From Burkholderiales bacterium (GTDB lineage Bacteria; Pseudomonadota; Gammaproteobacteria; Burkholderiales; Burkholderiaceae_C), in the NCBI GenBank assembly GCA_016223165.1, contig JACRPO010000018.1, positions 186,001 to 250,000 of the forward strand: DNA of 64,000 nt, written 5' to 3'. The translations under genes were made by a program, and so were the position numbers. Position 1 is the stretch's first letter, and the number at the start of each line of letters is the position of its first letter. Below are positions 1 through 64,000 of this stretch, one piece after another. The notes under the pieces are model-generated. The model saw only the letters and a list, made by a program, of their open reading frames with translations. It searched no databases and was not told where the DNA came from.

Positions 1-147
1 GGCGCCCACGTCGAGCTCGAGCAGCATGCGCTCCATGGCCTCGAGGTTCTCGCCCGCTTCCTCGAAGAAGACCTGGTAGAACTGCGAAAGGTCGATGCCG
101 GCGGAAAGGTGCGCGCCGCCACTGTGCGTGTCTGACGGATGGGCCAT
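1..147 (-). CDS. cheA: Chemotaxis histidine kinase CheA, N-terminal fragment (runs off the window)
   Basis: Only the first 49 codons are inside the window. They read as a short polar leader, then a DLSQFYQVFFEEAGENLEAM segment, which is the usual opening of the CheA histidine phosphotransfer (HPt) domain. The phosphorylated His itself is beyond the edge. CheA phosphorylates CheY in response to receptor signals. The ATG sits 52 bp after the cheY stop on the same strand, with a GAGGAG sequence upstream, so it is probably the third gene of a minus-strand chemotaxis operon. The family is inferred from a short segment plus the neighbour cheY, so confidence is good but not absolute. Confidence 0.85.
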   Translation of the reverse strand, partial: MAHPSDTHSGGAHLSAGIDLSQFYQVFFEEAGENLEAMERMLLELDVGA

Positions 148-199
148 GGCTCTGGAGGCTCCTCGCTCTTTCTCTTGGGAATGCTCTGGTCGCCGCGCT

Positions 200-562
200 T
201 CAGCGGATGACCTTGCCGATGACCTCGATCAGCTTGACCGGGTCGAAAGGCTTGACGAGCCAGCCGGTGGCGCCGGCGGCGCGGCCGGCCTGCTTCATCT
301 GGTCGCTGCTCTCGGTGGTGAGGATGAGGATCGGCGTCGCCTTGAACTTGGGGTGCTCGCGCAGCTTCTTCGTCAGGCTGATGCCGTCCATGCGCGGCAT
401 GTTCTGGTCGGTGAGCACGAGGCTGAAGTCGCGCGAGCCGGCCTTCTCGAAGGCGTCCTGCCCGTCCACCGCCTCGACGACGTTGAAGCCGGCGTTCTTG
501 AGCGTGAACGACACCATCTGGCGCATCGAGGCGCTGTCGTCGACGGCAAGGATGGAATGCAT
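200..562 (-). CDS. cheY: Chemotaxis response regulator CheY
   Basis: A 120-residue single-domain receiver, the usual CheY length. The acidic pair is Asp8/Asp9, the phosphoacceptor is Asp52 in the TDQNMPRMDG motif, the switch Thr is in LTTES (about 82-83) and the conserved Lys is Lys104 in LVKPFD. There is no output domain, so it acts by binding the flagellar motor or another partner. The start has a GGAG ribosome-binding sequence eight bases upstream. It lies between a CheZ-like gene and cheA on the same strand, which supports chemotaxis rather than a generic receiver. Confidence 0.93.
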   Translation of the reverse strand: MHSILAVDDSASMRQMVSFTLKNAGFNVVEAVDGQDAFEKAGSRDFSLVLTDQNMPRMDGISLTKKLREHPKFKATPILILTTESSDQMKQAGRAAGATGWLVKPFDPVKLIEVIGKVIR

Positions 563-648
563 GGGGTTCTCCGTGAGCAGGCGTGGGCCGTGAGGGATCG
601 GTGATTGGGGGCGGCGCGGTCGGGCGGCGGGGCGGGGTGTGGCGTGGC

Positions 649-1110
649 TCAGAAGAGCTCGACGGAGCCGGCGTCCATCTCGTCCTGCGTGACCGGGTTC
701 GGCCTGAGCGGCATGTCCTCGACGACGGCGGCGCCGTCCTCGTCGGCGCCGAGCGCGTCGCTGGCGATGCGGTCGGCGCAGCCGCGCAGGCGGCGCGTCG
801 TGTGCGCGATGAGCTGGCTGGCCATGTCCTGGAACTGCATCGCGGTGATCGCGCCGGCCAGGTGCGTGAGCGCCTGGCTCAGCTCGTCGTGGCTGAGATG
901 CGGGTGCTCGGTCAGGATGTCCTGCACGCGTTTCATCTCGCTGCTGGCGCCGTGGAAGTGGGCGAGCAGCGAGTCGCCGGCGTCGGCGAGCAGGCGTTGC
1001 AGGCGATCGAGGTCGTTGCTGACCACGAGCAGGTGGTCCTGCAGGTCGGCGGCCTGCATCAGGGGCAGGCCGCCGGCCGGGGGGGCTGCGGTAGGGTCGT
1101 TGGCGAGCAT
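649..1110 (-). CDS. CheZ-like chemotaxis protein, possible CheY-P phosphatase
   Basis: A 153-residue, mostly helical acidic protein upstream of cheY and cheA on the same strand. The motif MQFQDMASQLI (residues 91-101) resembles the catalytic helix of CheZ, where Asp and Gln four residues apart (DLTGQ) drive CheY-P dephosphorylation; here Asp95 and Gln99 hold that spacing. The C-terminus ends in an acidic tail with a terminal Phe, as CheZ does where it binds CheY. The protein is much shorter than CheZ (over 200 residues). The start is uncertain: in-frame ATGs also exist at 1200 and 1224, and none has a clear Shine-Dalgarno. The phosphatase role is inference. Confidence 0.6.
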   Translation of the reverse strand: MLANDPTAAPPAGGLPLMQAADLQDHLLVVSNDLDRLQRLLADAGDSLLAHFHGASSEMKRVQDILTEHPHLSHDELSQALTHLAGAITAMQFQDMASQLIAHTTRRLRGCADRIASDALGADEDGAAVVEDMPLRPNPVTQDEMDAGSVELF

Positions 1111-1309
1111 CGGGCGCGTGGCGCGGGGCCGTGTTGGGATGTTCTTGGGCTTCCGGTGGCGCGCCGCTGGCAGCGGCGAGAGCACCGAACGTCCAGCCAT
1201 TTTCGGCAGGGGGGTGCCGGACATTGAGCGGAACTTGGCCGCCAAGACCGCCCATTTCGCGGCTTGAGGGCGGGTTGGCCGCGAACGATGCGCGATGACG
1301 GCCGCGTTC

Positions 1310-1351
1310 CTTGTCGCGATCCCTGTCGCGATCCCCGTCACGATCCCGTTC
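1310..1351. repeat. 12-bp tandem repeat (about three units)
   Basis: Imperfect 12-bp units of the form CTGTCGCGATCC occur three times head to tail, followed by a decayed part unit. They lie between the divergent CheZ-like gene and the histidine kinase gene. The reverse strand would read as an Asp-Arg repeat, which creates spurious long reading frames. A similar 12-bp array is present near 12.8 kb. Confidence 0.7.
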
Positions 1352-1409
1352 GTTCTTCGCCCCATCGACCGCCGCGCCGGCCGGGGCCGCCTTTGTCATA
1401 CTGGCCGCC

Positions 1410-2597
1410 ATGCCCGGCACGTCCGCCCCTGCCGCCCCTGCTGCCCGCCAGGCACTGCCCTGCCGCCTGCTGCACCTGGAGGACTCGGAGCTCGACCACT
1501 CGCTCGCCCTGGCCTACCTCGACCGCGCCGGCCTGCGTGTCGAAGCGGTGCGGGTCGAGAGCCGTGACGAATTCACGCGCGCGCTCGACGAGCCCTGGGA
1601 CGTGGTGCTGTCGGACTACAACCTGCCGGGCTACTCGGGCCTGCAGGCGCTGGCCGACCTGCGCGAGCGTGGCCTCGACCTGCCCTTCATCCTCGTCTCG
1701 GGGATGATCGGCGAGGACACCGCGGTCGAGGCGATGCGCAACGGCGCCAGCGACTACCTGCTGAAGAACAACCTGGCGCGCCTGGCACCCGCGGTGGAGC
1801 ACGCGATGGCCGCCGGCGAGGCGCGGCGCGCCCGTGCCGAGGCCGACCGGCAGCTCGCCGCCTCGCGCAAGCGCCTGTCCGAACTGGCGCAGCACCTGCA
1901 GACGAGCGTCGAGACCGAGCGGCACGCCATCGCGCGCGAGATCCACGACGATGTCGGCGGCTCGCTGGCGGCGCTGCGCTTCGAGCTCGACTGGGTGCGC
2001 CGGCACAGCCAGGAGCTCGCGGTGCGCCAGCGCATGGGCACGGCGCTGGAGCTGCTGACGCACGCGACGCTGGCCAGCCAGCGCATCATGCAGAACCTGC
2101 GCCCGGCCATCCTCGAGCAGGGCCTCGTCGCGGCGCTGCAGTGGATGGCCAGCAGCTTCGAGAAGCGCACCGGCATCCACTGCGGCTTTCGCACCAGCCA
2201 CGAGCGCATGACGCTGCCGCCGATGGTGCCGCTGGTGGCCTACCGCACGGCGCAGGAGGCGCTCACCAATGTGGGCAAGCATGCCGGCGCGACGCGCGTG
2301 ACGATGGACCTCTCGCTCGGCCGCGGCGTGCTCTCGCTCGAGATCACCGACAACGGCCGCGGCATCGCCAGCGCCGACCTGGCCAAGGAGCAGAGCTTCG
2401 GCATCCGCGGGCTGCACGAGCGTGCCTCCACGGTGAGCGGCTGGGTGGAGCTGAGCGGCGGTGGCCACCGCGGCGCGGGTGGCGGCGGCACGACGCTTCT
2501 GCTGTCGGTGCCGGTGGACTCGCCTGAAGACGGACAGCGCACGAGCAGCGGCCGCCCGAACGACCCGGAAGAACAGGTCTGGGCGACACGGTACTAG
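1410..2597 (+). CDS. Soluble hybrid sensor: receiver domain plus NarX-type histidine kinase
   Basis: A 395-residue protein without membrane segments. Residues about 18-135 form a receiver domain with Asp69 (SDYNLPGYSG) as phosphoacceptor and a conserved Lys119. A coiled linker follows, then a HisKA_3 dimerisation domain with the phosphorylated His179 in REIHDDVGG. An HATPase domain occupies about 265-390, with an N-box around ALTNVGKHAG and DNGRG and GIRGLHERA glycine boxes. The receiver at the N-terminus suggests it is itself controlled by another kinase. A LuxR-type regulator follows 26 bp downstream and is the likely partner. The ATG at 1410 was chosen because the domain begins soon after it; upstream codons are repeat-derived. 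Confidence 0.88.
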   Translation: MPGTSAPAAPAARQALPCRLLHLEDSELDHSLALAYLDRAGLRVEAVRVESRDEFTRALDEPWDVVLSDYNLPGYSGLQALADLRERGLDLPFILVSGMIGEDTAVEAMRNGASDYLLKNNLARLAPAVEHAMAAGEARRARAEADRQLAASRKRLSELAQHLQTSVETERHAIAREIHDDVGGSLAALRFELDWVRRHSQELAVRQRMGTALELLTHATLASQRIMQNLRPAILEQGLVAALQWMASSFEKRTGIHCGFRTSHERMTLPPMVPLVAYRTAQEALTNVGKHAGATRVTMDLSLGRGVLSLEITDNGRGIASADLAKEQSFGIRGLHERASTVSGWVELSGGGHRGAGGGGTTLLLSVPVDSPEDGQRTSSGRPNDPEEQVWATRY

Positions 2598-2623
2598 CTG
2601 CCGGCACCCCGACCCGGAACCCC

Positions 2624-3295
2624 ATGATCGACGTCATCCTCTGCGACGACCACGCCCTCATCCGGCGCGGCATCCGCGACACGCTGCTCGATGCGAACGA
2701 CATCCGCGTCGTCGGCGAGGCTTCCGACTACGGCGAGCTGCGCGCACTGATGCGCAACCTGAGCGTCAGCCGCGCCGAGGCGGGGGCGCGGCCCGGCCCC
2801 TGCGACGTGCTGGTGCTCGACATCAACCTGCCCGGCCGCAGCGGCCTCGATGCGCTGGCGGCGCTGAAGGACGAGGGCTCGCCGGTGCGCGTGCTCGTCG
2901 TCAGCATGTACCCCGAGGACCAGTACGCGCTGCGCGCGCTGCGCGCCGGCGCCTTCGGCTACGTCAACAAGGGCGGCGACCCGCAGACCATCGTGCAGGC
3001 GGTGCGCGCCGTGGCGGCGGGCAAGAAGTACGTGACGCCCGAGATCGCGCAGATGCTGGTCGAGAACCTGAACGCGCCGGTGGCCGAGAACCGCCACCAG
3101 ACGCTCTCCAACCGCGAGATGGAGACGCTGATGCTCATCGCCAGCGGCAAGCGCCTCGCCGACATCGCCGAGAAGCTGGCGCTGAGCCCGAAGACGGTAT
3201 CGGTGTACCGCGCGCGCGTCCTCGAGAAGCTGCAGCTGTCCAACAACGCCGAGCTGACGGTCTACGCCATCCGCCACGGCCTGGTGGGGCAGTGA
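2624..3295 (+). CDS. LuxR/NarL-family response regulator
   Basis: A 223-residue two-domain regulator. The N-terminal receiver has Asp8/Asp9 and phosphoacceptor Asp66 (VLDINLPGRSG). The C-terminal GerE-type helix-turn-helix spans about 160-220 (LSNREMETL through SPKTVSVYRARVLEKL). Between the receiver's second helix and phosphoacceptor strand there is an extra stretch of about 12 residues (SVSRAEAGARPG). It probably receives phosphate from the NarX-type kinase encoded just upstream. No target genes can be named from the sequence, although the EgtB-like gene follows on the same strand. Confidence 0.92.
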   Translation: MIDVILCDDHALIRRGIRDTLLDANDIRVVGEASDYGELRALMRNLSVSRAEAGARPGPCDVLVLDINLPGRSGLDALAALKDEGSPVRVLVVSMYPEDQYALRALRAGAFGYVNKGGDPQTIVQAVRAVAAGKKYVTPEIAQMLVENLNAPVAENRHQTLSNREMETLMLIASGKRLADIAEKLALSPKTVSVYRARVLEKLQLSNNAELTVYAIRHGLVGQ

Positions 3296-3300
3296 GCCTG

Positions 3301-3358
3301 TCCGGTCGCCCGAAAGCGCGAACACCGCGGGGCGCGGCACGGGGGCTTCCGGCATGAG
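3301..3358 (+). repeat. Dispersed intergenic repeat, copy A
   Basis: This spacer shares a core (CGAACACCGC, then GCGCGGCACGG and a run of G) with spacers near 27.8 kb and 42.1 kb, with only small substitutions and a two-base indel relative to copy B. All three copies end just before a gene start on the plus strand. In this copy the final ATGAG opens a five-codon mini-ORF (Met-Arg-Ala-Pro-Ala, stop) whose TGA overlaps the ATG of the next gene. Confidence 0.75.
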
Positions 3359-3367
3359 AGCGCCCGC

Positions 3368-4660
3368 ATGATCGTGCGAGCCGCCGCGGGCGACGACGCC
3401 GCCACGCAGGCGCGGCGCGGCGGGCGCGAATGGCTCTCGCTGGCGCTGCTGGAGGCGCGCAACGAACTGCTCGCGCGCCTGGCGCTGCTCACGCACGAGC
3501 GCGCCGGCCCGTCCCATGCCGCGCCTGCCGAGGCACCGACGCGCGCGCCGGCGAGCGGCCGGGTGCGGCCGGCGCCGAGCGAGGCGCCGCGCCTGGCCGC
3601 ACGCGCCGGCTGGTTCCAGGAGTGGTGGCTGGCGCGCCACGTGCAGCGTGCACGCGGCGAGGCCGCCGACGCCACCTCGCCGCGGCTGCCGGGCATCGAG
3701 CCGCGTGCCGAGGGCTGGCTGCGCCGTGCCGAGGCCGAGGATGCCGATGCGATCCGCGCGTACCTCGGCCGCACGCTCGAGCAGACGCTGGATCTGCTCG
3801 GCCACGCCGAGGACGACGATGCCGGGCTGTACTTCTTCCGCCTCGCGCTGCAGCACGAGGACCGCCTGTCGGAGCGCCTGGGCCACCTGCTGATGCCGCT
3901 ACTGCCGCCGCCGCGTGCGATGCGCGAGCCGCTCGGCGTGCCGGCGCAGCGCTGGTGGCTGGGCAGCGCGGCCGCGCCGGAGGGTGACCCTGCCCGCGCC
4001 GGCGGCTTCGTGCCGCATGGCGAGCGCTGGGCGCACGAGGTGGCGGTGCCGGAATTCGAGATCGACGCGCAGTGCGTCAACTGGGCGCAGTACGCCGAGT
4101 TTGCCGAGGACGGCGGCTACGACCGGCGCGAATGCTGGAGCGAGGCCGGCTGGGCCTGGCTGCACGAGGACGGCCGCCGTGCCCCGCGCGACGTGGAGCA
4201 GCTCGCCGGCAGCGTGCTCGTCGCGCGCGCCGGGCAGCTGCAGCGCGCCCCGGCGCAGCAGGCGGCGATGCAGGTCACGCGCCACGAGGCCGAAGCCTGG
4301 TGCCGCTGGGCCGGCCGCCGCCTGCCCACCGAGCCCGAGTGGGAGCTCGCCGCCCATGCCGCGGCGCGGCGCGGCTTTGCCTGGGGCGACGTGCTCGAGT
4401 GGGTGGCGGGCAGCGCCCGCCTGTTCCCCGGCGCGGGGGCGCGCGTGCCGCCCGGCACGCTCGATGTCATCGCGCCCGTCATCGACGCGGTGGTGCGCGG
4501 CGGCGGTGCCACCGCGGCGAGCGGCACCGCAGCGGCCGGCGGCGTGCTGCGCGGCTGCACGAGCGCGACGCCGGCGCGCTGGCGGCACCCCAAGGCGCGC
4601 CGCTTCGCGCTGCCGCACGACGACCGGCAGCGCAGTGGCTTCCGCAGCTGCGCGCTGTGA
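3368..4660 (+). CDS. EgtB/SUMF1-family protein with altered metal-binding site
   Basis: A 430-residue protein with a DinB-like helical N-terminal half (about 20-185) and a formylglycine-generating-enzyme-like C-terminal half (about 195-430), the layout of EgtB sulfoxide synthases. EgtB-like sections include GWFQEWWLARH, the NWAQYAEFAEDGGYDRRECW block, WCRWAGRRLPTEPEWE and the C-terminal RSGFRSCAL. Known EgtB enzymes bind iron through one early His and an HxxxH pair. Here the early position reads ARAGWF in place of the usual GHxxWF, and the pair reads H163-EDR-L167, so two of three ligands look lost. It may be a non-catalytic or re-purposed paralog. The gene ends at an inverted-repeat element. 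Confidence 0.72.
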   Translation: MIVRAAAGDDAATQARRGGREWLSLALLEARNELLARLALLTHERAGPSHAAPAEAPTRAPASGRVRPAPSEAPRLAARAGWFQEWWLARHVQRARGEAADATSPRLPGIEPRAEGWLRRAEAEDADAIRAYLGRTLEQTLDLLGHAEDDDAGLYFFRLALQHEDRLSERLGHLLMPLLPPPRAMREPLGVPAQRWWLGSAAAPEGDPARAGGFVPHGERWAHEVAVPEFEIDAQCVNWAQYAEFAEDGGYDRRECWSEAGWAWLHEDGRRAPRDVEQLAGSVLVARAGQLQRAPAQQAAMQVTRHEAEAWCRWAGRRLPTEPEWELAAHAAARRGFAWGDVLEWVAGSARLFPGAGARVPPGTLDVIAPVIDAVVRGGGATAASGTAAAGGVLRGCTSATPARWRHPKARRFALPHDDRQRSGFRSCAL

Positions 4661-4730
4661 GCCTGGATCCGGCCGTTGGACACATCCGATCGAGCCGCCG
4701 TCGGGCGCGCCCCACCGCCGGATCCAGGCT
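4660..4730. repeat. Palindromic intergenic element, copy 1
   Basis: Fourteen-base perfect inverted arms (AGCCTGGATCCGGC at the left, its complement at 4717-4730) flank a 43-base centre that holds GGCCGTTGGA and the palindrome GGGCGCGCCC (4703-4712). The left arm begins inside the stop codon of the EgtB-like gene. A related element with the same internal blocks lies right after the next gene. The arrangement resembles REP-type or small transposon-derived repeats, and it could fold as a transcript hairpin at a gene end. Confidence 0.8.
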
Positions 4731-4742
4731 GATACTTCGCGC

Positions 4743-5159
4743 ATGCCGTCGTTGCCGAGCGCAAGCTCCATCCCCCCGGCGTCGATCTCGCCGCTGAGCT
4801 GGCCCGACGGTGACCCCGATGCGCCCTGGCGCATGCTCTTCAGCGCCAAGGGCCGCATCTCGCGCAAGCGCTTCTGGCTCTGGGGCGTCGGCGCGATGTT
4901 GGGGCTCGGCCTCTTGCTGCACGGCCTGCTCGCGGTGGCGCGCGTGCGTGCCACCGCGGCCGAGCCCCTCGTCAACGTGATGCTGCTGTGGCCGGCGCTG
5001 GCCATCTCGATGAAGCGCTGGCACGACCGCGACCGGCCGGGCTGGTGGGTGCTGGTGGCGCTGCTGCCGGTGGTGGGCTGGTTGTGGCTGCTGTGGGCCA
5101 ACGGCGTGCTGCGCGGGACGGCGGCCGACAACCGCTATGGCCCGCCGCCGGCGGCTTGA
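4743..5159 (+). CDS. DUF805 family inner-membrane protein
   Basis: A 138-residue membrane protein. A polar N-terminus of about 40 residues precedes the DUF805 entry motif (GRISRKRFWLWG, about 40-51). Two or three hydrophobic helices follow: about 50-70, then the segment with ALAISMKRWHDRDRPGWW, then about 100-122. The C-terminus ends NRYGPPP, a common DUF805 ending. The WHDRDRPGWW motif is the best marker for the family. The function of DUF805 proteins is not established. The gene is bracketed by two copies of the same palindromic element. Confidence 0.88.
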   Translation: MPSLPSASSIPPASISPLSWPDGDPDAPWRMLFSAKGRISRKRFWLWGVGAMLGLGLLLHGLLAVARVRATAAEPLVNVMLLWPALAISMKRWHDRDRPGWWVLVALLPVVGWLWLLWANGVLRGTAADNRYGPPPAA

Positions 5160-5216
5160 ACCTGGAGATCAGGCCGTTGGATCGCTCGGGCGCGCCCAAC
5201 TCTTCGGATCCAGGTT
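5159..5216. repeat. Palindromic intergenic element, copy 2
   Basis: This is a shorter relative of the element at 4660. The left arm AACCTGGA(G)ATC starts at the stop codon of the DUF805 gene, the centre carries GGCCGTTGGA and GGGCGCGCCC (5188-5197), and the right arm GGATCCAGGTT ends at 5216. An inner GTTGG/CCAAC pair can also form. The order of blocks matches copy 1, so the two are probably the same mobile or expanding repeat. Confidence 0.8.
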
Positions 5217-5264
5217 GATCGCGGCCCGGCGCGCCGGCATCGCTGGGGCGCGCGCGCGCCTGCG

Positions 5265-6563
5265 TCAGTACCGCCCCGTGATGCCGGCCACGCGCAAGTA
5301 GAGGTTGGCCGCCCAGGCCACGCCTGCCCGCCGCAGCCAGCCCCGCCAGCCGGCACTCGCCGGCCGGCTGCTCACTTCGCTGGAGAGGGCGAAGGCGGCC
5401 TCGAAGCGCGCGCCGAGCGCGCGCGCGAAGCCAGCGTCGCGCACGACGACGTTGGCCTCCAGGTTGAGCAGCAGCGACAGCGGGTCGATGTTGGAGCTGC
5501 CGACCGTGGCCCACTCGTTGTCGACCATCGCCACCTTGGCGTGCAGGAAGGCGGGCGTGTATTCGTAGATGCGCACGCCGTTGGCGCAGAGCTCGTCGTA
5601 CAGCGCCCGCGCGGCGATGGCGGCGATGCGGTAGTCGACCTTGCCCTGCAGCAGCAGGCGCACGCGCACGCCGCGGCGCGCCGCCCGGCGCAGCGCGCGG
5701 CGGAAGGCGCGCCCGGGGTAGAAGTAGGGCACGGCGATGTCGACGCACACGCGCGCGCCGCGGATCGCCTCGACATAGCTGCGCTCGATGGCGCGGCGCT
5801 GGCGCAGGTTGTCGCGCACCAGGAAGGCGGCGCGCATCGGGCTCAGGTCGCTGGTGGCGGCCAGCACGGCCGCGCCGCGCAACTGGCGCACGAGCGTGCG
5901 CGCCTGGTCCATGCGCGTGGCGCTGCGCGCCAGCGTGCGCATCTCCTCGCGCCAGCCGCGCGCCAGGTGCGCGCGCGCCCACATCGCGCGTGCCGTGGCG
6001 TGCACGGCGGTGGCGAGCGGCCCGCGCAGCTCGACCGCGAAATCCAGGCGCGGCTGGTCGCACCAGCCGTGGCGCAGGTCGAGCCGGTCGTCGATGACGT
6101 TGATGCCGCCGACGAAGGCGACCTCGCCGCTGCCCTCGCCCTCGCCGTCGGGGGCGTCGCACACGCACAGCTTCTGGTGCAGCCGCCGCAGCTGGCCCGG
6201 CTGCAGCCACGCCCACCAGCGCTCGAGGGGGCGGAAGACCTCGAGCCGCACCTCGGTGCCGGCGAGGCGCCTGCGGATGGCCGGCAGCGTGCCGTTGCTG
6301 CCGAAGCCGTCGAGCACGATGTGCACGGCGACGCCGCGCGCGGCGGCGGCGCACAGGTCCTCCAGCAACGTCGTCGCCGTGGCGTCGTCGTGGAAGATGT
6401 AGGTGGCGAGCCAGATCTCGCGCCGGGCCTCGGCGATGGCGGCACGCATGCGCGGAAAGAGCTCGCTGCCGCCTTCGAGCAGCTGCACGCGATTGCCGCC
6501 CACGAAGCGCGGCGCCGGCACCGCGGTCCAGGCGCGCAGTCGGGCGAGGTCGATCGAGGCCAT
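5265..6563 (-). CDS. clsB: Phospholipase D-family cardiolipin synthase (ClsB-like)
   Basis: A 432-residue protein with two HKD motifs. The first is H129-x-K131 with Asp136 (LHQKLCVCD) and the second is H341-x-K343 with Asp348 (FLHAKVAMVD, followed by GSSNIDPLS). There is no N-terminal membrane pair, which matches ClsB rather than ClsA. ClsB-type enzymes join phospholipids to make cardiolipin at the inner membrane. An acidic glycine-rich insert (DGEGEGSG) sits just after the first HKD. The next gene upstream on the strand encodes an endonuclease/exonuclease/phosphatase-fold protein, a pairing often seen with ClsB in proteobacteria. The two genes are 30 bp apart and probably co-transcribed. Confidence 0.85.
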   Translation of the reverse strand: MASIDLARLRAWTAVPAPRFVGGNRVQLLEGGSELFPRMRAAIAEARREIWLATYIFHDDATATTLLEDLCAAAARGVAVHIVLDGFGSNGTLPAIRRRLAGTEVRLEVFRPLERWWAWLQPGQLRRLHQKLCVCDAPDGEGEGSGEVAFVGGINVIDDRLDLRHGWCDQPRLDFAVELRGPLATAVHATARAMWARAHLARGWREEMRTLARSATRMDQARTLVRQLRGAAVLAATSDLSPMRAAFLVRDNLRQRRAIERSYVEAIRGARVCVDIAVPYFYPGRAFRRALRRAARRGVRVRLLLQGKVDYRIAAIAARALYDELCANGVRIYEYTPAFLHAKVAMVDNEWATVGSSNIDPLSLLLNLEANVVVRDAGFARALGARFEAAFALSSEVSSRPASAGWRGWLRRAGVAWAANLYLRVAGITGRY

Positions 6564-6593
6564 GGACGTTGCGCGCGGCGGGCGGCCCGGGCG

Positions 6594-7403
6594 TCAGGCC
6601 GGCTCGAGCTCTGCCACCAGCGGCAGGTGGTCGGACATGCGGGCCCAGCTCATGCCGCGCGGCACCATGGTCGAGCGGCACTCGAGCCCGCGCAGGTAGA
6701 AGCGGTCGAGCGCGAACACCGGCGCCAGCGAGGGGAAGGTGGCGCGCGCGCGATGGCCGCCGCCCGGGTTGCAGGCGCGCAGCAGGCCGAGCTCGGCCAT
6801 CGGCCCGTCCAGGCGCTCGCCCCAGTCGTTGAAGTCGCCGGCGACGACGAGCATGGCGTGCGGCGGGACCTCGGCGGCGATGAACTGCGCCAGCCGCTGC
6901 ACCTGGCGCACGCGGCTGGCGTGCACGAGGCCGAAATGCGCGACCACGGCGTGCACGACGGCGCCGTTCCAGACCACCGGCACGTGCAGCAGGCCGCGCT
7001 GCTCGAAAGGATGGTCGCTGACGTCGTGGTGGCCGATGTCGCCGAGCGGCCAGCGCGACAGCAGCGCGTTGCCGTGTTCGCCGTAGCGCGTGATGGCATT
7101 GGTGCGGTAGGCGGCGTCGTAGCCCGGCGGGGCCAGGAACTCCGCCTGCCCCTGCTCGGGCCAGCCGAACCAGGTGCGGTCGAAGCGGCGTGCCTCGCGC
7201 GTGTGGAACAGGCGCACCTCCTGCAGGAAGACGAGATCGGCGTCGAAGGCCTCGATGGCGAGCCCCAGGTTGTGGATCTCCAGCCGCTTGCGTGGCCCCA
7301 TGCCGCGCACGCCCTTGTGGATGTTGTAGGTGGCCACGCGCAGCCCGCCGATGCCGGTGTAGGGCGGCATCAGGCTGCTTTGCATCGGGTTGGCGCGGAT
7401 CAT
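6594..7403 (-). CDS. Endonuclease/exonuclease/phosphatase family protein
   Basis: A 269-residue protein of the EEP fold (relatives include DNase I, exonuclease III and inositol phosphatases). Fold signatures are VATYNIHKGV near the N-terminus, a Glu in VFLQEVR, the central GDFNDWGERLDG, and the C-terminal SDHLPLVAELE with the catalytic His. There is no signal peptide. It lies immediately upstream of the ClsB-like gene; proteins of this type are often found beside clsB, which hints at a lipid or phosphate-ester role, but the substrate is unknown. The ATG at 7403 begins 34 bp after the nudB stop; another ATG lies six codons further in. Confidence 0.82.
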   Translation of the reverse strand: MIRANPMQSSLMPPYTGIGGLRVATYNIHKGVRGMGPRKRLEIHNLGLAIEAFDADLVFLQEVRLFHTREARRFDRTWFGWPEQGQAEFLAPPGYDAAYRTNAITRYGEHGNALLSRWPLGDIGHHDVSDHPFEQRGLLHVPVVWNGAVVHAVVAHFGLVHASRVRQVQRLAQFIAAEVPPHAMLVVAGDFNDWGERLDGPMAELGLLRACNPGGGHRARATFPSLAPVFALDRFYLRGLECRSTMVPRGMSWARMSDHLPLVAELEPA

Positions 7404-7437
7404 GCGGCGGGGCCCTTCGGGATCGATGAGATCGGCA

Positions 7438-7959
7438 TCACGGCGGACTGCACCGGCGCGGCAGCTGCAGGATGGCTTCGGCGTTGCTCGGCGAGAAGCA
7501 GGCATCGGCCGCCTCGCGCCACGGCAGCCAGCGCCAGGCCAGATGTTCGCGTGGATTGAGCCGCACCGGCGTGCCGGCCGGCACGGTGAGGCCGAAAACA
7601 TGCTCGGTGTTGTGCGTCACGCCGGGCGCATAGCGGTGCCGCCACACCGGGTAGATCTCGTAGAGGTTGGCGATGCCCCAGTCGGTGAGCTGGCCGCCGA
7701 CGGCCGCGATGTGAATGCCGGTCTCCTCGTGCACCTCGCGCGCGCAGGTGGCTTCGAGCGGCTCGCCGGGGTGGTCGAGCGAGCCGGTCACGCTCTGCCA
7801 GTAGCCGGGCTGGTCGGCGCGCTCGATGAGCAGCACGTCGAGCGCCGGGGTGTGGATCACCACCAGCACCGACTCGGGGATCTTGAAGGGGCGGGCGGGC
7901 GCGGGCACCGGCGTGGGCCTGGCGGGGCGCGGTGTCGGCGCCCCGCCGCGGGCGCTCAT
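7438..7959 (-). CDS. nudB: Dihydroneopterin triphosphate diphosphatase (Nudix)
   Basis: A 173-residue Nudix hydrolase. The Nudix box follows the GX5EX7REUXEEXGU pattern, from GSLDHPGE to REVHEETGI. The early FKIPESVLVVIHT segment and the late HLAWRWLPWREA segment fit NudB, which removes pyrophosphate from dihydroneopterin triphosphate in folate synthesis. A position directly downstream of aspS (10 bp gap) is the common proteobacterial arrangement for nudB. The first 25 residues are Pro/Ala/Arg-rich and may be a lineage extension, so the true start could lie a little inside. Confidence 0.85.
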   Translation of the reverse strand: MSARGGAPTPRPARPTPVPAPARPFKIPESVLVVIHTPALDVLLIERADQPGYWQSVTGSLDHPGEPLEATCAREVHEETGIHIAAVGGQLTDWGIANLYEIYPVWRHRYAPGVTHNTEHVFGLTVPAGTPVRLNPREHLAWRWLPWREAADACFSPSNAEAILQLPRRCSPP

Positions 7960-7969
7960 GGCTGGGGGG

Positions 7970-9763
7970 CTAGTGGGCCGAGGGCGTCGGGTTGCGCAGG
8001 CGGATGTGCAGCTCGCGCAACTGCGCCTCGTCCACTGCGCTCGGCGCGCCGGTGAGCAGGCATTGCGCGCGCTGCGTCTTCGGGAAGGCGATGACGTCGC
8101 GGATGCTCTCGGCGCCCGTCATCAGCGTGGCGATGCGGTCCAGCCCGAAGGCGAGGCCGCCGTGCGGCGGCGCGCCGTACTGCAGCGCGTCGAGCAGGAA
8201 GCCGAACTTGATGCGCTGCTGCTCGGGCGTGATGTTCAAGGCCTCGAACACCTTGGCCTGCACGTCGGCGCGGTGGATGCGCACCGAGCCGCCGCCGATC
8301 TCCCAGCCGTTGAGCACCATGTCGTAGGCCTTGGACACGCAGCGTCCGGGGTCGGTGGTCATCCAGTCCTCGTGGCCGTCCTTGGGCGCCGTGAACGGGT
8401 GGTGCACGGCGTTCCAGCGCCGCTCCTCCTCGTCGAGTTCGAACATCGGGAAGTCGATCACCCAGGCCGGCGCCCACTTGTCCTCGAACAGGCCCTTCGC
8501 GCGCCCGAACTCGCTGTGGCCGATCTTCACGCGCAGGGCGCCGAGCGCGTCGTTGACGACCTTGGCCTTGTCGGCGCCGAAGAAGACGAGGTCGCCGTTG
8601 CGTGCGCCCGTGCGCGCGATGATCTCGGCGATGGCGCCGTCGTGCAGGTTCTTGACGATGGGGCTCTGCAGCCCGTCGCGGCCCTTGCCGGCGTCGTTGA
8701 CCTTGAGCCACGCCAGGCCCTTGGCGCCGTAGATCTTGACGAACTCGGTGTAGGCGTCGATCTCGCCGCGGCTCATCTCGTTGCCGGCGGGCACGCGCAG
8801 GGCGGCGACGCGGCCGCCCTTCATCGCGGCCGGGCCCGAGAACACCTTGAACTCGACGTCCTTCATCACGTCGGTGAGCTCGGTGAACTCCAGCTTCACG
8901 CGCAGGTCGGGCTTGTCGCTGCCGTACTTGTGCATCGCCTCGGCATAGGTGAGCTCGGCATAGACCGGCAGCTCGACGCCGAGCGTCTTGCGGAAGACCG
9001 TGCGCACCATGGCCTCGGTGACGGCACGGATCTCGGCCTCGTCGAGGAAGCTCGTCTCGATGTCGATCTGCGTGAACTCGGGCTGGCGGTCGGCGCGCAG
9101 GTCCTCGTCGCGGAAGCACTTGGTGATCTGGTAGTAGCGGTCGAAGCCGGCCACCATCAGCAGCTGCTTGAACAGCTGCGGGCTCTGCGGCAAGGCGAAG
9201 AAGTGCCCGTCGTGCACGCGGCTCGGGACGAGGTAGTCGCGGGCGCCCTCGGGCGTGCTCTTCGTCAGCATCGGCGTCTCGATGTCGATGAACCCCTGCT
9301 CGTCGAGGAACTTGCGCACCTCGATGGCGACGCGGTAGCGCAGCAGCAGGTTCTTCTGCATCTGCGGGCGGCGCAGGTCGAGCACGCGGTGCGTCAGGCG
9401 CACCGTCTCGCTGAGGTTCTCGTCGTCGAGCTGGAACGGCGGCGTGACGCTGGCGTTGAGCACCTCGAGCTCGTGCGCGAGCACCTCGACCTGGCCGGAG
9501 ACGAGGTTGGCGTTGTGCGTGCCCTCGGGACGCGCGCGCACCTTGCCCACGACCTTGAGGCAGAACTCGTTGCGCACGCTCTCGGCGGTGGCGAACATGG
9601 CCGGCCGGTCGGGATCGCAGACGATCTGCACGAGGCCTTCGCGGTCGCGCAGGTCGATGAAGATGACGCCGCCATGGTCGCGGCGGCGGTGGGCCCAGCC
9701 CATCAGGGTGACTTCCTGGCCGAGCAGCTTCTCGCTGACCAGGCCGCAATAGGAGGTTCTCAT
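7970..9763 (-). CDS. aspS: Aspartate--tRNA ligase
   Basis: A 597-residue class II synthetase of normal bacterial length. An N-terminal OB-fold anticodon-binding domain begins [20 protein letters not shown]. Class II motif 2 appears in the [18 protein letters not shown] segment and motif 3 in [10 protein letters not shown] near the end, with the bacterial GAD insertion domain between. The ATG at 9763 has an AGGAGGT-like upstream sequence on the minus strand; a longer reading frame upstream lacks any family similarity and is rejected. It belongs to a minus-strand run with FmdB and DUF502 genes upstream and nudB downstream. Confidence 0.97.
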
Positions 9764-9952
9764 CGTTGGCTCACTGTCGTGTCTGTCGGAACAGTCGGAT
9801 CTGTCGGCTTCGGTGGTGCCCCGCGTCGCCGGCGCCGGGTGGCTGGGGCATGCGGCATACCGAAGTGGCGGAAGTGTGGCGCTTCGCGCGGACTGCGAGG
9901 CAGCCGGCTCGAGGAGCATGGGCGGGCCGGCTGCCGGGCCGGGCCCGCCCCA

Positions 9953-10663
9953 TCAGTTTCGGGGGCTCGCCGCGGCGGGCATTGCCGCGGGCGGGACGCC
10001 GTTGCCGGTGCTCTTGGCCGCCGGCCCGACCACGCCCATCGAGATGACGTACTTCAGCGCCTCGTCGACGCTCATCTGCAAGGGCACGACGTCGGCGCGC
10101 TGCATCATGAGGAAGAAGCCCGAGGTCGGGTTCGGCGTCGTCGGCACGTAGACGCTCACCCAGTCCATGCGCGGGTCCATGCCCATCACCGTGGTCGGGC
10201 TGGCGCCGAGGTGGCCGGCCACCTCGCCGGCCGGGCGGCCGGTGACGAAGGCGATGGTCCAGGCGCCCGGGCGCGGGTACTGCACCAGCACCGCCTCACG
10301 AAAGGCATTGCCGGTGCTGGAGAAGAGCGTGTCCGAGACCTGCTTGACCGAGTTGTAGATGCTCTTGACGATGGGGATCTGGCCGATCAGGCGGTCCCAC
10401 AGCGAGAGCCACCATTGGCCGACGAAGTTGGCCGTGAAGATGCCGGTGGCCAGCAAGGCGGCCGCGAGCACCAGCACCGACAGGCCCGGCACGTGGCGCA
10501 GAGACTCGAGGAAGGCATAGGCCGAGTGCGGCAGCACCGCCTGCGTGATCGACAGCACGGCCGAGAACAGGCTGTCGATGCCGCCCAGGACCCACGAGAG
10601 AACCCAGACCGTGATGGCCAAGGGCAGCCAGACCAGCAGGCCGGCGATGAGGTACTTCTTCAT
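9953..10663 (-). CDS. DUF502 family membrane protein
   Basis: A 236-residue protein with two strongly hydrophobic segments, about residues 3-25 and 62-86, followed by a soluble domain. The stretch GQIPIVKSIYNSVKQVSDTL (about 105-124) and the VYVPTTPNPTSGFF segment are hallmarks of DUF502. The function of the family is not established. In Burkholderiales it is regularly found between an FmdB zinc-ribbon gene and aspS, exactly as here, so the three are probably one operon. The ATG is 16 bp after the fmdB stop. The last 25 residues are low-complexity Ala/Pro. Confidence 0.9.
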   Translation of the reverse strand: MKKYLIAGLLVWLPLAITVWVLSWVLGGIDSLFSAVLSITQAVLPHSAYAFLESLRHVPGLSVLVLAAALLATGIFTANFVGQWWLSLWDRLIGQIPIVKSIYNSVKQVSDTLFSSTGNAFREAVLVQYPRPGAWTIAFVTGRPAGEVAGHLGASPTTVMGMDPRMDWVSVYVPTTPNPTSGFFLMMQRADVVPLQMSVDEALKYVISMGVVGPAAKSTGNGVPPAAMPAAASPRN

Positions 10664-10679
10664 CAAGTTCCGCCGGCGC

Positions 10680-11075
10680 TCACCCGCCCGAGGCGGACGG
10701 TGAGGCGGCGGGAGGAGAGGGCGCGGCGGGTGTCGCCGTGGCGGGCGCAGGGGATGCGGCAGGGCTCGCCTTCTCGGCGGGCTTGTCGGCAGCCTTGTCC
10801 GCAACCTTCTCGGCCGGCTTGTCCGCGCCGCCCTTGTCGCCGCCCGCGTCCTTGTCGGCCGCTCCGCCTTCGGCCTTGCCGGCGCCGTTGCTGCCGCCAC
10901 GGAAGTCGGTGACGTACCAGCCCGAGCCCTTGAGCTGGAAGCCGGCGGCGGTGACCTGCTTGGCGAAGGTGGCCGCGCCGCAGGCGGGGCACTCGGTCAG
11001 CAGGGGGTCGGAGACCTTCTGCAGTACGTCTTTCGCGTGCCCGCAGCTCGTGCAGCGATAGGCGTAGATTGGCAT
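10680..11075 (-). CDS. FmdB-family zinc-ribbon protein with lysine/alanine-rich tail
   Basis: A 131-residue protein. Residues 1-40 carry the FmdB regulatory zinc ribbon: MPIYAYRC, then CTSCGH and CPACG pairs that supply four Cys. The GFQLKGSGWYVTDF segment is the usual continuation. The last 70 residues are a low-complexity tail of Asp-Lys, Ala-Asp-Lys and Pro-Ala steps, probably disordered. FmdB-type proteins are small and often predicted to be regulatory, but their role is poorly defined. It is the first gene of the DUF502-aspS run and has a TATAAT hexamer 37 bp upstream of its start. Confidence 0.88.
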   Translation of the reverse strand: MPIYAYRCTSCGHAKDVLQKVSDPLLTECPACGAATFAKQVTAAGFQLKGSGWYVTDFRGGSNGAGKAEGGAADKDAGGDKGGADKPAEKVADKAADKPAEKASPAASPAPATATPAAPSPPAASPSASGG

Positions 11076-11111
11076 GATGGTGGTCCCGTCGTCCCTGGCG
11101 AAAAACCGGCA

Positions 11112-11117
11112 ATTATA
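11112..11117 (-). promoter_or_regulatory. Candidate -10 box for the fmdB-DUF502-aspS operon
   Basis: On the minus strand the hexamer is TATAAT, a perfect sigma-70 -10 sequence in otherwise very GC-rich DNA, 37 bp upstream of the fmdB start. No good -35 hexamer is visible 16-18 bp upstream, where a GC-rich hairpin sits instead. A promoter here would drive fmdB, DUF502 and probably aspS and nudB. Confidence 0.55.
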
Positions 11118-11124
11118 GGTTTGG

Positions 11125-11143
11125 CCCCGGCGTGGCGCCGGGG
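11125..11143. terminator. GC hairpin after the symporter gene
   Basis: Eight-base perfect arms CCCCGGCG and CGCCGGGG flank a TGG loop. It lies 28 bp beyond the stop of the minus-strand symporter gene and just upstream of the fmdB -10 box. There is no T-run, so it is at best a weak terminator or a transcript-end stabiliser. Confidence 0.4.
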
Positions 11144-11170
11144 TGGCCGTGGCGCCGCCGGCGCGTGCGC

Positions 11171-12718
11171 TCAACTCTTGGGCACGCCCGCGTGGCCCCC
11201 GGCTTTGCTGTGCGTGTCATGGGCCCCGTGGCTGCCGGCTTGGGCGTGCGCGTGTCCATGGGTGCCCGCCTGCGCGTGCCTCAGCGACGTCTCGATCGAG
11301 TGCCCCTGGTTGCCGATCAGTTGCGGCGCCAGCGAACCCAGCACCATGCCGATGATGGAGGCGAAGAACCCGATCAGGTTGGCCGGCACCATGGCCTCGG
11401 AAGCCACCTGCGCCGCGCCGATCCAGCAACCGATGCCCAGGATGATCGAGAACAGCGCCCCCTGGGTGGTGGCTCGCTTCCAGAAGGCACCGGCCAGCAG
11501 CGGGATGAACGCTCCGGCCAGCGTCACGTTGTAGGCGTTCTGCACCATCTCGTACATCGTGCTCTTGCTGTTGAGCGCGAACAGCAGGGCGCCCGCGGTG
11601 AAGGTGACGAGGATGATGCGCAACGTGAGCAGGAACTGCTTGTCGCCCATGCGCGGCGCGAAGGGGCGCAGCACGTTCTCGGTGAACAGCGAGGTCGGCG
11701 CCAGCAGCGCGCCGCTGGCGGTGGAGAGGATGGCCGACAGCAGGGCACCAAAGAACATCACCTGCGCCCACAGCGGCATCTTGCCGAGCACGAGATCGGG
11801 CAGGACCTTCTGGATTTCGCGCGCATCGTCGCTGCCGAAGAGCTTGGCCATCGCCGGGTCGGCCACGATGGCGGCATAGGCGATGAAGATCGGCACGAAC
11901 GCGAAGCAGAAATAGATCAGGCCGCCGATGATGGTGCCGCGCACCGCGGTCTTCTCGTTCTTGGCGCTGGTCATGCGCTGGAACACGTCCTGCTGCGGTA
12001 TCGAGCCGAAGGCGAAGGCGAAGAACGCGCCGGCCATGGTCCACCAGCCCGCGGCGCTGTCCGGGAAGAAGGCGAACTTGCCGTCGGCCGCGGCCTGCGA
12101 GATGACCCGGCCGGCGCCGCCGGCGAGATCGCCCACGAGCACCGCGACGAGGGTGAGGCCGATGACGATGACGACCGTCTGGAAGAGGTCGGTGAAGGCC
12201 ACCGACCACATGCCGCCGAAGAGGGTGTAGATCAGCACGACCCCGGCGCCGAGCAGGATGGCGGCCGTCAGGTTGAGCGCGCCACCCGAGAGCACGTGGA
12301 TCACGAGGCCGAGCGCGGTCATCTGCGCCGAGGTCCAGCCGAGGTAGCTCAGCACGATGGACACGCTCGTGAGCACCTCCACGCCCTTGCCGTAGCGCTG
12401 CTTGTAGAAGTCGCCGATGGTGAGCAGGTTCATGCGGTAGAACAGCCGCGCGAACAGCAGTGCCGCCAGCACCAGGCAGACGCTGGCGCCGAAGGGATCG
12501 CCGGGCACGCCGGCCAGGCCGTCCTTGGCGAAAGTGGCCGAGACCGACAGCACCGTCTCGGCCCCGAACCAGGTGGCGAACACCGTCGCCACGTTCATGT
12601 ACAGCGGCAGCGAGCGCCCGGCGACCATGTAGTCGCGCGCGTTGTGCACGCGCCGTGCGGCCAGCAGGCCGATGGTGATGGTGACGATGAGATAGGCGAC
12701 GACGAAGGTGATGAGCAC
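11171..12718 (-). CDS. Sodium:solute symporter (SSS family) with histidine-rich C-terminal tail
   Basis: A 515-residue integral membrane protein with about 13 hydrophobic helices, typical of the SSS (LeuT-like) fold. The segments RDYMVAGRSLPL near residue 28-39, the ATWFGAETVLS helix and GSIPQQDVFQRMTSAKNEKTA are typical SSS features; the last lies in the conserved internal region. The substrate cannot be read from the sequence. The last 43 residues contain nine His in a Gly/Ala/Ser background (THGHAHAQAGSHGAHDTH), which is unusual for the family and could bind metal ions. It lies alone between ubiB and the fmdB operon on the minus strand. Confidence 0.88.
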   Translation of the reverse strand: MLITFVVAYLIVTITIGLLAARRVHNARDYMVAGRSLPLYMNVATVFATWFGAETVLSVSATFAKDGLAGVPGDPFGASVCLVLAALLFARLFYRMNLLTIGDFYKQRYGKGVEVLTSVSIVLSYLGWTSAQMTALGLVIHVLSGGALNLTAAILLGAGVVLIYTLFGGMWSVAFTDLFQTVVIVIGLTLVAVLVGDLAGGAGRVISQAAADGKFAFFPDSAAGWWTMAGAFFAFAFGSIPQQDVFQRMTSAKNEKTAVRGTIIGGLIYFCFAFVPIFIAYAAIVADPAMAKLFGSDDAREIQKVLPDLVLGKMPLWAQVMFFGALLSAILSTASGALLAPTSLFTENVLRPFAPRMGDKQFLLTLRIILVTFTAGALLFALNSKSTMYEMVQNAYNVTLAGAFIPLLAGAFWKRATTQGALFSIILGIGCWIGAAQVASEAMVPANLIGFFASIIGMVLGSLAPQLIGNQGHSIETSLRHAQAGTHGHAHAQAGSHGAHDTHSKAGGHAGVPKS

Positions 12719-12811
12719 GGCAGCTCTCCGTGGACTGGGCTGGGATCCGGGCCGACATGTGGCCGCCGGAAGCGGCGCGCCGCGAGGCGGGCGGAAGTTT
12801 AGGGCCGGTTG

Positions 12812-12847
12812 TCGCGGTCCCCCACGCGGTCACCTACGCGGCCACCC
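12812..12847. repeat. 12-bp tandem repeat (three units)
   Basis: Three 12-bp units of the form (A/T)CGCGGTCACCC follow one another in the spacer between ubiB and the symporter gene. Unit length and composition resemble the array near 1.31 kb, although the sequences are not identical. Confidence 0.65.
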
Positions 12848-12899
12848 AGCGGCAAACCCCTGGCTCGGGCGGGTATGGCTCCAGCCTCCGTCCGGCTTC

Positions 12900-14465
12900 T
12901 CAGCCGAGCCGAGGCCACAGGTGCAGTGCCAGCAATGTCAATGCCACGCCGGCAAGGACGCCCAGTCCCGCCCACACCAGGCCCTGCAGCAGCCGATTGG
13001 TGCGCCGCTGCTCGCGCAGCAGCGCCCGCAGCATGGCCTCGTCGGTCTGGCTGCCGCGCGCCTGTAGTGCCTGGTGCACCAGCCTGGGCAGCCCGGGCAG
13101 CATCTGCGCGTAGCGCGGCGCCTCGTCGCGCAGCCGCTCGAGCAGGCCGCGCCAACCCACCTGCTCGTTCATCCAGCGCTCGAGGAAGGGCTTGGCGGTG
13201 GTCCACAGGTCGAGCTCGGGGTCGAGCTGGCGCCCGAGGCCCTCGATGTTGAGCAGCGTCTTCTGCAGCAGCACGAGCTGCGGCTGGATCTGGACGTTGA
13301 AGCGGCGCGAGGTCTGGAAGAGGCGCATCAGCACCTGCCCGAGCGAGATGTCCTTCAGCGGCCGCGCGAACTGCGGCTCGCAGACGGCGCGGATGGCGCC
13401 TTCGAGCTCGTCGACGCGCGTGCCGGCGGGCACCCAGCCGCTCTCGATGTGCAGCTCGGCCACGCGCTTGTAGTCGCGCCGGAAGAAGGCGATGAAGTTG
13501 TGCGCGAGGTAGTCCTTGTCGCTCTCGGTGAGCGTGCCCATGATGCCGAAGTCGAGCGCGATGTAGCGCCCGAACGAGGCCGGCGCGGTGCTGACGAAGA
13601 TGTTGCCCGGGTGCATGTCGGCGTGGAAGAAGCCGTCGCGGAACACCTGCGTGAAGAAGATCGTGACGCCGTCGCGGGCCAGCTTCTTGAAGTCGACGCC
13701 GGCCTCGCGCAGGCGCTCGACCTGGCCGATCGGCACGCCGCTCATGCGCTCCATGACGATGACGTTGGCGCGGCACAGGTCCCACACCATCTCGGGCACG
13801 AGCACGAGGCCGAGGCCTTCCATGTTGCGCCTGAGCTGCGTCGCGTTGGCGGCCTCGCGCACGAGGTCGAGCTCGTCGTGCAGGTAGGTGTCGAACTCGG
13901 CCACCACCTCGCGCGGGCGCAGGCGGCGGCCGTCGGCCGACAGGCGCTCGACCCAGGCGGCGAGCTGGTGCAGCAGCGCCAGGTCGTTCTCGATCACGGC
14001 GAGCATGCCGGGCCGCAGCACCTTCACCGCGACGGGACGGCCGCCGCGCAGCGTGGCGAAGTGCACCTGGGCGATGGAGGCGCTCGCCACCGCTTCGGCC
14101 TCGAAGCTCTCGAAGAGGCCCTCGAGCGTCTGCCCCCCGAAGGCCTTCTCGACGATGGCCCGCGCTGCCGCCGCCGGGAACGGCGGCACGCGGTCCTGCA
14201 GCTTGGCCAGCTCGTCGGCCACCTCGGGCGGCAGCAGGTCGCGGCGCGTCGAGAGCACCTGGCCGAACTTGACGAAGATGGGCCCGAGGCGCACGAGGCC
14301 CTCGCGCAGGCGCACGCCGCGCGGCGCGTCGAGCCGGCGGCCGAGCGTGACGATGCGCACGAGCGCGCGCACCCAGCGCTGCGGGAACGCCGACAAGGCC
14401 ACCTCGTCCAGGCCGAAGCGCAGGACGGTGACGACGATGAAGACGAGGCGCGCGAAGCGCTTCAT
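12900..14465 (-). CDS. ubiB: Ubiquinone biosynthesis protein kinase-like UbiB
   Basis: A 521-residue ABC1/ADCK-family protein. The family-specific KxGQ motif reads K66-FGQ69 followed by [10 protein letters not shown], and the nucleotide-binding Lys is Lys148 in VAVKVLRPG. The [10 protein letters not shown] and DFGIMG segments are the catalytic-loop and metal-binding equivalents. Two hydrophobic helices at the C-terminus (about 482-518) anchor it to the inner membrane. UbiB is needed for the hydroxylation stage of ubiquinone synthesis, with UbiJ as partner. Its start (MKRF) is the last of four tandem ATGAAGC repeats that link it to the ubiJ stop codon. Confidence 0.95.
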
Positions 14466-14498
14466 GGGCGCTTCATGGGCGCTTCATAGGCGCTTCAT
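14459..14498 (-). repeat. Four-unit 11-bp tandem repeat forming a stop-start ladder between ubiJ and ubiB
   Basis: On the minus strand ATGAAGC occurs four times at exact 11-bp spacing (ATG first bases at 14498, 14487, 14476 and 14465). The ubiJ TGA overlaps the first ATG. Reading from each ATG gives Met-Lys-Arg-Leu-stop, Met-Lys-Arg-Pro-stop and Met-Lys-Arg-Pro-stop; each TGA overlaps the next ATG as ATGA. The fourth ATG opens ubiB. The geometry suits repeated termination and reinitiation, though that is inference. Confidence 0.85.
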
Positions 14499-15112
14499 CG
14501 CCGGCCCGCGCCGAGCCGCGAGGCGAACTGCGCGAGCTTGTCCGCCAGGGGCGACGATGACGCGCCGGCGACCGCGCCCATCGTGTTCAGTGCGGCGCGC
14601 AGCCCGCGCGCCAGCGCCCGCCCGACCTGGTGCAGCTGATGCGCCGGCACCGGGCCGAAGAAGCGTTCGAGATCGGCGGCGACGTCCCAGCGCAGGTTCT
14701 GCAGCAGCCAGCCGATGTCGGCGGCGAAGAGCGCATCGCCCTCGACCTGCACGGTCGGCCGCTCGCCGGCCAGCGCGCGCGCGAACAGCGCGGCGGGGTT
14801 GCCCGCGTCGACGGTGATGCGCAGGTCGGCGGCCGCGCCGGCGGTGCCGGGAACAGCGGTCGCAGCGGACGCACCAGGCGCAGCGGGCAGGCCGCACCAC
14901 TCCATCAGCCCCGCCGGCGTGACGCGCCAGGCCAGCGCCGGAGGGGTCGGCAGCAAGGCCGGCCAGCCGGCGAGCGACATCGTCAGCGTGCGCCCGGCAT
15001 GCGGGAGCAGGCGCTGCACCGCTGCCGGCTCGGCGCGCAGCACGTGGTTCAGCACCAGGGTCAGGCGCTCCAGCACCGGCGGTGCGAGCAGGTTCGACAG
15101 GGCATCGAGCAT
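14495..15112 (-). CDS. ubiJ: Ubiquinone biosynthesis accessory factor UbiJ (SCP2 domain)
   Basis: A 205-residue protein. The beginning (MLDALSNLLAPPVLERLTLVLNHVLRAEP) and the SCP2-like lipid-binding core (about 45-125) match UbiJ; the C-terminal part carries the RWDVAADLERFFGPVPAHQL stretch typical of UbiJ. UbiJ binds ubiquinone intermediates in a soluble complex and works with UbiB. It overlaps the ladder leading to ubiB, so the pair is translationally linked. In many proteobacteria ubiE lies just upstream; here ubiE is about 7.7 kb away, beyond the nucleotide-sugar genes. Confidence 0.87.
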   Translation of the reverse strand: MLDALSNLLAPPVLERLTLVLNHVLRAEPAAVQRLLPHAGRTLTMSLAGWPALLPTPPALAWRVTPAGLMEWCGLPAAPGASAATAVPGTAGAAADLRITVDAGNPAALFARALAGERPTVQVEGDALFAADIGWLLQNLRWDVAADLERFFGPVPAHQLHQVGRALARGLRAALNTMGAVAGASSSPLADKLAQFASRLGAGRR

Positions 15113-15292
15113 GGCGGCGGGATTGTAGGCAGCCCCTCGCGCGTCGATCCCGAGTCGATCCGCAGCGTCTGCCGCACCGAGGCCCGGGAACAAATGCACG
15201 CTGGCATGGTGCCTGCTTGGAGAGCGTGCCGGGTTGCGCCGGTGAGCGCCAGCACCCTCGCATAGCATGCGCGCTGCCTCGAAATTTCACCC

Positions 15293-16345
15293 ATGACCGC
15301 CACCGTCCTGCTCACCGGCGCCACCGGCTATATCGCCTCGCACACCTGGCTTGCGCTGCTCGCCGCCGGGCACCGCGTCATCGGTGTCGATGACTTCTCC
15401 AACAGCTCGCCCGAGGTGCTGCGCCGGCTCACCGAGCTGGCCGGCGAAGAGCCCCGGTTCGAGCGCCTGGACGTGTGCGATGCGGCGGCGCTGGAGGCCC
15501 TCTTCGCGCGCGAGCGCATCGACGCCACGGTTCACTTCGCGGCCTTCAAGGCCGTGGGCGAGTCCACCGCGAAGCCGCTCGACTACTACGCCAACAACCT
15601 CGGCGGCCTCGTCAACGTCTGCCGCACGATGCAAAGGCACGGCGTGACGCGCTTCGTCTTCAGCTCCAGCGCCACCGTCTACGGTGATCCGCAAGAGCTG
15701 CCGATCGTCGAGAGCTCGCCGCTCTCGGCGACCAACCCCTACGGCCAGACGAAGCTGATGGGCGAGCAGATCCTTGCCGACCTCGCGCGCAGCGACGCCA
15801 TGACTCGACCCGGCGGGGCCTCCGGCCCCGCGTGGCAGAACGCCGTCCTGCGCTACTTCAACCCGGTGGGCGCGCACGAGAGCGGCCGCATCGGCGAAGA
15901 CCCGCGCGGCACGCCCAACAACCTCATGCCCTACGTGGCGCAGGTGGCCGTGGGCCGGCGGCCGCACCTGAGCGTGTTCGGCAACGACTACCCGACGCCG
16001 GACGGCACCGGCGTGCGCGACTACATCCACGTCGTCGACCTCGCCGAGGGCCATGTGGCGGCGCTCGAGCGGCTGCTCGCGCAGCCCGGCTCGTTCACCG
16101 TCAACCTCGGCACCGGCCGCGGGCACAGCGTGCTCGAGGTGGTGCGCGCCTACGAGGCGGCGAGCGGGCGGCCGGTGCCCTACCGCGTGGAGCCGCGCCG
16201 GCCCGGCGACGTCGCCGCCTGCTGGGCCGACCCCGGCCTCGCGCGCGAACTGCTCGGCTGGCAGGCCCGCCTCGACCTGCAACGCATGTGCGCCGACAGC
16301 TGGCGCTGGCAGCAACAGAACCCCAGGGGATTCGAAACCACATGA
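15293..16345 (+). CDS. galE: UDP-glucose 4-epimerase GalE
   Basis: A 350-residue short-chain dehydrogenase-like epimerase of normal length. The NAD-binding motif is TGATGYIASH near the N-terminus, followed by DDFSNSSPE; the catalytic pair is in NPYGQTKLMGE (YxxxK), with SSSATVYGDP holding the Ser/Thr partner. RYFNPVGAHESGRIGEDP and RDYIHVVDLAEGHVAAL are GalE signatures. It interconverts UDP-glucose and UDP-galactose. It starts a plus-strand run of nucleotide-sugar genes, and its stop overlaps the manC start by four bases (ATGA). Confidence 0.95.
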   Translation: MTATVLLTGATGYIASHTWLALLAAGHRVIGVDDFSNSSPEVLRRLTELAGEEPRFERLDVCDAAALEALFARERIDATVHFAAFKAVGESTAKPLDYYANNLGGLVNVCRTMQRHGVTRFVFSSSATVYGDPQELPIVESSPLSATNPYGQTKLMGEQILADLARSDAMTRPGGASGPAWQNAVLRYFNPVGAHESGRIGEDPRGTPNNLMPYVAQVAVGRRPHLSVFGNDYPTPDGTGVRDYIHVVDLAEGHVAALERLLAQPGSFTVNLGTGRGHSVLEVVRAYEAASGRPVPYRVEPRRPGDVAACWADPGLARELLGWQARLDLQRMCADSWRWQQQNPRGFETT

Positions 16346-17877
16346 GCGCTTCTTCAGCTTCTTCTTCGACTTCGTCTCGCGGCTCCTCCGCAGGGACGAC
16401 GGCGGTTCAAGTCGTCCCGGTGATCATGGCCGGCGGCTCGGGCACGCGGTTGTGGCCGCTGTCGCGCGCCGGCTTCCCCAAGCAGTTCCTCGTGCTCGGC
16501 GGCGGCAACGGCACGAGCCTCTTCCAGCAGGCCGTGGCGCGGCTGCACGGCCTTGCCGACGCGCAGATCACGGTCGGCGCGCCGCTGGTGGTCGGCAACG
16601 AAGAGCACCGCTTCCTCGTGCTCGACCAGCTGCGCGAGCTGAAGGCCGAACCGGCCGCCGTGCTGCTCGAGCCGATGGGCCGCAACACCGCACCGGCGCT
16701 GACGCTGGCGGCGCTGCAGGCGCTCGAGACGGCACAGGGAAGTGGCGCCGACCCGGTGCTGGTCGTGACGCCGGCCGACCACGTCATCCCCGACGAGGTG
16801 GCTTTCGTCGCCGCGATGCGCCGCGCGGTGCAGCAGGCGGCCGGTGGCGCTATTGCCATCCTCGGCATCAAGCCCACCCGCCCCGAGACGGGCTACGGCT
16901 ACATCCGCACCGAAGCTGCGAGCCGCGGCGATGCCGCGGCGGGCATCGCGCCCGACCAGCGCGTCGTGCGCTTCGTCGAGAAGCCCGATGCCGACACGGC
17001 GCAGCGCTACATCGAGGCCGGCGGCTACTCCTGGAACGCCGGCATGTTCGTGCTGCGCGCCTCGGTTTGGATGGCGGCGCTTGAGCGCTTCCGCCCCGAC
17101 ATCGCCACCGCCTGCCGCGCCGCCTTCGCCGCGCGCGCCACCGACGCGGAGTTCGTGCGCCCAGGCAAGGACGAATTCGCCGCCGTGCCCTCGGAGTCGG
17201 TCGACTACGCGGTGATGGAGAAGTGTCCCGGCGTGCTCGACATCCGCATGCAGGAGCTCGACGCCGGCTGGAACGACCTCGGCGCCTGGGACGCGGTGTG
17301 GCAGATGCTGCCCAAGGACGAAGCCGGCAACGCCACCGTCGGCGATGCGCTCGTGGCCGACAGCCACAACACGCTCGTGCATGCCACGAGCCGCCTCGTC
17401 AGCGTCGTTGGCCTGGACGACGCGGTCATCGTCGAGACGCCCGATGCGGTGCTCGTCGCGAGCCGCGAGAAGAGCCAGGACGTGAAGACCATCGTCGCGC
17501 GCCTGGGCAAGGAGCAGCGCGGCGAGCAGACGCTGCATCGCAAGGTGCACCGCCCCTGGGGCTGGTACGACAGCATCGACAACGGCCCGCGCCACCAGGT
17601 CAAGCGCATCCTGGTCAAGCCGGGTGCCAGCTTGAGCCTGCAGATGCACCACCACCGCGCCGAACACTGGATCGTCGTCTCCGGCACCGCCGAGGTGACC
17701 AACGGCGAGAAGGTGATCATGCTCACCGAGAACCAGAGCACCTACATCCCGCTCGGCCAGGTGCACCGCCTGCGCAACCCGGGCAAGGTGCCGCTCGAGA
17801 TCATCGAGGTGCAATCGGGCAGCTATCTCGGCGAAGACGACATCGTCCGGTTCGAGGACACCTACGGCAGGCGTTAA
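16342..17877 (+). CDS. manC: Mannose-1-phosphate guanylyltransferase / mannose-6-phosphate isomerase
   Basis: A 511-residue bifunctional type II enzyme. After a Ser-rich leader of about 28 residues, the guanylyltransferase domain opens with IMAGGSGTRLWPLSR and FPKQFL and includes VEKPDADTAQRYI and WNAGMFV. The C-terminal cupin (about 395-508) has WGWYDSIDNG, QMHHHRAEHWIVVSG and YIPLGQVHRLRNPG, the phosphomannose isomerase signatures of the AlgA/CpsB type. It supplies GDP-mannose. Its start overlaps the galE stop, so the two are translationally coupled. No phosphomannomutase is in the window. Confidence 0.95.
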   Translation: MSASSASSSTSSRGSSAGTTAVQVVPVIMAGGSGTRLWPLSRAGFPKQFLVLGGGNGTSLFQQAVARLHGLADAQITVGAPLVVGNEEHRFLVLDQLRELKAEPAAVLLEPMGRNTAPALTLAALQALETAQGSGADPVLVVTPADHVIPDEVAFVAAMRRAVQQAAGGAIAILGIKPTRPETGYGYIRTEAASRGDAAAGIAPDQRVVRFVEKPDADTAQRYIEAGGYSWNAGMFVLRASVWMAALERFRPDIATACRAAFAARATDAEFVRPGKDEFAAVPSESVDYAVMEKCPGVLDIRMQELDAGWNDLGAWDAVWQMLPKDEAGNATVGDALVADSHNTLVHATSRLVSVVGLDDAVIVETPDAVLVASREKSQDVKTIVARLGKEQRGEQTLHRKVHRPWGWYDSIDNGPRHQVKRILVKPGASLSLQMHHHRAEHWIVVSGTAEVTNGEKVIMLTENQSTYIPLGQVHRLRNPGKVPLEIIEVQSGSYLGEDDIVRFEDTYGRR

Positions 17878-17972
17878 GCTCCCGCGCCGGTCGTGAAGCG
17901 CACGCGGCCGTGGAGACGTTGGCCATGACTCATTCCGGGCGCGAGCCCGAAACCGGAAGGGACACCCGCCCC

Positions 17973-18005
17973 GTGACGATCCTCGTCAAGAGGAGTCAAC
18001 CGTGA
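17973..18005 (+). other. Ten-codon mini-ORF overlapping the rmlB start
   Basis: GTG at 17973, preceded by GGAAGGGA at a good distance, opens a reading frame [10 protein letters not shown] whose TGA (18003-18005) overlaps the GTG start of rmlB (18002-18004). Its first five codons copy the first five of rmlB (MTILV), and 16 of 17 bases around both starts are identical. The AGAGGAG that should serve rmlB lies inside it. It may be a leader cistron or the trace of a local duplication. Confidence 0.55.
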
Positions 18006-19081
18006 CGATTCTCGTCACGGGGGGCGCCGGCTTCATCGGCAGCAACTTCGTGCTCGACTGGCTGGCGGCGGGTGGCGAGCCCACCGAGCCGATCGTCAAC
18101 CTCGATGCGCTCACCTACGCCGGCAACCTGCACAACCTCGCGTCGCTCGCCGGCGACGCGCGCCATGTCTTTGTGCGTGGCGACATCGGCGACCGGCTGC
18201 TCGTCGACCGGCTGCTCGCCGAGCACCGGCCGCGCGCCATCGTCAACTTCGCCGCCGAGAGCCACGTCGATCGCAGCATCCTCGGGCCCGGCGCCTTCAT
18301 CAAGACCAACGTCGAAGGCACGTTCACGCTGCTCGAGGCGACGCGCGTGCACCTGCAGTCGCTCGAGCTCGCCGAGCGCGAGGCCTTCCGCTTCCTGCAC
18401 GTCAGCACCGACGAGGTCTACGGCAGCCTGGCGCCGGGCGCACCCGCCTTCACCGAAGAGCATCCGTTCGAGCCCAACAGCCCCTACTCGGCGAGCAAGG
18501 CCGCCAGCGACCATCTCGTGCGGGCCTGGTTCCACACCTACGGCCTGCCGGTGCTCACCACCAATTGCAGCAACAACTACGGCCCTTACCACTTTCCGGA
18601 GAAGCTGATCCCGCTCGTGATCGTCAACGCGCTCGCGGGCAAGCCGCTGCCCGTGTATGGCGACGGCTGGCAGGTGCGCGACTGGCTCTACGTCGGCGAC
18701 CACTGCGCCGCCATCCGCGCCGTGCTGGCGCGCGGCCGCGTCGGCGAGACCTACAACATCGGCGGCTGGAACGAGAAGCCGAACATCGAGATCGTGCAGA
18801 CGGTCTGCGCGCTGCTCGACGAGATGCGCCCCGACCCCGCCGGGCCGCGCGCGCGCCTCATCACGCACGTGAAGGACCGCCCCGGGCACGACCGCCGCTA
18901 CGCCATCGACGCACGCAAGATCGAGCGCGAGCTCGGCTGGCGCCCGGCGGAGACCTTCGAGACCGGCATCCGCAAGACCGTGCGCTGGTACCTCGAGCAT
19001 GCCGACTGGGTGGCGCAGGTGCAGAGCGGCGCCTACCGCGACTGGGTGGCCACCCACTATGGCGGCCGCACTGCGCCGTGA
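18002..19081 (+). CDS. rmlB: dTDP-glucose 4,6-dehydratase RmlB
   Basis: A 359-residue dehydratase of normal length. The NAD motif [12 protein letters not shown] opens the protein; [12 protein letters not shown], the catalytic STDEVYGSL stretch (Thr-Asp-Glu triad), [12 protein letters not shown] (YxxxK) and [15 protein letters not shown] are all RmlB signatures. It converts dTDP-glucose to the 4-keto-6-deoxy sugar, the second step of dTDP-rhamnose synthesis. GTG is the start: AGAGGAG lies seven bases before it and the family alignment begins there. It is followed by rmlD, rmlA and rmlC. Confidence 0.97.
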
Positions 19082-19115
19082 GGGGCTGCCGTGACAAGGG
19101 TGGGCCGGGCCTGAG

Positions 19116-20021
19116 ATGAGCGTGCGCGTCCTGCTCCTGGGCAAGAACGGCCAGGTCGGCTGGGAGCTGCAGCGTGCCCTCGCGCCGCTCGGCGAAGTGA
19201 TCGCCTGCGACTTCGACTCCCCCGGCGACGAGCGCGCCGACTTCACGCAGCCCGAGACGCTGCGCGCGCTCGTGTGGCGCGCGCAGCCAGCGGTCATCGT
19301 CAATGCCGCCGCGCACACGGCGGTCGACAAGGCCGAGGCCGAGCCCGATCTCGCGCACCTGATCAATGCCACCGCACCGGCGGTGCTCGCCGACGAGGCC
19401 GAGGCCTGCGGCGCGCTGCTCGTGCACTACAGCACCGACTATGTCTTCGACGGCAGCGGCGTCGAGGCGCGCGAGGAAGTCGACGCCACCGGCCCGCTCA
19501 ATGTCTACGGCCGCAGCAAGCTCGAGGGCGAGCGCCTCATCCGCATGAGCGGCTGCCAGCACCTGATCCTGCGCACGAGCTGGGTCTACGCAGCGCGTGG
19601 AGGCAACTTCGCGCGCACGATGCTCAGGCTCGCGGCCGAGCGCGACCAGCTCAAGGTGGTGGACGACCAGATCGGCGCCCCCACCGGCGCCGACCTGCTC
19701 GCCGACGTGACCGCGCATATGCTGATGCGCGTGCGCACCGCGCCCGAGCTCGCCGGCACCTACCACTGCGTCGCCGCCGGCGAGGCGAGCTGGTTCGACT
19801 ATGCGCGCCACGTCATCGAGTGGGCGCGCGCCGCCGGCGTGCCGCTGAAGCTGCCGGCCGACGGCCTGCAGCCGGTGTCGAGCAGCGAGTTCCCGACACC
19901 GGCCGCGCGGCCGCTCAACTCGCGCCTGTCCACGCGCAAGCTGCGCGACACCTTCGGCCTCGTGCCGCCGCTGTGGACGGTGGGTGTCGAGCGCATGCTG
20001 GCCGAGATCCACGCGCGCTAG
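19116..20021 (+). CDS. rmlD: dTDP-4-dehydrorhamnose reductase RmlD
   Basis: A 301-residue reductase of normal length. It opens with the nucleotide-binding LLGKNGQVGWELQ, contains NAAAHTAVDKAE, STDYVFDG, and VYGRSKLEGE with the catalytic Tyr and Lys, all typical of RmlD. It performs the last step of dTDP-L-rhamnose synthesis. The gene sits 34 bp after rmlB. The order rmlB-rmlD-rmlA-rmlC is a common one in gammaproteobacteria and betaproteobacteria. Confidence 0.96.
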   Translation: MSVRVLLLGKNGQVGWELQRALAPLGEVIACDFDSPGDERADFTQPETLRALVWRAQPAVIVNAAAHTAVDKAEAEPDLAHLINATAPAVLADEAEACGALLVHYSTDYVFDGSGVEAREEVDATGPLNVYGRSKLEGERLIRMSGCQHLILRTSWVYAARGGNFARTMLRLAAERDQLKVVDDQIGAPTGADLLADVTAHMLMRVRTAPELAGTYHCVAAGEASWFDYARHVIEWARAAGVPLKLPADGLQPVSSSEFPTPAARPLNSRLSTRKLRDTFGLVPPLWTVGVERMLAEIHAR

Positions 20022-20078
20022 CGTCTGCGCTGGCAAAGCCCGAGAGAGCCGCCGTCGAGAGCTGGAATGGGAGCCGCG

Positions 20079-20990
20079 ATGCCATCAACCCCCGCCCGAG
20101 ACCCGTCCGTGCAGCGCAAGGGGATCATCCTCGCCGGCGGCGCCGGCACGCGCCTGCACCCGGCGACGCTGGCGGTGAGCAAGCAACTGCTGCCCGTGTA
20201 CGACAAGCCGATGATCTACTACCCGTTGTCGGCGCTGATGCTGGCCGGCATGCGCGACGTACTCGTCATCAGCACGCCGCAGGACACGCCGCGCTTCCAG
20301 GCCCTGCTCGGCGACGGCAGCGCCTGGGGCATGAACCTTGGCTACTGCGTGCAGCCGAGCCCCGACGGCCTGGCGCAGGCCTTCATCCTCGGGCGCCGCT
20401 TCGTCGGCGGCGCGCCGAGCGCACTCGTGCTCGGCGACAACATCTTCTACGGCCACGACTTCCACGCGCTGCTGACGCGCGCCGATGCGCGCCCGCAAGG
20501 CGCCACCGTCTTCGCCTACCACGTGCACGACCCCGAGCGTTACGGCGTCGTCGAGTTCGACGCGCAGCGGCGCGCCATCAGCATCGAAGAGAAGCCGAAG
20601 CTGCCCAAGAGCAGCTATGCCGTCACCGGCCTCTACTTCTACGACACGCAGGTCTGCGACATCGCCGCCGGCATCAAGCCGAGCGCGCGCGGCGAGCTCG
20701 AGATCACCGAGGTGAATGCGCAATACCTGCGCCAGGGTGAACTCGCAGTCGAGATCATGGGCCGAGGCTATGCCTGGCTCGACACCGGCACGCACGACAG
20801 CCTGCTCGAGGCCGGCCAGTTCATCGCCACCCTCGAGAAGCGGCAGGGCCTGAAGGTCGCCTGCCCCGAGGAGATCGCGTGGCGCGCCGGCTGGATCGAC
20901 GCGGCGCAGGTGGAGAAGCTCGCCGCGCCGATGGCCAAGAACAGCTACGGGCAGTACCTGCAGAAGCTGCTGCGCGATGTCGCGTACTGA
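20079..20990 (+). CDS. rmlA: Glucose-1-phosphate thymidylyltransferase RmlA
   Basis: A 303-residue nucleotidyltransferase. The signature [16 protein letters not shown] lies near the N-terminus, followed by [23 protein letters not shown] and [20 protein letters not shown], all diagnostic of RmlA. It makes dTDP-glucose, the first step of rhamnose nucleotide synthesis, and is usually inhibited by dTDP-rhamnose. The ATG at 20079 was preferred because GGGAG lies five bases upstream; an in-frame ATG at 20067 would add four residues. The spacer after rmlD is about 45-57 bp and shows nothing else. Confidence 0.96.
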
Positions 20991-21008
20991 CGGAACGCGC
21001 GGCGCCCC

Positions 21009-21578
21009 GTGAAACTGATTCGAACTCCGCTGTCCGGCGTGCTGATCGTCGAGCCGGCCGTCTTCGCCGACGAGCGCGGCTGGTTCATGGAGAGCTTCAG
21101 CCAGCCGCGTTGGGAGGCCTCGTTGCGCAAGCTCGGCGAGCCGGTGCCGCCGCCTTTCGTGCAGGACAACCATTCGTGCAGCCGCGCCGGCGTGTTGCGC
21201 GGGCTGCACTACCAGCTGCCGCCGCACGCGCAGGGCAAGCTCGTGCGCGTGGTGCAGGGCGCGGCCTACGACGTGGCGCTCGACATCCGTCGCGGCTCGC
21301 CGCATTTCGGGCGCTGGTTCGGCATCGAGCTCACGGCGGCGAACCGCCGGCAGCTCTGGATCCCGCCCGGCTTCGCGCATGCCTTCATCGCGCTCGAGGA
21401 CGACACGCACTTCCTTTACAGGACGACCGACGTCTACGCCAAGGACAGCGAACGTTCGATCCGCTGGGACGATCCGGCGCTGGCCATCAGGTGGCCGCTG
21501 CCCGCGGGCGTGACCGCGCCGCTGGTGGCAGCCAAGGACGCGGCCGCACCGGCGCTCGCCGAGGCGGAGCTTCCCTAG
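21009..21578 (+). CDS. rmlC: dTDP-4-dehydrorhamnose 3,5-epimerase RmlC
   Basis: A 189-residue cupin-fold epimerase of normal length. The sequence runs MKLIRTPLSGVLIVEPAVF, DERGWFMESF, NHSCSRAGVLRGLHYQ (catalytic His) and IPPGFAHAFIALEDDTHFLY, all RmlC signatures, with the catalytic Tyr in the FLYRTTDVYAK region. GTG is the start. It completes the four-gene dTDP-L-rhamnose set and ends the plus-strand sugar run; the convergent Bug-receptor gene begins 46 bp later on the other strand. Confidence 0.95.
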   Translation: MKLIRTPLSGVLIVEPAVFADERGWFMESFSQPRWEASLRKLGEPVPPPFVQDNHSCSRAGVLRGLHYQLPPHAQGKLVRVVQGAAYDVALDIRRGSPHFGRWFGIELTAANRRQLWIPPGFAHAFIALEDDTHFLYRTTDVYAKDSERSIRWDDPALAIRWPLPAGVTAPLVAAKDAAAPALAEAELP

Positions 21579-21624
21579 TCCAGGTTCTCGCGCGCGCGAA
21601 GCGGGCCGCTCGGGCCGCGGCGCG

Positions 21625-22596
21625 TCACTGCACGGTGATCTTGCGCTCGGCGATCACCTTGGCCCACAGCTTCGACTCGCTGTCGATGAAGCGAGCCAGC
21701 TCCTCGCGCGAGGTGGGTGCGGGGGCCATGCCGGCACGTGTCATCTCGGCCTCGACATCGGGAGATTTCAGCGCCTTCACGAGCTCCTGGTTCCAGCGCT
21801 CGAGGATCGGCGCCGGGATCCTGGCCGAAGCGACGAAGGCATACCAGTTCGTCGTCGTGAAGCCGGGCAGCACTTCCGCCACCGCCGGCACGTCGGGCAG
21901 GAAGGGAGCGCGGGTCGTCCCGGTCGTGGCGAGCGCGATCATCCGGCCCGTGGCGATGTGCGGGCCGGCCGTCGACATCGTCGCGAAATACATCGAAAGC
22001 CGCCCGGCGAGCAGCTCGTTGACCGCCGGTGCGCCGCCCTTGTAGGGGATGTGCACGACCTCGGTCCCGGCGCGTGCATTGAACAGCTCGCCGGCCAGGT
22101 GCGAAGCCGAGCCCGGGCCGGTGGAGCCGAAGTTCATCGCCTTGCCGTCGCGCCGCGCCAGCGCGAGCAACTCCGACAGCGTCTTCACGCCGAGCTGCGG
22201 CGGCACCACGAGAATGCTGGCGAAGTTGGTGGCCAGCGTCAGCGGCGCGATGTCTTTCTGCGCGTCATAGGGCAGCTTCATCAGGTGCGGCGCGATCGCC
22301 AGCGGCCCCACCGAGCCGAGCAGGATCGTCGAACCGTCGGGCTCGGCAGTGGCCACCGCCTGATGCGCGATGTTGCCGCCGGCGCCGGCCTTGTTCTCGA
22401 CGACGACGTTCTGGCCCAGGTTCTCGGTCAGCTTCTTCGCGACGATGCGCGCCGCGTGGTCGACGGCGCCGCCGGGCGCGAAGCCGACCAGGATCGTCAG
22501 CGTCTTCTTCGGCCACTCCTGCGCGGCGGCGGGTGAGGCGAGGGGGGCGAGCGAAGCAGCGCAGGCGAGGGCCAGGATATCGCGGCGGTTGGACAT
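21625..22596 (-). CDS. Bug-family tripartite tricarboxylate transporter substrate-binding protein
   Basis: A 323-residue periplasmic receptor. The N-terminus has an Arg-Arg pair and a hydrophobic stretch ending ASPAAAQ, a cleavable signal with a twin-arginine flavour (NRRDILALA). The mature protein opens WPKKTLTILVGFAPGGAVD, then VVENKAGAGGNIAHQAVA, both Bug/TctC landmarks. Burkholderiales carry very large numbers of such receptors, usually for organic acids; the ligand is not predictable here. No TctA/TctB membrane genes are adjacent, so it is an orphan receptor. It lies between the rml genes and ubiE. Confidence 0.92.
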   Translation of the reverse strand: MSNRRDILALACAASLAPLASPAAAQEWPKKTLTILVGFAPGGAVDHAARIVAKKLTENLGQNVVVENKAGAGGNIAHQAVATAEPDGSTILLGSVGPLAIAPHLMKLPYDAQKDIAPLTLATNFASILVVPPQLGVKTLSELLALARRDGKAMNFGSTGPGSASHLAGELFNARAGTEVVHIPYKGGAPAVNELLAGRLSMYFATMSTAGPHIATGRMIALATTGTTRAPFLPDVPAVAEVLPGFTTTNWYAFVASARIPAPILERWNQELVKALKSPDVEAEMTRAGMAPAPTSREELARFIDSESKLWAKVIAERKITVQ

Positions 22597-22795
22597 CGAG
22601 TCCTCTCGGGGCTTGGCGGTAGGCTGCTGATCTTAAGGAGGCGCGGCGGCGCGAGGGATCGGCGCGCCGCCGTCAATCATCACGGCGATGAAAGCCCCCT
22701 TCACGGACGCTGAAGGCCGCGCGCCCGGTGGGGCAGGTGCCCGCGGCCCGTCACGCCTGCCGCGCGCCGCGCTTCAGGGCGACGATGCCGCGACC

Positions 22796-23575
22796 TCAGC
22801 ACTTGACGCCGACGTGCAGCGCCACGATGCCCGCGGCGAGGTTGTGCACGTCGACATGGCCGAAGCCGGCGGCCTTCATCATCGTCTTCAGCGTGCCCTG
22901 ATCGGGGTGCATGCGGATGCTCTCGGCGAGATAGCGGTAGCTGTCGCCGTCGCCCGCGATCAGGCGGCCGAGCAGCGGCATCACCTTGAACGAGTAGAAG
23001 TCGTACGGCGCCTGCAGCGGCCCGGCCGGCTTGGAGAACTCGAGCACGAGCAAGCGGCCGCCCGGGCGCAGCACGCGCGCCATCTCGGCCAGCGCGCGCT
23101 CCTTGTGCGTCATGTTGCGCAGGCCGAAGGCGACGCTGACGAGGTCGAAGCGGCCGTCGGCGAAAGGCAGCTTCTCGGCGTCGCAGACGGCGGTGGGCAG
23201 CGCGACGCCCTTGTCGAGCAGGCGGTCGCGGCCGGTGGCCAGCATCTTCTCGTTGATGTCGGTGAGCCAGACTTCGCCGGCGGCCCCTTCCTGCTGCGGC
23301 TCGCCGGCACCGCCGGCGCCGACGCCACCGACACGTGCGGCCTTCGCGAACGCGAGTGCGAGGTCGCCGGTGCCGCCGGCGATGTCGAGCACTCTCTGCC
23401 CCGGGCGCACGTCGGCGACGGCCACCGCATAGGCCTTCCAGGCGCGGTGCAGGCCCATCGAGAGCACGTCGTTCATCACGTCGTAGCGCGAAGCGACCGA
23501 GTCGAACACGCTGCGCACGCGGCTCGCCTTGGCGGCCTCGTCGACGTGCTGGTAGCCGAAGTGGGTCTGGGCCAT
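22796..23575 (-). CDS. ubiE: Ubiquinone/menaquinone C-methyltransferase UbiE
   Basis: A 259-residue SAM-dependent methyltransferase. [20 protein letters not shown], the SAM-binding [32 protein letters not shown] and the C-terminal [14 protein letters not shown] are UbiE signatures. It methylates the ubiquinone ring precursor. A Gly/Ala/Glu-rich insert of about 20 residues interrupts the Rossmann domain before the acidic SAM-ribose strand (VWLTDINE). ATG at 23575 is preferred over an in-frame GTG eight codons upstream that nearly touches the DUF971 stop. DUF971 lies just upstream on the same strand. Confidence 0.95.
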
Positions 23576-23599
23576 GGCGCGATGGGCTCTCGGTGCCAC

Positions 23600-23995
23600 T
23601 CAGTGGTGGCCGCAGGCGCCGCCCGCCGCCACCGGCATGGCGGCGTCGCGCTCGAGGCCGGCGGCCTTCAGGCGCTCGAGGTACTTCTGCCACAGCGCTT
23701 GCGCATCGGCGCCGAGGCGATAGAGGTAGTCCCAGGTGAAGATGCCGGTCTGGTGGCCGTCGCTGAACAGCGGCTGCAGCGCGTAGTGGCCCACCGGCTC
23801 GATCTCGACGATACCGACGTCGCGCTTGCCGGTCTGCAGCACTTCCTGCCCGGGGCCGTGCCCCTGCACCTCGGCCGAGGGCGAGTACACGCGCATCAGC
23901 TCGAAGGGGATCCTGAACGTCTTGCCGTCGTCGAAGCCGATCTCGAGCACGCGCGAGGCCTGGTGCACGGTGACGCTGGTGGGGTTGGCGGCCAT
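23600..23995 (-). CDS. DUF971 family protein
   Basis: A 131-residue protein. The core from [21 protein letters not shown] to [11 protein letters not shown] is the DUF971 (gamma-butyrobetaine hydroxylase N-terminal-like) fold: a small beta domain with conserved [20 protein letters not shown] and [11 protein letters not shown]. The last residues GGACGHH carry a Cys and two His that might bind metal. DUF971 proteins sit directly upstream of ubiE in many Burkholderiales, as here (24 bp gap). The exact role is not established. Confidence 0.9.
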
Positions 23996-24452
23996 GGTCC
24001 TGGAGGGCAGAGGTCGATTGCTGCGGGGCGGGGGGCGCAAAGTGTATGCCTCGGCGCGGCGGCGGCGCATGAAAGGCTCCGGGCGAGACTTGTCGTCCAC
24101 GGCCGCTGCCAGGGTCGGTGGGTTGGGGGGCGAAGGGGACACGACTGTCTTGGCGCCACAGCGCAGGGGCGACTCTGCTTGCGGTGGTACACTCGCACGC
24201 TTTTCGGCAGGCCGTGAGGGCTGCGTCCGTCGTCCTCCGGCGACCCGGCTTGCCCGGTTGGCCCAGGCCGGGCGGTGGCGCAGAGATGCCGTGATGGGGC
24301 GCCGTGATGGGTGCCGTGCCGGCCGAGCCGGCGCCAGCCGACCGGTCTTCTGCCGATGCCGACCCTGCCCTCGGAGCCCGCTGCGAATCGGCGGGCCCTT
24401 TCGCGCCGATGTCTGCGCCGCCCCGCGCACCAGATCCCAGGAGTCCATGCAC
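23996..24452. other. Divergent intergenic region between DUF971 and rpmF
   Basis: No supported gene lies here. In relatives a DUF177/YceD gene normally precedes rpmF, but none can be read in any frame. A TACACT hexamer at 24188-24193 on the plus strand is a possible -10 box for rpmF without a convincing -35. GCCGTGATGGG is repeated at 24288 and 24301. The spacer is long for this window and probably holds promoters for both strands. Confidence 0.5.
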
Positions 24453-24635
24453 ATGGCTGTCCAGCAGAACAAGAAGTCGCCGTCCAAGCGCGGCATGCAC
24501 CGTTCGCACAACGCGCTCGGTGCGCCCGGCACGGCCGTCGAGCCAACGACCGGCGAAGTGCACCTGCGCCATCACATCACGCCCACCGGCTTCTACCGCG
24601 GCCGCAAGGTCCTGAAGACCAAGGCCGACGCCTGA
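24453..24635 (+). CDS. rpmF: 50S ribosomal protein L32
   Basis: A 60-residue basic protein. [20 protein letters not shown] is the universal L32 opening, and [19 protein letters not shown] its bacterial ending. The zinc-binding Cys pairs of some L32 forms are absent, so this is the Cys-free type. CAGGAGT lies nine bases upstream of the ATG; an earlier in-frame ATG two codons before is less well placed. It starts the long plus-strand block and is followed by plsX after 55 bp, the usual rpmF-plsX-fab order. Confidence 0.97.
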
Positions 24636-24690
24636 GCGAGGCCGCACGCACCGCCTGGCCGGTTCGCGCCCGGGGCTCATCTCCGCCGCC

Positions 24691-25779
24691 GTGAACCCGC
24701 ATCTTCCACCGGCACCGCTGGCGACGGTGCGCATCGCCGTCGATTGCATGGGCGGAGACCACGGGCCGGCGGTGACCCTGCCTGCCTGCCGGGCGTTTCT
24801 CGACAAGCATGTGCACGCCGAGCTCGTGCTCGTGGGCACGCCCGAGGCGCTCGCGCCGGCGGCCGGCTGGCCGCGCTGCCGCCTCGTCACGGCCAGCGAA
24901 GTCGTGACGATGGACGACCCGGTCGAGGTGGCATTGCGCAAGAAGCGCGATTCCTCGATGCGCGTGGCGATCGCGCAGCTGAAGTCGAGCGACGACGGCG
25001 TCGCCGCGGCCGACGCCTGCGTCTCGGCCGGCAACACCGGTGCCTTGATGGCCGTGGCGCGCTACGTGCTGAAGACGCTCGAGGGCATCGACCGCCCGGC
25101 CATCGCCACCGTGATGCCGAACCGCAAGGACGCCTTCACCACCGTGCTCGACCTCGGCGCCAACGTCGATTGCACGCCCGAGCACCTGCTGCAGTTCGCG
25201 GTCATGGGCAGCGCGCTCGTCGCCGCCGTCGAGGGCAAGGAGGAGCCGACGGTGGGCCTGCTCAACATCGGTGAAGAGGCCATCAAGGGCAGCGAGATCA
25301 TCAAGCGCGCCGGCGAACTGCTGCGCGCCGCCGGAGCGGCCGGCGACATCAACTTCTTCGGCAACGTCGAGGGCAACGACATCTACAAGGGCACCGTGGA
25401 CATCGTCGTCTGCGACGGCTTCGTCGGCAACGTGCTGCTGAAGACGAGCGAGGGCCTGGCCTCGATGCTCACCGAGTTCATCCGCGAGGAGTTCACGCGC
25501 TCTTGGTTCACGAAGCTGGCTGCGCTGGCGGCGATGCCGGCGCTGAAGCGGTTCAAGACGCGTGTCGATCCGCGCCGCTACAACGGCGCCGCGCTGCTGG
25601 GCCTGCGCGGGCTCGTCTTCAAGAGCCATGGTTCGGCGGATGCCTATGCCTTCGAGAGCGCGCTGAGCCGGGCTTATGATGCCGCGCGCAACCGGTTGCC
25701 GGCCCGCGTGCAAGACCGCATCGGCCCCGTGCTGGCGGCGCTGACTGCCGGTGCCGCTGCGCCTGAGCAAGCTGCATGA
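24691..25779 (+). CDS. plsX: Phosphate acyltransferase PlsX
   Basis: A 362-residue protein of normal length. [12 protein letters not shown] near the N-terminus, [42 protein letters not shown] and [13 protein letters not shown] are PlsX signatures. It makes acyl-phosphate from acyl-ACP, the entry to phospholipid synthesis, at the membrane surface. The start is the GTG at 24691; GTG at 24727 would remove 12 residues and is also plausible, since most PlsX proteins begin only a few residues before IAVD. The stop overlaps the fabH start (ATGA). Confidence 0.96.
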
Positions 25780-26816
25780 CCCGCCCCCCTTCCGCGCCTG
25801 TCGCGCACACCCCGCCGGGCCGCTCATCCGGCGCCCCGGGGGCGGCGTTCTCGCGCATCACCGGCACGGGCAGCTACCTGCCGCCGCGGCGGCTCACCAA
25901 CAACGACATGGTCGAGATGCTCGCGGCGCGCGGCATCGAGACCAGCGACGAGTGGATCGTCGAGCGCACCGGCATCCGCGCGCGGCACTTCGCCGACGAT
26001 GGCGTCAACGCCAGCGACCTGGCGCTGCCGGCGGCGCGTGATGCCCTGGAGTCGGCCGGGCGCACGGCGAGCGACGTCGACCTGATCATCGTCGCCACCT
26101 CGACGCCGGACATGGTGTTCCCGTCCACGGCGTCCATCCTGCAGCACAAGCTGGGCGTGCACGGCTGTGCGGCATTCGACCTGCAGGCGGTGTGCTCGGG
26201 CTTCGTCTATGCGCTCACGGTGGCCGATTCGATGGTGCGCTCGGGCAGCGCACGCTGCGCGCTCGTCGTCGGCACCGAGGTGTTCTCGCGCATCCTCGAC
26301 TTCAACGATCGCACGACCTGCGTGCTCTTCGGCGACGGCGCCGGTGCCGTGTTGCTGGAGGCGAGCGCCACCCCCGGCATCCTCGCCGCCGACCTGCACG
26401 CCGACGGCCGCCACCTCGGCATCCTGTGCACGCCCGGCACGGTGGCCGGCGGCCAGGTGTCGGGCACGCCGCTCCTGAAGATGGACGGGCCGGCGGTCTT
26501 CAAGCTCGCGGTCGGCGTGCTCGAGAGCGCGGCTCGCGCCGTGCTCGAGAAGGCCGGCCGCAGCGAGAGCGATCTCGACTGGCTCATTCCGCACCAGGCC
26601 AACATCCGCATCATGCAGGGCACGGCGCGCAAGCTGAAGCTGCCGCTCGAGAAGCTCGTCGCGACCGTCGACGAGCACGGCAACACCTCGGCGGCCTCGG
26701 TGCCGCTGGCGCTGGATGTGGCCGTGAAGAGCGGGCGCGTGAAGCGCGGCGACACCGTCATGCTCGAGGGCGTGGGCGGCGGCTTCACCTGGGGCGCGGT
26801 GCTGTTCGATTACTGA
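25776..26816 (+). CDS. fabH: 3-oxoacyl-ACP synthase III (FabH)
   Basis: A 346-residue condensing enzyme. The catalytic triad is Cys140 in AVCSGF, His in IPHQANIRI and Asn in HGNTSAAS; the C-terminus ends [13 protein letters not shown], a FabH hallmark. It starts fatty-acid synthesis by joining acetyl-CoA to malonyl-ACP. The first 24 or so residues are a low-complexity Pro/Ala extension before the usual [12 protein letters not shown] opening, so the protein is longer than the E. coli form. Its start overlaps the plsX stop. Confidence 0.96.
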
Positions 26817-26854
26817 CCGCGCGCCGCTGCGGTCGGACCATCCCCCATCCAGCG

Positions 26855-27793
26855 ATGAAGCCATTTGCATTCGTCTTCCCCGGCCAGGGCTCGCAGTCGG
26901 TGGGCATGCTCGACGCCTGGGGCGAGCACCCGGCGGTGCGTCGCACGCTGGAGGAGGCCTCGAGCGCGCTCTCCGAGGATGTCGGCAGACTCATCCGCGA
27001 GGGCCCGAAGGAGGCGCTCGAACTCACCACCAATACGCAGCCGGTGATGCTGACGGCGGCCATCGCCTGCCTGAATGCCTGGCGCGCCGAGGGTGGGCCC
27101 GAGCCCGCCGCCGTGGCCGGGCATTCGCTGGGCGAGTACAGCGCCCTCGTCGCCGCCGGCGCGCTGTCGCTGGCCGACGCGCTGCCGCTGGTGCGCTACC
27201 GCGCGCAGGCCATGCAGGAGGCGGTGCCGGTCGGCGCCGGCGCGATGGCCGCCATCCTCGGGCTCGACACGTCGGTGGTGAAGACCGTGTGCGAGGCGGT
27301 GGCGGCCGAGACCGGCGCCGTCGTCTCGCCCGCCAACTTCAACGATCCGAAGCAGACCGTCATCGCCGGCGCCAAGGCCGCCGTCGACACCGCCTGCGAA
27401 AGGCTCAAGGTCGCCGGTGCCAAGCGCGCCCTGCCGCTGGCCGTGTCGGCGCCGTTCCACTGCGCGCTGATGAAGCCGGCCGCCGAACGGCTGCGCGAGC
27501 GACTCGCGAGCGTTTCGATCGCCACGCCGCGCATCGCGGTGGTGAACAACGTCGACGTCGCCGTGCCAACCGACGCCGCTGCGATTCGCGACGCCCTCTA
27601 TCGCCAGGCCTTCGGTCCCGTGCGGTGGGTCGAGGTGGTGCAGGCGCTGGCCGGCCGTGGCCTGGGCCATGTCTTCGAGTGCGGCCCGGGCAAGGTGCTG
27701 GCGGGGCTGGCCAAGCGCATCGACGGCTCGCTCGCCTCGGGCAGCGTGCTCGACCCGGCGAGCCTCGCCGAACTGAAGGGGGCGCTGCTGTGA
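26855..27793 (+). CDS. fabD: Malonyl-CoA:ACP transacylase FabD
   Basis: A 312-residue protein of normal length. It opens with FAFVFPGQGSQSVGML, has the nucleophile Ser91 in GHSLGEYSALVAAG, an oxyanion-loop Gln in the N-terminal PGQGSQ, and VSAPFHCALMKPA with the catalytic His. It loads malonyl groups onto ACP. It lies 38 bp after fabH and precedes fabG by 55 bp, a spacer occupied by a dispersed repeat. Confidence 0.96.
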   Translation: MKPFAFVFPGQGSQSVGMLDAWGEHPAVRRTLEEASSALSEDVGRLIREGPKEALELTTNTQPVMLTAAIACLNAWRAEGGPEPAAVAGHSLGEYSALVAAGALSLADALPLVRYRAQAMQEAVPVGAGAMAAILGLDTSVVKTVCEAVAAETGAVVSPANFNDPKQTVIAGAKAAVDTACERLKVAGAKRALPLAVSAPFHCALMKPAAERLRERLASVSIATPRIAVVNNVDVAVPTDAAAIRDALYRQAFGPVRWVEVVQALAGRGLGHVFECGPGKVLAGLAKRIDGSLASGSVLDPASLAELKGALL

Positions 27794-28936
<1,143 letters not shown>

Positions 28937-28970
28937 TGGCCTCCGTGGTGGTGCTGGTCGGAGCAGGGGC

Positions 28971-30215
<1,245 letters not shown>

Positions 30216-30232
30216 AGGGCCGAACCTCGGCG

Positions 30233-30715
30233 ATGCGGCCGGCGCCGTCGCTGGCCCTGCAATGCGCCTCCAGCCGCGCCTGGCGGCTGGCGTGCGCCGT
30301 CGTCGGCGCGGCCGCCGGCGCGTCGGTTGCCGCCTGGGCCGGGGAGCACCTGGAATGGGCACCACCCGCGCTCGCTTCCATCGTTGGCTGCGGCACCCTG
30401 GCCGGAGCGGTGCTGGGCCTTCGCATCGCGGGTTCGGCGCGATCGTTCGACATCCGCTGGGATGGCCAGGGCTGGCAGGTCGATGGTGTCCGCGGCCGCC
30501 TGCAGGTGATGCTCGACTTCGACCGCCGGCTGCTGCTCCTGCGCCATCGGCCCGACGGCCCGGCGCGCGCGCGCTGGATCGCCGTCTCGTTCGCTCGCGG
30601 GGGGCTGCAGGGCCTGCACGGCCTGCGCGTGCTGCGCACGGCGCTATATTCCCGCCCGCCCGAAGCCACCCCTGAGCAGCCTCACGTCCGCGCACCGGAC
30701 CGGGCCACCGACTGA
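30233..30715 (+). CDS. Hypothetical membrane-associated protein between fabF and rpoE
   Basis: A 160-residue protein that I do not recognise as a named family. Residues about 14-35 and 42-64 are hydrophobic and could form a hairpin of two membrane helices; the remaining 95 residues are soluble, Arg-rich, with several WDGQGWQVDG-like and LDFDRRLLLLRH strands. It begins 17 bp after fabF and its stop is immediately followed by the rpoE ATG. Small proteins in this slot are common in Burkholderiales. The spacing implies co-transcription and possibly coupling with rpoE. Confidence 0.65.
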   Translation: MRPAPSLALQCASSRAWRLACAVVGAAAGASVAAWAGEHLEWAPPALASIVGCGTLAGAVLGLRIAGSARSFDIRWDGQGWQVDGVRGRLQVMLDFDRRLLLLRHRPDGPARARWIAVSFARGGLQGLHGLRVLRTALYSRPPEATPEQPHVRAPDRATD

Positions 30716-31324
30716 ATGTCCGACGCGGATGCCGATACCCTGCTCGTCGAGCGCGCCAAGCGCGGCGACAAGCGGGCCTTCGAGATGCTGGTCGTGAAAT
30801 ACCAACGGCGCATCGAGCGCCTGATCGGCCGCATGGTGCGCGATGCCGACCTGGTGCAGGACGTGGCGCAGGAGAGCTTCATTCGCGCCTATCGTGCCTT
30901 GCCGCAGTTCCGCGGCGACAGTGCGTTCTACACGTGGCTGTACCGCATCGCGGTGAACACCGCCAAGAAGACCCTGGTGGACCTCAAGCGCGACATCGTC
31001 GTCCCCGAGTCAACCCTGAGTTCGGCAGACGATGGCGATGAAACTTCGCGTGGCGAGAATGAACTAAGCGATGGCGAAACCCCGGAGGCCGTGCTGGCCA
31101 GCAGGGAGATTGCCGCTGCCGTGAACGCTGCCATCGAGGCGCTCTCCGAAGATCTGCGCCAGGCGATCACGCTGCGCGAGATCGAAGGCCTGAGCTACGA
31201 AGAGATCTCCGAAGCCATGAACTGCCCCATCGGCACCGTGCGATCGCGCATCTTCCGCGCGCGCGAGGCCATCGCCGCCCGCCTTCGCCCGCTGCTCGAT
31301 ACGCGCGAAGGCGAGCGCTGGTAG
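30716..31324 (+). CDS. rpoE: RNA polymerase sigma factor RpoE (AlgU-like)
   Basis: A 202-residue group IV sigma factor of normal length. Region 2 spans about 13-95 with FEMLVVKYQRRIERLI, QDVAQESFIRAYRAL and FYTWLYRIAVNTAKK; region 4 spans about 140-195 with LREIEGLSYEEISEAMNCPIGTVRSRIFRARE. It directs the envelope-stress response and is normally held inactive by RseA. The ATG directly abuts the stop of the upstream gene. The next genes encode the anti-sigma factor, MucB and a DegP-like protease, the standard order. Confidence 0.96.
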   Translation: MSDADADTLLVERAKRGDKRAFEMLVVKYQRRIERLIGRMVRDADLVQDVAQESFIRAYRALPQFRGDSAFYTWLYRIAVNTAKKTLVDLKRDIVVPESTLSSADDGDETSRGENELSDGETPEAVLASREIAAAVNAAIEALSEDLRQAITLREIEGLSYEEISEAMNCPIGTVRSRIFRAREAIAARLRPLLDTREGERW

Positions 31325-31373
31325 GCGCCGCCATCGGGCGCCACCCATCCCGTCCGCAAAGAAGCCCACCGCC

Positions 31374-32066
31374 ATGACAGCCCCGTCTCCATCACCCACC
31401 GATCGCGAACCCGTACCGCCCGCAGCGGGGCCGCGGGAGCCGCGGCAGTGGCTGTCGGCGCTGGCCGACGGCGAGCGTGAGGCGTTGCCGCATGCGGCAG
31501 CGCTGTGGCGTGACGACGCCGGCGCTCGCGAGTGCTGGCACCTCTACCACCTCATCGGCGACGTGATGCGCTCCGACGACCTCGCTTCCAGGCCGACGCG
31601 TGACGCTGCTTTTCTCGAGGGCCTGCGCGCTCGCCTCGCGGCCGAGCCGGCACCGCTGGCACCCGAGCCGCTTCACTCGATGCCGCCGCTGGCGCGGCGC
31701 CTCGGCTGGCGGGCGCCCGCGGCGGTGGCGGCCGGCTTCGTGGCCGTGGCGGCCACCGTCGTGCTGTTGCGCCCGCAAGGCCCGGGCTTCGAGGGTGGCG
31801 ATGCACTCGCGGGCGCGCCGGCGGCCGGGCTCGGTGTGCATGTGGTCGCCAATCCGCACCCGAGTGCCAACGGCGCCCTGGTGGCCGACGGCAGCGTGAT
31901 CCGCAACGCCCGGCTCGATGCCTATCTGCAGGCGCACCAGGCGGCGCGCGGCAACTCGCCGGCCGCGCTGCCCGGTGGCGGGCTGCGCAGCGTGGAACTT
32001 CTCGTGACGCCGATGGCGCCGCGGGCCAACGCATCGGCGCCACGCTCCGCTTCCGGGCCGCGTTGA
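31374..32066 (+). CDS. rseA: Anti-sigma-E factor, RseA-type
   Basis: A 230-residue protein. The cytoplasmic N-terminal domain (about 23-75) has LSALADGEREALPHAAALWRDD and CWHLYHLIGDVMRSDDL, the RseA sigma-binding pattern. A single membrane helix lies at about 113-132 (AAVAAGFVAVAATVVLL), followed by a periplasmic tail of about 100 residues with low conservation. It should sequester RpoE until cleaved. It follows rpoE by 49 bp and overlaps mucB by four bases (ATGA). Confidence 0.88.
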   Translation: MTAPSPSPTDREPVPPAAGPREPRQWLSALADGEREALPHAAALWRDDAGARECWHLYHLIGDVMRSDDLASRPTRDAAFLEGLRARLAAEPAPLAPEPLHSMPPLARRLGWRAPAAVAAGFVAVAATVVLLRPQGPGFEGGDALAGAPAAGLGVHVVANPHPSANGALVADGSVIRNARLDAYLQAHQAARGNSPAALPGGGLRSVELLVTPMAPRANASAPRSASGPR

Positions 32067-33046
32067 TGGGCCGTCGCGGCGCGGGTCCCTGGCTGCTGTG
32101 CGCGGCCATGATGGCCGCTTTCGTGCCGGCGACGGGCGCCGCCGACAACGATGCGCGCAGCTGGCTGCAGCGCATGAAGGCCGCCGCGACGGGCACCAAC
32201 TACCAGGGCACGCTCGTCTTCATCGCCGGCGGCGTGATATCGAGCTCGCGGGTGTGGCACTACCGCGTCGGCGACAACACCTTCGAGCGGCTCGAGGCGC
32301 AGGACGGACGACAGCAGCGCATCTTCCGGCACAACGACGAGGTGCGCACCGTGTGGCCGCAATCGGGCACCGCCGTGGTCGAGCGGCGCGAGACGCTGGC
32401 CGCGTGGTCGACCACGCCGCAGGCCGTCGACCCCAGCGCCGCCGACAGCTACGTGGTGCGTCAGGAAGGCGCCGCGCGTGTCGCCGGGCGCGACGCGGCC
32501 GTGCTGGTGCTGACCCCGCGCGACGACTTGCGCTTTGCGCAGCGCCTGTGGGCCGACCAGGCCACCGGGTTGATGCTGCGTGCCGATGTCATCGCGGCCG
32601 ACGGCAGCCTGGTCGAAAGCTCGGCCTTCAGCGCCGTCGAGCTGGGCGTCAAGCCGCAGCCCGAGAGCGTGCTGCAGGCGATGCGTCAGGACGCGGGCCT
32701 GCGCATCGTGCGGCCGCAGCAGCGGCGTACCACACTCGCGAGCGAGGGCTGGGTGCTCGCCCGCCCGGTGCCGGGATTCGCGCTCGCCGGTTGCGTGATG
32801 CTTGGCCTCGATGCCGGCGCGGCCGAACCGTCGATGCTGCAGGTGGTCTTCTCCGACGGGCTGACGCATGTCTCGGTCTTCCTGGAGCCGTTCAACGCCG
32901 AGCGGCATCGCTCCGAGATGCAGGCCAAGCTGGGGGCGACCAACACGGCCATGCGCCGCGTCGGCGAGCATTGGCTCACGATGGTCGGCGACGTGCCGCC
33001 CGCAGCGCTGAAGCAGTTCGCCGAGGCTCTCGAGCGGCGGCGATGA
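32063..33046 (+). CDS. mucB: Sigma-E regulatory protein MucB/RseB
   Basis: A 327-residue periplasmic protein of normal length. A signal peptide (residues 1-25, ending VPATGAA) is followed by the RseB-type N-terminal domain with WLQRMKAAATGTNYQGTLVF and a C-terminal domain with PVPGFALAGC and MLQVVFSDGLTHVSVF. RseB-type proteins bind the periplasmic part of RseA and protect it from proteolysis until lipid or lipopolysaccharide signals arrive. Its start overlaps the rseA stop. An in-frame ATG overlapping the mucB stop could be an alternative start of the downstream protease gene. Confidence 0.93.
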   Translation: MMGRRGAGPWLLCAAMMAAFVPATGAADNDARSWLQRMKAAATGTNYQGTLVFIAGGVISSSRVWHYRVGDNTFERLEAQDGRQQRIFRHNDEVRTVWPQSGTAVVERRETLAAWSTTPQAVDPSAADSYVVRQEGAARVAGRDAAVLVLTPRDDLRFAQRLWADQATGLMLRADVIAADGSLVESSAFSAVELGVKPQPESVLQAMRQDAGLRIVRPQQRRTTLASEGWVLARPVPGFALAGCVMLGLDAGAAEPSMLQVVFSDGLTHVSVFLEPFNAERHRSEMQAKLGATNTAMRRVGEHWLTMVGDVPPAALKQFAEALERRR

Positions 33047-33156
33047 GCGTGCGGAACCGCACGCCGCTGTCGGCGTTTCGGCGCCTGCGCACGATGTGGC
33101 CGTCGTCCGCCCGCGCTCTCGTTTCACACTTCCTTCCTCCGTTGCGGTACCACCTC

Positions 33157-34659
33157 ATGAACCCACCGACCTCGCTTGCAGCTGTTCCGCCTTCATCGCG
33201 CCGGCCGACGAGGCGCGTCTTCGCCAGCTTGGCGCTGGCGCTGGCCGCCGCTGGTGCGGCTGTCGCGCTCAGCGCGGCCGTGCCGCCGCCGGCGCGCGCG
33301 CAGGGCGTGCAGCTGCCGGACTTCGCCGACCTCGCCGAGCGCCTGAGCCCGATGGTGGTGAACATCCGCACCACGGAGCGCGCCCGCGCGGCCGGCCCGG
33401 AGGGCGACCCCAGCGTCGAGGAGTTCTTCCGACGCTTCGGCATCCCGCTGCCCGGCCGGCCCGACCCGCGGCGCGGTGCCCCGCGCGGCGAGGAGGAGCC
33501 CGCGCCCCAGCAGCGAGGGGTGGGCTCGGGCTTCGTGCTCTCGTCCGACGGCTACATCATGACCAATGCGCACGTGGTCGACGGAGCCGACGAGGTCATC
33601 GTCACCTTCACCGACAAGCGCGAGCTGAAGGCCAAGGTCGTCGGCACCCCCGATCGCCGCACGGACGTCGCGGTGATCAAGGTCGAGGCCACCGGCTTGC
33701 CCGCCGTGCGCATCGGCGACGTGAACCGGCTGCGCGTGGGCGAATGGGTGATGGCCATCGGCTCCCCCTTCGGCCTGGACAACACCGTCACCGCGGGCAT
33801 CGTCAGCGCCAAGCAGCGCGACACGGGCGAGTACCTGCCCTACATCCAGACCGACGTTGCCATCAACCCGGGCAACTCGGGCGGGCCGCTGCTCAACCTG
33901 CGCGGCGAGGTGGTCGGCATCAACTCGCAGATCTACAGCCGCAGCGGCGGCTTCATGGGCATCAGCTTCGCGATCCCCATCGACGAGGCGATGCGCGTGG
34001 CCGATCAGCTGCGCACGAACGGGCGCGTCATCCGCGGCCGCATCGGCGTGCAGATCGCGCCGGTGACCAAGGAAGTGGCCGAGTCCATCGGCCTCGGCCA
34101 GCCGCGCGGCGCGCTCGTGCAGAGCGTCGAGAAGGACGGCCCCGCTGACAAGGCCGGCGTCGAGGCGGGCGACATCATCCTGCGCGTCGACGGCCGCACG
34201 GTGGACAAGTCGGGCGACCTGCCGCGCATCATCGGCGGCACGAAGCCGGGCTCGCGCAGCTCGCTGCAGGTCTTCCGCCGCGGCAACGCGCGCGACATCA
34301 CCGTCACCGTGGCCGAGTTCGAGCCCGACCGCTCGGCACGCCGCCCCGCGGCGGCCGAGCCGGGCAGCGCACCGCAGTCGAACAAGAACGTGCTCGGCCT
34401 CACCGTCTCGGACCTGAGCGACACGATGAAGCGCGACCTGCGCGTGCGCGGCGGCGTGCGCGTCGACGCGGTCGAGGGACCGGCGGCGCGCGCCGGCCTG
34501 CGCGAGGGCGACGTCATCCTCTCGGTGGACAACACCGAGGTGACCGACAGCAAGCAGTTCGCCGGCATCGTGAGCAAGGTCGAGCGCTCGCGCGCAGTGA
34601 GCGTGCTCGTGCGGCGCGGCGAATGGGTCAACTACATCGTGATCCGACCGAACCGCTGA
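33157..34659 (+). CDS. mucD: Periplasmic serine endoprotease DegP/MucD (Do family)
   Basis: A 500-residue secreted protease-chaperone. A signal peptide with a long Arg-rich n-region ends near PPPARAQG. The catalytic triad is His139 (TNAHVV), Asp170 (RRTDVAVIK) and Ser241 (GNSGGPLLN). Two PDZ domains follow, at about 290-385 and 405-500. It removes misfolded envelope proteins and dampens the sigma-E response. The ATG at 33157 is used; an ATG at 33043 overlapping the mucB stop would add 38 residues and allow coupling. A terminator follows. Confidence 0.93.
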   Translation: MNPPTSLAAVPPSSRRPTRRVFASLALALAAAGAAVALSAAVPPPARAQGVQLPDFADLAERLSPMVVNIRTTERARAAGPEGDPSVEEFFRRFGIPLPGRPDPRRGAPRGEEEPAPQQRGVGSGFVLSSDGYIMTNAHVVDGADEVIVTFTDKRELKAKVVGTPDRRTDVAVIKVEATGLPAVRIGDVNRLRVGEWVMAIGSPFGLDNTVTAGIVSAKQRDTGEYLPYIQTDVAINPGNSGGPLLNLRGEVVGINSQIYSRSGGFMGISFAIPIDEAMRVADQLRTNGRVIRGRIGVQIAPVTKEVAESIGLGQPRGALVQSVEKDGPADKAGVEAGDIILRVDGRTVDKSGDLPRIIGGTKPGSRSSLQVFRRGNARDITVTVAEFEPDRSARRPAAAEPGSAPQSNKNVLGLTVSDLSDTMKRDLRVRGGVRVDAVEGPAARAGLREGDVILSVDNTEVTDSKQFAGIVSKVERSRAVSVLVRRGEWVNYIVIRPNR

Positions 34660-34728
34660 GGCACCGGCGGCCCGGTGCCGGGCCGCCTCCGGCAAGCACC
34701 CCTGGACCGGCATCGGGGGCTTCCAAAG

Positions 34729-34766
34729 GACCCGGCAGCATGTTGACCCAGGCGCCGGGTCTTTCT
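34729..34766 (+). terminator. Rho-independent terminator after the degP-type gene
   Basis: GACCCGGC (34729-34736) pairs perfectly with GCCGGGTC (34754-34761) around a 17-base loop, followed by TTTCT. It lies about 70 bp after the protease stop and probably ends the rpoE-rseA-mucB-mucD transcript. Confidence 0.75.
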
Positions 34767-35072
34767 GCATCGTGGAATCGGAGGCCGCCGAGGACCTGAC
34801 CGGCACAGCCCTGAGCTTGACCGGAAGTTAGCTTCCGTTCACTTCACTCCGGCGCTGGTCGGGATTGGCGGCCGCCGCGGCTAGAATTTCGGCCCAAATG
34901 GGCGATTTTGGGCAGCTTCGGCACCGCAAACCGCAGCCAGCGAAACGATCAGGAAGCGCTGCGAGGACTTGTGGATAAACTGTGGATGAAATGCCCTGTC
35001 GGATCTCCGCAACGGCCGGAAATGTAGTGCTGGCGCGGGTTCCCGCCGGATCCTTTTGGATAGAATGGCCGC
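34767..35072. other. Long intergenic region upstream of the candidate small RNA
   Basis: No gene is visible. The stretch contains relatively AT-rich islands for this genome: a TAGAAT at 34882, the two DnaA-box-like sites at 34970-34989 and another TAGAAT at 35061-35066. It separates the sigma-E operon from lepA together with the small-RNA-like unit that follows. The remaining 188 bp before lepA (35138-35325) shows nothing I can name. Confidence 0.5.
34970..34989 (+). promoter_or_regulatory. Pair of DnaA-box-like sequences
   Basis: TGTGGATAA (34970-34978) is the exact complement of the consensus DnaA box TTATCCACA. TGTGGATGA (34981-34989) differs at one position. They lie in the same orientation, 11 bp apart (one helical turn), in the spacer between the sigma-E operon and lepA. 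They may be bound by DnaA as a regulator or titration site; binding is not shown. Confidence 0.5.
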
Positions 35073-35137
35073 CCAACAAGCAGTTGCCAAACGTTCTGTT
35101 GGAAGGCGCGTCACCCTCTTGGACGCGCCTTTTTTTT
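35073..35137 (+). ncRNA. Candidate small RNA of about 65 nt between degP and lepA
   Basis: A TAGAAT hexamer (35061-35066) could place the first transcribed base near 35073. From there two adjacent stem-loops follow: CCAACA/TGTTGG (35073-35102) and a strong terminator (35103-35131) with eight T. No -35 box is clear. The unit has the form of a small independent transcript; it could alternatively be an attenuated leader of lepA, whose start is 190 bp further on. A short overlapping reading frame is not convincing as a gene. Confidence 0.45.
35103..35137 (+). terminator. Strong rho-independent terminator
   Basis: AGGCGCGTC (35104-35112) pairs with GACGCGCCT (35122-35130) around a nine-base loop and is followed by eight T (35130-35137). 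This is the best terminator in the window. It ends no annotated gene: the nearest upstream stop is 440 bp away and already has its own terminator, which argues for a separate short transcript. Confidence 0.9.
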
Positions 35138-35325
35138 GCTCCCCTCTGCCGCCCCTCTGCGCGTCCCGTCGGGCCCGCCTCAGCACCACTGATCCATCGC
35201 TGCCGGCCGTTCACGCTTCGATGGGCCGCGTTCATCCGCACCCAGCACCGCGCGCCGCCTGCGTGCGCTGAAATCCAAGGCCGGACTCGAGCCGCACGAG
35301 CCGACACCCGCCGCACCGAGCCCCG

Positions 35326-37134
<1,809 letters not shown>

Positions 37135-37189
37135 ACAACACGCCGCTCGCCCGGCACGCCCGAAGACTCCTTCCGCGCACCCACCACCC

Positions 37190-38161
37190 ATGATGAGTTC
37201 ACTCACCGGCGCACTCTACGGCGCGCTGATCGTCTACCTCGGCGGCTGGTTCGTCGGTGCATGGACCGGCAACTTCTCGTTGCTGCTGTTCGTGCTGACC
37301 ATCGTCACGCTCGCCTACTGGCTGGCCGAGCGCTTCCACTTCCGGCCGGCGCGGCAGGCCGCGGCGGCCAACCTCGAGCAGCAGGACACCACCCGGCGCG
37401 CCGAGCTGGCCAAGCTCGGCATCGAAAAGGTCGACGGCGACGTGCAGGAGGCCAAGCACAAGCTCTTGATGCAGCCCTGGTGGCTCGACTGGACGGCCGG
37501 GCTCTTCCCGGTGATCCTCATCGTCTTCCTGCTGCGCTCGTTCCTGTTCGAGCCGTTCAAGATCCCGTCGGGCTCGATGGTGCCGACGCTCACCGTGGGC
37601 GACCTCATCCTCGTCAACAAGTACCACTACGGCATCCGCCTGCCGGTGATCAACAAGAAGATCGTCGACAACAACCCGGTGCAGCGCGGCGACGTCATCG
37701 TCTTCCGCTACCCGCCCGAGCCCTGGGTCGACTACATCAAGCGCGTGGTGGCGATCCCCGGCGATGAGGTCGCTTACATCGACCAGAAGCTCAGCATCAA
37801 CGGCCAGCCCGTGCCCACCGTGTCCAAGGGCGAGCACTACGACGACGAGAGCCTGAGCTACGCGCCGCAGTTCGCCGAGAAGTTCGGCGAGACCGAGCAC
37901 ATGATCCGCGTCGACCCCAAGCGGCTGGGCGGCTACGGGCCCTTCCCGAAGCGCTTCCCGTACGCCGACAACTGCCGCTACGCGCCCGACGGCGTCACCT
38001 GCAAGGTGCCCCCTGGCCATTACTTCGTGATGGGCGACAACCGCGACAATTCGATGGATTCACGGTTCTGGGGCTTCGTTCCCGACCAGAATCTCGTGGG
38101 CAGGGCATTCTTCGTCTGGATGAACTTCGGCAACCTGGGTCGGATCGGCGCCTTCAAGTAG
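37190..38161 (+). CDS. lepB: Signal peptidase I (LepB)
   Basis: A 323-residue inner-membrane protease of normal length. Two membrane helices lie near residues 7-43 and 100-120. The catalytic dyad is Ser129 (PSGSMVPTL) and Lys184 (YIKRVVAIPGD). The conserved GDNRDNSMDSRFWGFVP block is present near the end. It removes signal peptides from secreted proteins. The second codon is also ATG and could be the start. DUF4845 and rnc follow, matching the usual lepB-rnc-era order. Confidence 0.96.
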   Translation: MMSSLTGALYGALIVYLGGWFVGAWTGNFSLLLFVLTIVTLAYWLAERFHFRPARQAAAANLEQQDTTRRAELAKLGIEKVDGDVQEAKHKLLMQPWWLDWTAGLFPVILIVFLLRSFLFEPFKIPSGSMVPTLTVGDLILVNKYHYGIRLPVINKKIVDNNPVQRGDVIVFRYPPEPWVDYIKRVVAIPGDEVAYIDQKLSINGQPVPTVSKGEHYDDESLSYAPQFAEKFGETEHMIRVDPKRLGGYGPFPKRFPYADNCRYAPDGVTCKVPPGHYFVMGDNRDNSMDSRFWGFVPDQNLVGRAFFVWMNFGNLGRIGAFK

Positions 38162-38198
38162 GCGCGCGTTCGTCGAGCTGCCCGTCGTCCGGCGGGGC

Positions 38199-38645
38199 AT
38201 GGAGAACAACGTGGAGGCACGCGCAAGAACCATGAAGAGAGCCATGAAGCAACCGTCGAGCCCTCCGACCGGCCTGCGCTCGCCGCGCCGTCCCCAGCGC
38301 GGCATCACGCTGTTCGGCCTGATGTTCTGGGCCATCGTGATCGGCTTCTTCGGCTACCTGCTGGTCGTCACCCTGCCCACGGTCAACGAGTACATGACGA
38401 TCCAGCGCGCCGTCACCAAGATCGCCGCCAGCAGCCCGGCCACCGTGGCCGAGGCGCGCCAGGCCTTCGACCGCCAGCGCGACATCGAGTACTCCATCAG
38501 CTCCATCACCAGCAAGGACCTGGCGATCACCAAGGAGAACGACCGCGTCGTCATCAGCTTCGCCTACGACAAGGAAGTGCCGATCGCCGGGCCCGTCTTC
38601 CTGCTGATCAAGTACCAGGGGCGCTCGCAGGTGCAAACCCGATGA
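38199..38645 (+). CDS. DUF4845 family protein (prepilin-like N-terminus)
   Basis: A 148-residue protein with one hydrophobic helix (about 40-62). The RGITLFGLMFWAIVIGFFGY start of the helix resembles type IV prepilin-like proteins, with a basic stretch before it. The soluble part contains IAASSPATVAEARQAFDRQ and DLAITKENDRVVISFAYDKEVP, the DUF4845 pattern. The family commonly sits between lepB and rnc in betaproteobacteria and gammaproteobacteria; its role is unknown. The start is uncertain: ATGs at 38199, 38232 and 38244 are all in frame, and none has a strong ribosome-binding site. Confidence 0.85.
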   Translation: MENNVEARARTMKRAMKQPSSPPTGLRSPRRPQRGITLFGLMFWAIVIGFFGYLLVVTLPTVNEYMTIQRAVTKIAASSPATVAEARQAFDRQRDIEYSISSITSKDLAITKENDRVVISFAYDKEVPIAGPVFLLIKYQGRSQVQTR

Positions 38646-38673
38646 AGGCAGCCGCGCCGCTGCGATCGGACTC

Positions 38674-39399
38674 ATGCCTGACCAACCGCTGAACACGCTG
38701 CCGCCGCTGCTCGCCCTGCAGCGCCGGCTCGGCCACCAGTTCGAGAACGAGGCGCTGCTGCAGCGTGCGCTCACGCACCGCAGCTTCGGCGCCGGGCACA
38801 ACGAGCGGCTCGAGTTCCTCGGCGACGCCGTGCTCAGCCTGGCCGTCTCGCGCCTGCTCTTCGACCGCTTCGGCGACAGCGACGAAGGCGATCTCACGCG
38901 CGTCCGCGCGCACCTCGTGCGCGAGGACAGCCTGCACCGCGCCGCGCTGGCGCTCGGCCTGCCCGAGGTACTGCGCCTGTCCGAGGGCGAGGCGCGCGGC
39001 GGCGGCGCGCAGCGTGCCTCCATCCTGGCCGACGCCCTCGAGGCGGTGATCGGCGCCGTCTTCCTCGAGCGTGGCTACGAGGCGGCGCTCGGCGTCGTGC
39101 AGCGTCTCTTCGGCGAGGTCATCCAGGCCACCGAGGCCGAGAGCTGGAGCAAGGACGCCAAGACCGAGCTGCAGGAGTGGCTGCAGGCGCGCCGCCTGCC
39201 CGTGCCGAGCTACCGCATTGCCGGCACGCGCGGCGAGAAGCATGCGCAGACCTTCGAGGTCGAGTGCTCCGTGCCGACGCTCGCGCTCGCCGAGCGCGGC
39301 GAGGGGCGCTCGCGCCGTGCCGCCGAGCAGGAAGCGGCGCGCCGCCTGCTCGGGCTGCTGAAGGCGAACGACCGTCCGGGCGGGCCGCTCAGGTCGTGA
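38674..39399 (+). CDS. rnc: Ribonuclease III
   Basis: A 241-residue endonuclease of normal length. The RNase III signature NERLEFLGDAVLSLAVS lies near residue 47; the catalytic domain ends with LADALEAVIGAVFLERG. The double-stranded RNA-binding domain (about 150-230) has DAKTELQEWLQARRLPVPSY and AAEQEAARRLL. It processes rRNA precursors and other duplex RNA. It stands 28 bp after the DUF4845 gene and 54 bp before era, as in most proteobacteria. Confidence 0.96.
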   Translation: MPDQPLNTLPPLLALQRRLGHQFENEALLQRALTHRSFGAGHNERLEFLGDAVLSLAVSRLLFDRFGDSDEGDLTRVRAHLVREDSLHRAALALGLPEVLRLSEGEARGGGAQRASILADALEAVIGAVFLERGYEAALGVVQRLFGEVIQATEAESWSKDAKTELQEWLQARRLPVPSYRIAGTRGEKHAQTFEVECSVPTLALAERGEGRSRRAAEQEAARRLLGLLKANDRPGGPLRS

Positions 39400-39453
39400 C
39401 GCCCACTGCTTGCCGCCCTGCCGCGCCTGCGGCGCAATGTCGCCTTCGCCGGC

Positions 39454-40485
39454 ATGCCTGAGCCCTCCGCCGCCTCCGCCGCGCCGCCGCTGCCGCAACG
39501 CTGCGGCCACGTCGCCATCGTCGGCCGCCCCAACGTCGGCAAGAGCACGCTGCTCAACGCCCTCGTCGGCCAGAAGATCAGCATCACCTCGAAGAAGGCG
39601 CAGACGACGCGCCACCGCATCACCGGGGTGCACACCGCGGGCCCGAGCCAGTTCGTCTTCGTCGACACGCCGGGCTTCCAGACACGCCAGCAGAAGGCCC
39701 TCAACCGCACACTCAACCGCACCGTGCTGGCGACGCTCGCCGACATCGACGTGGTGCTCTTCGTGTGCGAGGCGGGCCGCTTCACGCTCGACGACGCCAA
39801 GGTGCTGGCGCTGCTGCAGGATGCGTCGATGCAGGGCAAGCCGGTCATTCTCGTCGCCAACAAGCTCGATGCGCTCGTGCGCCGGCAGGAGGTGCTGCCC
39901 TGGCTCAGGCAGATGCAGGAGCGCCACCCGTTCGCCGAGTTCGTGCCGATGTCGGCGCGCAAGGCGGCCGATGTCGAACGCCTGCTCGCGATCGTCGGGC
40001 CCTACCTGCCCGAGCAGCCTTGGCAGTACGAGGCCGAGGTGCTCACCGACCGCAGCGAGCGGTTCCTCGCCGGCGAGCTCGTGCGCGAGAAGCTCTTCCG
40101 CCTCACCGGCGACGAACTGCCTTACACCTCGACGGTCGTGATCGAGAAGTTCGAGGAGGAGGGCGGCGAAGGGGGCGAGAGCGCCGAGAGAGCCGAGAGC
40201 GGCGAGGGCGCCGCGAGCGGACCCGGCGGCGACGCCGGTGCCGCGCCGCCTGCCGTGGCCGGCCCGCGCCGCGTGCGCATCGCCGCAAGCATCGTCGTCG
40301 AGCGCGACGCGCACAAGGGCATGGTCATCGGCGAGGGCGGCGAGCGCCTCAAGCGCATCGGCAGCGAAGCCCGGCAGGAACTCGAGCGGCTGCTCGAGGC
40401 GCGCGTCTTCCTCGAACTCTGGGTCAAGGTGCGCTCGGGCTGGGCCGACGACGAGGCGCACCTGCGCAGCTACGGCTACGAGTGA
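39454..40485 (+). CDS. era: GTPase Era with an acidic/alanine-rich insert
   Basis: A 343-residue GTPase, longer than the usual 300. G motifs are [14 protein letters not shown], the DTPGFQTR switch, NKLDALVRR and SARKAADV. The C-terminal KH domain has [21 protein letters not shown]. Between the GTPase domain and KH core, a low-complexity insert of about 40 residues (approximately 233-271, Glu/Gly/Ala/Ser-rich) interrupts the usual EKFEE to [10 protein letters not shown] transition. Era binds the 3-prime end of 16S rRNA during small-subunit assembly. recO follows 39 bp downstream. Confidence 0.95.
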
Positions 40486-40524
40486 GGGTGGCAGGCCTGC
40501 GCGGCGCGCCGAGTTCCTGAGCCG

Positions 40525-41307
40525 ATGGCCACCGCCCGCGCCACGCCGCCGCTCGCCGCCTTCGTGCTGCACAGCTACGACTGGAGCGAGTCGAGCCTCA
40601 TCGTCGATCTCTTCACGCGCAGCCAGGGTCGCGTGGTCGTCGTCGCCAAAGGGGCCAAGCGGCCGACCTCGAACTTCCGACCGCTGCTGCTGCCCTTCCA
40701 CCCGCTCACCGTGTGGCTGTCGCGCGCTGCCACCGACGAGCAGGGCGAGGTCAAGAGCCTGCGCGCCGTGGAGTGGGGCGGCGGCGCACCGCTGCCGGCG
40801 CCGGCGCTGATGTCGGGCTTCTATCTCAACGAACTGCTGCTCAAGGGCCTGGCGCGCCAGGACGCGCATCCGGCGCTCTTCGATGCCTACGCCGAGACGC
40901 TCGCCGAGCTGACGCTGCCGGCAACGGCTGCCGGCGCGGACGCCGAGGCGGTGGCGCTGCGCGCCTTCGAGCTCGTGCTGCTGCGCGAACTCGGCTGGTT
41001 GCCCGAGCTCGACGTGGTCACCGCGAGTGCCGAACCCCTGGCCGCGGAGCGCCGCTACACGCTCTCGCCCGAGGCAGGCATCGTGGCCGATCCCGGGGGG
41101 GCGCCCGGCACCACCTGGGTGGCCCTGCAGGCTGCGCTGCTGCACGGCAGCGCGGCCGCGTTGCGCCAGGCGTGCGCCGCCGACGCGGCGGCACTGCGCA
41201 CGCCCCTGCGCAACCTCGTTCACTATCATCTCGGCACCGCGCAACTGCGCACGCGCCGCGTCGGCCTGCAGTTGCAGCGGCTGGCGGCCCTGCCGCCCGA
41301 ACGATGA
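40525..41307 (+). CDS. recO: DNA repair protein RecO
   Basis: A 260-residue protein. The OB-fold N-terminus reads AAFVLHSYDWSESSLIVDLFTRSQGRVVVVAKGAKR and the central helical part has SGFYLNELLLKGLARQDAHPALFDAYAETL, both typical of RecO. It helps RecR load RecA on SSB-coated DNA. The family zinc-finger Cys residues are not obvious. Its stop overlaps the pdxJ start (ATGA), and the era-recO-pdxJ-acpS order is standard. Confidence 0.94.
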   Translation: MATARATPPLAAFVLHSYDWSESSLIVDLFTRSQGRVVVVAKGAKRPTSNFRPLLLPFHPLTVWLSRAATDEQGEVKSLRAVEWGGGAPLPAPALMSGFYLNELLLKGLARQDAHPALFDAYAETLAELTLPATAAGADAEAVALRAFELVLLRELGWLPELDVVTASAEPLAAERRYTLSPEAGIVADPGGAPGTTWVALQAALLHGSAAALRQACAADAAALRTPLRNLVHYHLGTAQLRTRRVGLQLQRLAALPPER

Positions 41308-42116
41308 ACCCGCTCATTGCCCAGGACAGTGCCCAGACCAGCGCCCGGCGCGGGCACGGCACCACCGCCCTCTCGGTCAACGTGAACAAGGTGGCGCTGC
41401 TGCGCAACACGCGCCACCTCGGCATCCCGAGCGTCGTGCGCGCGGCGACGCTCGCGCTGGAGGCGGGCGCCGACGGCATCACCGTGCACCCGCGCCCCGA
41501 CGAGCGCCACATCCGCGCCCACGATGTGCACGAGCTCGCCGCGCTGATGAAGCAGTGGCCGCAGGCCGAATACAACATCGAGGGCAACCCGTTCCACAAC
41601 CTGATGGACTTCATCCGCGCCGTGCGCCCCCATCAGGCGACCTTCGTGCCCGACAGCGAGGGCCAGTTCACGAGCGACCACGGCTGGAACCTCGCCGCGG
41701 GCGCCTCTGATACTGCGCGCCTGCGCCCGCTCATCGACGAATGCCGCGCGCTCGGCGTGCGCGTGAGCCTCTTCATGGACGCCGAGCCGACGGCGATGCC
41801 GCTGGCGCGCGAGGTCGGTGCCGCGCGCGTCGAGCTCTACACCGAGCCGTATGCGGCGGCGCACGGCACGCCCGACCAGGCCCGTCAGCTCGAGCGCTTC
41901 GCGGCGGCGGCGCGCGCCGCCGCCGCGGCCGGCCTCGGCGTGAACGCCGGGCACGACCTCAACCGCGACAACCTCACACCCTTCCTGCGTGCCGTGCCCG
42001 CCGTCCTCGAAGTCTCGATCGGCCATGCGCTCATCGCCGATGCGCTGGAGCTTGGCCTGCCCGAGACGGTGCGCGACTACCAGCGCATCATCCGCCGCGC
42101 CGCGGCGCCGGCCTGA
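41304..42116 (+). CDS. pdxJ: Pyridoxine 5'-phosphate synthase PdxJ
   Basis: A 270-residue TIM-barrel protein. [70 protein letters not shown] and [15 protein letters not shown] cover the PdxJ active-site Glu and His residues. It condenses 1-deoxyxylulose 5-phosphate with aminoacetone 3-phosphate to pyridoxine 5-phosphate. The first 21 residues are an extension before the barrel. It overlaps recO and precedes acpS, separated by a dispersed repeat. Confidence 0.96.
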
Positions 42117-42120
42117 ACCA

Positions 42121-42173
42121 CCGGGCCGTCGCCAGGGCGAAGACCGCGCATGCGCCGCACGAAGGTCGCCCGG
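42121..42173 (+). repeat. Dispersed intergenic repeat, copy C
   Basis: The pdxJ-acpS spacer matches copies A and B less closely, but the series GGCGAAGACCGC, ATGCGCCGCACG, AAGGTCGCCC aligns with the same blocks in order and at the same spacing. It ends nine bases before the acpS GTG. Confidence 0.6.
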
Positions 42174-42181
42174 GTCACGCC

Positions 42182-42604
42182 GTGATCTACGGCATCGGCA
42201 CCGACATCTGCGACCTGCGCCGCATGGAGCAGACGCTGGCGCGGCGCGGCGACCGCTTCGCCGAGCGCGTGCTCGGGCCGGCCGAGCTGCAGGTCTTCCA
42301 CGCGCGCCGCGGCCGGCATCCGGCGCGCGGCCTGCGCTTCCTGGCCACGCGCTTCTCGGCCAAGGAGGCGTTCGCCAAGGCCATCGGCCTGGGCATCCGC
42401 ATGCCCATGAGCTGGTCGGCCTGCGAGATCCTCAACGAGCCGAGCGGCAAGCCTGTGATCCGCTTGTCCGGCGCGCTCGCCGGCTGGTTTGCCGAGCGGG
42501 CGCTCGTCGCCCATGTCAGCGTCAGCGACGAGACGGACTACGTTGCCGCCTTCGTCGTCGTCGAACGCAAGGAACAGAAGGAGATGGCCGCATATGAACC
42601 CTGA
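42182..42604 (+). CDS. acpS: Holo-[acyl-carrier-protein] synthase AcpS
   Basis: A 140-residue phosphopantetheinyl transferase of normal length. The opening [20 protein letters not shown] holds the metal-binding Asp, and [16 protein letters not shown] its partner Glu. It transfers phosphopantetheine from CoA to ACP Ser37 (encoded at 28.7 kb). The start is GTG. The end overlaps nagZ by 11 bases; an AAGGAGAT site for nagZ lies inside its last codons, so the two are coupled. Confidence 0.95.
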
Positions 42605-43664
42605 CCACGATGCGCACGCGCCGGTAGTGCTCGACATCGCCGGCCTCGCGCTGACGCCAGACGACCGCCGCCGGCTCGCGCACCCGCTCACCGGCGGCCT
42701 GATCCTCTTCGCGCGCAACTGGGAGAGCCGGCGCCAGCTCACCGAGCTCACCGCCGAGATCAAGTCGCTGCGGCCCGACTGCCTCGTCTGCGTCGACCAC
42801 GAAGGCGGCCGCGTGCAGCGCTTCCGCACCGACGGCTTCACGGCGCTGCCGGCGATGCGCGTGCTCGGCGAGTTGTGGATGCGCGATGCGATGGCCGCCA
42901 CCGACGCCGCCAGCGCGCTCGGCCAGGTGCTCGCGGCCGAGTTGCGCGCCTGCGGCGTCGATCTCTCCTTCGCGCCCGTGCTCGACCTCGACCACGGCGG
43001 CAGCACCGTCATCGGCGACCGCGCCTTCCATCGCGACGCGCGTGTTGCCGCGCTGCTGGCCAAGAGCGTCGCGCACGGCATGCTGCGCGCCGGCATGGCG
43101 CACTGCGGCAAGCACTTTCCCGGCCACGGCTTCGTCAAGGCCGACAGCCACGTGGCCGTGCCGGTGGACCGGCGCAGCCTGAAGGCATTGCTCGAAGACG
43201 ACGCCGCGCCCTACGCGTGGCTGAGCGCCACGCTCACCGCGGTGATGCCGGCGCACGTCGTCTACGCCAAGGTCGACCACCGGCCGGCCGGCTTCTCCGA
43301 GCGCTGGCTGAAGGAGATCCTGCGCGAGCGCATGGGCTTCACCGGCGCCGTGTTCAGCGACGACCTCAGCATGGAAGGTGCGCGCCACCTCGACGGCGCC
43401 GCGTTGACCTTCACCGAAGCCGCCGTGCTCGCGCTGCAGGCCGGCTGCGACTTGGTGCTGCTGTGCAACCAGTCGGTCGATGGCGGCGAGGCCGTGGACG
43501 AACTGCTCGAAGGCCTCGCGGCCGCGGCCACCGACGGCCGCTGGTCGCCCGACCCGGACAGCGAGGCGCGCCGCCAGGCGCTGCTGCCCGCCACGCCGCC
43601 GATCACCTGGGACGCGCTGATGCACGACCCGACCTACCAGCGCGCGCTCGAGCGCCTGCCTTGA
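42594..43664 (+). CDS. nagZ: Beta-N-acetylhexosaminidase NagZ (GH3)
   Basis: A 356-residue GH3 enzyme. [30 protein letters not shown], the GRAFH-like [29 protein letters not shown] (loop with catalytic acid/base His) and [10 protein letters not shown] (nucleophile Asp) are NagZ signatures. It removes GlcNAc from cell-wall anhydro-muropeptides in the cytoplasm during recycling. The ATG at 42594 lies eight bases after AAGGAGAT. It closes the conserved block; a sucrose-type LacI gene follows 26 bp later. Confidence 0.95.
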
Positions 43665-43690
43665 TCGCAGGGGCCGGCGCCGCAGGATCC

Positions 43691-44734
43691 ATGCGCGAGT
43701 CCGAACGCAAGCGCCTGCAGATGGCCGACATCGCGCGCCTGGCCGGCGTGTCGGTGTCCACCGTCTCGCGGGCGCTGAACGGTAGCACGCTCGTCAATGC
43801 CCAGACCCGCGAGCGCGTCGAGCAGCTCGCCCGCTCGCTCAACTACGCCATCAACCTGGGTGCGCAGAACCTGCGGTTGCGCAAGAACCAGACCATCGCC
43901 GTCGTCGTGCCCTACGACAGCAAGGCCCGGCAGCACATCTCCGACCCGTTCTTCCTGTCCATCGTGGGCAGCATCGCCGACGCGCTCACCGATCGCGGCT
44001 ACGACATGCTGCTGTCGCGGGTGGATGCCGAACGGCTGGACAGTGCGGCGCAGCTGTTCGACTCGGGCAAGGCGCTGGGCCTCGTCATCATCGGCCAGTG
44101 GCGGCACCACGACCAGCTCAACGAACTGGCGGCACGCAAGGTGCCGCTCGTGGTGTGGGGCGGGCAGCTTGCGCAGCAGCTCTACTGCAGCGTCGGCGGC
44201 GACAACATCGGCGGCGGCCTGCAGGCCACGCGCCACCTGCTGCAGCAGGGGCGTCGGCGCATCGCCTTCGTGGGCGATGCCGGCCTGCCCGAGGTGCGGC
44301 TGCGGCGCCAGGGCTACTGGCAGGGGCTGCACGAGGCCGGCCTCGAGCCCGATGCGCGGCTCGAGGTGGCGGCGCCCTTCGAGATCTCGGCCGCACGCGA
44401 GGCGCTCGACCGGCTGGCGGCCGGCCGCACGCGCTTCGACGGGTTGGTCGCCTGCAGCGACCTGCTCGCCCTGCAGGCCGTGCAGGCGTTGCGCAGCGTC
44501 AAGCGCCGGGTGCCCGCCGACGTGGCGGTGGTCGGCTACGACGACATGCCCGTGGCCACCTACAGCGACCCGCCGCTCACCACGGTGCACCAGCCGGTCG
44601 GCCTGGCCGGCGCCGAGATCGTCGACGCGATGCTCGGCCTGCTGCGCGGCGAGCGCGTGGCTCCGCGCACCTTGCCCGTCCATCTCGTGGTGCGCGAGAG
44701 CGCACCGGCGGCCACCGAAACGCCTGGCCGCTGA
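43691..44734 (+). CDS. LacI-family repressor of the sucrose locus
   Basis: A 347-residue regulator. The LacI-type helix-turn-helix (about 10-32) reads MADIARLAGVSVSTVSRALNG, with a hinge (ERVEQLARSLNY) and a periplasmic-binding-like effector domain (about 67-340) including VVGYDDMPVATYSDPPLTTVHQP. It most likely represses the TonB receptor, MFS permease and sucrose phosphorylase genes downstream, because two LacI-type palindromes lie between it and them. The effector is probably sucrose or a breakdown product, by comparison with SuxR-type systems; this is inference. Confidence 0.9.
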   Translation: MRESERKRLQMADIARLAGVSVSTVSRALNGSTLVNAQTRERVEQLARSLNYAINLGAQNLRLRKNQTIAVVVPYDSKARQHISDPFFLSIVGSIADALTDRGYDMLLSRVDAERLDSAAQLFDSGKALGLVIIGQWRHHDQLNELAARKVPLVVWGGQLAQQLYCSVGGDNIGGGLQATRHLLQQGRRRIAFVGDAGLPEVRLRRQGYWQGLHEAGLEPDARLEVAAPFEISAAREALDRLAAGRTRFDGLVACSDLLALQAVQALRSVKRRVPADVAVVGYDDMPVATYSDPPLTTVHQPVGLAGAEIVDAMLGLLRGERVAPRTLPVHLVVRESAPAATETPGR

Positions 44735-44799
44735 GCGCGCCTGGCTCTGCGTCGCACCGCGGCGCGCGCCAGCGCACCGGTGACCGACGACGGGGTGTT

Positions 44800-44819
44800 C
44801 TATGCATTCGATTGCATAG
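44800..44819. promoter_or_regulatory. LacI-type operator O1 upstream of the sucrose receptor gene
   Basis: CTATGCATTCGATTGCATAG is a 20-base palindrome with one mismatched pair and the central CG typical of LacI-family operators. Its TCGA core and TGCA arms match the stronger site 82 bp downstream. It lies 65 bp after the lacI-type gene, so it could serve for looping or for auto-control. Confidence 0.75.
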
Positions 44820-44881
44820 CGAACAGCAGACGGCGCTCCTCAGGAGATGATCACTTGGCGCGTGACCCAGGTTTTCCCGCA

Positions 44882-44899
44882 TTTGCAATCGATTGCAAA
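44882..44899. promoter_or_regulatory. LacI-type operator O2, perfect palindrome
   Basis: TTTGCAATCGATTGCAAA is a perfect 18-base palindrome with a central CG, the standard LacI-family geometry. It lies 111 bp before the TonB-receptor start. TTGCAA within it and TGAAAT 16 bases on (44905-44910) could be -35 and -10 boxes, so bound repressor would block the promoter. Confidence 0.85.
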
Positions 44900-45010
44900 G
44901 AGGCTGAAATGCGATCGGCCCGTGCAGCCCGCGCAGCCCGCACGAAAGGTGCGGGCCCTGACCGCTGCATGCCGAGAGTCCTGCCCGGCGACAAAACCCA
45001 AGGAGACACC

Positions 45011-47341
45011 ATGCCCCTCTCGAACAAGCTCACACCGCGGCCCGCGATGCGACCGGTGGCCCTGGCCGCGGTGCTCGTGCTCGCGACGCAGGCCCACGCC
45101 CAGACGCCACCCGCGGCCGCCGACGCTGCGGCGGCGGCAGGTGACGGACTGAAGCTCGACACCATCGTCATCACCGGCAGCACGGTGCTGCGCTCGAAGA
45201 TGAAGCAGAGCGTCTCGGTGTCGACGGTCGGTCTCGACCAGGTCGGCAACCTCGTCGCCTCGAGCGCCACGGAGGTGCTGCGTGCCGTGCCCGGCCTGCG
45301 TGCCGAGTCCACCGGTGGCGAAGGCAACGCCAACCTCGGCGTGCGCGGCCTGCCCATGTCCGACGGAGGCGGCCGCTACGTGCAGCTGCAGGAAGACGGC
45401 CTGCCGATCCTGCTCTTCGGCGACATCTCGTTCGCCACCGCCGACCAGTTCCTGCGCGCCGACAACAACCTCGACTCGATCGACGTGCTGCGCGGCGGCT
45501 CGGCGGCCACGCTGTCGACCAACTCGCCCGGCGCCATCGTCAACTTCATCTCGCGCAACGGCAAGACGCCCGGCGGCTCGATCGGCATGAGCGTCGGCCT
45601 CGACCACCGCCAGCAGCGCGTCGACTACGGCGTCGGCACCGCGCTCGGCAACAAGACCTGGCTGCACGTGGGCGGCTTCTACCGCATCGGCGAAGGCGTG
45701 CGGCCCACCAACGTCACGGCCGAGAACGGCGGGCAGGTCAAGCTCTCGCTGCTCAAGGAGTTCGACACCGGCTACGTCCGCTTCACGTTCAAGCAACTCG
45801 ACGACAAGACGCCGACCTACCTGCCCGTGCCCGTGCGCCTCAACGGCAACACGATCGAGCAGATCCCCGGCGTCGACCCGCGCACCGCGTTCTTCATCAA
45901 TTCGAACTTCGCGCAGGACCCGGTGATCGACCGCAACGGCAACGCCGTGATCACGAGCCCGGCCGACGGCCTGTCGGTGCAGGTCCGCTCCTTCGGCGTC
46001 GAGGGCCAGTTCAAGCTCGGCGAGGGCTGGAGCCTCACCAACCGCTTCCGCAAGAGCGACATCGGCGGGCGCTTCATCGGCGTGTTCCCGGCGGGTTCCG
46101 CACCCACCGACCCGGCCAACGGCGCGAACCAGTACACCGGCACCACGCCGGCGTTCTCGGCGCACATCTTCAACACCTCGCTCGACGACATGGGCAACGT
46201 GTTCAACGACCTGCGCCTGCAGAAGGAGATCGTCCTCGGCGCCGGCTCCAGGCTCGCGCTGACCGGTGGCCTCTTCTCCGGCACGCAGAAGATCGCGCAG
46301 ACCTGGTACTGGAACCGCTACAACATCTCGCTGCGGGGCGAGGGGGCCGTGCTGCTCGACAACGCCGGCGCGCAGACCAACTTGCCGGTCGCACCGGGCA
46401 CGCTCACCTGGGGCGGCTGCTGCGTGCGCTCGTTCGCCTACGACATCACCGCCGTCGCGCCGTATGCGGCGGCCTCCTGGGAACTGGGCGCGCTGATCGT
46501 GGACGCGAGCCTGCGCTACGACAAGCAGCGCGGCAGCGGCTACTACATGGAGGACGTGGGCACCACCGGCGTGTGGGACCGCGCCGTTGCCACGCGCGTC
46601 AACTACTCGACCGACGGCAGTTCGTACTCGCTCGGCGCCAACTACGAGATCAGCAAGGACATGGCGGCCTTCGGCCGGGCCAGCCGCGGCATCTCGTGGA
46701 AGTCGCCCGACCGCGTGCTCGGCGCCAACAACGTGGCCCGCGGCATCGAGGAGTACCAGGGCAACGAGGTCACGCAGTTCGAGGGCGGCGTGAAGCTGCG
46801 CCGCGGCGCGCTCAGCGCCTTCGTCACCGCCTTCTTCGCCAAGACGAAGGAAGGCGCCGGCTTCGAGGTGACCACGCAGACGTACAAGGACAACTCGTAC
46901 GACTCCAAGGGCGTCGAGGCCGAACTCGCCTGGCGCTCCGGCAGCCTGCGCGTGCAGGGTGGTGCCACGTTCACCAAGGCCGAGATCACATCGGGCGCCA
47001 ACACGGGCAAGACGCCGCGTCGCCAGGCCGACCTCGTCTACCAGGTGACGCCGAGCTACAGCCTCGGTGCGCTCGAGTTCGGCGGCGCCCTCGTCGGCAC
47101 GACCAAGTCCTATGCGCAGGACGACAACCAGGTGGTGCTGCCGGCGTACTACGTCGTCAACGCCTTCGCGAACTACGAGTTCGCGCCGAACACCACCTTC
47201 TCGCTCGGCGTGAACAACCTCTTCGACAAGGTCGGCTACACCGAGGCCGAGGGCCAGGGCAACCTGACCAACAACGCGCTGTACATTGCCCGTTCGATCA
47301 ACGGACGCAGCGTGCGGGCGTCGCTGAAGTACACGTTCTGA
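45011..47341 (+). CDS. TonB-dependent outer-membrane receptor (predicted sucrose uptake)
   Basis: A 776-residue receptor. A signal peptide ends near ATQAHAQ; a plug domain follows, from LDTIVITGST to about residue 165, with SSATEVLRAVPGLRAES and GGSAATLSTNSPGAIVNFISRNG. The remainder is a 22-strand barrel ending SLKYTF with a terminal Phe. AAGGAG lies six bases before the ATG. It follows the LacI-type operators and precedes the permease and sucrose phosphorylase genes, so sucrose is the likely cargo, as in sux-type loci. An earlier in-frame ATG would cover the operators and is rejected. Confidence 0.9.
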   Translation: MPLSNKLTPRPAMRPVALAAVLVLATQAHAQTPPAAADAAAAAGDGLKLDTIVITGSTVLRSKMKQSVSVSTVGLDQVGNLVASSATEVLRAVPGLRAESTGGEGNANLGVRGLPMSDGGGRYVQLQEDGLPILLFGDISFATADQFLRADNNLDSIDVLRGGSAATLSTNSPGAIVNFISRNGKTPGGSIGMSVGLDHRQQRVDYGVGTALGNKTWLHVGGFYRIGEGVRPTNVTAENGGQVKLSLLKEFDTGYVRFTFKQLDDKTPTYLPVPVRLNGNTIEQIPGVDPRTAFFINSNFAQDPVIDRNGNAVITSPADGLSVQVRSFGVEGQFKLGEGWSLTNRFRKSDIGGRFIGVFPAGSAPTDPANGANQYTGTTPAFSAHIFNTSLDDMGNVFNDLRLQKEIVLGAGSRLALTGGLFSGTQKIAQTWYWNRYNISLRGEGAVLLDNAGAQTNLPVAPGTLTWGGCCVRSFAYDITAVAPYAAASWELGALIVDASLRYDKQRGSGYYMEDVGTTGVWDRAVATRVNYSTDGSSYSLGANYEISKDMAAFGRASRGISWKSPDRVLGANNVARGIEEYQGNEVTQFEGGVKLRRGALSAFVTAFFAKTKEGAGFEVTTQTYKDNSYDSKGVEAELAWRSGSLRVQGGATFTKAEITSGANTGKTPRRQADLVYQVTPSYSLGALEFGGALVGTTKSYAQDDNQVVLPAYYVVNAFANYEFAPNTTFSLGVNNLFDKVGYTEAEGQGNLTNNALYIARSINGRSVRASLKYTF

Positions 47342-47473
47342 GCCCGTGCCGAAGCGGGCCGCCGCAGCGATGTTGTCGCGCCGGCGCCTCGTGCCTTCGC
47401 AGGCTGCCGCCGCCCTGGCCGGCCCGCTCCCCCCGAATCGCGCGCCGGTCCCGGCCGGCCGCGCACGAACACC

Positions 47474-48793
47474 ATGCCCAAGACGCCGCTGTCCTTCTGG
47501 CAGATCGTGAACATGAACGTCGGGTTCTTCGGAATCCAGTTCAGCTTCGGCCTGCAGCAGGCCAACATGAGCCCGATCTACCAGTACCTCGGGGCCGACG
47601 AATCGAGGCTGCCGCTGCTGTGGCTGGCCGGCCCCATGACCGGGCTCATCGTGCAGCCCATCGTCGGCGCGATGAGCGACCGCACGGTGTCCCGCTGGGG
47701 CCGGCGCACGCCCTACTTCCTCATCGGCGCCATCCTGTGCAGCCTCGGCCTGCTGTTCATGCCCTACAGCCCGACGCTGTGGTTCGCGGCCGGCCTGCTG
47801 TGGATCCTCGACGCGGCCAACAACGTGACGATGGAGCCCTACCGCGCCTACGTCAGCGACAGGCTCGTGCGCGAGCAGCACTCGCTCGGCTTCCTCACGC
47901 AGAGCGCCTTCACGGGCCTCGCGCAGACGCTGGCCTATCTGGCGCCGAGCATCTTCGTGTGGCTGGGCATGGGCAAGGACGCGGTGGGCGACAACCACAT
48001 CCCGCAGGTCACGCTGGCCGCCTTCGTCGTCGGTGCCGTGCTCTCGTTCGGCACCGTGTGGTGGAGCGTGCGCAAGGTGCCCGAGCTGCCGCAGTCGGAG
48101 GGTGAGAAGGCGGCGCTGCGCGCCCGCCCGAGCGGCGTGGCGGCGACGTTCAAGGACATCTGGGCCGCGCTCAGGGAAATGCCGCCCACGATGCGGCGGC
48201 TGTGGTGGATGAAGCTCTTCCAGTGGTACGGGATGATGTGCTACTGGATCTACATCGTGCCCGCGCTGGCCAAGACGATGTTCGGCACCAGCGACGCGAC
48301 GAGCGCGGGCTTTCGCGACGCGAGCCTGCTCAACGGCCAGATCGGCGGCTTCTACAACTTCGTGGCCTTCATCGCCGCATTCGCGCTCGTGCCGCTCGTG
48401 CGGCGAGCCGGGCCGAAGGCCGTGCACGCGGCCTGCCTGCTCGCGGCGGCGGCCGGCATGTGGGCCATCCCGTCCATCCAGGACAAGGCCTGGCTGTTCG
48501 TGCCGATGCTGGGCGTGGGCCTGGCGTGGGCCAGCATCATGGGCAACCCCTACGTGCTGCTGGCCGGCAGCATCCCGCCCGAGCGCGCCGGCGTGTACAT
48601 GGGCATCTTCAACATGTTCATCGTCATCCCGATGCTGATCCAGATGGTGACGCTGCCGCTCATCTACCAAAGCCTGCTCGGCGGCCAGCCCGACAACGTC
48701 ATCCGTTTGGCCGGCGCGTTGCTGGCCTGCGCGGCGGTGGCCGTGCTCTTCGTGCAGACCGAGGTGCGCGCGACGAAGGCCGCCGTCGCATGA
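47474..48793 (+). CDS. MFS sugar permease (predicted sucrose transporter)
   Basis: A 439-residue protein with 12 predicted membrane helices. Loop signatures include GAMSDRTVSRWGRRTPYFLIGA between helices 2 and 3, and ANNVTMEPYRAYVSDRL, typical of the sucrose/maltoside branch of the major facilitator superfamily (SuxC-like, glycoside-pentoside-hexuronide relatives). It would carry sucrose across the inner membrane with protons. Its stop overlaps the phosphorylase ATG (ATGA). The 132-bp spacer from the receptor gene shows no clear promoter. Confidence 0.85.
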   Translation: MPKTPLSFWQIVNMNVGFFGIQFSFGLQQANMSPIYQYLGADESRLPLLWLAGPMTGLIVQPIVGAMSDRTVSRWGRRTPYFLIGAILCSLGLLFMPYSPTLWFAAGLLWILDAANNVTMEPYRAYVSDRLVREQHSLGFLTQSAFTGLAQTLAYLAPSIFVWLGMGKDAVGDNHIPQVTLAAFVVGAVLSFGTVWWSVRKVPELPQSEGEKAALRARPSGVAATFKDIWAALREMPPTMRRLWWMKLFQWYGMMCYWIYIVPALAKTMFGTSDATSAGFRDASLLNGQIGGFYNFVAFIAAFALVPLVRRAGPKAVHAACLLAAAAGMWAIPSIQDKAWLFVPMLGVGLAWASIMGNPYVLLAGSIPPERAGVYMGIFNMFIVIPMLIQMVTLPLIYQSLLGGQPDNVIRLAGALLACAAVAVLFVQTEVRATKAAVA

Positions 48794-50259
48794 AGAACCA
48801 GGTCCAGCTCATCACCTATGTTGACCGCCTGGGCGGCGGCGGCATCGACGACCTGCGCCGGCTGCTCGCCGGCCCGCTCGACGGCCTCTTCGGCGGCGTG
48901 CACCTGCTGCCGTTCTTCAACCCCATCGACGGCGCCGACGCGGGCTTCGACCCCATCGACCATACCCAGGTCGACCCGCGCCTGGGCGACTGGGCGGCGG
49001 TGAAGCGGCTGGCCTCGGAGACCGAGGTCATGGCCGACGTCATCGTCAACCATGTCTCCACGGGCTCGCCGCAGTTCCGCGACTTCTCCGAGCGCGGCAG
49101 CGCCTCGCCCTGGTCCGGGCTCTTCCTCACCTACGACGCCGTGTTCCCCAAGGGCGCGAGCGCGGCCGACCTGCTGACCCTCTATCGCCCGCGCCCCGGC
49201 CTGCCGTTCACGGTGAGCACGCTCGCCAACGGCGAACGCCGCATCCTGTGGACGACCTTCACGCCGCAGCAGGCCGACATCGACGTCGAGCACCCCAGCG
49301 GCCGCGCCTACCTGAGCGGCATCCTGCATCGCCTCTCGGAGAACGGCATCCGCATGGTGCGGCTCGACGCCGTGGGCTATGCGATCAAGAAGCCGGGCAG
49401 CAGCTGCTTCATGCTGCCGCAGACGCTGGACTTCATCGCCGCCTTCGCCGCCGAGGCCGAGGCGCTGGGCATGGAGGTGCTGGTCGAGATCCACTCGCAC
49501 TACCGTCGCCAGATCGAGATCGCGCGGCGCGTGGACTGGGTGTACGACTTCGCGCTGCCGCCGCTCGTGCTGCACGCGTTCCGCTTCGAGACCGCGCGCC
49601 CGCTGAAGGCATGGATCGGCGAGCGGCCGGACAACGCGCTCACCGTGCTCGACACGCACGACGGCATCGGCATCATCGACATCGGCGCCGACGCCGCCGA
49701 CCGCGAGGGCCTGCCGGGTCTCGTGCCCGCGCAGGAGCTCGATGCGCTCGTCGAGCACATCCACGCGGCCAGTGGCGGCCAGAGCCGGCGCGCCACCGGC
49801 GCGGCGGCGAGCAACCTCGACCTCTACCAGGTCAACTGCACCTTCTACGACGCACTCGGGCGCGACGACAACAAGCTGCTGATGGCGCGCGCCGTTCAGT
49901 TCTTCATGCCCGGCATCCCGCAGGTCTACTACGTGGGGCTGCTGGCCGGCGAGAACGACATGGACCTGCTGGCGCGCACCGGTGTCGGCCGCGACATCAA
50001 CCGGCACTACTACAGCCGCGAAGAGATCGACGCGGCCCTCGCCCGGCCGGTGGTGCGCTCGCTGATCGAGCTCATCCGCCTGCGCAACACCCATGTCGCC
50101 TTCGGCGGCGTCTTCACGTTGCTGCCCACGGGCGACCAGATGCTGGCCATGCAATGGCGCCACGGCGAAGCGACCCTCGTGCTCGAGGCCGACTTCGCGC
50201 GCGCCGAGTTCCGCATCATCGAGGGCCGCGCACCGAACGCACGCGTGCTGCCGTTCTGA
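48790..50259 (+). CDS. Sucrose phosphorylase (GH13 subfamily 18)
   Basis: A 489-residue protein of normal length. MKNQVQLITYVDRLGGGGI, LLPFFNPIDGADAGFDPIDH and GRDINRHYYSREEID are sucrose phosphorylase signatures. The catalytic residues are Asp193 (RLDAVGYAIKK), Glu233 (VEIHSHY) and Asp291 (DTHDG), each one position after the nucleophile, acid/base and stabiliser (Asp192, Glu232, Asp290) of the Bifidobacterium adolescentis enzyme. The conserved LAGENDMDLL loop argues for sucrose over glucosylglycerate as substrate. It yields glucose 1-phosphate and fructose. Its start overlaps the permease stop. There is no fructokinase in the window. Confidence 0.93.
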   Translation: MKNQVQLITYVDRLGGGGIDDLRRLLAGPLDGLFGGVHLLPFFNPIDGADAGFDPIDHTQVDPRLGDWAAVKRLASETEVMADVIVNHVSTGSPQFRDFSERGSASPWSGLFLTYDAVFPKGASAADLLTLYRPRPGLPFTVSTLANGERRILWTTFTPQQADIDVEHPSGRAYLSGILHRLSENGIRMVRLDAVGYAIKKPGSSCFMLPQTLDFIAAFAAEAEALGMEVLVEIHSHYRRQIEIARRVDWVYDFALPPLVLHAFRFETARPLKAWIGERPDNALTVLDTHDGIGIIDIGADAADREGLPGLVPAQELDALVEHIHAASGGQSRRATGAAASNLDLYQVNCTFYDALGRDDNKLLMARAVQFFMPGIPQVYYVGLLAGENDMDLLARTGVGRDINRHYYSREEIDAALARPVVRSLIELIRLRNTHVAFGGVFTLLPTGDQMLAMQWRHGEATLVLEADFARAEFRIIEGRAPNARVLPF

Positions 50260-50276
50260 AGAGGAGGCGCGCCGTC

Positions 50277-50741
50277 GTGGCCTTCAGCTCGTTCGAGCGC
50301 GCGCAACTGCTGGGCTGGCCCCAGCTCGGCCCACGCCTGCTGAGCCGGCTGGAGGCCGCCGGATTCGACTCGATCGCGGCGCTGCGATTGGCGGGGGCCG
50401 ATGCGGCGATGCGGGCCGTGTGCGAGCGCACCGGCCAGGCTGCGCTGGCCAATCGCACGCGGGCGCTGCAGCGGGCGCTGGAAGCGGCGCCCGCCGCCGA
50501 GGCTCAGTTCGACGATTCGAAAGGCAGCCTGACCTGCGAGAGGTCCTTGCGCGTCTCCACGAGCACGAGCGGTCCTTCGTCGATGACGACGGGCGGCTTC
50601 GGCTCGCGCGGCACGTGCACGGGCCTGGGCTCGGCGGCCATCGCCGCCTGGACGGCGGCCACCTTCCCGGCGTCGCTGCCCACCCACTCGAGGCCGGCGG
50701 CGACGGCCACGGCCTGCAGGTCCGCAGCCGGCAACTCGTAG
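50277..50741 (+). CDS. Small helix-hairpin-helix-like protein, tail overlapping rne antisense
   Basis: A 154-residue reading frame beginning at GTG with a strong AGGAGG nine bases upstream. Residues 1-73 ([20 protein letters not shown], then [20 protein letters not shown]) look like paired helix-hairpin-helix units seen in DNA-binding helical domains. From about residue 78 the sequence turns into Ser/Thr-rich low complexity that overlaps the rne coding strand in reverse for 238 bp. The protein may therefore have lost an ancestral stop near 50.5 kb. It follows sucP by 17 bp. The function is unknown. Confidence 0.5.
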
Positions 50742-53569
50742 GGTTCGATGCGGATCGGCTCGGCGGCTCGCGGCGGCTCGGCGGCGCGCTCGGCAACGAG
50801 GGGCGCGACGGGCGCGACAGGCACGACGGGCGAGGCAGCGAACGAAGGCGCAGCGCCTTCGGCGCCGGCCGCGGGGGCCTGCGTGCCGTCGCCGCCCATG
50901 TCGAGTTGCCCTTGTGCGCCACCCTCGGCGAAGTCGCGCCGGCCGCGGCCGCCACGGCGGCGGCGGCCATCGCGATCGCCACCCCGCTCATCGCCTTCGG
51001 GACGTTCGGTGCGCGCACCGAGCTCGCCTTCGCCGCGCTCGCTGCGCGCGCTCATCGGGGCCGAAGCATCGCGATCGCCTGCTGCGGCGCCGGTCGGCGC
51101 ACCGTCGGCAGAGAGGTCGCGCTCGCCAGCCGGCGGCGCATCGGCGCCACTCGAGGCGATGCCCTGCGCGCCCGCTTCGTCCCGGCCTTCACCGCGGCCG
51201 CGGCCGCCGCGACGACGGCGGCGACGGCCTTCGCGGTCGCCCTCGCTGCCCTCGCCGACGGGGATGGTGTCGACGAAGTCGCCCTCGCCGTTGACGCCGG
51301 GTGTGACGGCAGGTTGCGGCGCGCGCTCGGGGCGTGCACCGCGTGGCGCATCACCGCCGCGCGGGCCGCGATCGGCGCGCTCAGCTCCACGCTCACTTCC
51401 GCGCTCACTTCCACGTTCGGCGCGCTCCTCGCGCGCGCCCGGGCTCGTGCTGCCGGCGGCGCCTTCGGGCGCATCGCGGCGGGGCGGCCGGGTGTCGCGG
51501 CCTTCGCGGCCCTCACGACCCTCGCGTCCCTCGCGCGTTTCGCGACCTTCCCGGCCCTCACGAGCTTCACGGCTGTCACGCCCACCACGGTCGCGGCCGC
51601 CACGGCCACCGCGCTCGCCGCCACGCTCACCGCCGCGTCCACCGCGCTCGCCTCTTGCGCCGCGCTCGCCACGCTCGCCGCCGCGCTCACTGCTGCGCTC
51701 ACCACGGCGCCCATCGGCCCTGGCGGCATCGGCCGCAGGCAGCGCCGCGGCCGGCTTGCCCGCGGGCACGTGGATCGCGGGCGCCGATTCGGCAGGCGTG
51801 CCGCCGAAGAGCTTCTTGACCCAGCCGAAGAAGCCGCTGCCGGCAGGCGCCGGCGCGGGTGCGACGACCACCGGTGCCGGCGGCGGCGCCACACGCGCGG
51901 GCGCCGCGGCCACCGGGGCCGGTGCCTTCGCCGGCAGAGGCGCCGGCGGCGGCGGCGCGGGCGGCGCCGGCTGGTCGGGCAGCACGCCTTTGATCACCGG
52001 CTCCTGCTTGGCCTTGGCCTTCTCGCGCCGCGTGATGCCGACCTCGTCGTCGGGCTCCTCGACCATCGTGTAGCTGGCGCGGAAGCTCTCCAGGCGCGGG
52101 TCGTCGTGGCGCAGGCGCTCGAGCTTGTAGTTCGGCGTCTCGAGGTGCTTGTTGGGCACCAGCAGCACGGTGACGCGCTGCTTCAACTCGATCTTGCTGA
52201 TCTCGGCGCGCTTCTCGTTGAGCAGGAAGCTCGTCACCTCCACCGGCACCTGCACGTGCACGGCGGCGGTGTTGTCCTTCATCGACTCCTCCTGCACCAT
52301 GCGCAGGATCTGCAGCGCGGAGCTTTCGGTGTCGCGGATGTGGCCGGTGCCGTTGCAGCGCGGGCACGTGATGTGGCTGCCCTCGCTGAGCGCCGGGCGC
52401 AGGCGCTGGCGGCTGAGCTCGAGCAGGCCGAACTTGCTGATGGAGGAGAACTGCACGCGCGCGCGGTCGAAGCGCAGCGCGTCACGAAGGCGCTGTTCCA
52501 CCTCGCGGCGGTTCTTGCTCTCCTCCATGTCGATGAAGTCGACGACGATGAGGCCGCCGAGGTCGCGCAGGCGCATCTGGCGCGCGATCTCGTCGGCGGC
52601 TTCGAGGTTGGTGCGGGTGGCCGTCTCCTCGATATCGGTGCCGCGAGTGGCGCGGGCCGAGTTGACGTCCACCGAGACCAGCGCCTCAGTGTGGTCGATG
52701 ACGATGGCACCACCGGCGGGCAGGTTGACGGTGCGGCTGAACGCCGTCTCGATCTGGTGCTCGATCTGGAAGCGGCTGAACAGCGGCGCGTCGTCCTTGT
52801 AGCGCTTCACGCGATTGGCCGTCTCCGGCATCACGTGGTTCATGAACTGGTGCGCCTGGTCGAAGATGTCGTCGGTGTCGATCAGGATCTCGCCGATGTC
52901 CGCGGTGAAGTAGTCGCGGATGGCGCGGATGACGAGGCTGCTCTCCTGGTAGATCAGGAACGCGCCCTTGCCCGCCTGCGAAGCGCCTTCGATGGCGCTC
53001 CACAGCTTGAGCATGTAGTTCAGGTCCCACTGCAGCTCGGCGGCGCTGCGGCCGATGCCGGCCGTGCGCGCAATGAGGCTCATGCCCTTGGGGTACTCGA
53101 GCTGCTCGAGGTTGTCCTTCAGCTCCTCGCGGTCCTCGCCCTCGATGCGACGGCTGACGCCGCCGCCACGCGGGTTGTTGGGCATCAGCACGAGATAGCG
53201 GCCGGCGAGGCTGACGAAGGTGGTCAGCGCCGCGCCCTTGTTGCCGCGCTCCTCCTTCTCGACCTGCACGAGCAGGTTGTCGCCTTCCTTCACGGCGTCC
53301 TGGATGCGCGCGTCGCGGGCGCTCACGCCCTCGCGGAAGTAGTTCTTGGAGATCTCCTTGAACGGCAGGAAGCCGTGCCGGTCTTCGCCGTAGTCGACGA
53401 AGCAGGCCTCGAGGCTGGGCTCCACGCGGGTGATCACCGCCTTGTAGATGTTGCCCTTGCGCTGCTCGCGCCCCTCGATCTCGGTCTCAAAGTCGAGCAG
53501 CTTCTGGCCGTCGACGATCGCCAGGCGCCGCTCTTCGGGCTGCGTGGCGTTGATGAGCATTCTCTTCAT
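50504..53569 (-). CDS. rne: Ribonuclease E
   Basis: A 1021-residue endoribonuclease. The catalytic half (1 to about 510) opens [20 protein letters not shown], holds an S1 domain, the metal-binding Asp residues in [11 protein letters not shown] and VVDFIDM, and the Zn-link CPRCNGTGH. The second half is disordered: Pro/Ala, then a long Arg/Gly/Glu/Ser repeat region (about 640-900, [16 protein letters not shown]-like), ending near VRLPFESSN. It processes rRNA and mRNA and scaffolds the degradosome. A long leader of unknown structure precedes it; RNase E genes are commonly autoregulated through their 5-prime leader. It converges on the HhH gene. Confidence 0.96.
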
Positions 53570-54318
53570 GTGCACTCCAAGCGTGCCCATGCGCGGGTGT
53601 CTCAGGCCCTGCGCACGGGACCATCACGCCCGCCCGGTCGCAGCCGGTGGGCGCCTTCCTCGATGCACGAGAAGCGGCGGGAGAACCGTGAGCGCGAAAT
53701 GCCCTGGACTGCGCTGGTCGACTCCCGCCGGGGCGGGCGTCAGGTGCGCAGCGTTGGCGCGTGCGAGCCGGTGAGGTGGGTGCGTGCTGCCGGCCCTTCC
53801 GCTGTGCCCTCGGGCGCCACACGCGGTTTGCTGCGCGTGCAGGGCCAAGCAGCGACCACGCCGGCAGGGGTCTGCCGGGGCCGGGTGCCAAGGGTGGAGC
53901 AGGGGGACATGGTGGCGCGCTGGCCTGCCGGTCGCAGGGGCCCGAAGTGCGCGGGGAGTGAACCCCGGCGCATCGTGCCCCTTGAATCTTTCGTGTCCTC
54001 GGGTCTGCCCATTCAGCTGGGCGCGACGGCGAGGCGGCGGTTCTGTGGTTCCGAATCTCTGCCACCGGGGGCCTGCGCGTCCGAGTCGCTGTGGCGACCA
54101 CGGCCCGCTCGAGCCCGACGGTGTTGCATCACCTGTGTTTGCCGCTGGCGTCGCCTCCTGATCCCGGATCTCGGGCCCCGAAGTTCGCCGCAGCACTCCA
54201 TGATCACACCCGCCGCACCCCGCTTAAACTCCGAAAAATCAAGCACATACAGTGCAAACGTGGCGCAATCTTGGAGCGGCGCAGTATAGCGGGCAAAGAT
54301 CCCGGCGCCGGAGCTGCG
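53570..54318. other. Divergent intergenic region between rne and rluC
   Basis: About 750 bp without a supported gene. Much of it would form a long 5-prime leader of rne on the minus strand. The only AT-rich part is at about 54225-54290, where CTTGATTTTTCGGAGTTTAA lies on the minus strand and GCAGTATAGCGG on the plus strand; promoters for both genes probably sit there. I cannot fix hexamers with confidence. Confidence 0.5.
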
Positions 54319-55335
54319 GTGCCACCTCGGGCACCGGCCGCGCAGGCGAGAAGCGTGCGCCTGCTCACGGTCGACGCCGATTCGGCAGGGCAGCGGCTCG
54401 ACAACTACCTGCTGCGCCTGCTCAAGGGCGTGCCCAAGACGCATGTCTACCGCGTCATCCGCTCGGGCGAGGTGCGCATCAACAGCGGCCGCGCCGCCGC
54501 CGACACCCGCGTCGCCGAGGGCGACCTCGTGCGCGTGCCGCCGGTGCGCGAGCCGAAGCGCGACGAAACCGCGGCCGCCGCCGTGCCGGCGCGGGAGTTC
54601 CCGATCCTCTTCGAGGACGAGCACCTTCTCGCCATCGACAAGCCGGCCGGCGTGGCCGTGCATGGCGGCAGCGGCGTCAGCTCCGGCGTCATCGAGCAGT
54701 TGCGCAAGGCCCGCCCCGGCCAGCGCTTTCTCGAGCTCGTGCACCGGCTGGACAAGGAGACCTCGGGCCTGCTGCTGCTGGCCAAGAAGCGCAGCGCGCT
54801 CACGGCGCTGCAGGACCAGTTCCGCGCACGCGACACGCACAAGGTCTACGCGGCGCTCGTCTGGGGCGAGTGGCCGAAAGCGCTGAAGGTGATCGACCAG
54901 CCGCTCCTGAAGACGACCGACGCCGAGGGCGAGCGCCATGTGCGCGTGGTCGCATCGGGGGGCCGGCAGGCCGGGCAGGCATTGCAGGCGGGCCAGCCAG
55001 CGCGCGCCGGGCAAGCGCGGCGTTCGATCACGCTCGTCAAGGTGCGGCGCCAGTTCACGCAGGCCGCGCTGCTGGACGTGAAGCTGAAGACCGGGCGGAC
55101 GCACCAGATCCGCGTGCACCTCGCGCACGCCGGCCACGCCATCGTTGGCGACCCGAAGTACGGCGACTTCGCGGCCAACAAAGCCCTGGCGCGCGACGCC
55201 GGCGGCCTGCGCTTCACGCGCATGTTCCTGCACGCCCGCGAACTGGGATTCGATCACCCTGCCACCGGTGCGCGCATCACCCTCGAGGCGCCGCTGCCCG
55301 CGGAGTGCGAGACACTGCTCGCCGCGCTCCGCTGA
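54319..55335 (+). CDS. rluC: 23S rRNA pseudouridine synthase RluC
   Basis: A 338-residue protein. An S4 domain near residues 30-75 (DNYLLRLLKGVPKTHVYRVIRSGEVRINS) is followed by the pseudouridine synthase domain with the catalytic Asp in HRLDKETSGLLLLAKKR. It modifies 23S rRNA. An Ala/Gly/Gln insert of about 18 residues lies near residue 220-238 (AGQALQAGQPARAGQARR). The start is GTG at 54319, chosen for GGAG five bases upstream and because family similarity begins a few residues later. rne and rluC are divergent neighbours in most proteobacteria. Confidence 0.92.
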   Translation: MPPRAPAAQARSVRLLTVDADSAGQRLDNYLLRLLKGVPKTHVYRVIRSGEVRINSGRAAADTRVAEGDLVRVPPVREPKRDETAAAAVPAREFPILFEDEHLLAIDKPAGVAVHGGSGVSSGVIEQLRKARPGQRFLELVHRLDKETSGLLLLAKKRSALTALQDQFRARDTHKVYAALVWGEWPKALKVIDQPLLKTTDAEGERHVRVVASGGRQAGQALQAGQPARAGQARRSITLVKVRRQFTQAALLDVKLKTGRTHQIRVHLAHAGHAIVGDPKYGDFAANKALARDAGGLRFTRMFLHARELGFDHPATGARITLEAPLPAECETLLAALR

Positions 55336-55353
55336 AGCTCTTCCGCTCCGTTC

Positions 55354-56016
55354 ATGGCCCGTCCCCGCCGCTTCGACCTCATCGCCTTCGACTGGGACGG
55401 CACGCTCTTCGACAGCACCGGCCTCATCACCCGCTGCATCCAGGACGCCTGCCGCGAGCTCGGCGTGGCCGTGCCGAGCGACACCGATGCGGCCTACGTC
55501 ATCGGCCTCGGCCTCAACGACGCCCTGCGCCACGCGGCGCCGGGCCTCGCGCCCGAGCGCTACCCCGAGCTCGGCCACAGCTACCGCCGGCACTACTTCG
55601 CGCGCCAGCACGAGCTCGTGCTGTTCGAGGGCACGCTGGCCATGCTGCGCGAGCTGAAGGCGCGCAACCACTGGGTCACGGTGGCCACCGGCAAGAGCCG
55701 GCGCGGCCTGGACGAGGCGCTCGCGACCTCGCAGCTGCAGGGCCTCTTCGACGGTTCGCGCACGGCCGACGAAACCGCCTCCAAGCCGCACCCGCAGATG
55801 CTGCTGGAGCTCATGCGCGAGTTCGGCACCGAGCCCGAACGCACGCTGATGGTCGGCGACACCACGCACGACCTGCAGATGGCACGCAATGCCGGCGTGG
55901 CGCGCGTCGGCGTCAGCTTCGGCGCGCACGAGTTCGAGTCGTTCACCGAATTCGAGCCGCTGGCGGTGCTGCACAGCACGCGCGAGTTGCACGACTGGCT
56001 GGTCCGGCATGCCTGA
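55354..56016 (+). CDS. HAD-family hydrolase (phosphoglycolate phosphatase-like)
   Basis: A 220-residue HAD phosphatase. Motif I is FDWDGTLFDS (nucleophile Asp), motif II is VATGKSRRG, motif III includes the Lys in SKPHPQM and motif IV is MVGDTTHDLQMARNAG. A helical cap lies between motifs I and II. The substrate is not determined; relatives beside rluC are often annotated as phosphoglycolate phosphatases. It is 18 bp after rluC and overlaps the Rieske gene by eight bases. Confidence 0.88.
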   Translation: MARPRRFDLIAFDWDGTLFDSTGLITRCIQDACRELGVAVPSDTDAAYVIGLGLNDALRHAAPGLAPERYPELGHSYRRHYFARQHELVLFEGTLAMLRELKARNHWVTVATGKSRRGLDEALATSQLQGLFDGSRTADETASKPHPQMLLELMREFGTEPERTLMVGDTTHDLQMARNAGVARVGVSFGAHEFESFTEFEPLAVLHSTRELHDWLVRHA

Positions 56017-56545
56017 TCTGCCCGCCGGGCTGCCCATCACGGTGACCGAGGGCCCGCCGGCCGAGGAGCGGCTGTGCGACGCCGCCGAGCTCGTCGAGCG
56101 CGGCCGCGCCTTCGTGTGGGACGTGATGCTGTGGGGCCGCCCGGCGCGCGCCTTCGCGCTGCGCTTCGACGGCCGGCCCGTCGCCTACCTCAACCGCTGC
56201 GTGCACGTGCCCACCGAGATGGACTGGCAGGAAGGCGAGTTCCTCGACATCGACAAGCGCTGGATCCTCTGCTCCATCCACGGCGCCGCCTACGAGCCGG
56301 CCGACGGGCGCTGCGTCGGCGGCCCCTGCGGCCGCGGCAAGCTGACGGCGCTGCGCGTGGCCGAACGCGACGGCCAGGTGTATTGGTATCCTTCCCGCGA
56401 CATCGCGCCGGTGCGCTTCGACGAAGCGGCCGCGCCGGCTCCCGCGCCGGACGCCGAGCGCGCCGTTCACGCCGTTCACGCCGTTCACGACGGCGATGCC
56501 CCTCCGACGTCGCCGACGCTGCCGACCGAGCCTCCGACAACATGA
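56009..56545 (+). CDS. Rieske [2Fe-2S] protein
   Basis: A 178-residue protein. The Rieske cluster motifs are CVH (near residue 65) and CSIH (near residue 89), followed by GAAYEPADGRCVGGPC. There is no signal peptide, so it is probably a soluble ferredoxin-like partner. The C-terminal 40 residues include a triple repeat VHAVHAVHD coded by three 9-bp units (56462-56488) and a Pro/Thr tail. It sits between the HAD and sppA genes, an arrangement common in Burkholderiales. The stop overlaps the sppA start (ATGA). Confidence 0.9.
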   Translation: MPDLPAGLPITVTEGPPAEERLCDAAELVERGRAFVWDVMLWGRPARAFALRFDGRPVAYLNRCVHVPTEMDWQEGEFLDIDKRWILCSIHGAAYEPADGRCVGGPCGRGKLTALRVAERDGQVYWYPSRDIAPVRFDEAAAPAPAPDAERAVHAVHAVHDGDAPPTSPTLPTEPPTT

Positions 56546-57642
56546 ACAACGACGACGACAGCTCGCTCAACCAGCCGAGGCCGCAGGCAACGCCCGATGT
56601 GCCGCAGGCGTCGCCCGATGTGCCGCAGGCGCCACCCGATGTGCCGCAGGCAACGCCCGATACGCCGCCGGCACCGCCCGTTGCCGCGCAGGCACCGGCG
56701 GCGGCGCCCGCCGCCAGCCTCTCGCGCATCGAGTCCACGCTCGAGAAGCTGGCCGGCGGCCTTGTGCTGCACCAGCGCAGCGAGCGGCGCTGGCGCAACT
56801 TCTTCCGCGCCTGCTGGTTCGGCCTCGCGCTGGCCCTCGCCTGGGCGCTGTTCGCGCGCACGGCCGGCTCGATGCATACGGGCGCGCCGCACACGGCGTT
56901 GATCGAGCTGCGCGGCGAGATCGCCCCCGACACCGAGGCCAGCGCCGAGCTGCTGCTCGGCGCGCTGAAGCTTGCCTTCCAGGACCCGGCCGCGGTGGCG
57001 GTGGTGATCCGCATCAACTCGCCGGGTGGCAGCCCGGTGCAGTCGGGCATCCTCAACGACGAGATCCGCCGCCTGAAGGCCAAGCACGACAAGAAGGTCT
57101 ACGCCGTCGTCGACGAGGTCTGCGCCAGCGGCGCCTACTACGTGGCCGCCGCCGCCGACCGCATCTACGTCGACAAGGCCAGCCTCGTGGGCAGCATCGG
57201 CGTGCTGATGGACGGCTTCGGCTTCACCGGCGCGATGGACAAGCTCGGCATCGAGCGCCGCCTCATCACCGCGGGCGAGAACAAGGGCATCCTCGACCCG
57301 TTCAGTCCGCTGTCGGACAAGCAACGCGCCTACCTGAAGACCATGATCGAACAGATCCACCGCCAGTTCATCGACGTCGTCAAGGCCGGCCGCGGCGCGC
57401 GTCTCAAGGACACGCCCGAGCTCTTCTCGGGCCTCTTCTGGAACGGCGAGGAGGCGGTGCGGCTCGGCCTCGCCGACGGCCTGGGCAACCTCGACCACGT
57501 GGCGCGCGAGGTCGTGAAGGCCGAGGAGATCGTCGACTACACGCCGCGCGAGAACGTCGCCGAGCGCCTGGCCAAGCGCTTCGGCGCCGCCATGGGCCAG
57601 GGCGTGGTGCGGGCCCTGCGCGAACTCGCGCCGATGCGATGA
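56542..57642 (+). CDS. sppA: Signal peptide peptidase SppA-type protease
   Basis: A 366-residue S49-family protein. One membrane helix lies near residues 92-108 (CWFGLALALAWALFA). The SppA domain includes VVIRINSPGGSPVQSG, DEVCASGAYYVAAAADRIYVD (with the catalytic Ser) and VGSIGVLMDGFGF. Before the helix is a cytoplasmic segment containing four 7-residue repeats (PQATPDV type) coded by 21-bp DNA repeats. It cleaves signal-peptide remnants in the membrane. The start overlaps the Rieske stop and its own stop overlaps psd. Confidence 0.9.
   Translation: MNNDDDSSLNQPRPQATPDVPQASPDVPQAPPDVPQATPDTPPAPPVAAQAPAAAPAASLSRIESTLEKLAGGLVLHQRSERRWRNFFRACWFGLALALAWALFARTAGSMHTGAPHTALIELRGEIAPDTEASAELLLGALKLAFQDPAAVAVVIRINSPGGSPVQSGILNDEIRRLKAKHDKKVYAVVDEVCASGAYYVAAAADRIYVDKASLVGSIGVLMDGFGFTGAMDKLGIERRLITAGENKGILDPFSPLSDKQRAYLKTMIEQIHRQFIDVVKAGRGARLKDTPELFSGLFWNGEEAVRLGLADGLGNLDHVAREVVKAEEIVDYTPRENVAERLAKRFGAAMGQGVVRALRELAPMR
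56581..56664 (+). repeat. 21-bp coding tandem repeat in sppA
   Basis: Four consecutive 21-base units encode PQATPDV, PQASPDV, PQAPPDV and PQATPDT, followed by degenerate Pro-rich codons. Units are in frame, so copy-number change would lengthen or shorten the cytoplasmic linker by seven residues. Confidence 0.9.
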
Positions 57643-58538
57643 GCATGGCCGCCGCGCACGACGAGAGCCAGCTGCGGCCGGCCGGCTGGCTGCTCGACAA
57701 GCTGAAGATCGCGACGCAGTACGCGCTGCCCAAGCAGGCGCTGACGCAAGCCCTGGGCCGGCTCGCCGCGGCCGAGGGCGGGGCCGCGACGACGGCGGTG
57801 ATCCGCTGGTTCATCCGCCACTACGGCGTCAACATGCTCGAGGCGGTGCCGCAGGATCCGGCCGCCTACCGCACCTTCAACGAATTCTTCACGCGGCCGC
57901 TGGCCAGCGGCGCACGCCCGCTGACCAAGGGTGCCGACCTCGTGTGCCCGGTGGACGGCGCCATCAGCCAGTTCGGGGCCATCGAAGGCGACCAGATCTT
58001 CCAGGCCAAGGGGCACCACTACAGCACCGTGGCCCTGCTCGGCGGCGACACTGCGCTGGCGGCGCATTTCCACGGCGGGCATTTCGCGACGCTCTACCTG
58101 GCGCCGAAGGACTATCACCGCATCCACATGCCCTGCGCCGGCAAGCTGCTCGGCATGAAGCACGTGCCGGGGGCGCTGTTCTCGGTGAACCCGGTCACGG
58201 CGCGGGGCGTGCCGGGGCTCTTCGCGCGCAACGAGCGCGTCGTCTGCGTCTTCGAGGGCGAGCGCGGCCCTTGGGTGCTGGTGCTGGTCGGCGCCACCAT
58301 CGTGGGCAGCATGGCCACCACCTGGCACGGCGTGGTCAATGGGCAGAGGCCGACGCGCGTGCGCGAGTGGACCTACGAGGGCCAGGAGGTCCGCCTCGCG
58401 CAGGGCGACGAGATGGGCCGCTTCCAGCTCGGCTCCACCGTCGTGCTGCTCTTTCCCCAGAAGCGGCTGGCCTGGAACATCGCCTGGGGCGCCGGCGCTG
58501 ACGTGCGCATGGGCGAGCGCATGGCAGACTGGCTTTGA
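57639..58538 (+). CDS. psd: Phosphatidylserine decarboxylase
   Basis: A 299-residue proenzyme. The self-cleavage motif LGST (FQLGSTVVLLF) lies near the C-terminus and gives the pyruvoyl cofactor. Other landmarks are TFNEFFTRPLASGARPL, CPVDGAISQFG, HHYSTVALLGG and APKDYHRIHMPCAG with the catalytic His. It makes phosphatidylethanolamine at the inner membrane. Its start overlaps the sppA stop, and its stop overlaps the TTG start of the next gene. An ATG two codons in is an alternative start. Confidence 0.95.
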   Translation: MSMAAAHDESQLRPAGWLLDKLKIATQYALPKQALTQALGRLAAAEGGAATTAVIRWFIRHYGVNMLEAVPQDPAAYRTFNEFFTRPLASGARPLTKGADLVCPVDGAISQFGAIEGDQIFQAKGHHYSTVALLGGDTALAAHFHGGHFATLYLAPKDYHRIHMPCAGKLLGMKHVPGALFSVNPVTARGVPGLFARNERVVCVFEGERGPWVLVLVGATIVGSMATTWHGVVNGQRPTRVREWTYEGQEVRLAQGDEMGRFQLGSTVVLLFPQKRLAWNIAWGAGADVRMGERMADWL

Positions 58539-59539
58539 GCGAACCGCGGCCGGCTTCGGCAGCCGGGCCCAGGGTCGCTCCTGTCTCCGCTCCCGCATCC
58601 GCCTCCCCATCCGCATCCGTGTCTGGCTCCTCCGCGGCGGGCAAGGCGCACCACCCCTGGTGGGCGCAGGTGCTGCTCTTTGTGGTGCCGGCGCTGTGGT
58701 CGTCGAACTACCTCATCGCGCGCCTGGCCAACGACGTGATCCACCCGCATGCGCTCGCCTTCGGCCGCTGGGCGCTGGCCTTCGCGCTGCTGCTGCCTTT
58801 CGTCGGCGCGGGGCTGCGGGCCAACCTCGCGGCCGTGCGACGCGAGTGGCTGCACCTGCTCGTGCTCGGTGCGCTCGGCATGTGGATCTGCGGCGCCTGG
58901 GTCTACATCGGCGCGCACAGCACGAGCGCGGCCAACATCGCGCTCATCTATGCGGCGGCGCCGGTGGCCATTGCCATCGCCGGCGTGAAGGTGCTGCACG
59001 AGCGCATGGGCGGCTGGCAGTGGGCGGCCGTGGGCTCGGCCCTGGTGGGCGTGCTCTTCGTCATCGCGCGCGGCGACATCCACAACCTGCTCGGCCTGCG
59101 CATGGCGCCCGGCGACGGTTGGATCGTGGCGGCCACGGTCGCCTGGACCGCTTACTCGGTGCTGCTCAAGCACTGGCCCTCGGCGCTCGGCCCGGGCGAG
59201 CGGCTGGCCGCGATCATCGGCGGCGGCTTGATCGTGCTCGCGCCGGCCACGCTGTGGGAGTGGGCCACGGCCCCGCCATTGCCGCTCACCACGCAGGGCC
59301 TCTTCCTCGTCGGCCTGAGCGCCGTGCTGCCCGGCGTGCTGAGCTACGGTGCCTACTCGCTGCTGCAGCGCGAGCTCGGTGCGGCGCGCACGGCGCTGAT
59401 GCAGTACCTGGCGCCGGTGTACGGCGCGCTCGGGGCGTGGTGGGTGCTGGGCGAAGTGCCGCGCTGGTACCACGGCGTCGGTGCGGCACTGATCCTGCCG
59501 AGCATCTGGCTGGCGACGCGGCGCATGCCGGCGCGCTGA
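58535..59539 (+). CDS. EamA/DMT-family exporter
   Basis: A 334-residue protein with about ten hydrophobic helices in two homologous halves, the drug/metabolite transporter layout. The first helix begins around PWWAQVLLFVVPALWSSNYL; the TSAANIALIYAAAPVAIAI segment and the second-half ARTALMQYLAPVYGALGAW are EamA landmarks. The cargo is unknown. The TTG start overlaps the psd stop (TTGA); an in-frame GTG at 58619 is an alternative that skips a Ser/Ala-rich leader of 28 residues. Confidence 0.85.
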   Translation: MSEPRPASAAGPRVAPVSAPASASPSASVSGSSAAGKAHHPWWAQVLLFVVPALWSSNYLIARLANDVIHPHALAFGRWALAFALLLPFVGAGLRANLAAVRREWLHLLVLGALGMWICGAWVYIGAHSTSAANIALIYAAAPVAIAIAGVKVLHERMGGWQWAAVGSALVGVLFVIARGDIHNLLGLRMAPGDGWIVAATVAWTAYSVLLKHWPSALGPGERLAAIIGGGLIVLAPATLWEWATAPPLPLTTQGLFLVGLSAVLPGVLSYGAYSLLQRELGAARTALMQYLAPVYGALGAWWVLGEVPRWYHGVGAALILPSIWLATRRMPAR

Positions 59540-59555
59540 CCTTCGTTCACGTCAG

Positions 59556-60458
59556 TCACTCGAACCCTCGCACCGGCATCGCCGGCCCGCGCTGCAGCCA
59601 ATTGTGTGGCGAGTAGCGCGCGCGTCCGTCCGTGACGTGCAGCGTGTAGGCCATGCGCGAGACGGCCGAGCGGTTCGGCGCGCTGTAGTGCGGCAGCAGC
59701 CCGTGCAGCACCACCAGCGTGCCGGCCGGCACCGGCAGCGGGCGGGCGCGTTCGGCGCCCGGCCAGGGCGTGGCGTCGAGCGGCTGCATGCGCAGGCGCA
59801 CGCCGCTCTCGCACTCGTTGACTTGCTCGTCCCGCACGAAGCGCTCGCGCAGCGGCCCGCGGTGGCCACCCGGCTCGATCCACAGGCAGCCGTTGTCCAC
59901 GGTCGCCTCCTCGAGCGCGAACCACAGGCCGAGCACGCTCTCGGGCTCGGTGGCGAGGAAGCTCGCGTCCTGGTGCCAGGTGACCTCGCCGCCGATGCGC
60001 GGCTGCTTGAAGATCAGCATCGACTGCCACAGCTGCGGCGCGGCGACGCCGAGCTCGCGCACGAGCCCGTCCAGGCGCGCATCGCGCGAGAAGCGTTCGA
60101 ACACCGGGTCGCGGTCGTGCAGCGCATGGCCGATCTTGTTGATGGCGCGGCGGCGGTCGACGAGCAGGCGGCCGTCGCCGTCCACCGCCTCCTCCTCGAA
60201 GAAGCAGTGCACCTCGGTGGCCGAGGCGATGAGCGCGGCGTCGGCGAGGCGGGCGCGATCGCGCGTCGAGAAGACGGCCGGCGGCTCATTCGGCTCCGGC
60301 CCATTCGGCCCGTTCGGTCCATGTGCTTTCGGCTCGAACGCATCGACGAGCGCCAGCGCACGCTCGCGCAGCGCCGCCACTTCGTGTGCCGGCTTGAAGC
60401 CGGGCAGCACGAGGCAGCCTTCGTCGTGCCAGCACTGCCGCTGCTCGGCGCTCAGCAT
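59556..60458 (-). CDS. Phytanoyl-CoA dioxygenase (PhyH)-family Fe(II)/2-oxoglutarate oxygenase
   Basis: A 300-residue oxygenase. The iron ligands appear as His162 and Asp164 in WHQDASFL and His257 in LLPHYSAPNRS, with Arg near 263-269 for 2-oxoglutarate. The N-terminal ECWHDEG-type helix (RQCWHDEGCLVLPGF) is typical of PhyH. A short GPNGPNGPEPNEP low-complexity insert lies at about 47-60. The substrate is unknown. It is divergent from a TonB-dependent receptor gene 177 bp away, so uptake of its substrate by that receptor is a possibility. Confidence 0.87.
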   Translation of the reverse strand: MLSAEQRQCWHDEGCLVLPGFKPAHEVAALRERALALVDAFEPKAHGPNGPNGPEPNEPPAVFSTRDRARLADAALIASATEVHCFFEEEAVDGDGRLLVDRRRAINKIGHALHDRDPVFERFSRDARLDGLVRELGVAAPQLWQSMLIFKQPRIGGEVTWHQDASFLATEPESVLGLWFALEEATVDNGCLWIEPGGHRGPLRERFVRDEQVNECESGVRLRMQPLDATPWPGAERARPLPVPAGTLVVLHGLLPHYSAPNRSAVSRMAYTLHVTDGRARYSPHNWLQRGPAMPVRGFE

Positions 60459-60635
60459 GGCCGGGTGTTGCGAGAGGGCATCAATCGCAGGGGTGGGCGC
60501 GGGGATTTCATCGTCGGTTGAGGGGCTTGGTTCGATGATGGCGCCGCGGTCGGTTCGATGGCGGCGTTCGGGGACGAGCGGCGCGGCACGCCGATTGCAG
60601 CACAGCCCACACACAAACGACACCCAGGAGTGACC

Positions 60636-62918
<2,283 letters not shown>

Positions 62919-62997
62919 GAGCTGGCCTTGCTCGAGCCGAGCCGAGCCGGTCCGAGCCGCCCGGCCGGCGGTGGCCGCGCACCCCTAGACTGCGCGA

Positions 62998-63663
62998 ATG
63001 CGCAGTGTGGTGCTCGGCCGCCGGCCGTATGCGGAAGTCGAAGCGGCGATGCGTGCCTTCACCAAGGCACGCACGGCCGCGACCGACGACGAGCTCTGGC
63101 TCGTCGAGCACGAGCCCGTCTTCACGCAGGGCATCGCCGGGCGCGAGGCGCATGTGCTCGCGGCCGGCGAGGTTCCGGTCGTGCGCACCGACCGCGGCGG
63201 CCAGGTCACCTACCACGGGCCGGGGCAGGTGGTGGCCTACCCGCTGCTCGACCTCCGGCGGCGCGGCTACTTCGTCAAGGAGTACGTCTACCGCATCGAG
63301 CAGGCGGTGATCGACGTGCTCGCCGAATTCGCGCTCACCGGGCATCGCGTGCGCACGGCGCCGGGGGTGTATGTGCGGCTGGCCGATCCCGGCGGCCACG
63401 CGATCCTCACAGTAGGTACGGAGGATGCGCCGGACCCGCTGCGCGGCCTCGGCAAGATCGCCGCGCTCGGCATCAAGGTCAGCAACCACTGCAGCTACCA
63501 CGGCGTGGCGCTGAACGTGGCGATGGACCTCGAGCCTTTCCAGCGCATCAACCCCTGCGGCTACGAGGGCCTCGCGACGGTGGACCTGGCGACGTTCGGC
63601 GTGCGCTGCACATGGCACGACGCCGCGCACAGGCTCGGCGAGAACCTGGCGCGGCGTCTTTGA
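62998..63663 (+). CDS. lipB: Octanoyltransferase LipB
   Basis: A 221-residue transferase of normal length. [53 protein letters not shown] with the catalytic Lys153, and [17 protein letters not shown] with the nucleophile Cys165 are LipB signatures. It moves octanoyl groups from ACP to lipoate-dependent enzymes. It lies 79 bp after the second TonB receptor. lipA, its usual partner, is not in the window. Confidence 0.95.
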
Positions 63664-63732
63664 AGTCCCGGCCGCGCACAGGCAAGGCAAAAGCCCGTGG
63701 CGGCGTCCGCTGCAGCGGCGGGTCGCTGTTGC

Positions 63733-64000
63733 CTACTGGCCGAGCGTCATCGGCTCTTCGGTGTCGCTGGTCGGCAGGGCGGCGATGCCGGTCAGCATCA
63801 ATGCCTCGGCCGTGTCGCTCGCGGCCAGCGTGCTCGCGAACTTGAACCAGGCGCTGGTCGAGCTCGTCGCGCTGCTGGGCACGACGGTCGGGTCCGCGGC
63901 TGGCGGTGCTGCCTCGTCGTCATCGCTGCCGCCGCAGGCGGCGAGCACGAGGGCGGTGGCCACGGCCGCACCGGCAGCGAGGAACGGGCTCAGGTTGAGC
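63733..64000 (-). CDS. Lipoprotein of unknown function (5' end outside the window)
   Basis: The minus-strand frame is open to the window edge. Near the upstream end it reads LNLSPFLAAGAAVATALVLA then AACGGSDDDE: a lipoprotein signal with the lipobox Cys, then a linker rich in acidic and Pro residues. The remaining 60 residues are Ser/Thr/Ala-rich with SAWFKFASTLAASDTAEALM. The ATG must lie just beyond base 64000; an internal GTG at 63963 would remove part of the signal. The family is not recognisable. Confidence 0.6.
   Translation of the reverse strand, partial: LNLSPFLAAGAAVATALVLAACGGSDDDEAAPPAADPTVVPSSATSSTSAWFKFASTLAASDTAEALMLTGIAALPTSDTEEPMTLGQ

Follow-up and report, generated by a model that had tools for sequence, protein, structure and literature searches.

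How might a ribosome that has finished one gene reach the next when the two do not overlap? The question is raised by the sequence upstream of ubiB in a Burkholderiales genome (7.31 Mb in 21 contigs, G+C 72% in the sampled part). The locus lies in the window, the 64,000-nucleotide stretch of DNA that was analysed as a whole. Inspection of the minus strand from 14498 to 14459 reveals four ATGA motifs spaced 11 bp apart, which read ATGAAGCGCCT ATGAAGCGCCC ATGAAGCGCCC ATGAAGCGCTT, with the first bases of the ATGs at 14498, 14487, 14476 and 14465. The array is referred to here as a ladder, and the features of the locus are these:

14459..14498, minus strand: ladder of four ATGA motifs at 11-bp spacing (sequence, TRF)
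14484..14498, minus strand: mini-ORF 1, MKRL, its start overlapping the stop of the upstream gene
14473..14487, minus strand: mini-ORF 2, MKRP
14462..14476, minus strand: mini-ORF 3, MKRP, its stop overlapping the start of ubiB
12900..14465, minus strand: ubiB, 521 aa, its start being the fourth ladder ATG (NCBIfam, Pfam)
14495..15112, minus strand: ubiJ-like upstream gene, 205 aa by coding score, in an ORF open to 15268

Both the four ATGAs at 11-bp spacing and the MKRL, MKRP, MKRP chain from the ubiJ stop to the ubiB ATG had been described in an earlier, sequence-only reading. The spacing was confirmed by re-reading the minus strand and by TRF (period 11, 3.8 copies, 96% matches, score 77, the third highest among 139 rows for the window), and the chain was found again in the sequence. 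The TGA at 14497-14495 closes the ubiJ-like ORF and overlaps the first ATGA of the ladder, and each mini-ORF is 15 nt including its stop. The distance from the ubiJ stop to the ubiB start is 29 nt. The two genes have no direct overlap and are joined through the mini-ORFs alone, stop and start overlapping at four ATGA steps. UbiB is identified by NCBIfam NF003404 (828 bits), and Pfam agrees. The upstream product has no match in Pfam or NCBIfam at E 1e-5; its ORF is conserved in 109 of 110 ubiB loci, and from position and conservation we take the gene to be ubiJ.

The mini-ORFs chain because 11 leaves a remainder of 2 on division by 3. It had been claimed that 11 not being a multiple of three is what lets each added copy supply one more mini-ORF and leave UbiB unaltered. 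The chain and the unaltered UbiB both stand, but the condition is insufficient, as a unit of 10 or 13 bp breaks the chain. Phase-variable simple sequence repeats likewise place tandem units of changeable number at the start of a gene. The ladder differs from these in that the ubiB frame is independent of its copy number; a change in copies spares the downstream frame, so that there is no on-off switch.

The reading preferred here, with a probability of roughly 60%, is that the ladder acts as a translational relay, by which the ubiJ-like gene and ubiB stay coupled across the gap. The ancestral state would have been an ordinary 4-nt ATGA overlap of the two genes, expanded when an 11-bp unit was tandemly duplicated. 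Every further unit would have added a four-codon ORF, the TGA of which overlaps the next ATG. A ribosome finishing ubiJ would restart immediately, translate four codons, stop and restart again, passing through three mini-ORFs before it reached ubiB. With overlaps chained in this way, reinitiation would be local again at each step, and the genes would be coupled across the 29-nt gap.

A search of the whole genome with up to three mismatches finds the array at a single site, and the ladder is apparently a local tandem expansion. It looks young, because its units differ by only one or two bases. Shine-Dalgarno pairing before copies 3 and 4 is weak, at -0.6 kcal/mol, compared with a median of -2.4 kcal/mol for 600 random ATGs on the same strand. 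A search of Rfam with positions 14000-15600 returned no match to a known family of structured RNA leaders or other RNAs up to E 0.1. The fourth ATG is predicted to be unpaired (0.99), and direct initiation there is possible. This last prediction would suit a different explanation, that the array is a bystander minisatellite formed by slippage at the junction, with the upstream ATGs unused and ubiB started independently at the fourth. The young look of an array whose units are so alike is in keeping with such an origin, as is the commonness of tandem arrays in the sampled DNA of the genus. A bystander is nevertheless an unlikely explanation in our assessment, on account of the comparisons below.

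The ubiJ-ubiB junction in relatives

A total of 125 ubiJ-ubiB loci were given, 33 from the genus and 92 from outside it, and 112 junctions were kept. Those left out had a ubiJ stop misplaced by the alignment (L003, L038, L052), had no ubiJ match or start (L080, L500-L503, L505, L509), or were duplicate junctions (L033, L034, L095). The junction of Rubrivivax gelatinosus DSM 1709 (L034) is identical to the genus-set junction L018, which places R. gelatinosus in this genus. Of the 80 junctions from outside it, 48 are plain -4 overlaps, 47 of these being ATGA, and a further 12 are -1 overlaps. Inside the genus, the gap is 0 or larger in 25 of 32 junctions; L005, whose gap is 0, was retained, yet stands outside both the overlap and the relay counts.

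Among the remaining 111 junctions, no other pair of ATGAs with an 11-bp spacing was found; L027, a member of the genus, has one GTGA-ATGA step of that length. This bears on the earlier proposal that the ladder is a rheostat, in which the number of units would differ from cell to cell or strain to strain and so determine how much UbiB is made relative to UbiJ. Tandem units would be prone to copy-number change and each would be an extra step at which ribosomes may be lost. The 111 junctions, from relatives that have no copy of the array, supply no copy-number variant and neither support nor refute the proposal, to which a low probability is given.

What the relatives do have are mini-ORFs that bridge the gap. 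At the genus junctions with a gap above 0 and a real start overlapping the ubiJ stop, the chain ends exactly on the ubiB start in 11 of 11 cases. It does so through one mini-ORF of 4 to 34 codons in nine of these, through two in L012 and through three in the source genome. Where a control triplet is present at the ubiJ stop (12 CTG and one TTA), 4 of 13 bridge, with about one in three expected from frame alone; the difference between 11/11 and 4/13 has a Fisher value of 0.0006. In the other two frames at the genus junctions bridging was found in 1/24 and 4/24. Outside the genus, the sole separated junction with a real start (L039) has no bridge, and the controls bridge in 1 of 18. Exact bridging by mini-ORFs that are not repetitive, both here and in the source genome, is left unexplained by slippage and argues against a bystander array. 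Because the pattern at ubiJ-ubiB had been noticed before it was tested, the gene-pair test described below carries more weight.

The relay peptides differ among the ubiJ-ubiB junctions shown, and selection on position is therefore likelier than selection on the peptide. If so, it is for coupling, rather than for peptides, that the mini-ORFs would have been selected. In L002, L009, L029 and other genus junctions the bridging mini-ORFs are non-repetitive, and several end on TTG or GTG starts.

ATGA ladders in the genus and beyond

Ladders of four exact ATGAs with any filler were sought in 81 genus genomes, at four periods that keep the chain (8, 11, 14 and 17) and three that break it (10, 13 and 16). 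The chain-keeping periods yielded 26 ladders and the chain-breaking periods 2. There were 13 ladders at period 11 in 12 genomes, 11 at period 14 in 9 genomes, 2 at period 8 and none at period 17; the idea that longer units are favoured, which had predicted ladders at this last period, was dropped. Both chain-breaking ladders have period 10, with 0 at period 13 and 0 at period 16. Reversed-pattern controls had at most one match at each of periods 8, 10, 11, 14, 16 and 17, with 5 at period 12 and 8 at period 13.

This phase bias cannot be put down to exclusion from coding DNA, because a remainder of 1 closes all three frames of the strand just as a remainder of 2 does. The bias also exceeds that of general tandem arrays, which in 587 kb divide into 75 chain-keeping and 46 chain-breaking at 2 or more copies (Fisher 0.001 against the ladders), 37 and 24 at 2.5 or more (Fisher 0.002) and 20 and 11 at 3 or more (Fisher 0.012). 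At 3.5 or more copies the arrays divide 14:5 and the ladders 26:2, and the phase bias is not significant (p 0.10). If the ladder at ubiB were a bystander, the bias would be chance, or a mere filter against harmful out-of-frame starts; gene starts do also carry 11-bp arrays from which ATGA has partly been lost (L117, L492). Such a filter too, however, requires that ribosomes use the upstream ATGs. The upstream units of some arrays, as in L118 and L492, are now without ATGA.

An assembly or sequencing artefact at the ubiJ-ubiB junction is very improbable. The sequence-only reading had named lack of the array in relatives, together with evidence of an artefact, as what would count against it. The first holds, since the examined relatives are without the array, as an artefact would have it. 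The second does not: the array is 42 bp with units that differ, period-11 ladders made of other units are present in 11 further genus genomes, and there are more ladders elsewhere in the source genome.

For 17 of the 26 chain-keeping ladders, the gene that begins at the last ATG is recognised by Pfam. These genes encode UbiB, Maf, an alpha/beta hydrolase, IspF (YgbB), a 4HBT thioesterase, a 2-hydroxyacid dehydrogenase, a TetR regulator, a histidine kinase, Hsp33 (in the source genome), a short-chain dehydrogenase, an amidohydrolase, an MFS transporter, a VWA protein, an FtsX permease, PdxA, an outer membrane efflux protein and an ABC ATPase. The case of the histidine kinase (L113) is open to doubt, as its orthologue L114 points to a later start. 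Pfam was run on the last-ATG ORFs of 19 of the 26, on one period-10 ladder and on ubiB; the ORFs of L116, L119, L124, L129, L135 and L140 (4 to 67 codons), with no Pfam run, were scored as misses. Of the two period-10 ladders, one (L157) likewise has the start of a gene, of AraC type, at its end.

In 8 of the 26 ladders the stop of the upstream gene is also within unit 1, the pairs being ubiJ-ubiB, SPOUT methyltransferase-Maf, UPF0176-abhydrolase, DUF58-VWA, ABC ATPase-permease, NIF3-PdxA, MacB-type-OEP and two ABC ATPases. ORFs of at least 100 codons flank 10 of the 26 ladders on both sides, compared with 105 of 1725 single ATGAs of the source genome (p 2e-6).

Several other arrays were read individually. 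In the source genome, G000:C16:216388-216475 (L134) has seven ATGAs at 14-bp spacing, the last of which opens the Hsp33 gene, and G000:C5:53247-53282 (L130) has five at 8-bp spacing, with a last ATG that begins a 112-aa ORF without a Pfam match. Also in this genome, L492:4879-4966 holds about 7.8 copies of an 11-bp unit, part ATGA and part decayed. It is flanked by an Alpha-E gene and a transglutaminase-like gene, and the ORF of the latter begins at the last unit with ATGG. Two arrays with ATGA in every unit end without a clear gene: L140 (11 copies of 14 bp) and L430 (12 copies of 11 bp). Ladders of period 12 are found in 29 of the 81 genus genomes. Among the 29 that were read, nine lie in one common conserved coding segment, others cross long open frames, and four (L158, L161, L172 and L179) resemble, by eye, in-frame repeated starts (e.g. 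MTPPMTPPMTPP), possible N-terminal extensions.

In 359 genomes drawn from the phylum the raw counts are alike, with period 11 in 13 genomes and period 10 in 11. For the ladders read in this draw outside the source genome, the last ATG opens at least 100 codons in 2 of 14 at period 11 and in 1 of 12 at period 10. As far as tested, ladders would seem to be a trait of this lineage, because the four-unit arrays of the phylum draw are about equally frequent at the two periods and seldom end on long ORFs. Viral DNA has at least 120 stretches with four ATGAs at 11-bp spacing and at least 120 at 10-bp spacing; as both are lower bounds, the two give no comparison.

Relays between other gene pairs

A relay is defined here as a chain of mini-ORFs in which the start overlaps the stop of the upstream gene and the stop overlaps the start of the next gene. 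Gene pairs 1-120 nt apart, called with a home-made gene finder, were divided into those with a real start and those with CTGA at the upstream stop. In 845 kb of the source genome the finder called 658 genes, with 480 co-directional pairs and 69 overlaps of -4. Relays are present in 23 of 84 real-start pairs, ubiJ-ubiB among them, and in 14 of 123 CTGA pairs (p 0.005). Under the same rule, fresh DNA gave 18/40 against 7/51 in the source genome, 13/26 against 8/32 in G006 and 1/17 against 5/32 in G018. Pooled, these come to 32/83 against 20/115 (one-sided p 0.0008), with 8/83 and 4/83 in the wrong frames.

With a retrained gene model and 1.245 Mb of the source genome pooled, relays were found in 40 of 125 real-start pairs and 21 of 174 CTGA pairs (one-sided p 2.5e-5). 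The wrong frames of the real-start class gave 10/125 and 9/125. In the CTGA class there is no clear excess of the tested frame (21/174) over the wrong frames (12/174 and 21/174). The retrained model gave 13/26 against 8/34 in G006. No relay excess was found in G018, of the same genus (2/15 against 5/33, a small sample), or in G043 and G277, of other families (0/10 against 2/30 and 1/9 against 8/43, also small samples). The counts are little changed by other start weights or gap sizes. Judging from open frames, some pairs in the real-start class are probably true -4 overlaps whose start was misplaced, and these would lower its relay share. Genes at the end of a relay have a median Shine-Dalgarno pairing of -4.0 kcal/mol, against -3.0 kcal/mol for unbridged real-start pairs, so pairing is not missing, a point against the relay. 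In the window, four further candidate relays lie between predicted genes:

3292..3371, plus strand: candidate relay of two mini-ORFs in a chain, of 21 and 5 codons; the predicted gene before it ends at 3295 and the one after it starts at 3368
7400..7441, minus strand: candidate relay, 13-codon mini-ORF
10663..10683, minus strand: candidate relay, 6-codon mini-ORF
19078..19119, plus strand: candidate relay, 13-codon mini-ORF

A second training of the gene model, on longest ORFs, was rejected for this GC-rich DNA; in the source genome it called 728 genes, of which 7 pairs overlapped by -4, where the retrained model had called 969 genes and 104 such overlaps. With it there was no relay excess in the source genome (0/49 against 2/42), and the other counts were 1/14 against 3/8 in G018, 11/22 against 5/21 in G006, 1/10 against 2/32 in G043, 0/10 against 3/10 in G277 and 1/3 against 0/4 in G369.

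The earlier suggestion that ribosomes hop along the ladder thus has comparative support in the phase bias, the 11/11 bridging and the relay excess, while the translation of the mini-ORFs is itself something that we infer. The ladder would then be the multi-step, repeat-born form of a wider relay architecture in the lineage, one made of relay mini-ORFs of any sequence and of 3 to about 40 codons.

Known systems and wider meaning

Coupling by termination and reinitiation at 4-nt ATGA overlaps is described in the accessible parts of Huber et al. 2019 (PMC6728339) and 2023 (PMC10666635). According to the accessible text of the latter, little coupling is left when the spacing is 20 to 38 nt; for two E. 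coli pairs, the final 15 nt of the first gene are enough to produce it (PMC10666635). The ladder is like these pairs in that the ATGA is common to stop and start, and in that coupling would be local. It differs from them in that the genes are 29 nt apart and the overlap occurs fourfold, through three four-codon ORFs. The accessible parts of this work (PMC6728339, PMC10666635) contain no chain of the ladder kind.

The nearest precedent would appear to be the MIRUs, which, in the text available, are repetitive and apparently mobile and carry a short ORF linked to a gene through a -4 overlap (PMC12548453). A repeat at the start of a gene and a short ORF with a -4 overlap are features that the ladder shares. 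Ladders differ from MIRUs, as far as that text describes them, in having units of 8, 11 or 14 bp that are different from ladder to ladder, and the relay mini-ORFs at ubiJ-ubiB in other members of the genus have no tandem repeats. Nor is there a dispersed family of homologous repeats, as the array is single in its genome at up to 3 mismatches and the units of other ladders differ. Very short ORFs that boost the translation of the following gene in cis are reported for mg1/mg2 of axe-txe (PMC8708949) and for mgtQ (PMC8092293). These, in the parts of the papers available, use a Shine-Dalgarno sequence of their own or RNA structure and, unlike the ladder, are not entered from an overlapping upstream stop. 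Among titles and abstract openings, with subscription papers mostly outside the scope, no description of tandem ATGA ladders or relay mini-ORFs was found. The ladder and the relay are filed here as a fresh variant of termination-reinitiation coupling.

It is a tentative proposal, with slightly less than even odds, that the Rubrivivax-like lineage routinely moves ribosomes from one gene to the next, across intergenic gaps, by means of sequence-free mini-ORFs selected solely for the position of their start and stop, the ladder being a newborn case. Were this true, about one third of the close gene pairs with a stop-start overlap upstream would be wired by relays in the source genome, and tandem duplication at ATGA overlaps would be one route by which relays are born. 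Whether ribosomes reach the next gene after termination by direct overlaps only or by scanning is disputed, as the available text of two papers indicates (PMC10666635, PMC12548453). A relay would be a third route, in which a gap is crossed by successive overlaps without scanning. Some gaps that are now classed as uncoupled would then be coupled, part of the short intergenic ORFs would be there to link genes rather than to make peptides, and a tandem duplication at an ATGA junction would belong to a kind of mutation whose tolerance can be predicted. The ladder is a ready object for testing this, since its steps can be removed one by one.
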